Source: Flectonema sp. DT1601
Taxonomy: Eukaryota > Euglenozoa > Diplonemea > Diplonemida > Diplonemidae
Reading direction: 5' to 3'
Assembly: GCA_964019425.1 (NCBI GenBank)
Contig: OZ025854.1
Location: 487,106 to 551,105, forward strand
DNA length: 64,000 bases
Part shown: positions 1-64,000 of the stretch, piece after piece
Numbering within the stretch: position 1 is the stretch's first letter
Layout of the letters: every line of letters begins with the position of its first letter
The notes under the pieces: generated by a model
Database searches by the model: none
Seen by the model: only the letters and a program-made list of their open reading frames with translations
Told to the model about the DNA's origin: nothing
Program-made: the position numbers and the translations under genes

Positions 1-900
1 AGATCGGGATTTTTTGAGTTTTTTTAAGTTTTCAAAAATAATCGTGTCATGTGCGTAGGTTTTTTTTTTTTTTGTTCGTTCTGCTTTGGGCACACACAAC
101 TGGGTAGGAAAATTATCCCTCTCTTTTTATTAGAAAAAACGAAAAAAATAAAAAAATATAAAAAATAACGTTAGAAATCCCACGTGACCGTATGTTTGTT
201 GAGGAGGCTTTATGGCAAATTAGATTTTATAGTGGATTTCATGTGACGTGTGCTGAGTGTTGTATTCGCGGTGTTGTCTTCCTGTTGCAGAAATCGTTGA
301 CAAAGACAAGGCACTTTCTTTCTTTCTTTCTTTCTTTACTACTTTAATCCATTCAAAAGATTGCTGAGTGTACCGTTGTACGCAGTGAATAAAGCTTCTT
401 GTGCCGCAGCTTGGCAGAGCGACACGCACTGCGCTCTAATTTTTTTTTTTTTTTTTTTTTTTTTTTTGTTATCCGCACAACCGTGTTTTGTTTTACGCAG
501 CGATAGGATTCATATTACGTAATTTTTTTTTTTTGCCGTATTTTTTCTTTTTTTTTCCCCTTCAAAAAAAATAATATTTATCTTAATAAAGTAATTTAAA
601 CCAGCTATAGGTTTGCACACAAAAAACAGAGATAAGCCGCTGCTTCAACCTGTCAATTCCTGCTGCCTCAATAAATCGGGTACGACTCTTTTCGGTTCTT
701 TCCTTCTTAACTTACTGTTCCACATGGAGATGCACAGATTTTTCCCTTAACGAGCTTAGTAGTCCATTGAGATTATTATTATTACTTGAATGTGAAAAAA
801 AATGATGAGGTTGTCAAAAAAAAAAAAAAAAAAAAAAATTATTAATTTAATTAATTCTGTTCCTTTCAAAAAAGGAGGGAAGGACTAACAAAGATTAATA
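1..900. other. Intergenic spacer at window start
   Basis: No credible coding region is seen. The stretch holds T and A homopolymers (for example T runs near 440-467 and an A run near 817-838) and a CTTT microsatellite at about 316-337. Short open frames here have simple-sequence composition and no recognisable domain. Confidence 0.6.
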
Positions 901-1515
901 ATGTTCGGAAAGAAGAAAACTGTTGAACAACAATGTAAAGAATCGAAGAGAGAGATGAACAGCGGAGCCAGAGACATGTCAAAGGAAATGACAAAGCTTG
1001 ACAGACAAGAGAAGGAGATGATGGCTGAAATAAAGAAATTAGCAGCAAAGGGTGATGTAGCAAGTGCAAAGGTAATTGGTAAACAAGTGGTCCAGTTGCG
1101 AGATCAAAAAAAAAGATTGACAACGATGAAGACACACATGACTGGAATGGCAGCGAAAACAACGACAATGGCAGCACAGAACAAACAACTAGAAATGATG
1201 AAGAAAACAGCTGGAATCATGGGACAAGTAAACTCTCAAATAAATGTTGGCGATGTTAACAAAATAATGCAAGACTTTGCTATGCAGAATCAACGCATGA
1301 ATATCACCGAAGACATGATGGATGACGCCCTCGACGGACTCGACGGTATGGATATCGATGATGAGACCGACAATGTCATGGGTCAAATAATTGATGAAGT
1401 TTGTGGAGACATAAATTCTACAAAAGTATCGTCAACAGCTCTTCCTTCTGGTCAATCATCCGCTAATAAGAACACAGTTTCTGATGCAGATCTCGCATCA
1501 CTAATGGCTTTATAA
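901..1515 (+). CDS. ESCRT-III subunit Vps2/CHMP2
   Basis: This 204-residue protein is an ESCRT-III subunit of the Vps2/CHMP2 type. These proteins polymerise on membranes during multivesicular body formation and cytokinesis and are disassembled by Vps4. The N-terminus MFGKKKTVEQQ, the basic helical hairpin (about residues 15-110, with LDRQEKEMMAEIKK) and the acidic helix near residues 135-165 (MMDDALDGLDGMDID) match the family, as does the length. The C-terminal DADLASLMAL resembles a MIM1 motif that binds the Vps4 MIT domain. The ATG follows a short A-rich leader. A small hairpin (1569-1591) followed by T residues lies downstream of the stop. CHMP2A and CHMP2B cannot be told apart here. Confidence 0.9.
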   Translation: MFGKKKTVEQQCKESKREMNSGARDMSKEMTKLDRQEKEMMAEIKKLAAKGDVASAKVIGKQVVQLRDQKKRLTTMKTHMTGMAAKTTTMAAQNKQLEMMKKTAGIMGQVNSQINVGDVNKIMQDFAMQNQRMNITEDMMDDALDGLDGMDIDDETDNVMGQIIDEVCGDINSTKVSSTALPSGQSSANKNTVSDADLASLMAL

Positions 1516-1712
1516 ACTGCTTCGAAACTACATTACTGCTTCTCTCAATTATATTTTTCGATCTCCTGAGGAAGGCTTACTCTGGCTTCCTTTTTTTATT
1601 AAGTAGTTGAACAGGCAAGCAATTCGTTGTATCCTTCCTAACCCGTCTGATGTTATTTTTATTACTTAGTTCGTTTCTCGCCTGGCGAACACATGCTCCA
1701 CTTTGTTATTTC

Positions 1713-1748
<36 letters not shown>

Positions 1749-1781
1749 GATTAATATCAGTTTCTACTTCCCAGGCAGTTA

Positions 1782-3698
1782 ATGTATCAGGGAGAAGAGC
1801 TGGAGTCATTTAGATTGATGGAAGATGTGGTGTCACATAATCAAGAAGAGGAGGACTTTATGAGTGATTGGCCACAGTGGAGATACGAAGATAAACAGAA
1901 TCGACTTCTGGTTTTGGGAGCTGTGTTAGGTTTCGTACTCGGACCTTTCATAGCTCTTCCTGGGGTTCTTTGTGTCGCAGGCAATCAGGCTATAAAAAAA
2001 AAACGAAAACCCTTCGATGTGTTTGTCATGGTTTACGTTTGTTATTTTCTATCAGCGATGTTTATTGCTTATTTGAATACATTTTACGTAACGCTGGCTC
2101 ACAGGGATGGTGAGGCAATTTATAACAGCAAGACTGATCGTTATGGTCCAATTATAGTTTATACTTTCTTATACACATGGTTCATCACAGTCCTAGCAGG
2201 ACACTTGAAAGCACTGTCTTCAGACGGTTATAATCCATATCCGGTTAAGTTGCATAAGATGCAAGAATTAAATTTTGATCCTCCTCTGATAGGAGTTCCT
2301 GGTGAGAGCTTAATTACTGATATTCATGCGTTGGTTAGACGGCTTTGTTTGTATTCTGAGATATGGACAGCTCCGCATATAGAATCTCATTGTGGAACTG
2401 AGACAGATGCTACTCGACTGTCAGATGTCCTACTTCGATACGATGATGACGACAGTGAAGATTGCACAGCCTCAAACAATTTCGATGAGCTCGCTTCCGA
2501 CAACATAAATTGGTATCTCCTCCTCTTCGTCAGCGCTGTAATCTCATCTATCCTCACAGCATTATTAAAAATATTCTTTTCTCATCCTCCTCCAACAGCA
2601 TCCCACAGCCACATCGCTCCAGCGGTATACTGGCTTAGCACTCTATTCTGGTGGCTGACTTATGCTTTGGTAGGTACCGTGGTATCAGCTCTTCTAACGT
2701 TATATCACAAGCAATTGGTAACGCTAATGCAATTTTCAAGTATGACTGAGGTGTTCACAAGAAATCAACGAGTTCCTCTAATAGACATGCAGAGTGCTAG
2801 GAATCTAATGCTGTGGCATGAAGCAAGAACGTATTTGATAGATGAGATCATGAGACCCACATCATTCTTAAGAGCAGTTTTCGATCCAACATGTGGTATA
2901 ATGTGCTTCGTTGGTCTACTTGCAACCGCTGTCATGCTCGTGAAACACATTTTTGAAGGTGAGAAAGTTGAAGAATTCTCAGTATTAGTAATGGCCTGTT
3001 GGATGACAAGCTTTGTATTCTTCTGGGTTGTGATTACCATTACCAGATTCATGCAACGGAATTTACAACAACACACATCACTAATTGTTAAGGAACGGCT
3101 CAAAGTCGCTAATAAACTCCTCAACATGGAACAAGATCACAAGAATGACAAGTCTCTTGATTTCACTAAAGAGGAAATAATGCATGCTGAGGATGTGGTA
3201 TTGCAATTGATTGGTCCGCAGTTTGGGATTGAAAATATGAAAAAAGATCCTGAGCTCTGGAGAGAAGCTTGTATCCATCTAAATAGAATGCACATCAAAA
3301 AACAAGATCATCTAACTGAATTGGAGTCATGCCTTCAGTGTCTGGAGTATGTTTGTTTTGCAGGAACAGCATCTGGATCGTCTTGGGAGGGTGTCGGTGA
3401 TTCATCTCGCTGTAGAATTATGGGTGTCAACTATTTGACTCCTCCTTGTGGTCCGCCTCTCTTCGTCAGACGAACACAAACATTGAGAGCTTCTCGAATA
3501 TCAAATTTCGAAAAAGAAAATCGAACGAGAGCAGAAATATACCGACGAGACAAAATAATTGAGGCGATGCTAATACAAGTCTCACATCGTTATATTAAAC
3601 CAAAGGTACTCGGTTTGGAGTTATCATCGTTACTGCACGTGGGTATGTCAATGTTGATTGTGTTCTCTACTGTTTTAATGGCATACCACACTTCATAA
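1782..3698 (+). CDS. Polytopic membrane protein of unknown function
   Basis: This 638-residue protein is not recognised. It has an acidic N-terminus (about residues 1-40) and then roughly eight hydrophobic segments, near residues 41-63, 80-103, 124-143, 245-262, 285-312, 368-388, 398-420 and 617-637. A soluble stretch of about 190 residues (425-615) lies before the last segment, which ends four residues from the C-terminus. The acidic loop near residues 220-240 contains RYDDDDSEDC. The ATG is close to two candidate acceptors (AG at 1773-1774 and 1777-1778) after a long T tract, which supports this start. The layout could suit a channel or transporter-like protein, but no family motif was found. 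Confidence 0.75.
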   Translation: MYQGEELESFRLMEDVVSHNQEEEDFMSDWPQWRYEDKQNRLLVLGAVLGFVLGPFIALPGVLCVAGNQAIKKKRKPFDVFVMVYVCYFLSAMFIAYLNTFYVTLAHRDGEAIYNSKTDRYGPIIVYTFLYTWFITVLAGHLKALSSDGYNPYPVKLHKMQELNFDPPLIGVPGESLITDIHALVRRLCLYSEIWTAPHIESHCGTETDATRLSDVLLRYDDDDSEDCTASNNFDELASDNINWYLLLFVSAVISSILTALLKIFFSHPPPTASHSHIAPAVYWLSTLFWWLTYALVGTVVSALLTLYHKQLVTLMQFSSMTEVFTRNQRVPLIDMQSARNLMLWHEARTYLIDEIMRPTSFLRAVFDPTCGIMCFVGLLATAVMLVKHIFEGEKVEEFSVLVMACWMTSFVFFWVVITITRFMQRNLQQHTSLIVKERLKVANKLLNMEQDHKNDKSLDFTKEEIMHAEDVVLQLIGPQFGIENMKKDPELWREACIHLNRMHIKKQDHLTELESCLQCLEYVCFAGTASGSSWEGVGDSSRCRIMGVNYLTPPCGPPLFVRRTQTLRASRISNFEKENRTRAEIYRRDKIIEAMLIQVSHRYIKPKVLGLELSSLLHVGMSMLIVFSTVLMAYHTS

Positions 3699-4132
3699 GT
3701 ATCTTACTGCCTTGTGCAGATTGCTTCGAACTATATTTATTATTGTTATGTTATTATTTCTTGTTTTGGTTTTTTTCTTGGAGCCCAAGCTTGTTGTATG
3801 TAGATACGTTTTATAATTATTTTTTGACCTCCCCTCTTTTTTTTTAGATCCTACCTAATACAAAATTATAAATAGCCGCCTATTTTGGTAAATACGATTC
3901 CAGTTTTGGTGAAAAACCAACTTCGAGACCCGACATGTGAGTTTTATTAATGTGATTACATAGCAACAGTAGTATTTATTTGTGTTTTAATTTTTACTCC
4001 AATTTTTTTCAGGATCCCACCAACACGGCATATTCACAGCTGTGTTATTTTCTTTTTTTTAAATACGGTAACGAATTTCTTTTTTTTTGAGGTTTTTCTC
4101 TCTCTCTCTACCTCACTAAAAAAACCGTACAT
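3699..4132. other. Intergenic spacer
   Basis: No gene is seen. A T-rich tract ending in CAG at about 4010-4012 and a CT-rich stretch at 4098-4113 could serve as splice-acceptor context for the kinase gene that follows. Confidence 0.5.
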
Positions 4133-5458
4133 ATGAATGTTTTAAAAAACATATTTCAGAAGAAGAGTAAGAAGAACGCTGAGCAACCGAAAGAAAAGCA
4201 CGATGGAAGCATACCTGATCACTTAAACAAGGAGAAAGTGACTAAGGAAGATTTCCTTCCTATTAGATTATTGGGAAAGGGTAGCTTTGCTAAAGTTGTA
4301 TTAGTGAGGAAAAAGGATGACAATAAAATATACGCAATGAAAGTCATCGTAAAAGAATCTGTTTTGGAGCATCAAAGAGTTCAAGATGTATTTACTGAAA
4401 GAGGCGTGTTGCAGAGAAGTACTCATCCGTTTTTATGCAAACTACATTGGACGTTTCAGTCTGAGCATAAATTATTCTTTATAATGGATTATTATCACGG
4501 GGGAGATTTAGATGGATACCTAAACAGGCAACCTAATAATAAATTGAAACCTTTTACTGCTCGTCTCTACGCTGCTGAGGTTCTCATGGCTTTGACTTAT
4601 CTTCATGATAATGGTATTATCTACAGAGACTTGAAGCCAGAGAATATTCTAATGGGTGCTGATGGTCATCCGTGTCTCAGTGATTTCGGTCTTTCAAAAG
4701 ATTTCGGAGCTTTTTCACTTGACGACGATGCGCGTACCGCTTCATTCGTTGGGTCTCCGTTTTATGTTGCTCCTGATGTATTGAGACAAAAGCAATACAC
4801 CTCCGCAATTGATTGGTGGTCTTTTGGAATCTTATTATTCAGAATGCTTGTATCTCGACCTCCCTTTCTTGGTAGAAGTATGAAAGAAGTATTCCACAAT
4901 ATTATGTATCAGGAACTGCGTTTTAGTCAGGTATGTTGTGACTATTAAGGTCATTTTTTTTTAAGGGGGACAAAAAAAAAAAAAAATCATAATTAATAAT
5001 CAACAGTCTAACCCTATATCTGCTGACGCTATGGACGTTATAGGAAAATTGCTTGAAAAAGATCCAAACAAGAGATTGAAGGGAGAGTCAGTGAAGAAAA
5101 ACAAATTTTGGGTATGTGAAATTTTATAGACGTCAAAGAAAGAGCTTCTTGTAATGATTTTCTCAAAATTAAAAAAAAAAAAAAAAAAACTCAGGACGGA
5201 TTAAACTGGGAAGCTGTGTACCGAAAGGAAGTCGCACCAGAAGGGTGGGTTGCACCTTCACCACTGAAACTCGATGATGATGAACCAAGTGCGCCTGCCG
5301 CTACTGGAGGAGGTGGTCCAAATAACGCAGCTAGTGCCCAAGCGATTGCTCACACCCCTGCTAACCAACTTCCACTAGGAACGAGTGAACAACAGTTATT
5401 CGATGGTTTTACGTATACAGCTGATTCTGATTTGGGTAAGAAGAAGGAACGTGAATAA
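4133..5458 (+). CDS. AGC-family serine/threonine kinase, three exons
   Basis: Exons are 4133-4930, 5007-5111 and 5195-5458, joined in phase 0 into a 388-residue protein. The catalytic domain spans about residues 43-300. It shows the glycine loop [12 protein letters not shown], the lysine of [19 protein letters not shown], and an activation loop [14 protein letters not shown]. Here the usual APE is APD. The C-terminal tail carries a turn-motif-like HTPANQ and a hydrophobic motif LFDGFTY, typical of S6K, SGK and Akt relatives that PDK1 and TOR-type kinases activate. There is no PH, PX or C1 domain, only a basic N-terminus. The spliced sequence [16 protein letters not shown] is canonical for the family and confirms the first intron. 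Confidence 0.9.
4931..5006 (+). other. Cis-spliced intron 1 of AGC kinase gene
   Basis: This 76-nt intron begins GTATGT and ends CAACAG. It is phase 0 and contains in-frame stops. Removing it restores the conserved kinase C-lobe. Confidence 0.85.
5112..5194 (+). other. Cis-spliced intron 2 of AGC kinase gene
   Basis: This 83-nt intron begins GTATGTG and ends in CTCAG after a 20-base A tract. It is phase 0 and joins KNKFW to [12 protein letters not shown], which reads as the standard end of an AGC kinase domain. Confidence 0.85.
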
Positions 5459-6466
5459 AAAAAAAAGCTTTAAGGTAGCTTTTGTGACCAAAACCCTACA
5501 GAAACGGAACAGAGTATCAGAAAAAAACTGATAAAATTCTGTAATTCAGGTGAAGGATTAAAAACAATTCTTAATATTCCAAGAAGAAGAAGTTCCTTCT
5601 TGTTGTTGACTCCCGAGTGAAGACTCTCTTAGACTAGGAAAGTTGAAAATAGAAAAACTAAAGAAACGGAGCAGCAGGTGACTTTTATTTTATTTTTTAT
5701 AATTTTATTTTATTTTTTTTTTTTTTTTTTTCGACAATGTGCTGAGTATATTGTGTTTGATGAATCATAATAAAAAAAGAGAAAAGCAAAAAAAAAAAAA
5801 AAAAAAAAACTGAAATCTATCTTGTATCCTTTACAGTCAATTCAATATATAACGCCTTCCTGTTTCGTACTCTGGAAAAGCATGATTGCTCACTGGAGAG
5901 GAAATAATTTATGTAAAAGCTAGCGTGCATGTTTTTCCCCTATTTAAAAAAAAAAAAAGAAGAAAAAAGTTTTTTTTTCCCCCCTCATTCCCTATTTCTA
6001 ATTATTATTGTGACTTCTCCCGTGCTAGAAGCTCTTTGATTGAAAACTGACATAGTAGTTAGTTTATATCAGAATCAATGGGGGATGAAAAAATGAAAAA
6101 AAAAAAAAAAAAAAGGCCTTAACAATGATGAATTTATTATTATTTTTTTTTTTTTAAAATACTGTCTTAAATGATATTGGAAACAAAAAAAAAAAAAAAA
6201 AAAAAAAAGCCTCAATTTTCGGCTAACTGTAATATTTCACTCCCATCCACCAACCCTCCCTCCTTTTTTTTTATTTTATTTTTTATTTGCCCTCCTTGTG
6301 ATTGCGATAACCTTTTAGTCAGTGATCTATGTGCCGAAACTAGTGGTACACGGATCATGTTTTTTTTTTTTTTTTTTTTTTTTTCCACCCCTCTTTTTTG
6401 AGGGTTATAATAAGATCTTGTACCACGTTGCTCATGATTCAGAAAGGCTGTATCTTTTTTTTTTTT

Positions 6467-6497
<31 letters not shown>

Positions 6498-7768
6498 TGT
6501 TGACGTTGAAAAAAAAAAAATGTGAAAAAGCCATTTCTAGATACAGACGAAAAAGGAAAGTATTTTATGCTTTTATTGTCAACCCCAGTCACCTTTTTTT
6601 TTTTTTTTTTTTTTTTTTTTCCCTCGCGATTCGTTGTTTAAATAAGAAACATCGACAATTGTAGCATTATTTTCCAATAAGATAATGACTCATTTTGCTC
6701 CGAGAATCTGATTTATTGTCAACAAAAATTCTTCTTGCATATCAATGCACATTGTGCTGGGCACTTCCTCTCTTCACGTTTTCCCTCAAATCCCTCATCT
6801 GGCCAAAAAAAAAAAAAAAAAATTATTAAATAAAGAGAAACCAAAAAAAAGTGGGGGAAAAAAAAAGAAAAATACAAAAAAAAAAAAGTAACTGTACAGC
6901 AAAAAAAAAAAAAAAAAGGGGGAAAAATTAATGAACGAGGGCGGGGGAGAGTGCCCAATACAGAGTAATACTTATCTTAATGCGCGTTAGTCAGGAAGCG
7001 TTATCTGCGTCGTTATCTGCAACTCATTTTGGCAAACAGGTAGATGTACGCAAATGAACTTTATGCGTATCAAAGAAAGTTAGCAGTGAGAAAGTTAGAG
7101 TGAAAAATGAACACTTCTTTTCGTTATCATTAGGACCAGCAAACCGAGAAATGGCGACTTTTCTTCCCACAGAAAACACATTCACTTTCAGTTGCTTTGG
7201 TAAACGAGAGTGAGATGTGCTCGATATCGATTCCGGTGTCACTCACTCATTCTTATGTTTTTTGTTGTCTTCGCTCATATTTTATAATTTTTTTTAAAAA
7301 AAAATTTTTTTTTTTCCACCGACAAAGTCGGAAAAGAAGAAACTATTTCAGATTAAGAGCCTTATTATGGTCATGAAATGTTAATCTATTTTCCCCATGT
7401 GATCCAGTAATACTGTCTGCGATCAAACAAAAAAAATATATATATAAATGCTTATCTGAATAGTTTCTTAGCATCCCTCACCCCCTCAACCCCCCTAACT
7501 AATTTTATTGCTTTCGAGATCGTGTCGTGTTTATATTCGAGTAATGTATGAATTCAAAAAAAAAAAAAAAAAAGATTTGCAATCCCTGGCAACCCTTTCC
7601 CCCAAAGTCTTTATTAGTGAAACATTTATGTTGAAGAAATGTAATCAGTAATAAGTATTACTAAAAGGGAGGGGGAGGGAGTTGTGTTTTACGTGATTTA
7701 ATTATTATATAGTATTTCCTTCCCCACCATAGTATCGGTGTTTTAAAAAAAAAAAAAAAAAAAAAAAA
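5459..7768. other. Long intergenic spacer, homopolymer-rich
   Basis: No conserved coding sequence is visible across 2.3 kb. A 7-bp perfect hairpin (AAAAGCT/AGCTTTT, 5463-5483) sits five bases after the kinase stop, and another 6-bp hairpin is at 5587-5601. T and A runs of 15 to 25 bases recur throughout. A CCGAC/GTCGG hairpin is at 7319-7331. Open frames here encode mostly Phe or Lys runs. Confidence 0.6.
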
Positions 7769-10700
7769 ATGAAGAAAAGGTATTCAATATTTGGCAGCCG
7801 ACATACCAGAGAACAAGTAATATTGTTATTGATGATATTCACATTGGCAACAGTGTGGGGTACAATGAGAGATAGCGTCCGAGTACAAAAAGACATGCAA
7901 ATAATTTTATCAAAAAACATTGATTCGACAACAGTAGGATTAATCCAGGAAGCTTATCCTCAGGCTAACATTGTTAGAAGTACCCTCTTTGGAGACGATT
8001 CGAATTTTATAACCATACCGGTTAATAAAAATAAACTTCCATCAGCAAAAGAAACTTTTTCAAGACAACTTTTCATCAAATTCTGGAGAGATGACTCGAC
8101 AATAGCAGAAGTACGAAAATCACTACGAAGCTGTAAAAGTGTTTTTTGTCCTTTTTTGATTGGAAGTTGCTGTGAAAGCAATGTGTGTGATCAGAATTTC
8201 GCTGCTTTATTAGTATCAAACGCATGGGTACCATCAGCATTAAGATTTTCAGAGACTAAGCTGTGCTCTAACACGTCAGATAATGCTGATGTTCACATTC
8301 ACGTTGGAGTATTGAATAAGAATTTATACGTAATGTCAAAACCGATTTCCGATTCAACTGACTTATTCACAATGAAACACTCTGGTTATAGTATTGTTTA
8401 CTGTACGTCAACAGTAACGAATTGGGGATGCGCTGCGTTGTTTCTTCAAAAGATTCAAAATCTCAAAAAAGAACTTGACGGTTTTGAGAGAATTATTTTT
8501 ACTGAAGAACCCAACTTCAAAATTCTTCAAAGAGACATAACCCAAAATGATCCTTTTGGGTGTCTTTCTTATACGTCAGATGCAGTTGTTCCTGTTCAGT
8601 ATAACAGAAATAAACAAAGCTCTCTACCTCACATTTTAATGGCCAAGGCTTTTCTTAATGAAGTTCCACCTTCATTCGATATTTCATGGTATCATACAAC
8701 TGGTGGAGCAGTTCAATTATTGTCATTACTGAGGGGTAGCAATCAGTTTTACAAGAGGTTTCGTGATGTTCTTCGGGTTGTAGGATCACAACACTTTTTA
8801 ACGGTACTGCAATATGCTTTGGGAAATGATCAGAAAAGACTTGGAGATGGATGTGATAGAAATATGGGAACACCGTTTTCTGAAATACTACAAAATATTG
8901 ACGAGCCTTACATGGTAAAACAACGTAACGGTTCGATGTTTGTCCGCAAACAAAATTCAAAACAAACACGGCCGTTGATAGTTCTTAAATCTGCCACATC
9001 CCAGTCAGTGAATATCCTTCTCAACGAAGGTTACAGTGTTTATTTCTCAACAACAACAGAAGAAAATGGTCACATAAAATTTATTCTTAATCCAGAAGAA
9101 AATCTTCTACCCTGCACCGTATTTCTCCAAGGACATGTGATTGACACTTATTATCAAAGAACTACTCCGAATTTAGAAAGTTTCCTCGATGATCTTGATA
9201 GGTCGATAGCATGTTGTATTTTTTCAAAAAGATATGTTGCTTTGGGTAAAAATGTCTTTTCTTCATTATGGAAAAAATATACATTGGGTCTTCCTGAATG
9301 GTGGAATACACATGTTGGAGATGTTAAAAAGATGGATACTTCAAAAAGCGTATTGTCACTTGATTCTGGAGGACAATTTGTAATCCCAAGTGAACTTCTA
9401 CAACACTCACAAGTCAGGGAGACCATACTTAAAATAAATTCATTGCCGCGATCTGTATTTAATAATGACGGTATTGATTACCCGCTTGCAACACCACCGA
9501 CAACAACACCAACTAGCAGTCTTGAAGAATTATTATTGTTTACGTGGCATTTTATTTTTGGAGAAGACCAAATATCAAAACAACAGCAATGTAAGGAACG
9601 CTCAATTAACTTACAATTCGAAACGAGAGGACTCAGGGGTATAGTAAAACACAACAAAAAAGGAGCCTGGACAGAAAATACTAAAGACTGGAATCAAGGC
9701 ATACTCGTAGTCTTATCTGGTGATGCAAAACACCGTTATGAATGTGTCGCTCATATGCAGAGAAAAAAGATAAATGTCTGGGTTTCTCTTCATTATAGCA
9801 CCTGCAGTAATTACAAACTAAACAGCCCGGCTACTAGGATTCCATGCAGAGAAATATACGGCTACTACGCGTACTTGTCTGACCCTGAAAGGCCATCAGC
9901 TGATTATATCATACTGTCACATGCTCATGTTAGATCATGGCATCAACCGTTTTATTTATCACAAGCTATTAGTCATGCTCTTCCTGAAGTAAAGCGGAGT
10001 CAAAGATACACGACTATGACACATCGTTGGAACGTAAAAGTATGGACTGATGGAGCAGAAGAAGTAGCAGATGAATACAACAATCTCATATCTGACCTTC
10101 CAGAAGCAGTAAAAATGAAAAAGAAATTGGTGATGCACTACTGTTGTGCTCAGGGAATTGTTCCTTACAATAGTATCCGTGGGGTACCGTTGTCTGTATT
10201 CACGAGGATTTTTGAATCTGTTTCAAGGAATTTATTATACAGTTCAGGATGGTATCTCGAGAAGGTTTTAACTCATTCTCTTGGTGATGATAAAGCGATT
10301 GAACTAATTCCATTAAAAACGGATTTATCACCGCAAATGAACCGTGACACATACACCTATCCAAACAATCATTCTGGAACCATCTGGCGTGATGGAACGA
10401 TTGTTCCTCAGCCTTTGAGTGAACCAATCCAACTATTGGTTGTAATCGGTAAGTATGATCCAATGCAAAATAAGACTTCAGAATTTACATTATGGGTACC
10501 CTCTGAGATGTGTACAGCTTCTAATGCTTGCAATACTTCGTGGGGTTACATTTCATACTTGTCTGATATACATAGACCTGAAGCTGATTTAGTAATTTTC
10601 GTACCAACATTGCAAGACTTAGAAATCGTCAAACATAGAATAAATGCCGCTACTGAATGCTTAGTCAACAGACCTGGAAGTAATTATGCACCACTGCTTG

Positions 10701-11011
10701 GTTATGGAAAAAGGCTTGAGCGTGATTCTCATCGGAAAGTCGTTCTTGAATGGAATGATCAATTTAGTGATTTGGAATATGTTCTCCACGCTGGTTCTGA
10801 GATCGTTTCGTATGAGAATTTAATTTTTATCGTTTCATATAATTCTCTAACTCAGAATTTAGCGTACTGGACTTATTATCTTAGGGTGTGGAGGATGGTG
10901 AGGGAAGGATCACCCAAAATTGAACAGCTACTCAGTCACTTTTGGCATATTCTATTCACTTGGGAGGAAAATTTTTCCTTAACAGTTGCTTGTTGGAACT
11001 ATCCTTTTTAA
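7769..11011 (+). CDS. Large type II membrane protein with DUF3431-like modules
   Basis: This 1080-residue protein starts with a short basic N-terminus and one hydrophobic segment (about residues 16-32), so it looks like a signal-anchored protein facing the ER/Golgi lumen or the cell exterior. The rest is cysteine-containing globular sequence. At least two related blocks are seen. One near residues 650-735 has PCREIYGYYAYLSDPERP followed by ADYIILSHAHVRSWH. The other, near 905-960, has WGYISYLSDIHRPEADLVIF. A third, near 400-480, has TVFLQGHVIDTYY. The pattern of Y-x-Y-L-S-D, an Asp-rich strand and His resembles DUF3431, a fungal and protist family often near glycosyltransferases. The ATG follows a 24-base A tract directly. 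The function is unknown. Confidence 0.7.
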   Translation: MKKRYSIFGSRHTREQVILLLMIFTLATVWGTMRDSVRVQKDMQIILSKNIDSTTVGLIQEAYPQANIVRSTLFGDDSNFITIPVNKNKLPSAKETFSRQLFIKFWRDDSTIAEVRKSLRSCKSVFCPFLIGSCCESNVCDQNFAALLVSNAWVPSALRFSETKLCSNTSDNADVHIHVGVLNKNLYVMSKPISDSTDLFTMKHSGYSIVYCTSTVTNWGCAALFLQKIQNLKKELDGFERIIFTEEPNFKILQRDITQNDPFGCLSYTSDAVVPVQYNRNKQSSLPHILMAKAFLNEVPPSFDISWYHTTGGAVQLLSLLRGSNQFYKRFRDVLRVVGSQHFLTVLQYALGNDQKRLGDGCDRNMGTPFSEILQNIDEPYMVKQRNGSMFVRKQNSKQTRPLIVLKSATSQSVNILLNEGYSVYFSTTTEENGHIKFILNPEENLLPCTVFLQGHVIDTYYQRTTPNLESFLDDLDRSIACCIFSKRYVALGKNVFSSLWKKYTLGLPEWWNTHVGDVKKMDTSKSVLSLDSGGQFVIPSELLQHSQVRETILKINSLPRSVFNNDGIDYPLATPPTTTPTSSLEELLLFTWHFIFGEDQISKQQQCKERSINLQFETRGLRGIVKHNKKGAWTENTKDWNQGILVVLSGDAKHRYECVAHMQRKKINVWVSLHYSTCSNYKLNSPATRIPCREIYGYYAYLSDPERPSADYIILSHAHVRSWHQPFYLSQAISHALPEVKRSQRYTTMTHRWNVKVWTDGAEEVADEYNNLISDLPEAVKMKKKLVMHYCCAQGIVPYNSIRGVPLSVFTRIFESVSRNLLYSSGWYLEKVLTHSLGDDKAIELIPLKTDLSPQMNRDTYTYPNNHSGTIWRDGTIVPQPLSEPIQLLVVIGKYDPMQNKTSEFTLWVPSEMCTASNACNTSWGYISYLSDIHRPEADLVIFVPTLQDLEIVKHRINAATECLVNRPGSNYAPLLGYGKRLERDSHRKVVLEWNDQFSDLEYVLHAGSEIVSYENLIFIVSYNSLTQNLAYWTYYLRVWRMVREGSPKIEQLLSHFWHILFTWEENFSLTVACWNYPF

Positions 11012-11610
11012 TAAAAAAATTGATATTTCTCTCTCTCTTTTTTTTTTTTTTTTTTTTTCATCTCGAAGACATGTTTTACGAGCGAAAGAGAATAGTGTCA
11101 GCGTAGCGTTAACACCCTTTGCTTTATATAGGATAGTTTCCTGTTGCGCACAAACAAAAACAAAGTGTGAGAATTATACGCTAACAATTAATACTAAAAT
11201 ATTGATTTGATGAAAATCAGATTGCGTCTGATTTTCGCGTGGGTGAAATTTTTTTATCTCGGTTTCTTTTGTTGTCCTGTGAGATCGATAGTTATTAATA
11301 TTAACTGACATTAATGTAGTGTTTATATATTTTTAAATTTGTTAATTCTATCTGCCGAACGTCGTTGGTGTGTTGAAAGTCATGTTATTTTCAATATTAT
11401 TATTTTATCTGTATTCTATCTATCTACTTTAATAGTTGTTTTTTTGAGTCTCTTATTACTATATTCAAAGGTTTACGTTTTGACTCAATTTTTTTTTTTT
11501 TTTTTTTAATCAAATAAATACGATCTCTCTGTTGCTTCGGTAATTTTTTTTTTCTTTTCCTTTTTATTAAGAAAGTTACGTGTCGTATGATATTCATGAC
11601 GTAGTTTCAC
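11012..11610. other. Intergenic spacer with perfect hairpin
   Basis: No gene is seen. A perfect hairpin with 10-bp arms (GAAAATCAGA/TCTGATTTTC) and a 5-base loop lies at 11212-11236, about 200 nt after the stop of the preceding gene. Confidence 0.6.
11212..11236. repeat. Perfect hairpin, 10-bp arms
   Basis: GAAAATCAGA and TCTGATTTTC flank TTGCG, 201 nt after the stop of the 1080-residue membrane protein. Confidence 0.8.
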
Positions 11611-11905
11611 TTCTCAAATTTTAAATGGAACGTGAACGCAGCTACTCAATTGAACCTCGACGAAGAATCCTAGTTGTAGCTGGTTCACTCCGAAGTTTCC
11701 CTCAGGATAGCTGGAACCATAAAAGGAGTTACGCCAGGTAAAGCGAATGATTGGAGGCATTGGGGATATCGTTTCCTCGACCTATTCTCAAACTTTAAAT
11801 GGGCGTGAACGCGGGGTTGCTTAATTGAACCCCGACGAAGAATCCTGGTTCCAAGTGGGCCACTTCTGGTAAGCAGGACTGGCGATTCGGATGAGCCGAG
11901 AGCTG
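11611..11905 (+). rRNA. Partial LSU (25S/28S-type) rRNA fragment with internal tandem duplication
   Basis: The stretch 11676-11905 matches conserved eukaryotic LSU rRNA of the central domain. It contains GTAGCTGGTTCACTCCGAAG (11676-11695), TTTCCCTCAGGATAGCTGG (11696-11714), GTAAAGCGAATGATTGGAGG (11738-11757), CCTATTCTCAAACTTTAAAT (11781-11800) and GTGGGCCACTTCTGGTAAGC (11856-11875). The order and spacing fit the real molecule. The first 65 bases (11611-11675) repeat 11785-11850 imperfectly, so a unit of about 174 bp is tandemly duplicated with the left copy truncated. Nothing rRNA-like was seen outside these limits. This is most likely a displaced rDNA fragment or pseudogene; a functional fragmented rRNA piece is less likely. 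Confidence 0.88.
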
Positions 11906-12751
11906 AGAATTGAAAGTTGAGTTATGTTTGAAAAACTGTTTTTTTGGTTTCTCTTTTTGAAACTCTCAAAGAAATTATTACTTCACGATTGTCTTATTAT
12001 TTATGTTTTTTAAAACTTTGAAATATGATATGAACTACAATTTTGCAGCAGAGGGGTTCGATGTCTTTATTTTACTGTTTTTCTCAATTGAGAGATTGAC
12101 ACCCCTTGCATAGAAACATGAAGGTAAAGGTTGTCGGTAGTGGCAGCTCTTACGACATGGGAAACGGGGAAAGAAAAAATAAAAAAATTGTTGTTTAGTT
12201 CATTTTGTTCTGTTCTGGAAAGAAAATTCATCATAATCAGAGAGGGGAAAACTTCATTCCTTCGACGATTTTAGTTATTTTTTTTTTTTCTTCTTCGCTT
12301 CATCTAGCTTCGCGTGCTGTGTTTAGTATCTGACTCTTGACTGGACTCATTTTCCCACTTGAGGTATATTATTTTACTGTCTCAAGTCAGTGAGATGTGC
12401 GTTTCGAAAGAGAGGCAATTTATTAATTTTTTTTTTTTCAAGAAAGTATTTCTTTCTCACCATCGTCATCATCATCGAGATGCTGAAAATCGTTTTTGTA
12501 ATCTTCAGTTGGCAGGCAAGTTGTCTAATTTCCGGTAGAATTAAGCAATCTTCCTGTTGTTTTACTTACAAAAAAAAAAAAAAAAAAAAGGAAGGAAGAG
12601 ACACAGGCACACGTTATCAAAGTTTTTTTTTTTTTTTTTTTTTTTGAAAGAGAGGTTACAGAGTTGATCAAAAAAAATCAACTGTTGTTTTCTTACATTT
12701 TGTTCAATTTTCGAAAACTATTGATAAGGCTGGCCAAGCCCTCAACTCATT

Positions 12752-12783
<32 letters not shown>

Positions 12784-12828
12784 TGTTATTATTATCTTAC
12801 ACAGCGTTTATTGCTTTCTTTGAAGAAA
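11906..12828. other. Intergenic spacer
   Basis: No gene or convincing RNA is seen in this 0.9-kb stretch. It contains long A and T runs (for example 12570-12589 and 12622-12645). A YAG at 12803-12804, in the context TCTTACACAG, lies 24 nt before the next start codon and is a candidate splice acceptor. Confidence 0.55.
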
Positions 12829-13752
12829 ATGATGGTAATTCAAGTTTTCGTAGAATTCCCGAATGGTAGCTGCTTCTGCACGGAGATAAAACCTAAAGAT
12901 AACGGTTTCGACTTGAAGAGCAAAGTAGCTAAAGAAAGCGGAACGTCGGTAGGTTATTTAGATTTATATTTTGAGGGTGAAGTGATATCGGATAGCGAAA
13001 CTCTAATGAAATACGGTATTGAAAGTGAATCAGAAATAACAGCTTCAGTTTCAAAGTTAGGAACAGCGATGTCAGTATTACACAAAGCAAAGTTACCAGT
13101 CACAACCGATGCACTTATTGACGAAGCAAGACGAGGAGGGAGATATGTTCCTTCATTCATTGATGCGGGTATCGATCCGAATTCGTTCGGAGAAAGTCAA
13201 AAAACCACAGCGTTGATAGCAGCCTCTCTTCAGGGTCACTCGGATACAATATCGCTACTAATAGATAGCGGTGCGTGTCCTGACGTCTCTCCTCCTGTTG
13301 GATTTGTTGCCTTGGTCAATGCCGCAGGTGCTCAACAAACTAAGGCAGTTAAAACTCTAATTCAAAAAGGCGCTGATGTCAATGCTGCTTCCAGTTCTGG
13401 TTACACTGCGTTGATAAACTCGATTTACAGCAATAATACGGAAATCGCTGCTATGCTTTGCTTACACGGAGCTGATGTAAACCTAACCACAAAGAGGGGA
13501 GTCACTCCGATTATGGCTGCTGTTCAGGTGGGGAATTTTGATGTCATAAAAATGCTGATGGAAGCTACTCCTCCCCCAGATCTTAAGGCTATTGATGACG
13601 CTGGTGATGATGTGTTTGTGTATGCTCGTGATTCTGATGATGACAGAATTGAAATGGCGCTCAATAACAATTTTGATTTTGATGTCGTTTCCGTAGATTC
13701 GTCTGAAATAGGTGATTCCCTTCCTCTCCTTGTTCCTCTATTCGATAGCTAA
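12829..13752 (+). CDS. Ubiquitin-like plus ankyrin-repeat protein
   Basis: The start is set at the tandem ATG at 12829/12832. The frame is open further upstream but reads only homopolymer sequence there, and a candidate acceptor (AG 12803-12804) lies between. The 307-residue protein begins with a ubiquitin-like fold (about residues 3-75): IQVFVEFPNG, DLYFEGEVISDSETLMKYGI, then a terminal strand. About four ankyrin repeats follow (residues 125-260), including TALIAASLQGHSDTISLLID, ADVNAASSSGYTALINSI and ADVNLTTKRGVTPIMAAVQ. The C-terminus is acidic (DDAGDDVFVYARDSDDD). The combination suggests an adaptor, possibly linked to ubiquitin receptors, but the ubiquitin-like part lacks a terminal di-glycine. 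The cellular role is unknown. Confidence 0.8.
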   Translation: MMVIQVFVEFPNGSCFCTEIKPKDNGFDLKSKVAKESGTSVGYLDLYFEGEVISDSETLMKYGIESESEITASVSKLGTAMSVLHKAKLPVTTDALIDEARRGGRYVPSFIDAGIDPNSFGESQKTTALIAASLQGHSDTISLLIDSGACPDVSPPVGFVALVNAAGAQQTKAVKTLIQKGADVNAASSSGYTALINSIYSNNTEIAAMLCLHGADVNLTTKRGVTPIMAAVQVGNFDVIKMLMEATPPPDLKAIDDAGDDVFVYARDSDDDRIEMALNNNFDFDVVSVDSSEIGDSLPLLVPLFDS

Positions 13753-14368
13753 TTAATAAACAGGTCTAAATAAATTATATAAATATAAATACAAACATAA
13801 ATACAAATATAAATATACTTTTTTTTTTTTTTTTTTTTTTTAATATCTCTCCTTTTCTTTTTTTCTTTCCTTTGTCATTATCTTGTTTTTGTGGGTTAGC
13901 AGCTTTCTTTTTCTCTTTTTTCTATTTACAAATTAATATCCACTTTTTATAAAAGAATTTTTTTTTTTTTTTTTTTTGGCTGTTTGCAATGTTTTGTTCC
14001 GTCCTTTTCTTTCATATTGCCACTGCATGAGTGATCTACTCAAAATCACTCTTATCAGACAATGCAGCTTTAGATTTGTGTCGAATTCCAATCAACCACC
14101 GGAGGTGCTGCCGAGGCTCCTTTTTTTGTCACCTTCATTTGGTCCTATTTTTACACGTCAGTTTTAAGGTGGAAATTTGTTGTTTAGGCGGATGGCAGCC
14201 ACCGTTTTTTTTTTTTTTTTTTTTTTGAAATCCATTTCCCACCGTAGTCACTGACTAAGCTCCTTGATGTTTGTTTTTTTTTTTTTTTTTTTTTATAGGA
14301 AAAAATAATTAAAATTTTTTAAAAAAAAGAAAAAAAATGTTAGTAGTTAGTAGTTTTTTTATATTCAA

Positions 14369-14400
14369 TTTTTTTTACAGTTTTAAAACTGTAAAAAAAA
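14369..14400. repeat. 32-base perfect palindrome
   Basis: Sixteen-base arms without a loop: T8, ACAGTTTT, AAAACTGT, A8. It could form a cruciform or RNA hairpin. Half of each arm is homopolymer, so chance or slippage contributes. Confidence 0.8.
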
Positions 14401-15567
14401 AAGAAAACAGAGACAACTTTCAATTACTCCGGTGCGATGCTTCGCATTGCAGAAAACACTGTTTCAAGTCCGTTCCCTTGACTGCTGTTTCGCCAGATAG
14501 TAGAGGGACAAAGAAGGAATCTCGTTGGTCTATTCATGCGCGTCTTTAATTAGAAGACGCGGACCTTCAGAGAATCACAGTTACTCCCTCCGCTTGATCT
14601 GATCTCCAAGCGTTGACATTCATGGCACTGGGCAGAAATCACACGTTATTCGCTCCTGTGATTTGTTGTAAAAAAAGTATGAAGTTGATTTTTTCCCCCT
14701 CCGATCCTTCCCTTCCTTTTCTACACGTATTCTACACTCGTTCTTTCCAACCCAATCAAAAGCATGACACTATTATTTAAATTGCTTTTTTTTTGGAATT
14801 CTTTTTTTTGCGACTAGCAATAGTAACGTTATCGTTATTTTTGTTTTTCTTCTTCTTCTTCTTCTTCCTTCTTCTTTTTTTTTTTTTTGTTTTGTTTTTG
14901 TTTGCAGCAGAAAACACGCAATAAAATTCTTTTCAAATCTGGTGTGGTGTGTATCCTACGTTGGTATTCTTTAGTGTTAATTTTCTTGGTGTTGATGCTG
15001 CATATTTTGTCAAGAGCCTTTTTTTTTTTTCTTCTTTTTTTTTTCCTCTCACTCTTTTTTTTTTTCAAAACATAACCCATATTATAAAATTCTAAATATG
15101 TTAACTCGTTGTGAAAATTAACTTTTTTCTCTTTTTGCGGTTAAAGTTAAAAATTCAAATTCGGTTCTGAAAATGTATGTGATGTTAGGTAAGTAAGCTG
15201 GTATGTGTGTGGATTCTTTGTCTTTTTTTTATGCTACTTTACGCTTAGTGAACCAGCAATGTGTGTTAGCTTTTCTAAAGCAAGCACAGGCTGTAAGCAA
15301 GGACCACATGATTGTTAGGTTATGCCGTGCGTGAAATTTCTGTTCGTTGTGTCCAAACTCCCACATGGTCGTATGTTGTTGAAATTAAGCCTGAAAGGAC
15401 TCCCCTCCCAATCAAAACAGTTTTACCCCTAATCACCTTACCCATGATTGCCGTTAAAAAAAATAATAACATTACGTTTTCCCATTGTTCACGCTAACCT
15501 ACTGCTTTTGTAAGTTGGAAGTGATTTGGTTTTGTTTCTCTTTTTTTTCATACCTCCCTTTGCATGG

Positions 15568-15602
<35 letters not shown>

Positions 15603-15701
15603 AAGCTCTTTTTTATGTAAGGGTATCACGATTATTTACTTATTGTGGTGACTCTTGCAGTTGCTGATTTTGAAGTTTTTTGTTCTCTTCATTTTCGTTT
15701 A

Positions 15702-15727
15702 GTCTGTACATGTCAGAATGTACAGAC
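15702..15727. repeat. Perfect hairpin, 10-bp arms
   Basis: GTCTGTACAT and ATGTACAGAC are separated by the 6-base loop GTCAGA. The arms are mixed sequence, not homopolymer. Confidence 0.8.
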
Positions 15728-16895
15728 ATATTTTTTTGGTTTATCACAGTTTTTTATAATTTTTTTTAATTTAATAATTTTTTCCTAAGACTAAAAAAAA
15801 AAAAAAAGAAAAAAAGAAAAGAGGTTGCTAATTAATTAGAGTGTGAGAATATAATATTTCATTTTTTTTTTCTTTTTTTTTTTTTTTTTCCCCCTCATTT
15901 TTAATTTGGTGATCCCTTCCCGTTTCTCTTTTAGTTTCAATTTTAACTGATTTTCGGTGACAAATTGAATTTACTGAAAACAAAATATGAACGTTCTCTC
16001 TCTCCTCTATTATTTATCAATTTTTTTTTTTAATTTATTTTTTTTTATATATCGCTGTCGTCTATCAATTCTTGTTATGAATAAAAATCATAATCATTAG
16101 GACTCTAGCAGCGACAAGTTCTTCAGGGTTGAAATAGTAAGAAGAATGCAGCAGATTGTTGTGTTCAGCGTACGTTCATTTTTAGTATTGGGTGATCTGA
16201 TGCAAGGATGACAAAAAGAACTTTTTGCTCTCTCCAGAGAGAATCGAAAGAGGAAAAGAACAAAAAAAAAAAAGAAAACTAATTTATACGAAATTTATTT
16301 TCTTTTTTTTTTTTTCATGATTAATATTTTTCATTTCATAAGGGAGGGGACCAAAAAAAAACATAAAAACAAAACATAAAAAAGGCAGTGTGTTTTTTCT
16401 GCCTATTTCTTTTACACACAAAAATTGCAAAAATTTATCACGTTATTATTTTTTATTTCTTCTTAATGATGATATTCTTTTTTTTCTCTTTTTTTTTTTT
16501 TACATCCACACTTTTTGTATGGAAGGAAATATAATTGACCCGATAGATCACAGTTCACAATTCCGTTCTCGTTTTTTTTTTTTTTTTTTTGCCCATGCGT
16601 GATTTTTTTCTTCTTTTTTCTCCCTCTTCCTTTTCTCTATAGTTGTGTCGCTGAAACTAAACTAAAAAAAAAAAAATAGCATACTTAGTACATTCAAGGG
16701 TATTTATAAATTAAAACCAAATGACTTCGACTAAGTAATAATACTTTCAAAATGCATAACGGAAAATATCAGAGTCAGGCTCTCCGAATTTACGTTACTT
16801 TGATAAAATTGTTATGCTAATCGCTAACCTTTTTTTTCCCTCCTTCCTTTTTTTATTTTTTTATTTTGTTACATACCATGATACCATATACAATT

Positions 16896-16919
16896 GTGGT
16901 ACCGAAATACTGGTACCAC
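16896..16919. repeat. Perfect hairpin, 8-bp arms
   Basis: GTGGTACC and GGTACCAC are separated by GAAATACT. The GGTACC core is itself palindromic. Confidence 0.7.
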
Positions 16920-17475
16920 CTGCCGTGGGCACAAAAAAAAAAAAAAAAAAAAAAAATTATCACCTACAAAGATTGAGGGTACGGTTCTTGTGTTAAGGTT
17001 TATAAATCTCAAGTTTTATTACGATATCTTTATTTGAGCTTTTTTGATGCATCTTTTTTATTTTTTATTTTTGCACAAGTAACCTTATGATCTCTGGTAG
17101 TTGATGTAGCCTTTTTTTTTTTAATTTTTTTTTTTTTTTAAAAAAAAAACTCTTACCTTAGATTCACTACAGTGAATCAACCGGATGAAAACAAGCACGA
17201 GCCTTTTATTTTATTATTGTTGTTGTGACCTGACGCAAGCTGATACTCTGCTGCAAAAATCACACAATGGTAAGTAAGTGCCTTAGCTAAGTTTGGTTGT
17301 GGTGATTATCATTGGCCTTCTACGTATTTATATGTTTCGTTACTTTAGTTTCTTTTAATTGTCACACAGGTGCTAGTGAGATAATTCAGATGAACAGAAA
17401 CTCAAAACCAGATCTGTTTTTCTCTTTTTTTTTTTTTTTTTTGTGTGTTATCTATTTACATCAGGTGAATAAAAC

Positions 17476-18066
17476 ATGTTTAGATATTTGTTACAGAGAC
17501 AGTTGAAACTCAAAGGAAATCGAACACTGTGTACACAAGCTGATAAGAAATGGGATAACGGACTTCGGGTAATAGAATTCGTTAAAGAAGGTGAACCAGA
17601 AGACGCTTTAGAAATATTAAATAACGAAAACGTAGATTACGAATCTGAAGACCAGTTTGGATCAACTGCTCTAATCCTAAGCGCCAGACGAGGTGATGTC
17701 ATATTATCAAAAGAATTGATTAGGAGAGGAGCAAACATAAACGCTCAAAACCATTTTGGAAGCACTGCTCTGGTATGTGCAGCAACAAACGGACATTTAG
17801 AAATTGTTAGTGAGCTTCTAACAAATGGAGCTGACGTTAACATAAGAACACGTCTTGGTGGGTCAGCTCTTGTTAAGTCGGCTGCATCGGGACAGCTAGC
17901 TGTTTGCAAATTACTACTAGAAGCTGGAGCGGATTCAGATATTAAAACAAAACTCGGAGACTCTATTGAAGGAGTCGCTAAGAAAGCTGGACACCAATCA
18001 GTAGTCGATTGGTATCGCAGTTTAAAACAACAGTCTGAACAAAAAGAATCTGCCGCAGCAGCGTGA
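17476..18066 (+). CDS. Small ankyrin-repeat protein, possibly mitochondrial
   Basis: This 196-residue protein starts at an ATG 12 nt after a T-rich acceptor (AG 17463-17464). Its N-terminus, MFRYLLQRQLKLKGNRTLCT, is basic and amphipathic with no acidic residue in the first 22 or so, like a mitochondrial targeting peptide. Three to four ankyrin repeats cover about residues 30-170, with GSTALILSARRGD, GSTALVCAATNGHLEIVSEL and GGSALVKSAASGQLAVCKLL. The tail is Gln/Glu/Ala rich. It is organised differently from the ubiquitin-like ankyrin protein upstream. It is presumably a binding adaptor; the partner is unknown. Confidence 0.8.
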   Translation: MFRYLLQRQLKLKGNRTLCTQADKKWDNGLRVIEFVKEGEPEDALEILNNENVDYESEDQFGSTALILSARRGDVILSKELIRRGANINAQNHFGSTALVCAATNGHLEIVSELLTNGADVNIRTRLGGSALVKSAASGQLAVCKLLLEAGADSDIKTKLGDSIEGVAKKAGHQSVVDWYRSLKQQSEQKESAAAA

Positions 18067-18172
18067 TATACATCTTTCATTTTTTGAATTGTTGTTTATT
18101 ACTATTACTATTATTATTATTATTTTTTTTTTTTTTAAAAAATCAAATTCTTACAGACTCTTTCCTTTACAA

Positions 18173-18460
18173 ATGTTAACGAATGTCGTTAGAAGGTATT
18201 GCAGCAGTGCGTCATCTTCTCTAAAAGAAGGAGTAGTGGTAAGCTTTATTGGAAGGGCACCTCTCGTAAAACTTGATGAGGGAAGAACAATTACTGTTGA
18301 AGGAGATAATACTTTTGTTATGAGAGACCAGCGTTTGAGAGTCGAAGAGCTTAAAGAAGGCTGGAAAATCCAATCGGTCCTACCATCTGGAAAATCGAAA
18401 GGAGGGCCATCTAATATTCTTTGGAATAATGTGTTCGCAAAACAAGCAAAGAAGCATTAG
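18173..18460 (+). CDS. Small putative mitochondrial protein, unknown function
   Basis: The start is set at the ATG 18173, 17 nt after the acceptor TTCTTACAG (AG 18155-18156); upstream the open frame is homopolymer-coded Ile and Phe. The 95-residue product begins MLTNVVRRYCSSASSSLKEG, a good candidate mitochondrial presequence with Arg, Ser and no acidic residue before the likely cleavage point. The mature part is short, beta-rich by appearance (VVVSFIGRAPLVKLDEGRTI) and ends in a basic tail NNVFAKQAKKH. The family was not recognised. A ribosomal or respiratory-complex subunit would fit the size, but nothing shows this directly. Confidence 0.7.
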   Translation: MLTNVVRRYCSSASSSLKEGVVVSFIGRAPLVKLDEGRTITVEGDNTFVMRDQRLRVEELKEGWKIQSVLPSGKSKGGPSNILWNNVFAKQAKKH

Positions 18461-18542
18461 TCTGGTTGTGTTCATAGACCCTTCCTTGGAAAACTATCTG
18501 GTTGATTTTATTTTTTTTTAAAAAAAAAAAAAAAAACAACCA

Positions 18543-18608
18543 GTGAAGTTATCTGAGTTGAGGCAGGAACTCTTCACCAGCAAGCTGGTATTACAGCCGG
18601 TGCCGGTT
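18543..18608 (+). other. Structured spacer segment (possible RNA structure)
   Basis: GTGAA (18543-18547) pairs with TTCAC (18573-18577). GAGTT (18555-18559) pairs with AACTC (18568-18572), stacked inside it. ACCAG-CAAG-CTGGT (18576-18589) forms a second stem, and CCGG-TG-CCGG follows at 18597-18606. It begins 83 nt after the stop codon. Whether it is a 3'UTR structure, a small RNA or chance is unknown. Confidence 0.35.
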
Positions 18609-18863
18609 CAGAATTCAAAATAAACCACAATCTTATTAGTTGGTGATAAATTAAAAAAAAAAAAAACAGACCTACCTCATCGGGGTAGAACTTTTTAACA
18701 ACTGAAATTGCGAAATGTCGTTTTTTTTATTTTTTATATTTTTTATTTATTTATTATTTATCGTAACGTGAAGTGTTGCATACACCTACTACTACCTGCT
18801 GCATCCATTCAAATTTATTATTTATTTTTTTTTTCCCTCTTTTTTTTGTTTTTTTTTAAAAAC

Positions 18864-19113
18864 AGCTTTACCACTTTATAAACATGATTGGTCAGCGACT
18901 GCGAAAAAAGCAAAAAAAATATGTGTGTTTCGTAAAGGGGTTTTCTGATTTTTAACGAGCAGCGCCAAGCCCTATCTAAAGTGATTCTTTAACCCACCTG
19001 TTATGCTTCACCCCTCAGGAATTACCGAACAGAGATCAATGGCTCAATAATGTGTGTTTTTTAAAAAAAAAAAAAAAAAAACAAGCTTAACCACCTTATA
19101 AACATGGTTAATC
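18864..19113 (+). repeat. Pair of imperfect direct repeats, about 33 nt
   Basis: Both copies (18864-18893 and 19081-19113) follow a T-then-A tract. They share GCTT-ACCAC, TTATAAACATG and a TT before diverging. They are spaced about 217 bp apart, upstream of the kinesin gene. Confidence 0.6.
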
Positions 19114-19219
19114 TTTGCTTTTGGTAAAACACAGGAATTGATTTGTGAATTAATGCTGTTTTATTTATTTCATTTTCACACTCATATTAGTATATAAGAA
19201 ACGACAATAGACTAATAAA

Positions 19220-22176
19220 ATGGCTGAAGAGGAATCAGTCAAAGTCGCTGTCAGAATGCGGCTGTTCAACGGAAGAGAAAAGAACGCTGGGGCGACTCGA
19301 ATCGTGAGGATGCAAAATGAAGATCGCGGAAGTAAAACATACATTATGAACCCTGAAACTAGCGAAGAAAAATCTTTTTCATTCGATTTTTCATTCCAAT
19401 CTCACAGTGAATCTGAACAGGGTATCGGACCTTATGCTACACAAGACACGGTGTTTAATGATCTGGGAAAACCAGTTTTGTATTCAGCTTTGGAAGGAAG
19501 AAATGTCTGTCTATTTGCATATGGTCAAACAGGTGCAGGCAAATCGTTTTCTATGTTGGGGAAAGCGAACCCTCCAGAGATGCAGGGAATCATTCCCAGG
19601 TCATGTCTTGAAATATTTAGACTACGTGATCTTGAAAAAGATGATACGCTAGTTGAATATAATATCCAGATGCAAGTAGTTGAAATCTACTGTGAGCAGA
19701 TTAACGACCTGCTTGACGATAGAAAAAATTGGCCTGTCAACGGACACAAACCGAGATTAACAAAAGACGGATACATAGTAGAGACCATTACGAGACCGTG
19801 TTTTATTTATGAAGATATTGAAAAAAGTTTTAGTTTTGCTGATAAAAATAGATCCGTTGGATCTCACGCTCTCAATCCAGAATCCTCTCGAGCCCACACT
19901 ATATATACTATTGCATATCAGAGAACTAAGAAAACATCTGCAGAAGCAAAACAAAAAGAAACCATCGCCTCAAGAATCAACCTTGTAGATCTCGCTGGTT
20001 CAGAAAGATCAGAGTCTGCAGGAACGTCTGGTCAAATGCTTAAAGAAGGTAATGCAATTAACTTATCATTAACTGCTCTGGGGAGTACAATCAAAGCGTT
20101 ATCTGAAGGAAAAAGACCTAATTTCAGAGATAGCAAGCTAACCTTATTACTACAAGGTTCCATGACTAATGGTAAAGTGATTATGATAGCTGCTGTGTCA
20201 CCCGCGTCAATCTGTTACGATGAGTCAATGTCAACTCTACGATTTGCTGAAAGAATCAAAATGGTTAAAATCAGAGCAAAGAAAAATGTAACTCAAGACC
20301 CAGTCGCTGAAATTAAAAAAGAAATGGAAGAGATGAGAGCCAGAATGCAAGAAGAAATAGAAAATTTAAAAACACAATGTGGTGAAGCCACACCAGAAGG
20401 TAGAGAAGCAGCCGAACAAAAACTAGAAGAACTTCTCACAACTAAAAAAGAAGGTGAAAAACAACTAAAAGAAGACTTTGAGAAAAGACTAAAAGAAATG
20501 TCTGAGACCGAAGATGATCGACGAAAGAAAGCCAACGCTATTAACAAGAACTGGGATGGTGCTTTTCAAGGCGCCTCTGGACTACGACCAGAAGACGTTA
20601 AGGATCCTCATCTACGTAACCTTAACGAAGATCCTCGACTTGCAGAAACTTTGGTTTACATTTTTAAAAAGGACATTACTAAGATCGGTAAGGCTGATAA
20701 ATCTGACCCTCCCAGCATCGAATTCAACGGCATGGGAATTACAAAAGGTCATTGCACAGTAGAGCGAACAGCTGATAACAAATTATTTTTAACCAGCAAT
20801 AGCTCTTCAACTTTTGTAAACGGAAAAACAATCGAAGGAAGGATAGAACTGACACACAACAACCGATTATGGCTTGGTAATAACTATGCCTTTAGAGTAG
20901 TATATCCTGGACAAGAAGAACATGGTGAACAGTTTGAAGCAACACCAGATTACTTATTCGCTGAAGCAGAAAAAGCAGAAGCTGTCCAGCAATGTGCTCC
21001 AGGTATGGATGCAGCATTAGGACATCAGTTGTCAGAAGCTTTAAAGAAAGTTGAACAAGCGAATATTATTGCAAGTGATCTGAGTTGTGAGTGTGCCTTT
21101 GAACCGAAGATAATGACTACTGACACTGGTGAAACAGCTGTGGCTGTCTCTGTTAGTATGCCGCAGGGGTTGTTGGTTTGGCCTTGGGAGAAATTTTCAT
21201 CAAGACTTGTGGAAATGGTAAGAATTTGGCAGCAATTTGAACACTGCAGAGGCAGTGGAGAAACTTTTGAAATGCCGGCAGTGAACGACCCAAACAATCC
21301 TTTTCAGGATTTTGAGGACCAACTGCTTGGTGAATGTCACGTTCTAATCCAATGCCTCGGAAACATGATCGACGCAGATGCTGCAGGAGGTACCTCCATC
21401 CTCAGTCCTACCGCCTGTAGTCAGGGTAAGCTATACACATCAATAAGCCCTCTTGATAAAGAAGGAAAAGAAGGACCTTGGGAAGACGATGAAGATAACG
21501 ATCCTTTTGTTGATTCACCTACAATGCTAATTGATCAAAAGATTCAATGGCTTGTAAAGATTAATAAGATAGAATTTGATGCTGCGGACATGCTCGCGAA
21601 CAGATCCACTTCATGTAAATTTGACAAAGTGTGGGTCAGGTATAAAATATGGCCTAAAGACCCTACCGAGGAATGGAAGTGCACTGAAGCATTCCCTGAC
21701 GTATGTCATTTTATTTTGTTGAATATAATGATGGGTAGCAATTGTCAATAGTTTAATAGGAAGAAAAAAAAAAAAAAAACAGCCATGTCTTAACCCTTCT
21801 TACACTTTCATTCATAAACACGAGCAATTAGTAACAAAAGAGTTCTGCAAACATTTAGAGGGAGGTGCTATAAGGTTCCAAGTTTGGGGAAAAGTATTGG
21901 CGACTGGTGGTTCGGTTGAATCAAACACCAAGTATGTTGTGATTAATAATTTTTTTTTTTTTTTTTTTAAAAAGTATTTTCAATAAATTAAATTTAAATT
22001 CAATAATTTAATTTAAAAAAAAAAAAAAAAAAAACAGAGAACGACAGGCGGAAATTGTCACCCAACTAAAAAAACATTTTCCGGAGGTTGATCCAGCGGG
22101 ACTACCCCAGGGATGGCACGTCGTTCCTTTGTATAAAGATCCTGAAGGGAATCTTCATCACCGGGCTCCGGTTTGA
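19220..22176 (+). CDS. Kinesin-3 family motor with FHA domain, three exons
   Basis: Exons are 19220-21700, 21783-21931 and 22038-22176, giving about 922 residues. The plus-end-directed motor domain (residues 7-355) has the P-loop YGQTGAGKS, switch I NPESSRAHT and switch II LVDLAGSE. A coiled coil follows (about 360-440). An FHA domain (about 475-575: ITKIGKAD, GITKGHCTVER, TFVNGKTIEGR) marks the KIF1/Unc104 kinesin-3 group, which carries vesicles and, in protists, flagellar cargo. A C-terminal conserved region includes the spliced PSYTFIHKHEQLV and IRFQVWGK segments, which resemble the region that follows the FHA in KIF1 and KIF13. Both introns break recognisable sequence, so the model is well supported. 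No PH domain is seen. Confidence 0.92.
21701..21782 (+). other. Cis-spliced intron 1 of kinesin gene
   Basis: 82 nt, begins GTATGT and ends AACAG after a 17-base A run, phase 0. It joins EAFPD to PCLNPSYTF. Confidence 0.85.
21932..22037 (+). other. Cis-spliced intron 2 of kinesin gene
   Basis: 106 nt, begins GTATGTTG and ends AACAG, phase 2. It contains a T17 and an A20 tract. Splicing joins SVESNT to KERQAEIVTQ and opens the frame to the TGA at 22174-22176. Confidence 0.8.
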
Positions 22177-22533
22177 TTCATCGTAGACCTTGTCGTATAT
22201 TGACTGCTGTAACAGAGGCGCTATACTCCGATATTCTGATCGCATCGGTACGGACTTCTTTTTTCATGAGTCGGTTATTGCTTATCACTTTAGCAAAAAA
22301 CGACATGCATACTGTGCCATACCGCCATACCGCGAAGGAAGCAAAAAAAAAAAATGATAAATTGCGATTTAACTACGAATTCTGTTTATATTATTACTAC
22401 ATACTTTTTATATAATTATTTTTTTTTCCATTTTTTTTTTTTTTTTTTTTCCCTTTCTTATATAAAACTCATTGAAATTGTTTTTTTGAGTAAGTACTCA
22501 TCACTTAATTTATTTTTTAAACAGGTTTTACCA
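22177..22533. other. Intergenic spacer
   Basis: Nothing gene-like is seen apart from T and A tracts. A T-rich stretch ends in AACAG (AG 22523-22524), 9 nt before the next ATG. Confidence 0.5.
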
Positions 22534-23013
22534 ATGAAATGGATTTATTGTCTGCTGTCTCTCTCATCATTAGTTAGCAGTCATCTACTGGGACCCGATG
22601 ACATGATGAAACTAGTAGACGTAGAGGTACCGGGAATAGTTGACATAGACTTGGAGTGTAGCATAGATATGACGTATGAATTGAAGGTTTCATATCCGAG
22701 TGTGGAACCTGCGAAGATTGAAATTGTGATAACTGACTCGAAAATGTCATCTCGGTCTCTGTTGAATGTTGAAAAAGAAAAATTTAATTGTATAACAGGA
22801 ACTTACCGAGCTGTTATAACACTTGAGAGAGAGGGATACTTTCCATCTCTTCATCCTAGGACAACTACGCTAACTATTCGCTTAGAAGAATTATTATTCG
22901 GGATCATCCCTGGCAGAGACACCCCCATTTTAGCAATGCTCATTATAGTAATTGTGTGTCTCTCTTACTACGTCTTAGCACCCCTTGCTGATAGATTTTT
23001 GTTGCAACAATAA
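22534..23013 (+). CDS. Type I membrane protein, unknown function
   Basis: The start is set at ATG 22534, just after the acceptor TTAAACAG (AG 22523-22524); upstream frame content is homopolymer-coded. The 159-residue protein has a signal peptide (MKWIYCLLSLSSLVSSHLLG), a lumenal or extracellular part of about 100 residues with two cysteines (LECSID and FNCITG), likely beta-sandwich in character, and one transmembrane segment near residues 129-150 (LAMLIIVIVCLSYYVLAPL), leaving a very short cytosolic tail. The shape resembles small subunits of ER membrane complexes, but no family was recognised. Confidence 0.72.
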   Translation: MKWIYCLLSLSSLVSSHLLGPDDMMKLVDVEVPGIVDIDLECSIDMTYELKVSYPSVEPAKIEIVITDSKMSSRSLLNVEKEKFNCITGTYRAVITLEREGYFPSLHPRTTTLTIRLEELLFGIIPGRDTPILAMLIIVIVCLSYYVLAPLADRFLLQQ

Positions 23014-23092
23014 ATAATGGAGAGACTTGATTGTTTTTTATCCACCTCTATATTATTATTATACTTTACAAACAGGAATCAACTACTGTAAG

Positions 23093-23590
23093 ATGTTGAG
23101 GCGAAGTTTCGTCACGTTGGTTGAGATCACTGGGTGGATGGAAAAGATTAGCGGAAATAAAAATGGAAAGGGGCTGCGACAAGCAACTAAGGATAAATAT
23201 CTACGGATAAGCCCAGGCGCGGCACGCTCAATGGAAAGTTTTAACAAAGCAAGGAAAGATTCGAAATTAACTAGAACCAATGATTACTGGGACGTAGTAC
23301 CAAGTGAGTTCAGGTCTGAAACAGCTTTTTATCAGGCCAAGGGAGCCGGCTTTAACGGAATGTTCGAAGATAGGAATCCCCGTTCTGTAGCAATCAGTAA
23401 CGAGATAGATGGCAGTCGTCATCAACCAGCTCTTGATGTTATGTCAAAACCAGGTTCTCGACCAAATTCACAAAAAACAACTCAAGAAGCATATTCAAAC
23501 ATCCCTGAACTGAAGATGTTAGGTGACTTTAATATAAAAAGACCGAAATCGAAGGAGTTTCCTTACTATGACTCAATGTATGTCGTCTGA
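23093..23590 (+). CDS. Small basic protein, unknown function
   Basis: The ATG 23093 follows an acceptor TTTACAAACAG (AG 23074-23075). The 165-residue protein starts MLRRSFVTLVEITGWMEKIS, which could be a mitochondrial presequence although Glu at position 11 weakens this. The remainder is hydrophilic, lacks hydrophobic segments, and contains YWDVVPSEFRSETAFYQAKG and repeated basic patches. It ends PYYDSMYVV. No domain was recognised. Its composition fits its neighbours, so it is likely real. Confidence 0.65.
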   Translation: MLRRSFVTLVEITGWMEKISGNKNGKGLRQATKDKYLRISPGAARSMESFNKARKDSKLTRTNDYWDVVPSEFRSETAFYQAKGAGFNGMFEDRNPRSVAISNEIDGSRHQPALDVMSKPGSRPNSQKTTQEAYSNIPELKMLGDFNIKRPKSKEFPYYDSMYVV

Positions 23591-24284
23591 TTTTCTTTTT
23601 TTTTTTTTTTGCATCTGTTATACTGATTTTTAGGGGAAGGAAAAACAAGCAAAACAAAACAAAACAAAAAAAAACCCACAAAACAGAATGCATCCGGAGA
23701 TGTCTGTAAAAAGACAGCAACCGTTTCCAATGAGTCGGAAGGCAAGTAACCCGTTTCCACCGTCGAGATATTCTGAAAAAAAGCAGCCTAAATACGAAAC
23801 AAGAATCCCATAGTTGCGTTTTGAGTGAGATTATGGAACTTATCATAAACCTGAATGGTATGGGGACTTCACTGACAGACCTCAAAGCCGTTTTTTAGCA
23901 GTTTTTTTAGACTGAATTTCTGCTTTTTTTTTTTAAATTTTTTTTTTTTTTTATATCTATTATTGATTTTTACCATTGTTGTCATAACATGTGTTTCATG
24001 ATTTAAAGAGGAAAAAAAAAAAAAAAAAAAAAAAAAATGAATTGTTTTTATTACAATATTTTCTATTTCAGGTGGTATGATCAACGTTGTAATGATAGAG
24101 GAGTGTGATCATCAGTAACATGATAATCACAACTTGAAATCCAGTCCTCCGAGTTTTCTAGCTTGCTCAGGCCCTGGTTCTGCAGACGGTGTAGAATACG
24201 ATGATGCTTCCGTCTACGTGTGTAAATTATAATATTTAGTTCATAATAGTTTTTTAGTTTCCTCACATTTAGGTTTAATCAGAA
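23591..24284. other. Intergenic spacer with inverted copy of NHE coding sequence
   Basis: The spacer contains a CAAAA-type simple repeat near 23645-23675 and T/A tracts. At 24099-24130 it carries a near-perfect inverted copy of 24436-24467, inside the next gene. A candidate acceptor for that gene is the AG at 24271-24272. Confidence 0.6.
24099..24130 (-). repeat. Inverted 32-nt copy of NHE coding segment
   Basis: The reverse complement of 24436-24467 matches here at 31 of 32 positions; the one difference is at the 24125 region (ATAATCAC versus ATGATCAC). Read on the minus strand it encodes the same residues HVTDDHTP as the exchanger's His-rich repeat. Both copies centre on a hairpin with 10-base arms and a 6-base loop. 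Confidence 0.9.
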
Positions 24285-27200
24285 ATGGGGAATCGAATAC
24301 TGGTGTTGATATGTTTTGTTCTGTTGTTCTGTAATGTGATTGCGGTAGCTCCTTCATGTCCTGATTGCAATTGTACTAACCTTGACCACAATACACCTAA
24401 TGAGCACAATGCTCCTGATGAACACCACGCTCCTAGTGATCATCATGTTACTGATGATCACACTCCTCATGGAGGAGGAGATCATGAACCTCATGATATG
24501 TGTGGTCACGAAGTTCACGAGGATCCCCCATATATAATATTCTCAATGTTTATGTTGTTCGTTGCTGGTGCTCTTGTTCGTCATCATTTTAAGAAACCTC
24601 CACTTAATAAACTCCCATACACAATCGTGTTGTTCGTCATTGGCTGCATTGTCGGAGGTATATCCCAAGGGATTGGTGAGAAAGCCGAGAAATATGTCCT
24701 CCTCGCGGATATGAACGCTCATTTAATATTTTATGTTTTCCTTCCGATTCTTATTTTTGAATCAGCGTTTTCACTGAATTGGCATGTTTTTAAAAAGGTA
24801 CTTGGGCACTGTTTGGTGTTAGCTGGGCCAGGAATACTATTAGCGACAGCACTCACTGCTATGTTAGTAAAATTACTGTTCTCAAGTTACGAATGGACTT
24901 GGATTACGTGTATTTTATACGGAGCGATTGTTTCTGCTACGGATCCTGTAGCAGTAGTGGCGTTATTAAAGGAAGTTGGTGCCCCTGAAGCCATTTCAGC
25001 CTTAATCGAAGGAGAATCGTTAATGAACGATGGTACTGCAATTGTTCTTTTTAACATCTTCAAGGGAATGGTTTGTCTGGGTGAATTTGATCAAACTGCT
25101 GGAGAAGTTATTTTTGAACTTATAAAAGTAGCAGCAGGTGGTCCTATACTTGGTCTTGTCGTTGGAATGATAGCTGAATGGTGTTTATCAAAAATTTTCA
25201 ACGACGCTTTGGTTGAGATTGCTGTTACACTGGCAGCTGCATACCTGACGTTTTTTATTGCTGAGGGATTCCTTCATGTGTCTGGGGTGTTGGCTTTGGT
25301 CGCTTTAGGAATTTGGCTTTCCCACCACAGGCAAGCAATCTCACCTGAAGTAGAACACACATTGCATGGTTTTTGGGAAATGACAGTTTACCTCGCAAAT
25401 ACTTTAATTTTCGCCCTAGTTGGACTGGTCGCTACCACGAGCAAACGCTTCAGTAACATCGACGGAACCGATGTTCTCTACACTCTACTCGCTTATGCGA
25501 TCATAACTGGGGTGCGTGCTATACTAATTGCTGGGTTCTATCATCCATTAAAAATGGCAAAGTGGCAACTCGATAAAAAGGCTGCTGTTCTTGTCTGGTG
25601 GGGAGGATTAAGAGGAGCTGTTGGTCTTTCACTCACTCTGATGGTCGCTGATGATGAAGTCATCCGCAGAGTTCATCCAGAACTTGGCAATAAGTTTCTA
25701 TTTCACGTCGTTGTTCTTGTAGCTCTCACGTTGATTGTAAACGGAATTAGTTGTCAGTTTGTAGTCGCAAAACTTGGTCTTGCGGATGTACCATTGGCTC
25801 AAAAACGTCTTTTTACGCGCTGTTTTGGCGACATCCTCGAAAAACAACACGACACCATTACTGAACTGAAGGTAAACCCGATGTTGAAAGATGTCAACTG
25901 GCAGCTTGTGGGTCGGTACACACATGAAGAACTACGCAATCCGTACCAACCAACAGATAAAGACATTGAAAGTGATGATTCAGGTCCAGGAGAAGCAGCG
26001 AGAATGGCTTACTTGAAAATAGTAAAACAAAGTGTCTGGGACCAATACGAACATGGATTGATAACTGCTGAAACTATTCCGAGGGTGATTAAGTTTGCTG
26101 AGAGAGCTGGTGATATTCACGGGAAATTTATCTTTCAAGACGTTCTATTTAAGTATTGGAATGAATCATTCATTGCGAGTAAAGTATCTGGATTCTCCCT
26201 CTCTCTTCCATTTTGCCATTCGAAATTATCAAAAGTGTCTGCTGCATGGAAGGAACAACGTTGGGCAGCAGGTTTCGATGTTGCGACATCTTTAATTCAT
26301 TGTCATGATGACGTCTTAGAGAAGATTGACAGTATGGTTGACGACGCTAAGGAAGCCAATAAAATAAAAGTCCATTGCAAATCATTAAAATCAGGATGCT
26401 ACACTCAAATTGACGATTTATCAGCAGAAAGAGCCCAGCTAGCAGTCGCAATTCAAACAAGACACGCAGCAAGACGAGTTTTAAATGGTGCCAGGTCATC
26501 TATTCATCACATGCAACACGTTGGAATGTTGTCACATGAAGACGCTGATGAACTTGTGAAATTAATTGAAATACGAATGGATCGCTTAGCAAGAGCACCA
26601 CGCAACATGCCTCCTACTGACACTACGGAACTCCTTCAGGATGAAGTCTCTTGGATGAGAAAAGTAGAATTCAGTTGTGTGCAAGAGTTTAAAGCCGGAG
26701 CACAAGAATACAAAGCACGTAAACACGAGAAGATTATCACAAGGGACAATGCTGGTACAGGATTCTACATCATTGTAAATGGTGTTGCAAAGTCTAGAGT
26801 TCAGAATACGTTTTTATCAATGCACGGAGCAGGTGAATGTCTCTTCCTGAGTAACATCCTGTGCACAAAACCAACTGTGACAGAAGTATTCGCAGAAACC
26901 GACATGACTATATTATGGGTTACTTCAGAAACAGTTGAAAGCCTAATGTCAAGGTACTCACTACTTTCTAAAGAAGTTTGGAATTGTGCTGGTATCGAAG
27001 CAGCTTACATAGCATTACACTCTATAGAACCATTTAGTACATGGTCTAGACTAGAGTTATTGAAATTCATTAAAGGTGGAGAGATTGTTGAAGGTGGTGG
27101 TGACGGTTCAAAAGGATCGCTTAATAAAATATTCCAACCTGGAATGTACCACATCTTAGTCGATGGAAGAATCACTTTAGGTGGAGAGACCAGGTCAGGA

Positions 27201-27545
27201 GTTCAACTTATTGACACTGCCGGAATTGGTGCAGCTACCACAGTAAGTCTATCTCCTTACTCACATATATTCAGTATTAGTAATCCTTCATCTCCCCAGG
27301 CGAAAGCACGTCAACACTGGGCTAAGGTTCGCTCGACACTCAAATCGATTTCACTATTCTCTTCTGTTCGTATTTCAGGATTCTTTGATCCGGGTGGTGT
27401 CGCCGAGGCAATTAGACATGAATTTGGTGAAGCAGCTACGACGTCCCCATTAACTCAGAGGAAGAATGGAATTAACGTTTTTGATCCCTCAGCTGGTGAT
27501 TTCGACGAACCTCTACTAGACAGAGAGATGATTGCAATTGAGTAG
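24285..27545 (+). CDS. Na+/H+ exchanger (SOS1/sperm-NHE-like) with cyclic-nucleotide-binding-like tail
   Basis: This 1086-residue protein is a CPA1-type cation/proton antiporter. After a signal peptide comes a His/Asp-rich extracellular segment (about residues 30-75) made of imperfect hexapeptides NTPNEH, NAPDEH, HAPSDH, HVTDDH. Residues 80-500 hold about 12 membrane segments, including ATDPVAVVALLKEVG, EGESLMNDGTAIVLF and WWGGLRGAVGLSL, the transport-core motifs seen in SOS1-type antiporters. The long cytosolic tail contains a cyclic-nucleotide-binding-like fold near residues 800-900 (ITRDNAGTGFYIIVNGVAK, GAGECLFLSNIL). The usual phosphate-binding FGE-x-x-L/RxA signature is only partly kept, so ligand binding is uncertain. 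It probably exports Na+ at the plasma or flagellar membrane. Confidence 0.88.
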   Translation: MGNRILVLICFVLLFCNVIAVAPSCPDCNCTNLDHNTPNEHNAPDEHHAPSDHHVTDDHTPHGGGDHEPHDMCGHEVHEDPPYIIFSMFMLFVAGALVRHHFKKPPLNKLPYTIVLFVIGCIVGGISQGIGEKAEKYVLLADMNAHLIFYVFLPILIFESAFSLNWHVFKKVLGHCLVLAGPGILLATALTAMLVKLLFSSYEWTWITCILYGAIVSATDPVAVVALLKEVGAPEAISALIEGESLMNDGTAIVLFNIFKGMVCLGEFDQTAGEVIFELIKVAAGGPILGLVVGMIAEWCLSKIFNDALVEIAVTLAAAYLTFFIAEGFLHVSGVLALVALGIWLSHHRQAISPEVEHTLHGFWEMTVYLANTLIFALVGLVATTSKRFSNIDGTDVLYTLLAYAIITGVRAILIAGFYHPLKMAKWQLDKKAAVLVWWGGLRGAVGLSLTLMVADDEVIRRVHPELGNKFLFHVVVLVALTLIVNGISCQFVVAKLGLADVPLAQKRLFTRCFGDILEKQHDTITELKVNPMLKDVNWQLVGRYTHEELRNPYQPTDKDIESDDSGPGEAARMAYLKIVKQSVWDQYEHGLITAETIPRVIKFAERAGDIHGKFIFQDVLFKYWNESFIASKVSGFSLSLPFCHSKLSKVSAAWKEQRWAAGFDVATSLIHCHDDVLEKIDSMVDDAKEANKIKVHCKSLKSGCYTQIDDLSAERAQLAVAIQTRHAARRVLNGARSSIHHMQHVGMLSHEDADELVKLIEIRMDRLARAPRNMPPTDTTELLQDEVSWMRKVEFSCVQEFKAGAQEYKARKHEKIITRDNAGTGFYIIVNGVAKSRVQNTFLSMHGAGECLFLSNILCTKPTVTEVFAETDMTILWVTSETVESLMSRYSLLSKEVWNCAGIEAAYIALHSIEPFSTWSRLELLKFIKGGEIVEGGGDGSKGSLNKIFQPGMYHILVDGRITLGGETRSGVQLIDTAGIGAATTVSLSPYSHIFSISNPSSPQAKARQHWAKVRSTLKSISLFSSVRISGFFDPGGVAEAIRHEFGEAATTSPLTQRKNGINVFDPSAGDFDEPLLDREMIAIE

Positions 27546-29084
27546 GACGACCTGTTCAGCGTGTTGAAGATATACCTTTAACTATTAACTGGCTTCCGAT
27601 TTCCTTTTTTTTACAAAAAAAAAAAAAAAAAAAAGTAATAGCGACATTAGGTATGACTCTGCGTCAATAATCTGTGTGATGGGTGGTATATTTTTGTTAA
27701 ATTGTTTGTACCTACAAACCTGCTGTAGAATGATGATATATCCCTTTATAATTTTGTACTAGTTACAAAAGTGTGAGTAAAAAAAAAAAGTAAAGACAGC
27801 CAATTCTTTTTTCTTTGGCTTTATTGGGCAAAGTCATGTCCAATGCTTGCTTTCCGAATTTTTTAAAAAAAAAAAACAAAAAACTTTTCCCCTTTTTTTT
27901 TCCATTGGTTTTCTCATCAATGTATGTATGTTTGGGCATTTTATTATTTCTATCTGCATTATTCTGTACTTAAACAAAAAGGCACTCTGTGAACGTAAAT
28001 CTTAGGGAGGCTGCGATCGCATTGCGGTGCTGTTTTTCTCAAGCAGCAAGGGCCGAATCTATTCTTCGTTTATTCTTACTAAAACAAAAGTAAGGAATGA
28101 CTACTTGCCATTCGACGTCTGGTAGACGTCAAAAGCTTCGGATTCCTTTATTGGATATTTGAGTGGTCAATTTTTAGTTTGTTGCTTTCCATCACTCATT
28201 TTTCATCTAGTTTTTTTTTTTTTTTTTGTATTCAACTCAGGAAAGGGAAAAAAAAAAAAATTAAGGGAAAAAAAAAAAAACCGTTCAGATTAACCTTATA
28301 TTTCGTCGAACTGCAGCAGTTCTAGAGAAATAACGGCTTTTCAATCTGAATTCAACTCCGACTGCGTCGGTATAAAAAAGAAAAAGAGTATAAAAAGTGA
28401 GCACGTAAGATCACTTTTTTTTCCTTCTCTTCCCTTTTTTTCTTAATTAAATGCCCTCATGTGGAATCTCAAAAAAAGGGGCAAGTCAATGGCCGTTGCC
28501 AACAATGTATTTGGTTACTTTATTTATGGATCTTTTTATTTTGTAGAATAACAGTTGGGTGACATAACGTCTCCTCCTTTGTTTGACGGAGTAAGAAAAT
28601 AACTTCAAAAAAAAAAAAAAAAAAAAAAAGGAAACAGAATTTTTTTTTTTTTTGTGAAAACAACAACAAAAAAAAAAAAAAAAAAGTGAGTGTGATTATT
28701 CAGTGTAGCAGCATTGGGACAATTGTAGGTCCCTTTGAACCTAAACCTGTACAGTAAGATTCTGATAGCAATAAAGAACGGATGAAGGATCCTAAAACAT
28801 TCAGGTGTATCTCTTAGTCAATTGTCCTATGATTTGACGTGGCAGTTGGTACCAGAGTATTCTTACAGGAATGTTGCTGTACTCCCCTGTCTTTTCCCCT
28901 TTGTTGGGATTTTAAACTCTTAGCAGGATTTTTTTAAATACTTTGTGCTGTTTCGGGGAAACTTTGTGTTGGGATTATACTAAAGAGTTTCCCCTCTTTT
29001 TTTTTTTCTCGCAGGTTTTATCTGCACCAAAAAAAAAAAAAAAAAAAAAAAGAGATATCGAACTGAAAAAAATAGAACGGAAGG

Positions 29085-29115
<31 letters not shown>

Positions 29116-29941
29116 AATTTGCGTGTATAGTATTACACTTATTTGTTATTTGTTAATAATTTTTATTCAGAAGATCGGAAAAGATCGTTTCTTACTCATT
29201 GTCAACTATTCTCTCATTAAGGAAAGCAACATTTTGTTACTAAGAACAAGAATAGTGACTTTGCACATTCTTTTCTGGAGCTCGCGGTCTAAAGCGGCCG
29301 ATCACGTATCGAACTGGAGAAAGCAAAAAAAAAAAAAAAAAAAAAAAAAATGAGTACATGTTGTTCTCTCCTTGTGCTTTGTAATTGCGACAAGATCGAA
29401 AGGATGAATGCAGATAAGAATCACTTCTAGGTTTGAGACGCAAGCTGTTACGGCTATCTGTGCTTCGAATTGTTTTTCCAACCATTTGTACAATGATAAT
29501 ATTTTTCTTCCACAATCACTCTCCCGAATCACATTGATTTCCCATTCCCCGAAATAGCGTATGTCATGTTTGTGTTGACCAACTTTGGGGGGGGGGTTCT
29601 TTAAAAAAAAAAAAAAAAAAAAAAAATTCTTTTTGAGTTCTTACTTCATGAGAAAACCGTAGCTGACTTTCCGTAGTATTGGATTCCTAAAATAGCAAAT
29701 CTTTGTCAGGTTATAATAAACCTGATATTCAGAGGAAATTTTTTTTATTATTTTTTTTTTTTTAATTTCTTTTCTTATTCAGTCAAAAAAAAATGAATCA
29801 TGCGTATACCAAATAAAGACGATTTAACTCAGGAGGGAAGCAGGCATAACTTATTGTATTTTTATGATGTGTAATTTTTCAGTTTTGTATTAAAAAAAAA
29901 AAAAAAAAAAATATGAAAACCCCATGGAATGCTAATACGAT
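27546..29941. other. Long intergenic spacer
   Basis: No conserved coding sequence is seen in 2.4 kb. Segment 27705-27830 shares motifs with the region after the 34.9-kb gene (TACCTACAAACCTG, then AGTAAAG, then AGCC-ATTCTTTTTT). GACGTC occurs twice at 28114-28130 in hairpin arrangement, and CCGAC/GTCGG is at 28358-28370. Long A and T runs are present. Two small upstream ORFs precede the next start (see 29913-29945). Confidence 0.55.
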
Positions 29942-29945
29942 ATGA
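29913..29945 (+). promoter_or_regulatory. Upstream ORF overlapping next start (ATGA)
   Basis: A ten-codon ORF (MKTPWNANTI) starts at ATG 29913, and its TGA (29943-29945) overlaps the main ATG at 29942 as ATGA. Another ATG at 29924 opens a three-codon ORF in a different frame. Both lie after the candidate acceptor AG at 29881-29882, so they would be on the mature mRNA. Confidence 0.55.
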
Positions 29946-31795
29946 ATGAAATATCATCGAAGAAATATGCGATAGCTGGAGGATTGGTACCTCCGGCAGC
30001 TCCATTTCAACATAAGAAATTTACTTTGTCAAGACAACGCATTGAGGACCCTTGGCTGGCTGATATTAAATTGTTAAGAGGAGTAACGGGTCACAATATC
30101 CCAACTGTCTTTCTTGCAAAGAGGTCTGGTGTGACTCCGAAGTATCAACTTCTTACAAAAAGAGGACGAGCAGAAGGAAAGAACGATGTAATTCTATACC
30201 AAGGGTTCAACAGCTGCGTTAATCCTTTCGAAATACTGCCAGAGGGACAGTTGTTATGTTTGAAACAGAAATCTTCAGAATCGGTGTCGAGAATGGGATC
30301 AAAATATCAAATTGGTGTCAGTCACTCGACTGATGGTATGCTGTCTTCAGGTGAAATGCAACATAGAAAAAGTAACATGATCGATACGACAATAAAGTTT
30401 CCTAAGTTGTGTAGTTTAATTTCATCAAACGTAGCGAACCAATTAGTCGAAGTTGATAACAAAGTTGATACCCTCCTGTCATCAGAACAACACTCTAAGA
30501 TTACTCATCTGGAAAAACAATTAGAAACCGTCACAACTGAACGATCATTAACAACGACCTCCTCACCTGATACTGGGCCTCTTGATACTAATTCTCAGAA
30601 TGTAAAATTTCAACCGGGAACAACCAGACAACTTAACTACGGTCATTCAGCTGTTCTAAGCCAAGAAGTTATTTCTTACTATTACAGTGAACGAGACCAG
30701 ATGTTAGCAAGGAGACAAAAAAGAGTATCACTACTGGTCGATAAGAATAAGAAGCTTAAGGACGATGATGTATCACAAAGTCAACACAGTGGATTAGATG
30801 ACTTATCAACAATACGTAGGAAGAGTAGTGCAGGGAGCTATCAGAGTAATCGTCGGAAGTCAGGTGAATCGGAATTAGGTCTTGTTGGTGTCGATAAAAA
30901 AAAGAGATTTCAAGAAGCTTTCGGGGGCTATCTAACCAACAAACCAACTCAAGCAGAACGTTCAAAAACAACAGTCTTATCAATCGAAGAGTATTCTCTT
31001 ATAAAACAAGATTTCCTTGAGCTTGACTCCCTTGGAGTTGGTAGACTCAGCAAAGAACGTCTCTGCCAACCCAACTCAGCAATAGCTGGAAGGCTCATCG
31101 ATACCACTACTTTCTACAAAATTGACAATGACAACACTGGATACCTAACTCTTAATCAGTTATTAAAGTTTTGGTATAGTCACATACCTTATACAGAAAT
31201 ACTCAGTAAAATAAGGCAATACGAGTCTGTAAAGCTCCCCTTCGAAGCTTCGAAAGTCCCCTGGATTGAAAAGTATCCTCCACAAGTACTAAATGAAATT
31301 AACGAAATTTTTAAAAAAATTGACAACGGAGATAAAGGATACCTAGACTACGACGATTTTAAAGGTTTTCTAAGAGGCAAACACAGCAGTAGTTTGGGTG
31401 AAAACGACTGTCGGGCTGTGTTTGTAGAACACAGTGAAAAACGACTCAACGGTGACATGGGTATCGCATTGGGTGAATTCATTGAGCTGGTGAAACACGC
31501 GTATCCAGAAATTTCATGGCCTGACAACAAGTCACCGAAAACTACATCATCAAAGTCAGCAGAACGACGTAACGAAATCCTGGAGCTCGCAGCATCCCGT
31601 GCGGTCTTTAGTAACCCGACAGACTTGGAAGACTTTCAAAAGTTTTGTAAAGGATGTGGTACTTCTCTTATTTCTGTTGAACTGAAAGGTAATCCGTTCA
31701 CAGCAATTCGACTACAACAGAACTCACTTGTTAATGAAAGCAAAAATAAATCTGACAGACAACCAATGAATCCACCAGTACCGAAATGGTGCTGA
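29942..31795 (+). CDS. EF-hand protein, unknown role
   Basis: This 617-residue hydrophilic protein has an N-terminal part without known domains (KFTLSRQRIEDPWLADIKLL at about residues 26-45), a low-complexity Ser/Arg region (about 260-320) and a C-terminal calmodulin-like region. EF-hand loops are seen near 395-406 (DNDNTGYLTLNQ) and 460-471 (DNGDKGYLDYDD); the second is close to canonical and the first is plausible. A degenerate third loop follows near residues 492-512. No membrane segment or acylation signal is seen (it starts MNEISS). A calcium-responsive cytoskeletal or flagellar protein would fit. The start lies 60 nt after an acceptor and is preceded by an overlapping upstream ORF. Confidence 0.8.
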   Translation: MNEISSKKYAIAGGLVPPAAPFQHKKFTLSRQRIEDPWLADIKLLRGVTGHNIPTVFLAKRSGVTPKYQLLTKRGRAEGKNDVILYQGFNSCVNPFEILPEGQLLCLKQKSSESVSRMGSKYQIGVSHSTDGMLSSGEMQHRKSNMIDTTIKFPKLCSLISSNVANQLVEVDNKVDTLLSSEQHSKITHLEKQLETVTTERSLTTTSSPDTGPLDTNSQNVKFQPGTTRQLNYGHSAVLSQEVISYYYSERDQMLARRQKRVSLLVDKNKKLKDDDVSQSQHSGLDDLSTIRRKSSAGSYQSNRRKSGESELGLVGVDKKKRFQEAFGGYLTNKPTQAERSKTTVLSIEEYSLIKQDFLELDSLGVGRLSKERLCQPNSAIAGRLIDTTTFYKIDNDNTGYLTLNQLLKFWYSHIPYTEILSKIRQYESVKLPFEASKVPWIEKYPPQVLNEINEIFKKIDNGDKGYLDYDDFKGFLRGKHSSSLGENDCRAVFVEHSEKRLNGDMGIALGEFIELVKHAYPEISWPDNKSPKTTSSKSAERRNEILELAASRAVFSNPTDLEDFQKFCKGCGTSLISVELKGNPFTAIRLQQNSLVNESKNKSDRQPMNPPVPKWC

Positions 31796-31946
31796 CCATC
31801 TTTGAGAAGGAGAGGATTTCCATCCTTTTTTTTATTTATTTATTAAATTAGTTCTGTTATGAAAATTTGTGTTTTTGGTTTTTTTTTGTTCTTCCCCCCC
31901 AATTATATTATTTTCATTTTTACAAAACAGGGTCGGCAGTCGGCAC

Positions 31947-34940
31947 ATGACGTGGCCAGGGTGCCAGACGGTTTTCCGACTTTTTTTGCTGCTGGTGGTT
32001 GTTCGTCCGAGTGAATCATTTATTCGAATTCTTGGAGTGTTTTCAAGTGAGAACCCGATAGCCCCTCACGGACCAAAAGGTCTCACTGATCAATGTTCTA
32101 ATATAACAGATGCATGTAGAGGTGGATATCCTACTTTACGATCATGGTTTAGAGAACTATCTCGTAACACAGAAGGAACGATTAGAATAACAACACCTGA
32201 CGTGACCAGTAGAACTGTGAGAAGTCATCCTGAAGGGTTGCGATGGAATTACAAAATGTGGAATGGTCTGGGTATTGATTTCTTAACATTTAGAACAAAT
32301 TATCCAATCACGGCAGCACCTGAATCCAGGAGGGTTGAAGTAGCTAATTTTTTAATGGCGTCTTCTATTCCTGCTGTGTTGTCAAATTATCACGTTGATG
32401 AAACAAACATATACCTGCTTGACTTGATAACGAGAATGCACGTCAGGACCATTGCGGATACTAAAATAAGTACCATGGTATTATGGGACGACTACTTTGT
32501 TGGCGTCACAGCTCCTGTGTATCCTGCTACAGCAGTATTGTCAATCATCACAAATAAACTTAGAAGGGAACATGTTGACATTATCGCAGTCTTCATTACT
32601 GGTAACATCGGCAGCATGTGGTCTGAATCACGCTACTTAGAAATAGCAACGACTGGTGTTGATGTTGTTGTTTGTGATATTCCGTATTTCCCGAATGAGA
32701 CTCGTGACGGAATTATAAAAACGACAATCAGAATGAATACGACTTTCTTTTTCGTAACTCCTGGCTATGACTTAATTTCGTTAGACGTCGGAAATAAGAC
32801 TGAGAAAAGCTTTAAACTCAACACAGTGTCACTTAGAGACCCAATTCCTGATACCCATGACTTAGTTAAATTCAATGTTGATACCCAATGGATTCAAACA
32901 GAGATAAATAAAGCATGGTCAAGCCAAATGATTATTGGAATATCAAACGGTCCATTAGAAGTAACCTTCATCGATGAAACAAACTACAAACCTTGCTTAG
33001 AAAGAGAATGTCAACTAGGAAGACTAACAACAGATGCAATGGCATACACATCGTCTAATAATATTGCTATTATAAATGGAGGGGCACTTCGAGGAATTGG
33101 ATGGCCATCTGGACCTATCACACAACATATTTTGTTAGAATCACTTCCATATCCTGATGTCTTGTGTGTTTTAAATGTCACTGGTCCTGCTCTGCTATCA
33201 ATCCTTAACCACGGACTCAAAGCGTTACTTGAGAATAGCACTGTTAATTCTCACTCTAGTCTTGGATCGTATTTACAAGTATCTGGAATGAGATATACTT
33301 ACAATTCTTTCCTACCATCAGATTCGAGAGTTACCAGCGTTGAAATCTACAACAGTGAAACAAGACTATACGAACCCATCCAGAGAAGAGCAACTTACAG
33401 TATTACAACGACTGAATTTCTTCTAAATGGTGGTGATGGCTTTGGTGATGTTCTCAGTGATCGTGTCGAGGGATCGTTAATTTGTTCGTTGCGAAGTTTG
33501 TTATCGACAGTAAACGAATATTTAAAAGATCACAATCCATACATTCCACACGTTGATAGCATTATTTCTGATGGAAACAGAGAAGCGTTAGAAATGACAA
33601 ACAAAACAGCAGCTAATTGCACAATCTATGAGAAACATCTCCCGTATTGGTCAGACTGCGAAAGTTGTCCAGACGGGTATTGGCATCCCAACAGCGGAGA
33701 TGACCCTTGTATTAAAATAATAAAAAGTAAAACTGATTTTCCACTTTTTTGGATTCTTATCGCAAGTGGTGGTTTTATATTATTAATAGCAGTGCCAGTA
33801 GGATGGAAACTTACAGAAAGGTCTAGACGAATAAGACACCTTTACAATAATAATAGAATAGCTGAGGAGTGTGCTGCTGCTGTTGTTGAACTTCGTCTTT
33901 CTGATCTTGATTATTTATCAAATTTAGAAAAACCGAATACAATTCAACAGTCATTTATAAAGATTGTCGAACAGATGAAGATCTACATGGATTTTATGCC
34001 GAAAGCACTTATTGTAAATGTTCATGATGAGGGAATCGATGCTCTCGATACTTCTGTTAAAAGTATATCTGTTCCTGTTAGTCTGTCTTTGAGTATTTCT
34101 CGTGACACACGTGAAGTAACACAGTCGACAAATCCTCTGTTAAGGTCGACTGTCACAGTCACAGACTTGTCAGAAAAGATTAATCACATTAGGAGGAAAC
34201 GAATAACAGTGTTGGCAGCGAATTGCAGAGATTTGTTGAAATTTGATACGGCGGATACTTTGACGGAAAAGATTCATTCTGCGTACTTAGAAACATTCAA
34301 CACTATAGTTGAAGCCCATCATGGCGTCACCGAAGGAGGTTGCGGAGATCGTCTAATCGCTGGATGGAATACCGTCAACGACAAGTGTTCAACCACTCAA
34401 AAAGTTTGTGCTGTCACTGCTGCACACAAATTATCCACATCGCAGCTAGACCCTCTCTGTATTGATGTTGGTATTGGACATGGTGAAGCCAAGGTCGGTT
34501 TATGTGGTGGTCGTGGTGCTAGAAAATATGATATTCTTGGTAGGCCAGTAACCCAAGCAATCTACTTAATGATTTTAAATAAAGTATACAGCACATCGAT
34601 ACTGCTACCACATGCAGTCGCTACTGATTGTGTTCCTTTCTTTGCGAGTGAGGTCATTGATCATATAACATATCCTAAGATTGGACGTGTTCTGCTGTAT
34701 CGTTTAGCTGAACCAAAAAGACCTCAAAAAGATGGAGAAGAATGGATGTATGTTGTTGGTGATGCTGAGAACGATGATCCATACGCTGTTCATAACAGCC
34801 ACTGGATTCAGTTTATAACATCTGGTGAGGTCCCACGATCATCATCGTTATCTGGTAGGCTTTTGGAACTCCAAGTGAACAATCCATCTGGTGTGATAGA
34901 AGACTATTGCGCCTCGCATCAATCTCTTGCGCTAATGTAG
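31947..34940 (+). CDS. Receptor-like fusion: degenerate 5'-nucleotidase ectodomain, TM, degenerate class III cyclase
   Basis: The ATG at 31947 lies 16 nt after the acceptor ACAAAACAG and opens a signal peptide (MTWPGCQTVFRLFLLLVVV). Residues about 27-560 align in order with 5'-nucleotidases. The metallophosphatase half has lost its metal ligands: the expected NDxH reads SSEN, GNHE reads RTNY, and GGHSH reads CDIPY. The C-terminal substrate-binding half is well kept (LGRLTTDAMAY, IAIINGGALRGIG, LQVSGMRYTYN, TEFLLNGGDGFGD). One transmembrane segment follows (about 599-620). A cytosolic class III nucleotidyl cyclase-like domain occupies about 748-900 (GGCGDRLIAGWN, IDVGIGHGEAKVGLCGG, YDILGRPVTQAIYL). 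The first metal Asp is missing (AANC for FxDI), and the transition-state Asn is Gln. It is 997 residues long. A nucleoside-sensing pseudoenzyme receptor is inferred. Confidence 0.75.
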   Translation: MTWPGCQTVFRLFLLLVVVRPSESFIRILGVFSSENPIAPHGPKGLTDQCSNITDACRGGYPTLRSWFRELSRNTEGTIRITTPDVTSRTVRSHPEGLRWNYKMWNGLGIDFLTFRTNYPITAAPESRRVEVANFLMASSIPAVLSNYHVDETNIYLLDLITRMHVRTIADTKISTMVLWDDYFVGVTAPVYPATAVLSIITNKLRREHVDIIAVFITGNIGSMWSESRYLEIATTGVDVVVCDIPYFPNETRDGIIKTTIRMNTTFFFVTPGYDLISLDVGNKTEKSFKLNTVSLRDPIPDTHDLVKFNVDTQWIQTEINKAWSSQMIIGISNGPLEVTFIDETNYKPCLERECQLGRLTTDAMAYTSSNNIAIINGGALRGIGWPSGPITQHILLESLPYPDVLCVLNVTGPALLSILNHGLKALLENSTVNSHSSLGSYLQVSGMRYTYNSFLPSDSRVTSVEIYNSETRLYEPIQRRATYSITTTEFLLNGGDGFGDVLSDRVEGSLICSLRSLLSTVNEYLKDHNPYIPHVDSIISDGNREALEMTNKTAANCTIYEKHLPYWSDCESCPDGYWHPNSGDDPCIKIIKSKTDFPLFWILIASGGFILLIAVPVGWKLTERSRRIRHLYNNNRIAEECAAAVVELRLSDLDYLSNLEKPNTIQQSFIKIVEQMKIYMDFMPKALIVNVHDEGIDALDTSVKSISVPVSLSLSISRDTREVTQSTNPLLRSTVTVTDLSEKINHIRRKRITVLAANCRDLLKFDTADTLTEKIHSAYLETFNTIVEAHHGVTEGGCGDRLIAGWNTVNDKCSTTQKVCAVTAAHKLSTSQLDPLCIDVGIGHGEAKVGLCGGRGARKYDILGRPVTQAIYLMILNKVYSTSILLPHAVATDCVPFFASEVIDHITYPKIGRVLLYRLAEPKRPQKDGEEWMYVVGDAENDDPYAVHNSHWIQFITSGEVPRSSSLSGRLLELQVNNPSGVIEDYCASHQSLALM

Positions 34941-37655
34941 TTCTGTGCTCTTTTTATACCTACAAACCTGTTGTTTGGTATAAAAGAGGGTGTGTTGGCA
35001 GCGTAATTAACCCTGTATTCCTTTATTAGGATTTCGTAAATAAATCTGGTTGTGAAGAAAAAAAAAAAAAAAGTCAAAGAAAAAGTAAAGTGAAATTAGC
35101 CGATTCTTTTTTTTTTTTTTGTTCTCTTTTTCTATCATCAAATCAGGTTAAAAAAAAAAAAAAAAAAAAAAGAAACATTCGGTTTTGAAACCAAATTATT
35201 ATTTATTTTCTCTCAGTCTTTCAAAAACACACAACTAACTGTTAAAAGGATTAACAGCTTAACAATCACTCTGGATCCAAGGACAGTGTCGTTAGTTGAG
35301 GTGAACGCATTCTGGAAGAAGAATGCTTTTGATAGTTCTTTTTTTTTTTTTTTTTTTTATTTCTCTTTCCCCCAAAAAAACAAAACAAAACAAAACAAAA
35401 ACGAAATATTGAGGTATCAATTTTTTTTTCTTTTTTTGTCCCATCTGTATCTGTATGCGGTTACATTTATATAATTATGTAATTATTTTTCGTCTTTTTT
35501 TTTTTTTTTTTTTTTGTTTGTTTAATTGTTTAGTGCAGGCCACTGCCGCACTGCACACCGCACGGTGATAGAGAAAAATAAAATAAAATAAGATAAAAAA
35601 AAAATAAGGGAAAAGAAAAAAGAGATGTTTTTCCTTTTTTTTTTTTTTTTTTTAATTTTTTTATATGGAGACGGTGTCATCATTTCTGTGCAGTTGATAT
35701 ACTCACCTTCTTTTTAGAATTTAGAAAAAAAAAAAAAAAAAAAAAAAACGAATAAGGAAAAAGAAAAAGAAAGAAATGCTTTAATCTTTGGTTCAGTTGT
35801 GTAGCTGCAATCAGAAGGTAGGTTTATTGATTTCTGTAAGTGCTCTTCCTCAAGGATCTGTATTTTCTTCGACTCACAATTTTGCCAAACTCTTTTTTGG
35901 TGACATCGCCTCTCTCCCAAATGAGAGAGGATTTACTGTGGGTTTGGGTTCCTTTGTCGAAAGTACATATAAAAAAAAGATTTTTTTTTTTTTTTTGTTG
36001 TTTTCGTTTTGTTTTGTGTAAGTCGATTTTTCTGTTTTACCTTTTTTTAACACTTACATTAGTTAGTGTCAGAGAGAAGGATTTGCTGTGACGTATTCTG
36101 AGAAGGGAGTTCGTTTTTCTTTGTCCGTAAAATGTTCTCCTCTCTCTCTGAATCCCCGTATTCGACAGCACGTGTGAGATTTCATCTATGCAAGTATTTG
36201 TCTTATTTTACATGGTAATCAGGTTTGGCCGAACCCTATTTTAGTTTTAGCCAGTTTTTTTTTTCAAGTTGCTTTTTATATTTAATTGCAGTTATTAAGT
36301 TACGTTCTTCGTATCATAAAAATTACTTTCATATTGGTTAATATTTGATACGAATCCACGTTTTTTTTTATTTTATTTATGTTTTTCCCAAATCCCTTGA
36401 TGTAGAACCTCTTGGGGTTTTACATTGTCAAAAAGTTTTCACCTCCAAAGTCCTTTTAAAAAAGAGTATCAAAAATTACCCTTTCATTACGCTCAGATAC
36501 GTCTGTTCAAATTTCAGAAAACAACGCCACGCCGATCGCTTCGAACTTACTGCCAATATTTTATCTCTTCTCTTGCCAAAGGGTTTAGATTTATTTTTTT
36601 GTCTGGTTTTTATGTTTTTTTTCCTCTAATTTCTTTTTTGTCTAGTTGAAGGGCTGCTATAGGAAGGGTTGTTTTTACAAAAAAACTGATACCGAAAAAA
36701 GAGTGATCCTGCGATACAAAAAAATAAATATTTAATTGTATCTGTGCATCACACAAAAAAAACAAATAAATAAATAAATAAATAAGTACTGATGCTGTAG
36801 TCGTGTTTGTGTTGTGCTATTTCTTTTGATACGAAGGTAGCCTTTTTATTTAAACCTAAATCACCTTAGTTGTGGATCTCAATATTGTAACTCAACTTTG
36901 AGATAGGGGAGCATTAGTCCTTGATTAGGGTTTTTACCTTTCTTGAAATGGCACCCGTCGAACTAACCTATGTCAATCGTTATTTATTTATCATGTTTTT
37001 ATTTTCTTTTTTTTTTTCTTTCCCCTTCTTTCTTTCTTTTGGTAAATGTTGTCAGCCTTTGATGATCATTAATTGTGTGTAAATAAATAAACAACACAAT
37101 CGCTACCGTCTGAAGGAGGCAACCTATTCTGGTCGTCGTCTCTCTCTAGTGGAGAATTGTTTTTTTTTTTTTTTTTTTTTTTTTTTTGTTGCTGTTGTTG
37201 TTTCATTTTTAATTATAAAAAAAAAAAAAAAAAAACTTATTTATATGATATGCCTTTGGGTTGTCGACTTCTTTCACATCCTCTGAATTTTTTGTTACTA
37301 TTTTGTTTGAGTAGGCAGCCGTACATTTTTCAGAAAATGGTGTTTTTTTTTCTTTTTCTTGTATGAAACACCCGTTGTACTGAAGCCTTCAGAGGCCTCC
37401 TGATTATCGCAATTCGTATGAGCGATCATGAATTTCCAACTTTAATTTAAAAAAATATTTATTTTTTTTTTGTTTTCGATAAAGTTCTATAGCGTTTTCT
37501 ATTTACAGCACCCCCCTCAAATCAAACATGTAAGTCGGGTAGTTTTCGGGAGTGTTTTCAAGCTGTGGGTTCGACTTCCTAATATGCAAGTCGAGGATAC
37601 TTTTCTTAAATATATTTCATTCTAAAGTACAACAGGATTACTTAAAAGTGATCGT
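34941..37655. other. Long intergenic spacer
   Basis: No conserved gene is visible in 2.7 kb. It contains the TACCTACAAACCTG motif just after the previous stop (34958-34971), inverted arms GTGCAG/CTGCAC at 35533-35556, an ATAA-type microsatellite near 36764-36785, and many homopolymers. The candidate acceptor for the next gene is GTACAACAG (AG 37634-37635). Confidence 0.55.
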
Positions 37656-38072
37656 ATGATGTCTCACGTTGGGGTTGAAAGTTACAGACAAGCCTGGAGA
37701 GAACACGAGGAAATGAGAATGGAATTACTAACACCCGCGGATATTAGTAAAGTATTAAGTCCTAATATTGTACCAAGGGAGTCTAATAATAATAATAATA
37801 AAGATCCAATAGCGCGAAGTAGACTTCAGTGGTTGGAGAAAGAAACAAAACGATTAGAATCAATGCAGCAAAGAGAATACTGTCAAGAAAAAGCTTCTCC
37901 AGAGATTGCAGCATCGCTTCCGTATAAAATATCACTGAGAGAAGGGTCATCATCTCCTTCTATATCATCTCCACAGAGTGCTTCACAGCTTCAAAAAGAC
38001 TTTCAGTGGAGGCAATTATCTGCGACGCTTCGCAACGATCAGATTAGTCAGTTGCATTATTTCGATCAATGA
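37656..38072 (+). CDS. Small hydrophilic protein, unknown function
   Basis: This 138-residue protein starts at a tandem ATG 20 nt after an acceptor. It is charged and helical in the first half (VGVESYRQAWREHEEMRMEL and RSRLQWLEKETKRLESMQQR), with a five-Asn run at residues 44-48 encoded by an AAT repeat and a Ser-rich stretch near 96-110. No membrane segment or known domain is visible. Mixed codon composition and a clean acceptor favour a real gene. Confidence 0.6.
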   Translation: MMSHVGVESYRQAWREHEEMRMELLTPADISKVLSPNIVPRESNNNNNKDPIARSRLQWLEKETKRLESMQQREYCQEKASPEIAASLPYKISLREGSSSPSISSPQSASQLQKDFQWRQLSATLRNDQISQLHYFDQ

Positions 38073-38222
38073 CGCTGTAAACAAAACTGTATTACTGTAA
38101 TTATAGGAAAAAAGAAAGGGAAAAAAAAAAAAAAAAAAAAACCTAACCTGTCCCGTTGTTTTTTAAGAACTTGTTTCGTTTCTTCAGAATTTTTATTGCA
38201 ACTTATTTTGTGAAGTTATCTG

Positions 38223-38260
<38 letters not shown>

Positions 38261-38272
38261 CAGGGTAGTCTT

Positions 38273-39889
38273 ATGCTGTGGTGGATTCGCAGGACATCTC
38301 ATGTAGCGGCGCTATTCGGCTTGACGGTACTATTAGCAGGTTGGAGACAATGGTTTTATAGCATTACAGTTCCAATTATTATCATCGGAGCAGGCATGAG
38401 TGGGCTAAGCGCTGGTTCTGAACTCGAACGGTTGGGTTATGAAATCCACGTCTTGGAAGCGCGGGATCGAATCGGTGGAAGAATCCACACAAATCGTGAC
38501 CTGGGATACCCAATTGAGTTGGGGGCTGCTTTCATTCATAAACCTGACAAGAATCCAGTTACCAAATTAGCTGAAAAATATAACCTAAAGACAAGTGAAT
38601 ACGACTATAGATTAGGAACCTACCACACTAGCAATGGCACAGCCGTTGATTCAGAGATTAGAGATGCGGAGCATGTTTTTTTTAGAGAAATTTTTGACGA
38701 GGATTTTATAGAGGAGAGGGAATCATTTAAAATGGAAACATGGGATCAGCCGATGTCTACAACACTAGAGCTAATGGACTTTTACGACGACTTGTCGTCT
38801 GAAAAGAAAAGAATATTCGACACGTTTTGCTTTCAATATATCGTGCAAGATTTACAAGCAGATCTAACCGACGTAAGCACCAAAGAATACGACCAGTCTT
38901 TTGAATTTGGTGGTAAGGAGGGTATTGATTTGTTCTCTGTCAGTGGATATGACACCATTTTAAAAGGCTTACTTCCTTCAAACAATTCCGCCATTACACT
39001 TAATGCAGCTGTTCAACAAGTTACATATGGCTGGTATAGTACTACAACAGAAGATGTGATGGACTTTGCGGCTGAGGAGACACCTGAAATTGTATCGAAT
39101 GTCGTTTATCAATTTTTCAGTATAGTTGAATCTTTCTTTTGGTCACCTAAATCTGTAACTGTCACTACCACAGAAGGAATCCAATACTCGTCGAGTAAAA
39201 TAATAATAACTCTTCCTATAGGATGCCTTAAACGACAACGTGTTTCTTTCGAACCTCCTCTTCCCTTAGACATTCGAACTATCGTTCAAGACTTAGGTGT
39301 TTCTTCCACTCTCAAACTGGGAATGTGTTGGAAAATTGAAGATGTTTTTTGGCAAAATTCTACAAAAAACCACACGCTGTACTTCCATAAGTATCCTTCA
39401 GATGACAATGGGAGGTTTGGAAGGGGGGAATTTATTGAAATTATAAATCTGATGGACGCTTCGGGATCTCCGTGCTTACTGGCTGAGGTAGAGACAGAAT
39501 TCGCTGCCGAACTAGCCAAGGGTGGTAAGGATGCCGCGGTTAACAGAATAATGAGTGATATTAAACAAGTATTTCCAAATGCTATTCCTCCATCACACGG
39601 TGTCGTGATGTCAGATTGGTCAGAGTCTCCTTATTCGGACGGAGGCTTGGTCCATTGGACGGTCGATACGTCTATACAAGATGCCGAGGAATGGACATTC
39701 GACATCGCTCGTCAACTTTATTGGGCAGGTGAACATACGATATGGCAATACTACGGAAACACTCATGGTGCTCACCTTAGTGGGATTCGTGCTGCGGAAA
39801 ATGTTCATAATTCATTCATCGAATCAGCAGCTGTGTTGTCATCAGTTACTTTTATTTATGTTACTCTTATTGCACTAGCTGTTAGGTAA
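38273..39889 (+). CDS. Membrane-anchored flavin amine oxidase
   Basis: The start is set at ATG 38273, after the acceptor CTTTTCAG (AG 38262-38263). The 538-residue protein belongs to the FAD-dependent amine oxidase family (MAO, polyamine oxidase, LSD1 type). It has the dinucleotide fold IIIIGAGMSGLSAGSELERL with the following EARDRIGGRIHTN, a middle substrate domain with SSTLKLGMCWK, and the C-terminal FAD motif YWAGEHTIWQYYGNTHGAHL. Hydrophobic stretches occur at the N-terminus (about 10-25) and at the very C-terminus (about 515-535), so it may be membrane attached like monoamine oxidases. The substrate cannot be told; polyamine oxidation is most common in protists. The end reads GTTAG/GTAAGT over the stop, so an extra exon is conceivable but not seen. 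Confidence 0.88.
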   Translation: MLWWIRRTSHVAALFGLTVLLAGWRQWFYSITVPIIIIGAGMSGLSAGSELERLGYEIHVLEARDRIGGRIHTNRDLGYPIELGAAFIHKPDKNPVTKLAEKYNLKTSEYDYRLGTYHTSNGTAVDSEIRDAEHVFFREIFDEDFIEERESFKMETWDQPMSTTLELMDFYDDLSSEKKRIFDTFCFQYIVQDLQADLTDVSTKEYDQSFEFGGKEGIDLFSVSGYDTILKGLLPSNNSAITLNAAVQQVTYGWYSTTTEDVMDFAAEETPEIVSNVVYQFFSIVESFFWSPKSVTVTTTEGIQYSSSKIIITLPIGCLKRQRVSFEPPLPLDIRTIVQDLGVSSTLKLGMCWKIEDVFWQNSTKNHTLYFHKYPSDDNGRFGRGEFIEIINLMDASGSPCLLAEVETEFAAELAKGGKDAAVNRIMSDIKQVFPNAIPPSHGVVMSDWSESPYSDGGLVHWTVDTSIQDAEEWTFDIARQLYWAGEHTIWQYYGNTHGAHLSGIRAAENVHNSFIESAAVLSSVTFIYVTLIALAVR

Positions 39890-41100
39890 GTAACTCTCAA
39901 AGGAAATAGACGTATAGATGATAATTTGGTGGAGGGGGCGATTTAGTTGAATGTTTATCTCAAGGTGTAACTTTTTAAAAAAAAAAAAAAAAAAGAGTAA
40001 AAGGAAGAAGTGGCTGAATAATCATCCAGAACCACGGGAAGGTTTCCCTTTTTTTTTTTTTTTTTTTTTTTTGTTGATCTCTTTTCTTTTCTTTTTTTAA
40101 AAAAATTAGGTAAACTCTCTCCTTACTTCTGCAATGATTATGACTCACTGACGCAGGAAAGTGAAATCGTTGCTTGTCGTGTCTGAAATTTTACTGCGAG
40201 GGTGACCGTGTGTTTTAATCCCTACAAACTTGTGTGGAATTTCTTCTTCTTCTTCTTCTTTTTTTTTTTTTTTTCAAACTACATTCCACCAGTTTGACAC
40301 AGCAGTCATCTGTTTTCTCAAAACAATCTCACTGAGAACTTGCGTTTTCTGCTGTAGTAAAGACACGAGGAATAGACTAACTTGGTCACTTCGTTGGTAT
40401 CCTAGCTTCTTCCAACAGGAGGCTATAAATGTTTACCTGGTGTTTTCATAAAAGAACGATTCGTACTGCCGTCTGGGAGTTTTGGAACACTTTTGCACTT
40501 TTTTTTCAAGCCATATTATCACCCCCGTGTCCTTCAGCAGAATTACTCAAAATAATGCAGGTTTTCGTGACGTGCCCTGATTTGGGACGGAAGGTCGTTT
40601 TCCGCTGCGTTATATTGCCCGTGAGCCTCGTGGTCTCAAGCATGGCCGCGCGAGAGCGCTGCTCTTTTTCGTGGCGTGTTCTTGGGGCGGAAACTGATAC
40701 GGAAATGATATATTAGCACACTGCGTGCACAGGGACACACCAAGGTCACCTCTTCTCATTGTAAAAAAAATTATTTGAAGGTGCATTTCACAGGCCTCAA
40801 AATTGTACCCTCGGGTTTCACATGGTCCACACTTTTTGAGTTTTTTCATTCCTTTGCCGAAATCAGCTAAATCGAAGTTTTTTCGGCCCCGAAAATCACA
40901 ATTTTGGGGGTTCCGATGGGGTCCTGGGTAATTTTTGCCCCCGGGAAGGTTATATTTACCAAAATTCGGAAAAAGGACTTTAACTTTATCGACAGCCTGT
41001 ACCCCCCGGCCCCCCCCCGTTGTTCTTTCCGCAAGTGTTTTCACATAATCGCTTTGCCGAATACAGAGGAACTTACACCTCTGTGATATTACCCGCTCCC
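39890..41100. other. Spacer, partly GC-richer
   Basis: No intact gene. From about 40560 to 41100 the base composition shifts to more G and C, including a C-rich run at 41004-41029 and few homopolymers, unlike the rest of the window. This fits foreign or transposon-derived DNA next to the transposase remnant. No terminal inverted repeats could be defined. Confidence 0.45.
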
Positions 41101-41179
41101 GGGCATGAGGAGACGTGTATCTTGAATTCCTTTATCCCGATGCGACGTGGGCATGGTGGAATCTGTATGGTAGTGAATC

Positions 41180-41538
41180 TTGCTGGAGAAGCAAAAAATT
41201 CTATCCTTCAAATTGGCGTTGTTTGGGCAGCTTATAGGTACATTTAAACGTACCAGAGCAGCACCAACACTATTAATAACACCATCAGTACCGCCTTCTC
41301 CACAATCAGTATCAATCCCTGATCGCCTCAAGCCAGCTTTGGGACACTACCCGGAAAGATGGAAAAGGCTCGTCAGTGCGCAGTTCATGCAAAGCGCGCA
41401 CAAACACTGGATTACTGTGAGCGATGCAACCAAGTGCTTTGTTTTTACCATGTTTCAAAACGTATCACACCCTCCAAAACTACAAAATTCATTGTGATGT
41501 TCCTAAACCGCCAACTTCCCAAAAATTCAGCATGTTAG
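41180..41538 (+). pseudogene. piggyBac-like transposase remnant (C-terminal Cys/His domain)
   Basis: One frame (41180 to about 41370) reads LALFGQLIGTFKRT and PDRLKPALGHYPERWK. The reading then shifts frame to KARQCAVHAKRAQ (from 41365), TLDYCERCNQVLCFYHVSK, ending at a stop at 41536-41538. The shifted part has the spacing C-x2-H-x9-C-x2-C-x4-C-x2-H, matching the cysteine-rich DNA-binding tail of piggyBac transposases (C-x2-C-x(9-10)-C-x2-C-x4-C-x2-H). The preceding HYP segment also fits the region before it. The DDE catalytic core was not identified upstream. This is a broken, inactive copy. The call rests on the Cys/His spacing. Confidence 0.55.
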
Positions 41539-42812
41539 GCTACCTTTTCTCTTTTTGAAAATACAGTAAAATTTTGTACCCGTTATTTTGGGGGTCGCTT
41601 CCTCCACACTCCATAATCTGCTAACTGCTCAGTTTCGCAAAGGGTATCACCAGCAAACGAGAGTTCAACTTCCTCCGGATCGATATTCGAATCGACACCA
41701 GCCGTGAACTGAAACTACAGGGAGTAGGGCAGCTCACAAAGTCATTCCTCGGAGGAGAGCATTGATCCCAGAGTGCATGAAAACACCTCCCGAGGCATCC
41801 CAGCACTTGAGCAGTCAGCAGTAAGATACGCGTGAGAAAGGGGTCCAGCAACGTCCAGTATCTGAATCGTGATCACAGAAGGCTCAGGGAATAGAGAAAG
41901 CGCCAGTTCAAAAAGGAAGGAAGTGTTTACAAATAGAGTAGAGCCGTAATAGTATTTTATAGGAAATTACAACCACAGAATATGTTGCGCTATTCAGAAA
42001 TCGAAGCTGCTCTTCAGTTTTTCCTTATTATTACTTTACGATTGTTGCTGCCGTTTGGAACATTTCAGCAATTTTAATTAATCCTTTTGTCTTTCAGTAG
42101 ATTACTAAAAAATAATAAAGCACTCTTTGAGTTAAGACGTGAATAGTCATTAAGAAGGTAGTGAGTCGATTGTTTGTTTCTTGTTCTTCTAAAGTGAGGG
42201 TTGGAAAAATTCGCTTCTAAAAAAATCCGATAATTTCTTATTGTCAAGTCAGTTTATTTTTTACTTGTTATTTTTCTCACAACACAAGTTGACACATGAA
42301 ACAGGAAGATTGCCAACCTTTATTGTGTTAATAGTTAAAGTACCATAAGTTGCTTATGTTATCTTCTTAGAAACTTTTCAGGTCTCAATGATGTAACCAG
42401 TATTGGAAATTGCTTGTTGTCTGAGTGTTCACAGATCACTTAGTTAGTTGTAAAGATCTTTTTTGACTTTCTGACTCTAAATTATGTACCAAGGCTGTTA
42501 GGATTAATCTCGGATCCAGAATCTAAACGATTGTTGCCTCATTTGTAGAAAATGCATTCACCTCTGCGTACCAATGATAGGGGATTGATAACTATGTCTT
42601 GAATGTTGAGGTTGCTTCCAGATACATATGCGCGTGGTTCATATTTAGACCTACACGGGGCGGTACGTGAATAGATCCAACACTCAACGTTGCGTCAAGT
42701 AATGGTTGATTGAGTGATCAAATCAAAGTTCGTAGTCTGTACTCTCTTTTAAAGTATTAAGTAACGTCACGTGTAAGGTACCTTGTTGTTTTCTTTACAG
42801 GATTTAACAGAG
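41539..42812. other. Intergenic spacer, unusually poor in homopolymers
   Basis: No gene is seen. From 41540 to 42780 there are no A or T runs above about eight bases, in contrast to all other spacers here. It may belong to the same inserted DNA as the transposase remnant. Confidence 0.45.
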
Positions 42813-44969
42813 ATGTCACATAAACGAAAAGGCTACAGTCCCGTACTGGATACGTTTATAACACGAGATGACGACTGGTCTTCGAAACTCGTACAACCAC
42901 CGAGTATGGAAGGACACAGCTGTGTAAGTTGGAAAGATCGAATGATTGTGTTTGGAGGTACTAACAGAACTCTCATGTTTAGTGACATCTGGCTGTTTTC
43001 AACTGAAAGTCGGAGATGGAGGAAAGTACGGACAACTGGAAGCATCCCACTAGGAAGACACTCCCACAGTGCAACAATATGTGATGGAAAAATGTATATT
43101 TTTGGTGGTTTCGGGCTTGGAGGTATAACAAACAACAGTCAAATCCAATCACATGAACCAGGTCTGCCTTCACCAAAGCAGTTGGGACATAATACTGGAC
43201 TACCTGAACAACTAACAAAGCCACAAGACGTCCAAAAACCAGATTCATCCAAAGGACGCAAGCCAATGCAAGTTGAGTTATTAGACATAACGAAACCATC
43301 TGCCTGGCATAAAGACGATGACACCTATCAAATGATTAAATGCGGAGTTTTAAATAGCATGTTTTGTCTAAACCTTGCGAGTAATGATTGGACAGAAATA
43401 AAACCTCCGGTTGGAGGAAGTCATATTCAAAACCACAGCTCTGTGATATACAAGTCGAGGATATATTATTTTGGTGGTAGTGTGTTGGGTGGAAAAACAA
43501 ATCAAGTCAGAGCATTTTGCTGTAAAACAGGAAAATGGTTACCAACGTCAGCAACCAACCCAGAACAGGTAGACAACAATTCTATGGGAGAGCACACTCC
43601 TACTGTACGAAGCGGACATACATCTGTAAGTTGGAAAAAGCTGATGGTAGTATTCGGAGGTAGGCTGAATAAAACATCGTTGTCCGACAGAATTTTTCGG
43701 TATAATTTTGAAACAGGTCAGTGGGCACCTGTGAACAATCAAACACAAATAACACCACCTGCTCGCTACAACCATTCAGCTATTCAATGGAATGGTAACA
43801 TGATTATTATTGGAGGATGTTGCTTGACTGATCCTTCTTCACATCATGAGCCATCAGTACTGGGATCATCTGAGTCAAAGTCTAGACCTGGAAGTGCAGC
43901 ACCTATTAAAGATTCTCACGCGAAGATTATTTTAGATGATTGTTTTTGTTTTAATCTGTACACTCAAGAGTGGCGTCAGGTTTCTCTGACTCAGTCTGTT
44001 CCACGGATGCGACACACTGCGGTATGTACTTCAGAGTGTACAAGTAGTCAATCTGAGGTAAGTCAAATAATTTCAATCTTTGGAGGAGCATCTCTGATAT
44101 CTACTAGACGAGGAGTGACTGAAGAACAACAAACAAACTCGTTAACGGTGATAGAGTTTGCGAAGAAACGGGTGAGACGAACTCAAAAAACAATTCAACC
44201 GACAGCTGTGAGTAGATTACCATCACCCCCACGACAGTCTGGAGATGTTATACGGTTAGTACCAACCCGACCGTCAACGAGAAATCAAACACCTTCTCCT
44301 CATGTGTCACCCCAATCCAGACCTAACTCTGCTCGTGGTCCCTGGATAGTTAAAACATCAAAGGCTACTACCGCTCGTGAGTTTGGTAGCGTCTTCAATG
44401 AAGATTATAATCAAATAAAACCAACAGTCGTAAAGTTACAAGATCTGAATTCTATCATCTCCCGACTCGCAAACGCCAACAGAGAACGACTCAAGATGCA
44501 AATATTATACGAAAAATACGTCACCAACTTAACAGACACGAGAGAAATGACTAAAAATGAACAAAAAGAATCAATAAAACGACTGTATGTGCAAGCAACC
44601 GCAGCTTCGCAAAAGCAGCAAAAAGTTCTTCGAGATCGATACCTGAAGAGTACGAGGCAACGGTGTAGAGTACCCCAAGCTCTCATTGAAGATATGGTCA
44701 CTCGATTACACAGGGTACCAAAGCGAAAATTTCCTGAAATGCCAAGTTATCCAAAAAGTTCACCAGAGCAGGCTGCAGAAACTGTCAATCGACTCTTTTA
44801 TGATGGCGTTAAGAATTCTTCTGATGTCAAGTCTATCCTGGCAGATCGATATTGTCCTCAGAAGACAGGACCAACAAAGAGTCAACAACAGATAAATGAC
44901 ATGGTTCTGCGGTTATACTCCCACGAACAACCATTTCTGAAAGCATCTGGGGCTACGCAAGTCGCCTGA
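42813..44969 (+). CDS. Kelch-repeat protein with C-terminal RLY-type repeats
   Basis: The start ATG 42813 lies 12 nt after the acceptor TTTCTTTACAG (AG 42799-42800). The 718-residue protein has a kelch propeller over about residues 25-450 (CVSWKDRMIVFGGT, SATICDGKMYIFGGFG, SSVIYKSRIYYFGGS, VSWKKLMVVFGGR, SAIQWNGNMIIIGGC). A Ser/Pro-rich linker follows (about 470-530). The C-terminal 180 residues carry spaced repeats of the form [IV]-x-R-L-[YFH] followed about 15 residues later by L-x-D-R-Y (IKRLYVQA... VLRDRYL; VNRLFYDGV... ILADRYC; VLRLYSHE). Such repeats are, from memory, common in kinetoplastid cytoskeletal proteins. Kelch propellers bind proteins. A structural or flagellar role is possible. 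Confidence 0.82.
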   Translation: MSHKRKGYSPVLDTFITRDDDWSSKLVQPPSMEGHSCVSWKDRMIVFGGTNRTLMFSDIWLFSTESRRWRKVRTTGSIPLGRHSHSATICDGKMYIFGGFGLGGITNNSQIQSHEPGLPSPKQLGHNTGLPEQLTKPQDVQKPDSSKGRKPMQVELLDITKPSAWHKDDDTYQMIKCGVLNSMFCLNLASNDWTEIKPPVGGSHIQNHSSVIYKSRIYYFGGSVLGGKTNQVRAFCCKTGKWLPTSATNPEQVDNNSMGEHTPTVRSGHTSVSWKKLMVVFGGRLNKTSLSDRIFRYNFETGQWAPVNNQTQITPPARYNHSAIQWNGNMIIIGGCCLTDPSSHHEPSVLGSSESKSRPGSAAPIKDSHAKIILDDCFCFNLYTQEWRQVSLTQSVPRMRHTAVCTSECTSSQSEVSQIISIFGGASLISTRRGVTEEQQTNSLTVIEFAKKRVRRTQKTIQPTAVSRLPSPPRQSGDVIRLVPTRPSTRNQTPSPHVSPQSRPNSARGPWIVKTSKATTAREFGSVFNEDYNQIKPTVVKLQDLNSIISRLANANRERLKMQILYEKYVTNLTDTREMTKNEQKESIKRLYVQATAASQKQQKVLRDRYLKSTRQRCRVPQALIEDMVTRLHRVPKRKFPEMPSYPKSSPEQAAETVNRLFYDGVKNSSDVKSILADRYCPQKTGPTKSQQQINDMVLRLYSHEQPFLKASGATQVA

Positions 44970-45226
44970 TGGTTTCTTGTTACTGAAGTCTTTTTCCTCT
45001 CTTAGTTTACACGGAGGGTCTGTAGATCATTTTTAGATCCTTTTTTTTTTTTCCTTTTCTATTTCGGCTGCTTGTTTAGTCATTGAAATCGATTTCTATC
45101 TACTTTCATAACCAAAAAAAAAAAAAAAAGACAACACGCTTCTGTTAGTTAGTTAATTAGTGTTTTTACTCTTATTGAATTTTTTTTTTTTTTTTTAAAT
45201 TTCTTAGGTGGGCAGCACATGCAAAT
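44970..45226. other. Short spacer with acceptor and overlapping upstream ORF
   Basis: A T tract ends in TTCTTAG (45206-45207), followed by GTGGGCAG. An ATG at 45219 opens a nine-codon ORF (MQICLMTTG) that ends at TAA 45246-45248, out of frame with and overlapping the main start at 45227. Confidence 0.5.
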
Positions 45227-48200
45227 ATGTCTGATGACGACTGGGTAATGAATGAAGAAGAAGGGGAAGACAAGTACCCTGTATTACTATGTTACGACGG
45301 TGCTGATGTTCAGCAGAATGCTATGGAGTTGCACACACTCGCTCAAAGTTGTGGATTGATGTCTAATGTGGCACCTCTTTCATTATTTAGTAAGGTCGGC
45401 TTCTTAACATCACCAATTGTAATAATCCTTACTGGAAATGAAACTGAGAAGAATTGTCCATTGTTCTGGAAGGCTATAAACTTTTCTCATAAACCTGGGT
45501 GGCTAACTGGAATGAATCATTGTGTGTTGGGTAATTCATACATTTCTGATAAATTAAAGTCACTCGGATCCAACCCAGTTTTTGAAGAAGTGAAAGGACA
45601 GTCAAACCTACTCGAGTCTTTTCAAAATATTTTTGAAAAATTTCCCATTGATGATGGTGTGCGTCCTACTGCTGCCTTACCACGGGCTAAGAAACCAGTC
45701 ACAGCTGCACCTGCAAATGGAGCTCCTGCTAAGGTAGCAAAAGTAGGACCAGGTGGTGTTCCTTCAGCACGTGAACAAAACTCAACACCTGTAGCAGCTG
45801 TACCGACATTAGTTACCCCTCCTCCTACTACTGCAACACCTGATAACAGTTTTATTAGAATTGACGTGAAACTTGAGAGAAAAGGACAACGTCTTGGAGC
45901 TCAATGGTCTCAAAAAGAAGACACCAGCGAAGTCTTCGTTGGATCAGTGAAAGCTGGATCACTATTCGCTGGACTCGGAATCCGTGCTGGTCTAAAAGTA
46001 GAAATGGTTGATGGGGTAGAAATCATGGGTGAGATTGTACTACAGAGAAAGATCGACGAGATGAGAACTAACTTAGGTGGCGTTTTGGAATTCAGCGATC
46101 CCAACGGAGTTATAGAAAGTGACGATGAAGATGACACCATGGCTGTTGGTACGGCGGCAGAGACATCTAAAGCAGCACCGTCTGCGAAAGCTGCAAAGCC
46201 AAAAATTATATTTCTATTCGCTTCTCAAACTGGAAATGCTGAGGCTATCTCTCATGAAATCGAGGGTGAGATTCGTGCGGAAGGTTTTCCAACTGAACTC
46301 GGTAAGCTGAGCGACTACGAAAAACTTGGATTCGGAACCCCTGGCACTATCACAGTCTTTATTATATCGACGACTGGTGACGGAGAAATCCCTGATAACG
46401 GTAGAAAGTTTTTGAGAATGTTGAAAAAGAAACCTGAATCTGTAAACAAAACACTTACATACGCAGTCCTAGCACTCGGTGACCAAAATTATGATCGCTT
46501 CTGCCACGCTGGTAAAACAGTCGATAAACTACTTCAAGACATCGGATGTAGTCACATCTGTGACACTGGCTGTGCAGACGACGGTTGTGGATTAGAGATA
46601 GTAGTAGAGCCTTGGAGAATCCAGCTAAAAAACTCTTTGGTAAATCTGATGGAAGCACCTATTGCTATCCCAGTTGCAATTCCTGAAACAATGCCACCCC
46701 CAGCCAGTAATATAAGTAGAAACATATCAGACCGTCGAGTTTTAATTATGTACGGCTCCCAAACTGGTAACAGTGAAGCTATTGCTCGTGGACTCGCGGA
46801 GGTCGCGAATGAAACAGACATCAAACAGACGTTCATACCTGCTAATAAATACAAATCAGTTAATTGGGAGACTTATTCAGTAGTTATAATGGTAATATCA
46901 ACTACAGGTGATGGTGAGCATTGCGACAACAGCGGTTCCTTTGCAAGGTTTCTCGCAAAACCACATCCAGAAGATATGTTAAAGGGAATGAAATACACTG
47001 TCTTGGCTCTCGGAGATCAAAACTACCCAAACTTTTGTAATGCGGGTAAAAGAATTGATAAACGAATGTCGGATGTTGGTGCGGAGAGGTTCTACGAGTC
47101 TGGCTTTGCCGATGACGGTGTCGGATTGGAAGTTGTAGTCGAACCTTGGAAACAGAAATTATGGCCTGCCCTACTCGGATTATGGGCAGACACAATTCAG
47201 TTGTCTCCACAAATTGCTCCACTACTTCGTAAAGTAAGCCCCCTTCAAAGGCCACTGGACTTGCAAAATCCTGCTTCGGAGCAACGAACATCTGACAGAG
47301 CTTCATCAGATGTCTCTTCTTATTATGAGATTAGACATGGTCAGTGTAATCCATTTTATGCGAAGATACATTCATGGGAGACGATGACAACTGACACTGA
47401 CTTACCAACTTATCGAGTTACTCTTAATGTAGCTGAATCACAAATAGAGTGGACACCTGGTGACGCAATAGGCGTACTTCCATGTAATAGCGATACAGCT
47501 GTTGATTATGTGTTGCAGAGGCTTTCTGTTCAGCCACTGGCAGACTTTCCAAGACCACGAGGAGGTGCGACAGCTGATCGTATAAAATCACCTATATACG
47601 ATGCCATTCGATGGCCGTTAACTAATAGACAGGTTATTTTAAGACATATGGATTTGTTTATTAGAAAGATGGAAACACTTCGTTTCTTGGCCTCCCACTG
47701 CAAAGAAAAGCAAGACAGAGATATTCTTGCAGAATGGTCAACATCAAGTAAACTGTTTAGAGAACGTGTTTTAAACCGTAGGCTGACTCTTTGTGATATT
47801 CTACTTCGGTTTGATTCGTGTCAACCCGACTTTAAGAACGTTGTTGAAGCATGTAGTGTACTGCAGCCGAGATACTACAGCGTGGCATCCGCAAAGGAGG
47901 TCAACCCGCATCTGCTTGAATTCTGCTTTCACATGGTTTCTCACAGAGTTGGTGATAAAAAGATAACGGGAGTCTGTACCAGTTGGATGGAAACACTTTT
48001 AAAGCATCACTTCCAACCAAACTCTAACATATCAATACCTGTCTTCTTGAAAACAACTCCGGAATTTTCAGTTCCTGAAGATTTGTCTCACCCTGTCATA
48101 ATGATTGGTCCTGGTACGGGTGTCGCTCCTTTTGTAAGTTTCTTACAACATCGACATTATGCTATGCAACAGGCATTAAAGAATAGACATTTAGTTCAAG

Positions 48201-48679
48201 TCCCTGCTGTTGGTGGTATTGCTTCTGCGATTGGCATTGAAGGAGAAGATAGTCATTTACAAAATGGTGGTGTCATTTCACCGGCGGAAGCAAAAGTTGT
48301 TGGAGAAACACATCTTTTCTTTGGATGCAAACACCACAATACAGATTATATTTTTAGGGACGAACTTGAAGGATTCGTGAACAATCAAACATTGCGCTAC
48401 CTTCACACTGCTTTCTCTCAAGAAGAAGACGACGCGTACTGGTACGGAGGTGTTTACGTCCAAGACAAAATGATGGATATATCAGGTCGACTTGCGACAC
48501 TAATCCAATCTCGAAACGCTTACATATACGTTTGTGGAGATGCGAAGAGTATGGCAAAGGACGTTCACAGAGTTTTAATTGAAATTTTAGTTGAGTCAAA
48601 GCGAATGACCAGCCTTGAAGCAAATGAAATGTTAGCTGAACTCCAATCTAAGGGAAGATACCAACGTGATTTGTGGTAG
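45227..48679 (+). CDS. NADPH-dependent diflavin reductase with three flavodoxin-like domains and a PDZ-like domain
   Basis: This 1150-residue protein is a cytochrome-P450-reductase-type enzyme with extra modules. Residues 17-145 form a degenerate flavodoxin-like domain (YPVLLCYDGADVQQNAMEL in place of the SQTGN phosphate loop). Residues 207-293 look like a PDZ domain (VFVGSVKAGSLFAGLGIRAG). Two intact flavodoxin domains follow: about 325-470 (LFASQTGNAEAISHEI, STTGDGEIPDNGRKF, LGDQNYDRF) and 503-650 (MYGSQTGNSEAIARGL, STTGDGEHCDNS, LGDQNYPNF). The FAD/NADPH part has RYYSVAS near 885, GPGTGVAPFVSFLQHR near 963, YVCGDAKSMAKDVH, and a terminal Trp (RYQRDLW) as in P450 reductase. It would pass electrons from NADPH via FAD to FMN and an unknown acceptor. 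No membrane anchor is seen. Confidence 0.88.
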   Translation: MSDDDWVMNEEEGEDKYPVLLCYDGADVQQNAMELHTLAQSCGLMSNVAPLSLFSKVGFLTSPIVIILTGNETEKNCPLFWKAINFSHKPGWLTGMNHCVLGNSYISDKLKSLGSNPVFEEVKGQSNLLESFQNIFEKFPIDDGVRPTAALPRAKKPVTAAPANGAPAKVAKVGPGGVPSAREQNSTPVAAVPTLVTPPPTTATPDNSFIRIDVKLERKGQRLGAQWSQKEDTSEVFVGSVKAGSLFAGLGIRAGLKVEMVDGVEIMGEIVLQRKIDEMRTNLGGVLEFSDPNGVIESDDEDDTMAVGTAAETSKAAPSAKAAKPKIIFLFASQTGNAEAISHEIEGEIRAEGFPTELGKLSDYEKLGFGTPGTITVFIISTTGDGEIPDNGRKFLRMLKKKPESVNKTLTYAVLALGDQNYDRFCHAGKTVDKLLQDIGCSHICDTGCADDGCGLEIVVEPWRIQLKNSLVNLMEAPIAIPVAIPETMPPPASNISRNISDRRVLIMYGSQTGNSEAIARGLAEVANETDIKQTFIPANKYKSVNWETYSVVIMVISTTGDGEHCDNSGSFARFLAKPHPEDMLKGMKYTVLALGDQNYPNFCNAGKRIDKRMSDVGAERFYESGFADDGVGLEVVVEPWKQKLWPALLGLWADTIQLSPQIAPLLRKVSPLQRPLDLQNPASEQRTSDRASSDVSSYYEIRHGQCNPFYAKIHSWETMTTDTDLPTYRVTLNVAESQIEWTPGDAIGVLPCNSDTAVDYVLQRLSVQPLADFPRPRGGATADRIKSPIYDAIRWPLTNRQVILRHMDLFIRKMETLRFLASHCKEKQDRDILAEWSTSSKLFRERVLNRRLTLCDILLRFDSCQPDFKNVVEACSVLQPRYYSVASAKEVNPHLLEFCFHMVSHRVGDKKITGVCTSWMETLLKHHFQPNSNISIPVFLKTTPEFSVPEDLSHPVIMIGPGTGVAPFVSFLQHRHYAMQQALKNRHLVQVPAVGGIASAIGIEGEDSHLQNGGVISPAEAKVVGETHLFFGCKHHNTDYIFRDELEGFVNNQTLRYLHTAFSQEEDDAYWYGGVYVQDKMMDISGRLATLIQSRNAYIYVCGDAKSMAKDVHRVLIEILVESKRMTSLEANEMLAELQSKGRYQRDLW

Positions 48680-49730
48680 TTTTCGTTTCACTAATTTAAA
48701 TAAAATAATAAAAAAAAATTGAAGAAAGAAAAAAAAAAAAAAAAAAAAAAGAGAGTCATTGAATTGCAAGCCGTTCATACTCTTTTAGCTGAAATTAGTT
48801 ATTCTTTTTAGTCATCAAAGTACTGGAAATAAAAAATTAAAACGCACAACGTTACCGCGTTGTTAGCAGGAACAGACTCACGTGAACAAGCATGAAAAAA
48901 AAAAAAAAAAAGTATTATTAAAAGCAATAAAAACAACAACAAAAAAAAAAACAGTTAAAAACCACTAAAATTCCCATTTTTTTTTTCTTTCGCGTGTGCT
49001 ACGTCCTCTTGTAAGGTTGTGACATATGGTGGTAACCTTTTTTTTTGAAAAAGAACATTTAACAAAGAAAATATTTATAAAAAAAAAAAAAAAAAAAACG
49101 TATTGCAACGACTGCTTAATCTCATCTTTAAATCCGTATTCTTTCGATCTACAGAATAATTTGTTTTTTTGTTTTTCTTTTAGAAAAAAAGCGACACCAG
49201 TGCTAATAATTGAGAGGCTACATACCTTTCTGTTGTTGTAACGCCTCCTACATGGAAGACTATAAAACTTATTTTGTTTTTTTTTTCCTTTTTTTTTTTT
49301 GAATGGATTTGATTATGAGAATCAGTTATGGCGTTGCATTCCTTAAAGCATGTTATACTTATGCTATCTGAAGAATAGAAAAAAAAAAAAAAAAAAAAAA
49401 CTTAACCCCCGACGATCCTATCCAGCTTCAGAGAGTAGTCTCAATGTTGATTGTGCGTATTGGAAAATAGAGGAAGGGAGGGGAGGGGGGGGGAAAAAAA
49501 ACATAAAAAAAAAAAAAAGATATGGAAAAAGAGCAAAACCAGAGAATCCTTGAATCAGGTGTCCCACACAAAATGCCAAAAAAACATCTGATGGTTTCTT
49601 CTATCACAAGACTTAATGAACAGAGTGACCCCAATTGTCGTTGATATTTTATATTCCACTCCTTACAGGTCTGTTTATCACGGCCTCTTCCCCTTTCCCT
49701 TACGGAGGCCCTTAATTACCTACTAATCTA
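48680..49730. other. Intergenic spacer
   Basis: No gene is seen. A 6-bp hairpin ACAACG/CGTTGT (48846-48863) lies 170 nt past the reductase stop. The acceptor for the next gene is TCCTTACAG (AG 49667-49668), leaving a 62-nt leader. Confidence 0.5.
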
Positions 49731-51144
49731 ATGCCTGGAAGAAGGAAGAAGGAAAGCAAAACCTTTGCTTTGGGATCAGAGACGTTCTTAAACTGGGCAG
49801 ATGACAACCCAAGTGACGAAGAGCAGCCAATTCAGGACGAGGGAAAGAAAGGAGGAAAGCGTGAGCCAAGGTGGGGTGGAGGTGGTGATGACTGGCGTAC
49901 TAATGTAGGAGGAGATTCGGGTGGAAACGGCGGTTGGAGAGGTGGAGGTGGTGACAGGGGTGAATCCAAGGGTGAGGAACGCACCTGGCCAAACAAAGCG
50001 CCTTTCACAGCCTTCGTTGGTTCCCTCCCATTCGATACCACCACCGAGCAGCTCAAGAACCTCTTTGATGGATCCACTAGTGCTAGAATTATGAAAGGAA
50101 GTGGTGAATCAAAGGGTTACGGATACGTTGAATTCGAGACTCTCGAGTTCCTTAAGGTAGCAGTTGGACGTGACGGAGAGTCATTTGGAGGAAGAAAGCT
50201 CCGCATTGACGTTACTGAGCCAAAGGAAGGTGGAAAGGGAAGCAACTTCAACGCGTTTGCAGAAGATTGGAGAGGCAGCATGGGATCCCAGAGCCAACCA
50301 GCTGGATCACCGAGTGATGTGAGGGGAGGATATGGAGCCAAGGGCGGAAAGGGAGCAGGAGGAGGTAAGGGAGGAGGAGGTGGCGGTTTTAGGGCCGACT
50401 TCTCAAGAGATGCATTCGGAGGAGCAGCCGCCGAAGAGCAGAACGAGAGACCTAAGCGTGGACTAGGAATCGGAGGAGGTGGTGGTGGATTCGCAAACTT
50501 TTCTCGCGATGCTTTAGGCTCTGAACTCCGTTCCGAAGAGAGGCCTGAACGTCCAGCACGCCCAGCACCTTCGGCATTTTCAAGAGACGAAATGGGAACT
50601 GGCATGGAAGAAAAGAAAACTGAAGAAAAGAGACCAGACAGAAGAGGCCCAACCTTTTCTAAAGTCGCGCCAACCAGAGAATTCTTCGGAGCCGGAACCC
50701 GCCAACAGGAATCAGCACCGGCAAGACCAGCAGCTGCGGCAAAGTCATCGTGGGAGGACGAACAAGATGTCGTTGTGGTATGTTTTTATACTTCTATTCA
50801 AGTCAGTCTTATCATTTAAATACTATTTTACAAACAGGCGAAGACAGAAAGCAAACCTGCGGAACCATCAAAGGAGGAACCAGCTCCAGCTGAAGAGGAA
50901 AAGCCAAAGAAGAAGAAGAAGGAAATTCCAAAGGTTGACAGGGTATGAAATATTTTATATTTGAATAAATACTTTCCTAAAATACTATTTTATAATACAC
51001 ACACGACACCAACAGAACGGATGGACCACAACTAACGATTCTGTTGAGATCAAGAAATCAGTTCCAAACATGCCAAAGGATGAGAAGAAGGCTAAGAAGA
51101 AGGAACCAGGTAACTTGTGGGCGGCATTAGGAAAGAAGCGTTAA
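49731..51144 (+). CDS. eIF4B-like RRM protein, three exons
   Basis: Exons are 49731-50777, 50838-50942 and 51016-51144, all phase 0, encoding 426 residues. The N-terminus has KTFALGSETFLNWADD, as in eIF4B-type proteins. A single RRM (about residues 85-160: AFVGSLPFDTTTEQLKNLF, GYGYVEFETLEFL, GGRKLRIDVTEP) is followed by Gly-rich segments and a repeated F-S-R-D-A/E motif (ADFSRDAFG, ANFSRDALG, SAFSRDEMG). The tail is Lys/Glu/Pro-rich and ends NLWAALGKKR. eIF4B stimulates the eIF4A helicase during ribosome recruitment. G-rich composition and strong codon preference suggest a highly expressed gene. The three-fold FSRD repeat resembles the internal repeats of fungal eIF4B. Confidence 0.85.
50778..50837 (+). 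other. Cis-spliced intron 1 of eIF4B-like gene
   Basis: 60 nt, the shortest here. It begins GTATGT and ends ACAAACAG, phase 0, and joins EDEQDVVV to AKTESKPAEP. Confidence 0.85.
50943..51015 (+). other. Cis-spliced intron 2 of eIF4B-like gene
   Basis: 73 nt, begins GTATGA and ends ACCAACAG, phase 0, and joins IPKVDR to NGWTTTND. Confidence 0.85.
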
Positions 51145-51672
51145 TCAACTTAATGCGTTGAATGGTATCGTTAGAGTGTTCTTCTGTTTGTCTCTGTACA
51201 AGTTTACGTAAATAACATCATCAGATCGAAAAAAAAAAGCATTGTGAGAGTTTATGACGTTCAGTTCCCGGTCGTTTTTTTTTTTCTCTTTTTTTCTTTT
51301 TTTTTTTTTTCCCCCTCCATTCCTTGTTTCTCTTTTTTTTTTTTTTTTTTTGTTCCCCTTTTCCTCCTTATCTTGCTTTGCTAAAAGTGTAAACAACATA
51401 CCAGGTGTTTGCATTCACTGTTTCTGTCTATCTTATCTTCCATCGATGTAAGTGGCTGCGCCGTTTGGAGCGCGCCTGTGGCTACATTGGGAAGGCAGCA
51501 GCTACGAACAAGAATGCTAAAATAGCTCTTTTACGTTACTTGTCTTAATGTAGGTATCACAACGACGCGTCTTGTTGGAGATGCCTTTGAAAACCTGAAG
51601 AGAGCACTTGTTTATTTTAAGAAGTTATTACGAATAAAAAAAAAAAAAAAAAAAACGTGAGAAAAAGAAGGG

Positions 51673-51707
<35 letters not shown>

Positions 51708-52682
51708 ACATTTTAAAAAAAAAAAAAAAAAAAACCGAATACTAGCTGGCGCTTATTATCTTCTCGTGGAATTTTTTTTAAAATAATTAGATAGTCTAAC
51801 CAAGCAAAAGAAGAAGACAAAAAAAAAAAAAAAAAAAAAAAAAGAAAGCAAATCGCTCTTGTTACGGTAATTTCCCAATACCTCCGCACCCCTCAAGGAC
51901 AATATCTGCAGAGAAATAGAAAAATAGAAGGCAGATTAAGTATCAGTAAGGAAGGAGAAAAAATGAAAGGTAAAAGAAAATAAAGAAAGAAACATATAAC
52001 TGTGGGATCGAAGCGCTGTCGCGCTTCACCCAATTTGTATAGCATTAAATCGATTGTCTCTTAGCCAGTGGCATTTATCTGTTTTATAGTAAAAATCCAT
52101 AGCTTCTAATTTTTTTTTTTTTTTTTTTAAAAATTCTTTTTTTATTCTTTATCCCCGTTCAGTAAAGTGAAAGGGGGATTTGTGTTTAATTAGTGGGGAA
52201 AAAAAAAAAAAAAAAAATAAGAAAAAAAAAAGAAAGTATTTTTATTAAGGCTTATTACTACAGTTGAGGGCAAGTATGGCTTACGTCATAGGTTTGTTGA
52301 AGAAAAGAGGTGGGAAAAAAAAAAGAAAATTTGAATAAAAGAAAAAAAGCTGCAAAGAAAGAAAGTACAGTCATCACTAAGAATCAAAAAAAAAAAAAAA
52401 AAAAAAACCATTATTTTATTTTTCTCTCTTTTTTTTTTTTTTTTCCCTCTTGTTTTTCACTCCTTTTTTATTATTATTTTTTTTTTCTGCACAACAAGTG
52501 AATGTTATTTATTTTGTTCTAAGATCAAGGTGAGTATATTTTTGACAGAAAGTAAAAGCCTTGTTTCCGTTAACACAAACTCCATCCACAGCTGAAACAA
52601 AATATAATAGTACAAGAACTTTCCTTAAGCTTCCTAATTAGATACCCCTCTTTTCATTTTCGACTAACAGCAGGTCACCAAT
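51145..52682. other. Intergenic spacer
   Basis: No gene is seen in 1.5 kb. It includes very long A runs (for example 51673-51706) and a hairpin GAAGCGC-TGTC-GCGCTTC at 52010-52027. Candidate acceptors before the next start are AG 52669-52670 and 52672-52673. Confidence 0.5.
52010..52027. repeat. Perfect GC-rich hairpin, 7-bp arms
   Basis: GAAGCGC and GCGCTTC are separated by TGTC. This is unusually GC-rich for the surrounding AT-rich spacer. Confidence 0.6.
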
Positions 52683-54422
52683 ATGCATCGAAGACCAAGA
52701 TACGCAGTTGAGGATTGGCCCCACCGGCCTGTAAACTGCAGATTCGGTACTTGTCTTGGAGGTGATGTTGATATGCCTGACCCTGAATGTATCGCAATAA
52801 ACAACAAGGAACCAACGCCTTTTGAAACTGATTTGTTTAAAGGATACGTAATGTTGAATTTAAGAAATGTTGAAGGAGAAACAGATCCCTGGGGTGAGGG
52901 AGGAAGATTTCACGGAAAAAGAAGAAATGTTGTTCTTACAATTCAGGGACAGTTTAAAAAAGAACTGCCGTACACTGATGTTTATTGTGGACTCATGTGG
53001 AAGAAAGAGCTTGTTAACTTACCTTGGGGGATTATGGTTAGAGCAGCTGAAGGAGCTATTGCAACATTATCACCTGGAGCCATGTCAGACATTCAAGCCT
53101 CTGAGAACCCTCACTTTATGAATCTTCTACTTGCTGGTGTTGACACCCTCGACGTCCGCACAGAGGAAGACGGTCCCTTAGACATCGGAAGTGTTATCGT
53201 CTCAGAAAGGAGTAATTGGTCAACACCTAAACAACGAATGGGTTATTCAAAGAAACTACGTGGCAAAATCGACGAAGAACAAAACGTTTGGAAAACAGAC
53301 AAACAATACACCTTTGATTTCTACGGAGACAAGGTAGAGCTAACGAGGTTTGTGGCGATGGTACCGACTCTTTCAGCATTCCATCTGGAGAAGTATTTAA
53401 ATGGACAACCGTTTCCGTTTGTGGCTCGGACTAGCGCGGGAGACGTACTCTGGCATTTTGAAATTTGGAATGAAATTCAATTCGATGATGAAGCTGACTT
53501 AGCGAAAGCTATTTCAGAGCAGTTGGGACCATCACTTCCGGAAGTGGCTTCTCAACTATCGCTTCAAGATTCATTTCCATCAACTCTGACTATGGCTAGT
53601 CAACCCGGTAGTAGTGGAGCAGCAATGATTAGAGATCATTCTTTTGTCTCTTGCATTCCTTCAGATTCGTCTGGTGAACTCCTCCTTCCACAACAAAACC
53701 GCCGCGACCGTCGTTGGCGAAATCGCCTCAAACTTCGTGACCGATGGGCTGATTGGGATCAACAGCGTGGTGAGGAGTCTAGCCGTCCGAAGGAAACTCT
53801 TTGCGCTATTATTCTACTCCTCTGCTTTGTTGCAATGGGAGGCTTAGTTAGCTACTGGTGGCATGAAGAGTTATATCATAGAATAAAAACATCTCTAACT
53901 CACCATCTCGGAACAAGAGATTGGCTTCTATCCTTAGCCTCAGCAGCCTCGGCTATCGGAGTCTGTTCTGTTGTAGGAGCGGCTACGCAATTTACGAAGA
54001 GAACTACTAAATATGGAAAAATGGAATTAATTCATGTTACTGTGGCTGCTGTTTTATCAATACCTGAAGAAATCGTATTTAGATGTGCAATCTTACCTGT
54101 TGGTAGTAACCCTGATAATAGAACCATGGCGATGTGGATGTCGCTGAGTGTTATACTTTTTATATTTCACTTTCCGTTGATCGCATCAGCAACATCTATG
54201 GGATACCCAACTCTCTGTGATCCGAGATTTTTAGCACTCTCTGCAGGTGTTGGCATTGCTTGTGTTGCAACGTATAGTTTAACAGAATCCCTTTGGACTA
54301 CTTCTCTCACGAATGCTATTTGTTCATCTTTGTGGCTTTTACTGGGTGGAGGAAGCCGTCGTCTAAGACGGGTTCGGATTGTTGTTCCTTCTCCAACTTC
54401 AAGCCCAATAATGTGTTATTGA
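52683..54422 (+). CDS. Fusion of DUF1769-like domain and CPBP (CAAX-protease-like) membrane protein
   Basis: This 579-residue protein has two parts. Residues about 1-285 look like the DUF1769 family of fungi and protists (LFKGYVMLNLRNVEGE, FHGKRRNVVLTIQGQFKKEL, WGIMVRAAEGAIATLSPG, HFEIWNEIQFDD). A Ser/Arg-rich linker follows (about 300-360). Residues about 365-560 contain roughly six membrane segments with CPBP intramembrane protease signatures: PEEIVFRCAILP (the EExxxR motif) and IFHFPL, and a final SLWTTSLTNAICSSLW segment. CPBP proteins include Rce1, which trims prenylated CAAX proteins. The catalytic glutamates and Arg are present. A frame overlapping 53644-53847 is a shadow. Catalytic activity and substrate are unknown. 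Confidence 0.78.
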   Translation: MHRRPRYAVEDWPHRPVNCRFGTCLGGDVDMPDPECIAINNKEPTPFETDLFKGYVMLNLRNVEGETDPWGEGGRFHGKRRNVVLTIQGQFKKELPYTDVYCGLMWKKELVNLPWGIMVRAAEGAIATLSPGAMSDIQASENPHFMNLLLAGVDTLDVRTEEDGPLDIGSVIVSERSNWSTPKQRMGYSKKLRGKIDEEQNVWKTDKQYTFDFYGDKVELTRFVAMVPTLSAFHLEKYLNGQPFPFVARTSAGDVLWHFEIWNEIQFDDEADLAKAISEQLGPSLPEVASQLSLQDSFPSTLTMASQPGSSGAAMIRDHSFVSCIPSDSSGELLLPQQNRRDRRWRNRLKLRDRWADWDQQRGEESSRPKETLCAIILLLCFVAMGGLVSYWWHEELYHRIKTSLTHHLGTRDWLLSLASAASAIGVCSVVGAATQFTKRTTKYGKMELIHVTVAAVLSIPEEIVFRCAILPVGSNPDNRTMAMWMSLSVILFIFHFPLIASATSMGYPTLCDPRFLALSAGVGIACVATYSLTESLWTTSLTNAICSSLWLLLGGGSRRLRRVRIVVPSPTSSPIMCY

Positions 54423-55505
54423 TAATAACAAATTGTTATCTTAACCAATTGAATTATTTGCTATTTTTTTTTTTTTTTTTAATGGATTTAAGATCCTTGG
54501 CTCTCTCTGTGACATTATTTTTGTCTCTGTTATATAATTTTTTTTTTTTCTGAAGAAATTTTTTTGTTTTCAGGTAAGTAGCCAAAAACTTGGATTAATT
54601 CATATCTTTTTTGTTCAATTTCTATATCATTTTGTGTCGTGTCACACGAGTAACAATGTTTTTCATTTATTTATTTATTTATTTTTTTTCAATGCATTTT
54701 TGATCGCAAAATTAAATATAGAAACTGAGTGCGCAATGGTTCACATCAGAGTCGGTACTCATTCTGAACATGCGATCAAGTGTGTTGTGTCTTTTATGTT
54801 ACGGTGAGAGAGTTAACTCACTCACCGTAACCTGATTAATTAGGTTTTACAAAACTAAATTAATAATTGAATTCGTGTTACAATTAATTGTCGCATTGGC
54901 AACGTGACATTTTTTTTTTTTTTTTTTTTTAATTTCCTCACCTGCAAAAAAAAAAAAAAAAAACTACGAGCGTGAATTTGCGTTTGGCAGATTTTTTTTT
55001 TTTTTTTTTTTTTTGTGCGTAAATTTTTTTTGTTTTGTTATTCAATTATTGTCTTAAATGTGAAGTGTTCTTTGTTTAGGTCCATTTTGAATCTGAATTG
55101 GAATATTCGTGATATTCGTCTACTGTTGCTACGTGGTGATGCCCTTTATTATTATTATTATTATTATAACGTTATATTTGTCTATTATTATCGTTTTTTT
55201 CCCCATTGAGTATCCGAACAAAGTTCTGCAATACTTTTTTTTGTTGCCATTGTGTTTTAGGAATCGTAATTCGCCATGCAGACGGATGGCTGGTCCCTTT
55301 GTGCTCCACGAAACCTGTTAACACAATCATGCATTAGCTTTTGGTCACTGTTATGTTTTAAAACAGTTATATTGTTTAACAATTATATTGTTTAAACGTT
55401 GAAAAAAAAAAAAAAATGATGCAATGCAGGTTATCCGATTATTTTTGCTTCCCTCACATGACTAGATCTACAACGCTTATTAAAATCAACAGGGTAATTC
55501 ATCAT
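54423..55505. other. Intergenic spacer with 11-bp hairpin
   Basis: No gene is seen. A perfect hairpin (54798-54831) lies 376 nt past the preceding stop. A TTA microsatellite is near 55147-55168. The acceptor AATCAACAG (AG 55491-55492) precedes the next start by 13 nt. Confidence 0.55.
54798..54831. repeat. Perfect hairpin, 11-bp arms
   Basis: GTTACGGTGAG and CTCACCGTAAC flank the 12-base loop AGAGTTAACTCA, which itself contains the palindrome GAGTTAACTC. This is the longest mixed-sequence stem noticed in the spacers. Confidence 0.85.
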
Positions 55506-56913
55506 ATGGCAATAGCTGGCCTGGGATGGCTTGGGAAGAGGATTGGAGTTGACCTTTTAGGGAATTCAGAAGATGCTCCACCTCCAACAACTAATAATGG
55601 AAATGCTGGTTGGATGGATCAACTGGGAAAAGCTTGTTTCAACGTCAAGAAAGAAACAGATGAAATCCCTAAAGACAAATGGTCGTATGTTTATAACGAA
55701 GAAAGGGGGATTTGGGAACCAGATGCAAACGCACCTCAGCACGTGAAAGATGAACACGAGGAAAAGGTTCGTAACCCAACTGATACTCACGGTAAGAGTT
55801 TAAAACCTGTAGAAGTAGAACCTCCTCCACCACCACCTACTGTAGGTTTTCAACAACAAAACTATGCTCAGACTACAGGTAACTATGTTGACTGTTTTGG
55901 TGGCTCACAAACAGCAGCACCTCAGCCTCCTGCAGCTCTACCGCCACCTCCCTTTGGCTCAGCAGCACCTCTTCAGCAGCCCATCGCAGAATCAGCTCCA
56001 CAAGAGTTCATGTTGAAGGCAGCCCCACAGGTATGTTAATAATTAGTGTTTTGTTAAATACTTTTAGTTCTTCGTAGGTTGCGAAGTAGGAATCTCTTAA
56101 ACTACACCAAACCAACAGCAACAACAGATGCCTAATCAACATATGAATAACATGCATCATCCAATGCAGCAGCACGGACAGCCTCAGCAACTGATGCAGC
56201 AGCAACAGCAAGTAGCACACCAGCCAGTACACGGTGGTGGCTTTCAATCAGGTTTACAGCAACCACAAACACAAACTCACTCGCAGCAACACCTCCCTTC
56301 TCAACATAGTACTCAACAATTGCAGCAGGTACAGCAGCAAGTGCCTCAACAACAAGTACAGCAGCAAGTACCCCAACAGCAGGGGCTTCCTCAGCAACAA
56401 GCGCCCCAGCAAGGAATACCACAGCAGGTAACTCAGCAAGTACCCCAGCAGCAGGTACCTCAGCCGGGGCTTTCTCAGCAGCAGGTACCTCAACAACGGC
56501 AGCAGCTTCCTCAACAGCAGGGACTGCAACAGCAACTCCCTCAACAGCAGCTTCAACAGCAATTGCCGCAGCAGACAGCGGCTCCTCCTGTAGGAGGAAT
56601 TCAGACTCCTGTTCGGGCTCCATTGCAAAACATGTCTGTCGGGGGATTCGGGGCAGGGTATTCCCAAAGTGCTCGAGGAGGATTTGTACCTCAGCAGCAG
56701 GTAGCACAGCAACAGATGATGCCGCAGCAGCAGCAACAACAGGAACAACAACAGCAAGTGCCACAACAGCCGCAACAGCAGGCGGCACAGCAACAACAGT
56801 TTAATTCCCAGCAGATGTCTCCTCCACAGCAGCAGCAGTTCAATTCTCCGCCACAGACTTCACAGCAATCATGTGATCCATTAAATATTCCTCCCCCGCA
56901 GTTGGGTTTCTAA
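55506..56913 (+). CDS. Sec16-like Pro/Gln-rich protein, two exons
   Basis: Exons are 55506-56030 and 56119-56913, giving 439 residues. The start is at the first ATG after the acceptor at 55491-55492; an open frame reaches back to 55416 but crosses that acceptor. Near residues 36-75, GWMDQLGKACFNVKKETDEI, then YVYNEERGIWEPDANAP, resembles the short conserved motif near the C-terminus of Sec16 (aromatic YxxxxxxW), the COPII scaffold at ER exit sites. Thereafter come Pro-rich stretches (about 105-160) and a long Gln-rich tract (about 176-430), mostly QQxP and QQ repeats encoded by CAG/CAA. The central Sec16 domain is absent, so this may be only a Sec16-related or unrelated prion-like protein. 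Confidence 0.65.
56031..56118 (+). other. Cis-spliced intron of Gln-rich gene
   Basis: 88 nt, begins GTATGT and ends ACCAACAG, phase 0, and joins KAAPQ to QQQMPNQ. Confidence 0.8.
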
Positions 56914-57628
56914 CTAACACCCACCGAGTTAGTAATTCACTGACGTCTAACAGACTGGATACACTTCTGGCTGCACTGTTTGAATATATAATAGAGATCT
57001 GTTTGATTGTTACAGCTCGAGGGGTAAGCTGCTAAGGGGTTATAAGTTGTTTTGTGCGTCTATTCTACCGACTAGCTCTCTTTATAACTATCAAACCTGA
57101 ACTTTCTGTTGGTTTTGCACCGTTCGTTCCTTACAGTAGTCTCTTTTTTACACGTACAGTGTTTATTCTTTGTGCTCGTCTACTATTCTTTTCTTCGTAC
57201 CTTTGTGCGTCGATATCACGGTGCAGTTGTATTTACAGTAAGGGACGTCTCTCTGCATTTTTAAATTGCTGATGTCAATAAAAAAAAAAAAAAAAAAAAA
57301 ACTCCTGCGATTTATTAGAAAAAAACGCAAACTCCTTCCCGACTTTCCCCTCACAAGCGATATTTTTTTAATTTTTCTTCGTCGTTTTTTTTTTGCCCAG
57401 GATGACGTTAGTCCCATTCAGTTCTATTTCCCAGCTTTGAGAAAATCTTATAGTGTTTTCTGGTTGAGTCTCTAAGCAGATACTGATGGATGTCAGATTT
57501 TATTCTTTCTTACAGGATGATGGAAGGAGTCGTTTACGCGGTTCTTATTGTTGATTTAGTGCACTATTTTTATATAACACTTTTCTTTTCAGACAAAACA
57601 AACAAACCCCAAAGCGACAATAACAACT
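56914..57628. other. Intergenic spacer
   Basis: No gene is seen. Candidate acceptors TTCTTACAG (AG 57514-57515) and TTTTCTTTTCAG (AG 57591-57592) precede the next start; the second is nearest. The text after 57516 reads open in another frame but has no recognisable protein. Confidence 0.5.
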
Positions 57629-58003
57629 ATGACTGCTGGTCTCACAACAACACTCGAAGTGACTGTGGCACCGAGATGTGGCCACAAGAACTTTACGAGA
57701 ACTACAAAGATGAACGGAGACATTGCTGTATTACAATGTCGACAATGTCGCCAGGATTGGTGTACAAATCTAAAGGAAAGGACGAGATGCGAGAGGCATT
57801 TTAACGGAGGCTGTGATGACCCTAACTGCGAACACACTCACGTCTTTAGGAGAAAGAACGGGAGAAGACCAAGAAAGAAGAACGGTTTCACTGCTGCTGC
57901 TGTCGCTGCTGCCACTGAGTCAGAAACAGCCGAGACTATCTCTGGCAATCCCTCCGAGGAATACCTCAGTGATGGACCTCCACAGCTGTTAGACGATTTC
58001 TAA
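57629..58003 (+). CDS. Small zinc-finger protein with CCCH-like motif
   Basis: This 124-residue protein starts 37 nt after a strong acceptor. It carries paired Cys/His motifs: APRCGHKNF, then VLQCRQCRQDWC, then RCERHFNGGCDDPNCEHTHVF. The last has the spacing C-x7-C-x4-C-x3-H, close to the CCCH fingers that bind RNA. A basic stretch follows (RRKNGRRPRKKNG), then an Ala/Glu-rich acidic tail ending LLDDF. Small CCCH proteins are prominent mRNA regulators in kinetoplastids, where control is largely post-transcriptional. The first four cysteines could form a separate zinc ribbon. The role here is inferred. Confidence 0.72.
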   Translation: MTAGLTTTLEVTVAPRCGHKNFTRTTKMNGDIAVLQCRQCRQDWCTNLKERTRCERHFNGGCDDPNCEHTHVFRRKNGRRPRKKNGFTAAAVAAATESETAETISGNPSEEYLSDGPPQLLDDF

Positions 58004-58139
58004 GTGCAGGAACGAATTTATTCTTCTCTGCAAGGTATATATAAAAAAAAAAAATTACGAAAAAAAAAAAAAAAAAAATGCCTGCAAACCTTCGTCGCTA
58101 TTGTAAAACATGGCAATGCTGAGTTCTGAGGCGCTGAAG

Positions 58140-58172
<33 letters not shown>

Positions 58173-58222
58173 TGCAGCAAAAAACCGTTAGCATTCTCTG
58201 TCAACACAAAAAAAATATATAT

Positions 58223-58247
58223 AACGCAGCAGAAAAGCTGCTGCGTT
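58223..58247. repeat. Perfect hairpin, 10-bp arms
   Basis: AACGCAGCAG and CTGCTGCGTT flank AAAAG. It lies 220 nt downstream of the zinc-finger gene stop. Confidence 0.85.
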
Positions 58248-59364
58248 GAGCGCCACCATACTGATCGGAGTATTAGATTCTCTTGATTTATCTCTCCACT
58301 CTCTTCCTTCATTATTCGATTGTCGGTTTGCACAATTCAAAAACTGAAAGAAAAAAAAAAAAAAAAACACATAAAAAAACAAGAAAAAAAGCAAAAACTA
58401 TTTCATTCTTTCCAACGTTTTATCCCCAAATTATTCACGATCCAATCCTCTTTTTTTTTTTTTTTTTTTTTTTGAATTAAACTTTTTTTTTACTAACCTC
58501 TGAGTTTGATACCTGAGGTCAAGTTTTTATTCGTTAAAAAGGTGTTTTTTTTTTTTTTTTCCTGTTTTTTTTTTTTTTTGCGTACACAGTACGCTCACCT
58601 TTTGGTGTGGAGCAAGACGTCACAGATAACTTTTACAAACTTAGGTTCGCACAAAAAAAGTATTTTTTGCATATAATATGAACTGTTCAAATTTTACGTC
58701 TAAAACTGACTGTCTCTGAGCTACCTTCTCTTTCACCGGACCAGAAAATAATCCGCGTTGCCCAATTGTTGTAGTATTTCTTTTTAAAAATTTCGATAAG
58801 CCCCTTGCGGTTTTAATAATGTCAGGGACAATTAGGGGTGAACGGCCTCTGTATCGGAATTTTTTTTTTTGTCGTTTTTTTTTTTCCTTTTTTTTTTCTT
58901 TCGTGTACATTTGACACACACGTGAATTATTTCATGATAAGAAAAAAAATTTATATATGGAAAATAGAAAAAAAAAAAAAAAAACAACCGCTAGGTGTTT
59001 TTTTTTTATTTATCCCCTCCTTTCCCCACATCAATCCTTCCAGCTGAAGCTTTAAAGCAATCTCCGCGATTGGGTCCTCTACTGGGTACGGGTTACCCAG
59101 ACCCACCCAGTTTCAAGACAGACTTACTGATAACAAAAAAAATGCCGTCATATATCGCCAAGTACTAACAATTTTCTTATTGAAACCTGCTTTATGATGG
59201 TATCTCATAAAATAGTTTTATAGATGCCCTTCGTGCGTTTATGCTTCTTAATTCACTTCTGTACTCAAACTAACAGTGATGCAATCCATAAGCAAGAGTA
59301 CGACAAGAGTGTGCGTTTTGTGTTTTGTGAATTTTTTTCCTTTTTTTTCTCTCTATGATAAGCT

Positions 59365-59402
<38 letters not shown>

Positions 59403-60000
59403 TGATGGTACTTTTTCCAAAAAAAAAAAAAAAAAAAAAAAAAAAGAAAAGAGAAGGAAAAAAAAAAAAAAAAATTAAAATAAAAACTAGGTGACCCGGC
59501 TTTGTTGTCACATAGGAGATTCTTTTTTTTTCGCCTTTACAATAATTTTCTGACTATGCTTCACGATTTCTTTTGTGAAACTGAGGAGGCAAAACCGCAT
59601 TAACATGATAGTACGCCTACTGACACAAGATGCAATGAAAGGGTCCCCGGGTGACCTATGAGTTTTTTTCTGGGTCACTTCTCATGTACTGACCGAATGA
59701 TTTAACCCTGTTCGTATGCATCGAGTTGTCCGTTATATATCTGATCAAGAGTGTTGTTCTGCAGCCAAAGTCCAGGAGTGATTCAAGGAAGAAAACAATC
59801 CTTGTTGTCACCTGGGTGGTTCGGTACAGGCTCCTCAGCAGAGCGAGGAAGGTTCCTATAAAAAGTAAAAAAAAAAACAGTGCAGAGTTATATATATCAG
59901 AGCGAATATCTTCAATTTGATATTTTTTGTGTGAATTGATCTGTTTTGCCGTCAACAAGGTTTACTTGTTCGTATTAAGGGAGTATGCGGAATTCACTAC

Positions 60001-60041
60001 TGCACATGTAACCTGATTGTGTAACTTGTCTCACATGTGCA
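60001..60041. repeat. Inverted repeat, 9-bp perfect arms
   Basis: TGCACATGT (60001-60009) and ACATGTGCA (60033-60041) are separated by 23 bases. Confidence 0.7.
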
Positions 60042-62780
60042 ATTGCGTGTGTTATTTTAAGAAAATCGTACTGTAACACCGCAATGTTTTGTTCTTGCGC
60101 GAATCCGTGTTCCGACTTAAACTGAGAAAAGCTAAAGGAGGTTTGCGTATGCTGCCCAGCATTATAAATTAAAAACACTCTAGCCTTCACGGACCTAGAG
60201 AGAACCTTCTTAGTACTTTATATAGCTTAATTAATGAATTGTGCGTTATAAAAACTTTTTTTTTTCTTTTTCTCCTTGTCATTGGACGTCTGATAATTAA
60301 TCAGGCAATGCTTCGGAGGTGGGTGGTTGTGGAAAAAAAAAAAACAGGCATTCTTGCTGTCCTGTAGTTGCTAAACAGAACGTCTTTATCTGCGCACTAC
60401 GTCGTTTTTTTCCATCATTTCCTCTCAATGTTTGTCTAGTTAAAGAATAAATATAAAAGAAGAAAAGGGGAAATTTTCTATTTTTTTTTTTCTTATTTGT
60501 TGTCCTGCTCCAAAGCTTCTTAGAAGCGTTATTCTCGCACCCTTCCCCTTCGTTCTTCAAGGTTCATGTTTTTTTCTTTTTCTTCTTTCAACTCTTTTCA
60601 TATTTTCTTTCTTCGGTTTGCTGGGCCATCAATCAAAATCCATAATTCTTCGAAGCCCAAACTTAAAAAAAAAATAAGCTGTAGCCACATCAAAATAATA
60701 TTTTTTTAATTTTTATTTTCAGTAGCTTTGCAGCAGTCTCAAACCTCGAACAACGTATTACTTTTGCTTTCCTACTTCGTTGTTTGTGTTTATACTGTCG
60801 GGGTTTCGCAAGGCTCTGGCTGCGTAAACGACCAGGTTCGAATCCCTGTCTCTTCTCTTTATCGATGTGCTATTTTAATTATAAAAAATAAAGGTGGAGC
60901 ACGGAAGAGAGAGAGTATGATTTTTCATTTCATTTTCGTTTCTTAATTTTTTTTTTTTTTTTTTTTGATGATGAATTCATGAAGTCAGCGTATTTTCTTG
61001 TCATAACGATCTACTTATAGGGATAGGGCTTCTACTTAGGCGTGTTGAAGTGCACAGTGAAAGCTGATGGGGATGTTGTTTTGCTTTTTTTTTTTTTTTT
61101 TTTGTCCTTCCACCTCACCCTATTTCATTCACGATGAGAGAATAGAGGAATAGAAAAACTCTCGAAAACTTGCATGATTATTTTAAGTTAGGCGTATCCT
61201 TAGTTGATATCTAACAATTTATAATTGTCTGTTATGTTACAGTGCAGTTGTATTTCACATATCTCGATGAGCCACCTCTCCTTTTGTAGTTTTCAATTTT
61301 TTTTTTCTTTTTTTTTCCCAGTCTGATCGCTCACGCAAAAAACGTTTTCCTGCTGGAACGGTATTTAATTTTTTTTTTTTTTTTTTTGAATTTTTTTTTT
61401 TTTTTTTTTTTTTATTTATTTAGTATACCGTAGTTCGAGGTAATTGAGTCTTTCAACAACCTACTGTGTAAATAATTTTTGCCTGAGTATGATCGCTTGC
61501 TTGACCGTTTTGCATCAAAGACGATGATGAAAGATGTAATTACATCGCACATCATCCTTGTGAGGTTATCGTTGCAACACTCTTAACTTAAAAGGGTTGC
61601 ATTTATGATCAAAAGACACGTTGTGATAATTATTCCGCCTGTTTTATTTTTTCTTTTCTTTCCAATTTTTTTATTGTGTTGGGATTGTTTCGTTCCCTTG
61701 TTGGACAAATTATTACTTTTCTATGGAGTTTCGACGATCGGTTGGAAATTTTTTTTTTTTTTTTCCCTGCAGTGGGGTCACATAGTAAACAAATATTGCT
61801 AGAATATTTTTTTTTTTTTTTTTTTCCTTCTCAGGGTTTCGTGTGCAAACAGACAAAAAAAAAAAAAAAAAAAAAAACCACTCGTTGTAAGTGATGCCAT
61901 ATATTCGTGAAGCTAATCATTATTATTATTATTCTTTATTTTATTTTTTTTGTTGTGGTTTTTTGCGTTGTAGTTTTTTTTAAAAAAACTCACAACGCAC
62001 ACACGAAAGAATTGTTTTTGTATATTAATGTTAGTCAACTTTTGGCTACAAAAAAAATAATCTATGACACCCCTAAGAGGACAGCGAAATTGTCTTTTTT
62101 TTATCTTATTACCCCCCATGTTCGATGGTTTTAGTAATTTGGTTGTCCAAAGTGTGACCCGCTTGAATCAAAGAATTTAGTTAGGAAAAAAACCTGAACT
62201 TGCTCCACGTTGTGTGTATGTAGATTCTGGCTATATATCATGTGCGAGATATGAGATTTTTTTTTTAAATTTTTTTTTTTTTTTAAATTTTCTTTTTACA
62301 GAGGAGGCAACATGAAAGCTTTTCACCGAACTCGACAACGAAAACGAGTAGCCACTTCTTCTTCTTCTTCTTCGTTTTTTTTTTTTTTTTTTTCCTTTCT
62401 TTTTTTTTAAATCATAACTGTTCTGTTGCTATTACCAGGAAGCTCTTGATTTCCACCCTTTCAAAAAAAAAAAAAAAAAAAAAAAGCGATTCATCCCATA
62501 CAACGAGCAGTTAATTCAAAAAGTATCAGTTGCAATATTATTAATTAATTACTTTGATACGACGAGCGGGCGGTGGGGTTTAGGTATTCATCTGATTCAG
62601 GTTAGTCTACGTCTCTCATCGTCTGTGAGAGTCTCACGGTTGGTTGGTAGCGATCAAACTGATTACCCTGTTTTTCTGATTTTTTTTTTTTTTTTTTTTG
62701 GGTTCCTAGGCTTCGTAAATAAATAAATGTAATTAAACCTGCAGCTGAGGCTAATTCAAATCATGAATTGAGTCCTCGTG

Positions 62781-62817
62781 TGCTGTGAGTTACACTTGGA
62801 GAACTCACCTCACAGCA
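62781..62817. repeat. Overlapping, mutually exclusive inverted repeats
   Basis: TGCTGTGAG (62781-62789) can pair with CTCACAGCA (62809-62817). GTGAGTT (62785-62791) can instead pair with AACTCAC (62802-62808). The two stems share GTGAG and cannot both form in full. Confidence 0.6.
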
Positions 62818-63898
62818 TCGTTGGAACAGTCCTAGTACGGTAGTAAGTCTTTTCCTTTAATAAATGTGTTGAGACACTATGCTTTGGGTCTGTTGTTGAC
62901 TTCTCTTGCTGTAGCTATAGACCAGGCAGTGTATACAAGTTTTTTTTTTTTTTTTTTTTGTAGCTGTTAGCACAGAAACCACATCCTGGCGTACGGCAAC
63001 TTCTCCCTTGTGCTCAATGACGGCTTTTTGCAAGAGCAAACCGTGTGTTGTGTGTTTTTTTTCTTATCGGAAATTGCGCAAGAAAACCAGTTTTAATCCA
63101 ATCTGGGAAACTTTCTCGGAAATGGAAAGGACAACGAGGACTTCTACTCAGGGGAAGAAAGCATCGTTATTTTAAGGTCAGATGTGATGTGCTATTAGGG
63201 AATGCCGTTATTCGAGTGGCTTGCTCTACAGTAATTTTTCAAGTTTCCTAAAAACCTTTCCCATCGTTGTTGTTACTCCACGTCAAATCTGTGAACAAGT
63301 TAAAGTTGACTCGTTGGGGGCAAGCCATATTCCCGTTCTGTTGTTAAATTTTGCTTTTTCATAATAATGTGGGCGATGGTGTTTCGTGGGTTTTTTTTTT
63401 TTTTTTTTTTTTTTTTTTGTTTCCTTTCTTCTTCCCACTTATTTTCAAAAGATTTTTTTTTTTTTTTTTTCTTCTCTCCCCGTGAGAATAGGGGGAGTTC
63501 AAGCAAGGCAAGCCTTTAGCTAAACTGAGATTACAGCTTGTAAGTGTTTACATCCCAAGTCATGATGTTAGTTCAAGTTGAATAAAATGACTGGTGTTGA
63601 TACAGAATACGAGTCTACTTGAAATGAAATAATGTTCTGCTGTTTTATCTCTCAAACTTGCTTTTTACTTTTATCAACTTTTTTTTTTTTTTTTTTTAAA
63701 TAAATAATTAAAAATATATATTACCAGAAATGTAGGTCGTAATGAACTGCGCCCTGTGTATTTCATTGTTGCCGTCATATTTTAAAAAAAAAGAAGTGAG
63801 TTGAGCTTGCCTCTCTCTATTTTTTTTTTTTTTTTTTTCTTCCCCTTCTTTTGGCCCTCCTGCCTTATGATCTCTTGCGATTGAAAAAAAAAAAATGG

Positions 63899-63922
63899 AA
63901 TAATAATAATAATAATAATACT
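63899..63922. repeat. ATA/AAT microsatellite
   Basis: About eight perfect trinucleotide units in the terminal spacer. Confidence 0.8.
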
Positions 63923-64000
63923 ACCAATAATAACGTAGGGAGTTTGTCCTTTCTTTCCTTTCTTTTTCCATTGCGGGCTATTTTTTTTATCAGGAAAAAA

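Follow-up and report, generated by a model that had tools for sequence, protein, structure and literature searches.

The window, a stretch of 64,000 nucleotides from the diplonemid Flectonema sp. DT1601 (assembly GCA_964019425.1, contig OZ025854.1, positions 487,106 to 551,105), carries on its forward strand the gene of a putative 997-residue receptor, in which a degenerate 5'-nucleotidase ectodomain is joined to a degenerate class III cyclase domain. The domain order, the homology of both folds, the residue losses and the family membership are read from sequence, and the features of the locus are as follows.

31880..31930, + strand: pyrimidine tract and AG, the probable trans-splice acceptor of the mRNA (sequence reading, by inference from kinetoplastid gene structure)
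31947..34940, + strand: whole receptor gene, 997 residues (ORF call, ATG at 31947)
31947..32018, + strand: predicted signal peptide, about residues 1-24 (hydrophobic N-terminus read by eye, no predictor)
32016..32936, + strand: degenerate metallophosphatase half of a 5'-nucleotidase, about residues 24-330, Asp85 kept (family profile, ligand table, AF2)
32982..33452, + strand: 5_nucleotid_C domain, residues 346-502, which includes N377, R382 and the aromatics at the base-stacking positions, Y442 and F499 (Pfam and alignment to solved chains)
33582..33737, + strand: Cys-rich juxtamembrane stalk, about residues 546-597 (sequence; common to the seven aligned uninterrupted receptors)
33738..33806, + strand: predicted single transmembrane helix, about residues 598-620 (hydrophobicity by eye, no predictor)
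33807..34016, + strand: linker, about residues 621-690 (most conserved region of the trio defined below; HAMP-like in some relatives)
34176..34751, + strand: class III pseudo-cyclase module, residues 744-935, ending in EWMY at 34740-34751 (family profile, residue table)
34752..34937, + strand: C-terminal tail, residues 936-997 (sequence; 29-41% identity in the trio)

The reading frame at the locus is open for 1025 codons, and an AG 17 nt upstream of the ATG, preceded by the pyrimidine tract, fits a trans-splice acceptor; spliced-leader matches number 718 in the genome and 0 in a reversed control. Two paralogues in the same genome align with the receptor over nearly its full length, at 39% and 38% identity, and form with it what we call the trio. 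The single transmembrane segment of the preliminary description was also found in our hydrophobicity reading. Pfam HAMP matched two of the ten linkers tested (E 8.6e-4 and 3.2e-3, both under the curated cut-off) and gave no match in the linker of the 997-residue receptor itself, so that a HAMP label for this linker is unsupported.

When the protein was searched alone against Pfam, 5_nucleotid_C was detected with an E-value of 4.9e-29 and neither Metallophos nor Guanylate_cyc appeared at E<=1; consequently, family profiles were required for two of the three domains claimed. With these, both folds proposed by the preliminary description were matched significantly, although the single-protein search that it had envisaged recovered just the one domain. 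A profile of the N half from seven receptor ectodomains aligned with 30 bacterial 5'-nucleotidases at a probability of 97.1 and E 6.6e-11 (hhalign), and with four of the genome's own 5'-nucleotidases at 74.7 and E 2.6e-5, compared with E 0.52 for a control against cyclases; against PDB sequences it returned nothing at E<=10. The receptor's own N half scored 4.6 bits against the bacterial HMM, no better than shuffled sequences (maximum 6.8), so the metallophosphatase homology of this half rests on the family, in which the N halves of the paralogues C30 and C73 reached 25.1 and 12.9 bits. Three of 80 bacterial loci were dropped for lack of an ORF of at least 350 residues containing GNH. The AF2 model of the ectodomain had a pLDDT of 72.7 and a pTM of 0.74, from an alignment without 34 of the 77 bacterial ORFs, the selection being made on rank and length. 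In the tree, seven receptor ectodomains stood apart from 16 nucleotidases (100/100), and the trio formed one group (100/99). The claim of a 5'-nucleotidase-type ectodomain thus stands.

Of the residues that bind metal or act in catalysis, the receptor has lost the Asp and His of motif I, the catalytic His, the His of motif IV and both His of motif V. The Asp of motif II is retained as D85, and the Asn of motif III is T117 (lost) in the joint alignment and N118 when the receptor is aligned singly. The loss of the dinuclear metal ligands is therefore extensive, as the preliminary description had it, but less complete than it stated. Relatives with matching losses, which it had anticipated, were found: when the eight ectodomain paralogues are aligned jointly with 31 bacterial enzymes, every paralogue lacks the same six of eight positions for ligands or catalysis, although one of the six, the motif I His, is variable among the bacterial enzymes too (His in 17/31). 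Single alignments shift some positions, giving Asp at motif I in C73 and at motif II in C53a, Asn at motif III in the 997-residue receptor, C73 and C29, and His at motif IV in C53b, which makes individual loops uncertain. With most metal ligands and the catalytic His gone, the ectodomain most likely no longer cleaves its substrate.

The C domain of the ectodomain is conserved above the N half in the trio. We take the equivalents of the CD73 pocket residues N390, R395, F417, F500 and R354 to be N377, R382, Y442, F499 and L351, respectively. Both base-stacking positions are aromatic and position 390 is Asn in 8/8 paralogues. Phosphate binding is doubtful, as the equivalent of one phosphate Arg, R354, is Leu in this receptor and that of R395 is Lys, Glu and Gly in C53b, C29 and C13. 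The preliminary description was thus right that the C half is the better kept, and overstated how intact the pocket is. C13 has lost the cysteine pair C353-C358 in addition to the R395-equivalent Arg, and ligands may therefore differ between family members.

The assignment of the intracellular domain to class III, also proposed earlier, was supported by a profile of the module built from 11 proteins (A1). Among the PDB sequences matched at E<=0.1, 29 of 30 were cyclases (best E 9.1e-12), the remaining one being a 'transcriptional regulator' at E 0.099. The same profile aligned with 20 independent class III cyclases at E 5.7e-20 (hhalign) and scored 74/74 IMG/VR cyclase domains, 6 of 80 pieces having been dropped as shorter than 185 residues; these viral cyclases were found with a degenerate DNA pattern, two protein-level scans of viral contigs having given no confirmed cyclase. 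Alignment of the module with only four cyclases from the same genome was not significant (E 0.13 and 0.62), and stronger hhalign values were set aside because their targets included the 997-residue protein itself. The first metal Asp and the transition-state Asn are replaced, as had been noted, by N759 and T869, and the Lys and Arg by G798 and Y873. The second metal Asp is retained (D801), and D862 occupies the adenine position. The full catalytic set was present in 40/40 control cyclases, and Asp, Lys, Asp, Asn and Arg were all kept in the 7/7 tabulated active-type domains of the genome. The EWMY motif, taken from alignments with no named library family behind it, is invariant in A1.

The degenerate module matches approximately 100 loci in the genome, where it also occurs with LamG, Kelch-EGF and SBP ectodomains, and in the tree the cyclase-like domain of the receptor groups within a clade of degenerate cyclases. 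The eight members of the dead-nucleotidase ectodomain family carry a degenerate cyclase alone (n=3), an active one alone (n=4) or both (n=1); those with an active-type domain are C53a, C53b, C29, C8 and C13. This is thus no isolated double loss: the ectodomain loss is common to an eight-member family, and the clade of degenerate cyclases matches about 100 loci, among them carriers of unrelated ectodomains. The parts shared by these relatives suggest, at the level of sequence, sensing or regulation over catalysis. Three receptors, C13, C47 (L054) and C45b (L055), carry an active and a degenerate domain in one chain, behind a linker of the same kind. If all of the module loci acted on cyclases they would be many, and another effector is possible.

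The reading that we favor, with a probability of about 0.5, is that of a non-catalytic ligand-binding receptor whose pseudo-cyclase acts as a ligand-controlled brake on active cyclases; ligand, dimerization, inhibitory sign and partner are all inferred. The ectodomain would close on a small ligand, with a nucleoside or nucleotide as first candidate, and its movement would pass through the stalk, the transmembrane helix and the highly conserved linker to a class III-fold domain that would be without the residues to make cAMP. This domain may form homodimers or pair with the catalytic domain of an active receptor cyclase. The active site of class III enzymes is formed from both chains; a pair of pseudo and active domains would lack a complete site, and the receptor would thereby restrain cAMP production as a dominant-negative subunit. 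The natural fusion of active and degenerate domains in three receptors suggests such a partnership, an argument that is indirect because the degenerate second domains of these tandem receptors do not group firmly in the tree with the module of the 997-residue receptor. In trypanosomes, different isoforms of receptor cyclases dimerize with one another, and PMC9481589 considers dominant-negative heterodimers.

That the gene is decaying and its lost motifs are meaningless is scarcely credible. Stop codons do interrupt C8, one paralogue out of eight, but the long open frame, the two near full-length paralogues and the sharing of the cyclase losses by a whole clade argue against it. Identity in the trio reaches 69-84% in the linker and 43-67% in the cyclase-like core, a region-specific pattern that points to constraint rather than decay. 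It is also very improbable that the cyclase-like domain retains catalysis, whether by means of unusual residues or in a site completed with another chain. The second metal Asp persists in 26 of the 27 modules examined (ten of the module loci were hand-picked from the match list, not random), and the members of the trio have an Asp where adenine is recognized; however, none of the 27 has the full catalytic set, the Lys being missing in all and the Asn, Arg and first metal Asp each in 26.

Two further explanations accept most of this anatomy. The cleft of the ectodomain may have been turned to a different ligand or to adhesion, nucleosides being no longer bound, which we regard as doubtful and yet a real possibility: the catalytic and ligand His are lost in 8/8 (joint alignment), the phosphate-binding positions are altered as described, and the NGG or NAG loop is followed in 8/8 by a GW specific to the family, whereas the aromatic clamp, the Asn of that same loop and the better conservation of the trio's C domain speak for the ancestral use. 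Alternatively, and in our opinion unlikely, the pseudo-cyclase could relay the signal to, or dock, an effector other than a cyclase, for example a kinase or a scaffold of the flagellum. The number of module loci would suit such a role, with EWMY, which lies outside the cyclase core and is present in 26 of the 27 modules, as a candidate for docking. In T. brucei RDK1 a sensor-like domain is followed by a transmembrane helix, a cyclase-like region and a protein kinase; PMC8519429, which also covers other kinases with cyclase-like domains, describes this arrangement as conserved in Bodo saltans. The 997-residue receptor resembles RDK1 in layout, with a sensor, helix and cyclase-like domain, and lacks the kinase. 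Nor was a kinase downstream of the module borne out in C10, the sole long relative checked: its next 1.4 kb has no frame open beyond 125 codons, hence no kinase follows this module. The scoring of kinase candidates covered 130 out of 635. The three fusions to active-type cyclases likewise weigh against a non-cyclase effector.

At a wider scale, and at somewhat less than even odds, we propose that pseudo-cyclase receptors are a large class, numbering about 100 loci in a single genome, whose members carry a dead class III domain with EWMY behind interchangeable sensors. A dead CD73-like sensor would be among them, and since it is joined to dead, active and active plus dead outputs, a given ligand could serve as a brake, an accelerator or both. 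According to PMC8519429 and PMC9481589, the receptor cyclases of kinetoplastids still await identification of their ligands. A sensor with a recognizable ancestral ligand class would offer a concrete first candidate, and its sisters with intact cyclases a direct read-out. For two metabolic enzymes of trypanosomatids the pseudo-enzyme principle is described in PMC5201418 and PMC3663545; a receptor class with a dead cyclase as common output would extend it to membrane signaling on a large scale.

Among known systems, CD73 and the bacterial 5'-nucleotidases share with the receptor the two-domain order, the 5_nucleotid_C domain, the NGG..R loop and the base-stacking aromatics; the receptor differs in having lost six of eight metal or catalytic positions. 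The cysteine pair C353-C358 of CD73 has its equivalent in the receptor as well, and where CD73 is attached to the membrane by a GPI anchor, the receptor has a transmembrane helix and a cyclase-like domain. Kinetoplastid receptor-type adenylate cyclases (ESAG4/GRESAG4) have a large ectodomain, one transmembrane helix and a C-terminal class III domain, as does this receptor; the likeness to ESAG4 is by layout only, and the ectodomain, the lost catalytic residues, the long conserved linker and the EWMY motif set the receptor apart. In sAC and tmAC C1/C2 enzymes the second half supplies the Lys, Asn and Arg, whereas in the 997-residue receptor the degenerate domain stands alone and has none of the three. 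Their pairing of an active and a degenerate domain recurs in C13, C47 and C45b, and the A1 profile matches chains of ADCY10 (E 1.4e-7) and of type V cyclase (E 7e-4).

The pseudo-5'-nucleotidase receptor of the window has seven paralogues in its genome (89.5 Mb searched, 92 contigs). Two match it almost from end to end (C73, 39% identity; C30, 38%) and form with it a trio whose only cyclase domain is degenerate, and five match mostly in the ectodomain (24–28% identity). The frame was counted at 997 open codons from the ATG, and two elements were read in the sequence upstream:

31880–31899, pyrimidine tract, upstream of the ATG
31929–31930, AG, upstream of the ATG
31947–34940 (+), reading frame of the receptor

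Used as a single query, the window protein matched only 5_nucleotid_C in Pfam (E 4.9e-29, residues 346–502), so that of the three profiles named in the preliminary description Metallophos and Guanylate_cyc went unmatched; a PDB sequence search at E<=10 returned 29 nucleotidase sequences and one cyclase (E 0.74). Further support was therefore required for both the N-half and the cyclase assignments. Six of the seven paralogues were scanned with Pfam, the interrupted C8 being left out. All six contained 5_nucleotid_C and four Guanylate_cyc (C53a, C13, C53b, C29), which had no Pfam match in C73 and C30; Metallophos was found in none of the six at E<=0.1, and in a parallel scan it matched 3/3 other nucleotidase-like proteins of the genome. 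The whole-genome Guanylate_cyc search also placed a match in C8 (C8:1364585-1366408), a paralogue with an active-type cyclase and a frame broken by stops, either a pseudogene or an assembly error, which entered the analyses as pieces. Another 5'-nucleotidase-like protein (C59:690510 region) is degenerate at 6/8 ligand positions and lacks the receptor layout in the 682 of ~1175 aa read.

A profile of seven receptor N halves matched 30 bacterial 5'-nucleotidases with a probability of 97.1 (E 6.6e-11; cyclase control, E 0.52) and four 5'-nucleotidases of the same genome with 74.7 (E 2.6e-5; control, E 0.45). With a bacterial N-domain HMM, C30 (25.1 bits), C73 (12.9) and C8 (8.1) exceeded the top of 800 shuffled decoys (6.8), whereas the window protein (4.6), C53a, C29, C53b and C13 did not, so the homology of its N half rests on the family. 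An AlphaFold2 model of the ectodomain built with 43 bacterial homologues, an input alignment biased toward the 5'-nucleotidase fold, had a mean pLDDT of 72.7 and a pTM of 0.74. The proposed 5'-nucleotidase ectodomain is borne out in both halves by the family profile and 5_nucleotid_C. In a tree of seven receptors and 16 nucleotidases the receptors were set apart (100/100), with the trio (100/99) and C53a, C53b and C29 (99/98) as groups; C13 was a long branch of uncertain placement, and the program flagged the composition of the window protein and C30.

The ectodomain metal ligands had been described as replaced. In a joint alignment of the eight receptors with 31 bacterial enzymes, all eight lacked Asp and His of motif I, Asn and the catalytic His of motif III, His of motif IV and both positions of motif V, so the paralogues share these losses. 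Because single alignments restored the motif III Asn in the window protein, C73 and C29, plus a few other residues, six of the eight ligand or catalytic positions can be called lost with confidence. Asp of motif II survives in five receptors, including the window protein (D85), where the description overstates the loss. Solved 5'-nucleotidase chains that we take to be CD73 served as pocket reference, with residues in CD73 numbering. The nucleoside pocket, supposedly intact, keeps N377, R382, Y442 and F499 (390, 395, 417 and 500) but has L351 at 354. All eight receptors have Asn at 390 and an aromatic residue at both 417 and 500; at 395, five carry Arg and one Lys.

Support for the cyclase-like domain came from a profile of 11 modules of this genome, that is, degenerate domains with an EWMY motif. 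Cyclases made up 29 of its 30 PDB matches at E<=0.1, headed by CyaB (9.1e-12) and the 1wc0 cyclase (8.5e-11) and including sAC (1.4e-7) and the type V fragment VC1; the other was a "transcriptional regulator" (0.099). The profile matched 74/74 IMG/VR cyclase domains scored and, against a profile of 20 of them, gave E 5.7e-20, supporting the class III assignment. In a single alignment with 40 IMG/VR cyclases, all with a complete catalytic set, 7/7 active-type domains of the genome had both Asp, Lys, Asn and Arg; none of 17 stand-alone degenerate modules, nor of ten more chosen from the module-match list, was complete. In these 27 modules, in which the C24 and C15 rows contain near copies, the second metal Asp occurs in 26, Lys in none, and the first Asp, Asn and Arg in one each; EWMY is present in 26 (C25 and C26 read directly from sequence).

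With the linker and module of the carrier C7a as query, at least 109 places in the genome matched at E<=0.001, a lower bound from 106 of 314 candidates scored, in which a few genes yield two pieces and a few matches are linker-only. Guanylate_cyc itself has at least 151 matches, a very large expansion; none of those listed overlapped the C7a-module matches when compared by eye. Among nine module carriers scanned with Pfam, ectodomains were Laminin_G_3 (two), Kelch with EGF (three) and SBP_bac (one); three had no clear ectodomain family and may be Cache-like, judging by appearance only, and two of these showed a weak HAMP match. Guanylate_cyc was absent from 9/9 at E<=0.1. A domain tree split 12 active from 26 degenerate domains (100/99), the latter with numerous long branches and open forks; given this split, the trio's domain seems unlikely to have decayed recently from the active domain of its sisters. 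Linker, active-type cyclase and degenerate second domain share a single chain in C13 and, outside the family, in C47 and C45b; these second domains did not group firmly with the trio module. In these sequences, one type of dead-nucleotidase sensor is joined to three outputs: degenerate, active, and active plus degenerate.

Within the trio, identity was highest in the linker (69–84%), followed by the stalk (46–64%), the cyclase-like core (43–67%), the C ectodomain (39–57%), the TM segment (32–43%), the N ectodomain (29–46%) and the Ser-rich spacer (21–28%); the C ectodomain is better kept than the N ectodomain, as had been suggested. Such region-specific identity reads as the pattern of a working transducer, not of decay.

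The active site of class III enzymes is assembled from both chains. A module paired with an active domain would have one site without the first metal Asp and the other without Lys, Asn and Arg, and given these losses the simplest output for the window protein would be a ligand-gated brake on cAMP. PMC9481589 reports the pull-down of one trypanosome cyclase isoform with another and proposes dominant-negative heterodimers for them. A competing idea is that the module would relay to another effector rather than brake cAMP, as suggested by the layout of RDK1 (PMC8519429). None of the titles and abstract openings listed for the open-licence PMC literature describes a receptor that combines 5'-nucleotidase-like and cyclase domains, which is weak evidence of novelty.

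In the window, 19 of the 22 ORFs of at least 150 aa lie on the + strand and the other three overlap them. A pattern from the 3' portion of the spliced leader of kinetoplastids occurs 718 times in the genome (288 forward, 430 reverse), and zero times when read backwards as a control; the matches listed include arrays spaced by ~610–623 bases. On this evidence the genome was read as that of a kinetoplastid. A 203-base piece of eukaryotic LSU rRNA (RF02543, 172 bits) lies between protein genes at 11696–11898 (+); of 43 such matches in the genome, some form regular arrays at C92, C79 and C39 and others are scattered and in part incomplete. The frame at 7769–11011 (+) encodes a 1080-aa protein whose sole match is a weak DUF3431. 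Upstream of the receptor, 24285–27545 (+) encodes a Na+/H+ exchanger with a cyclic-nucleotide-binding domain, a layout we take to be sperm NHE-like, separated from the receptor gene by an EF-hand protein (29942–31795).
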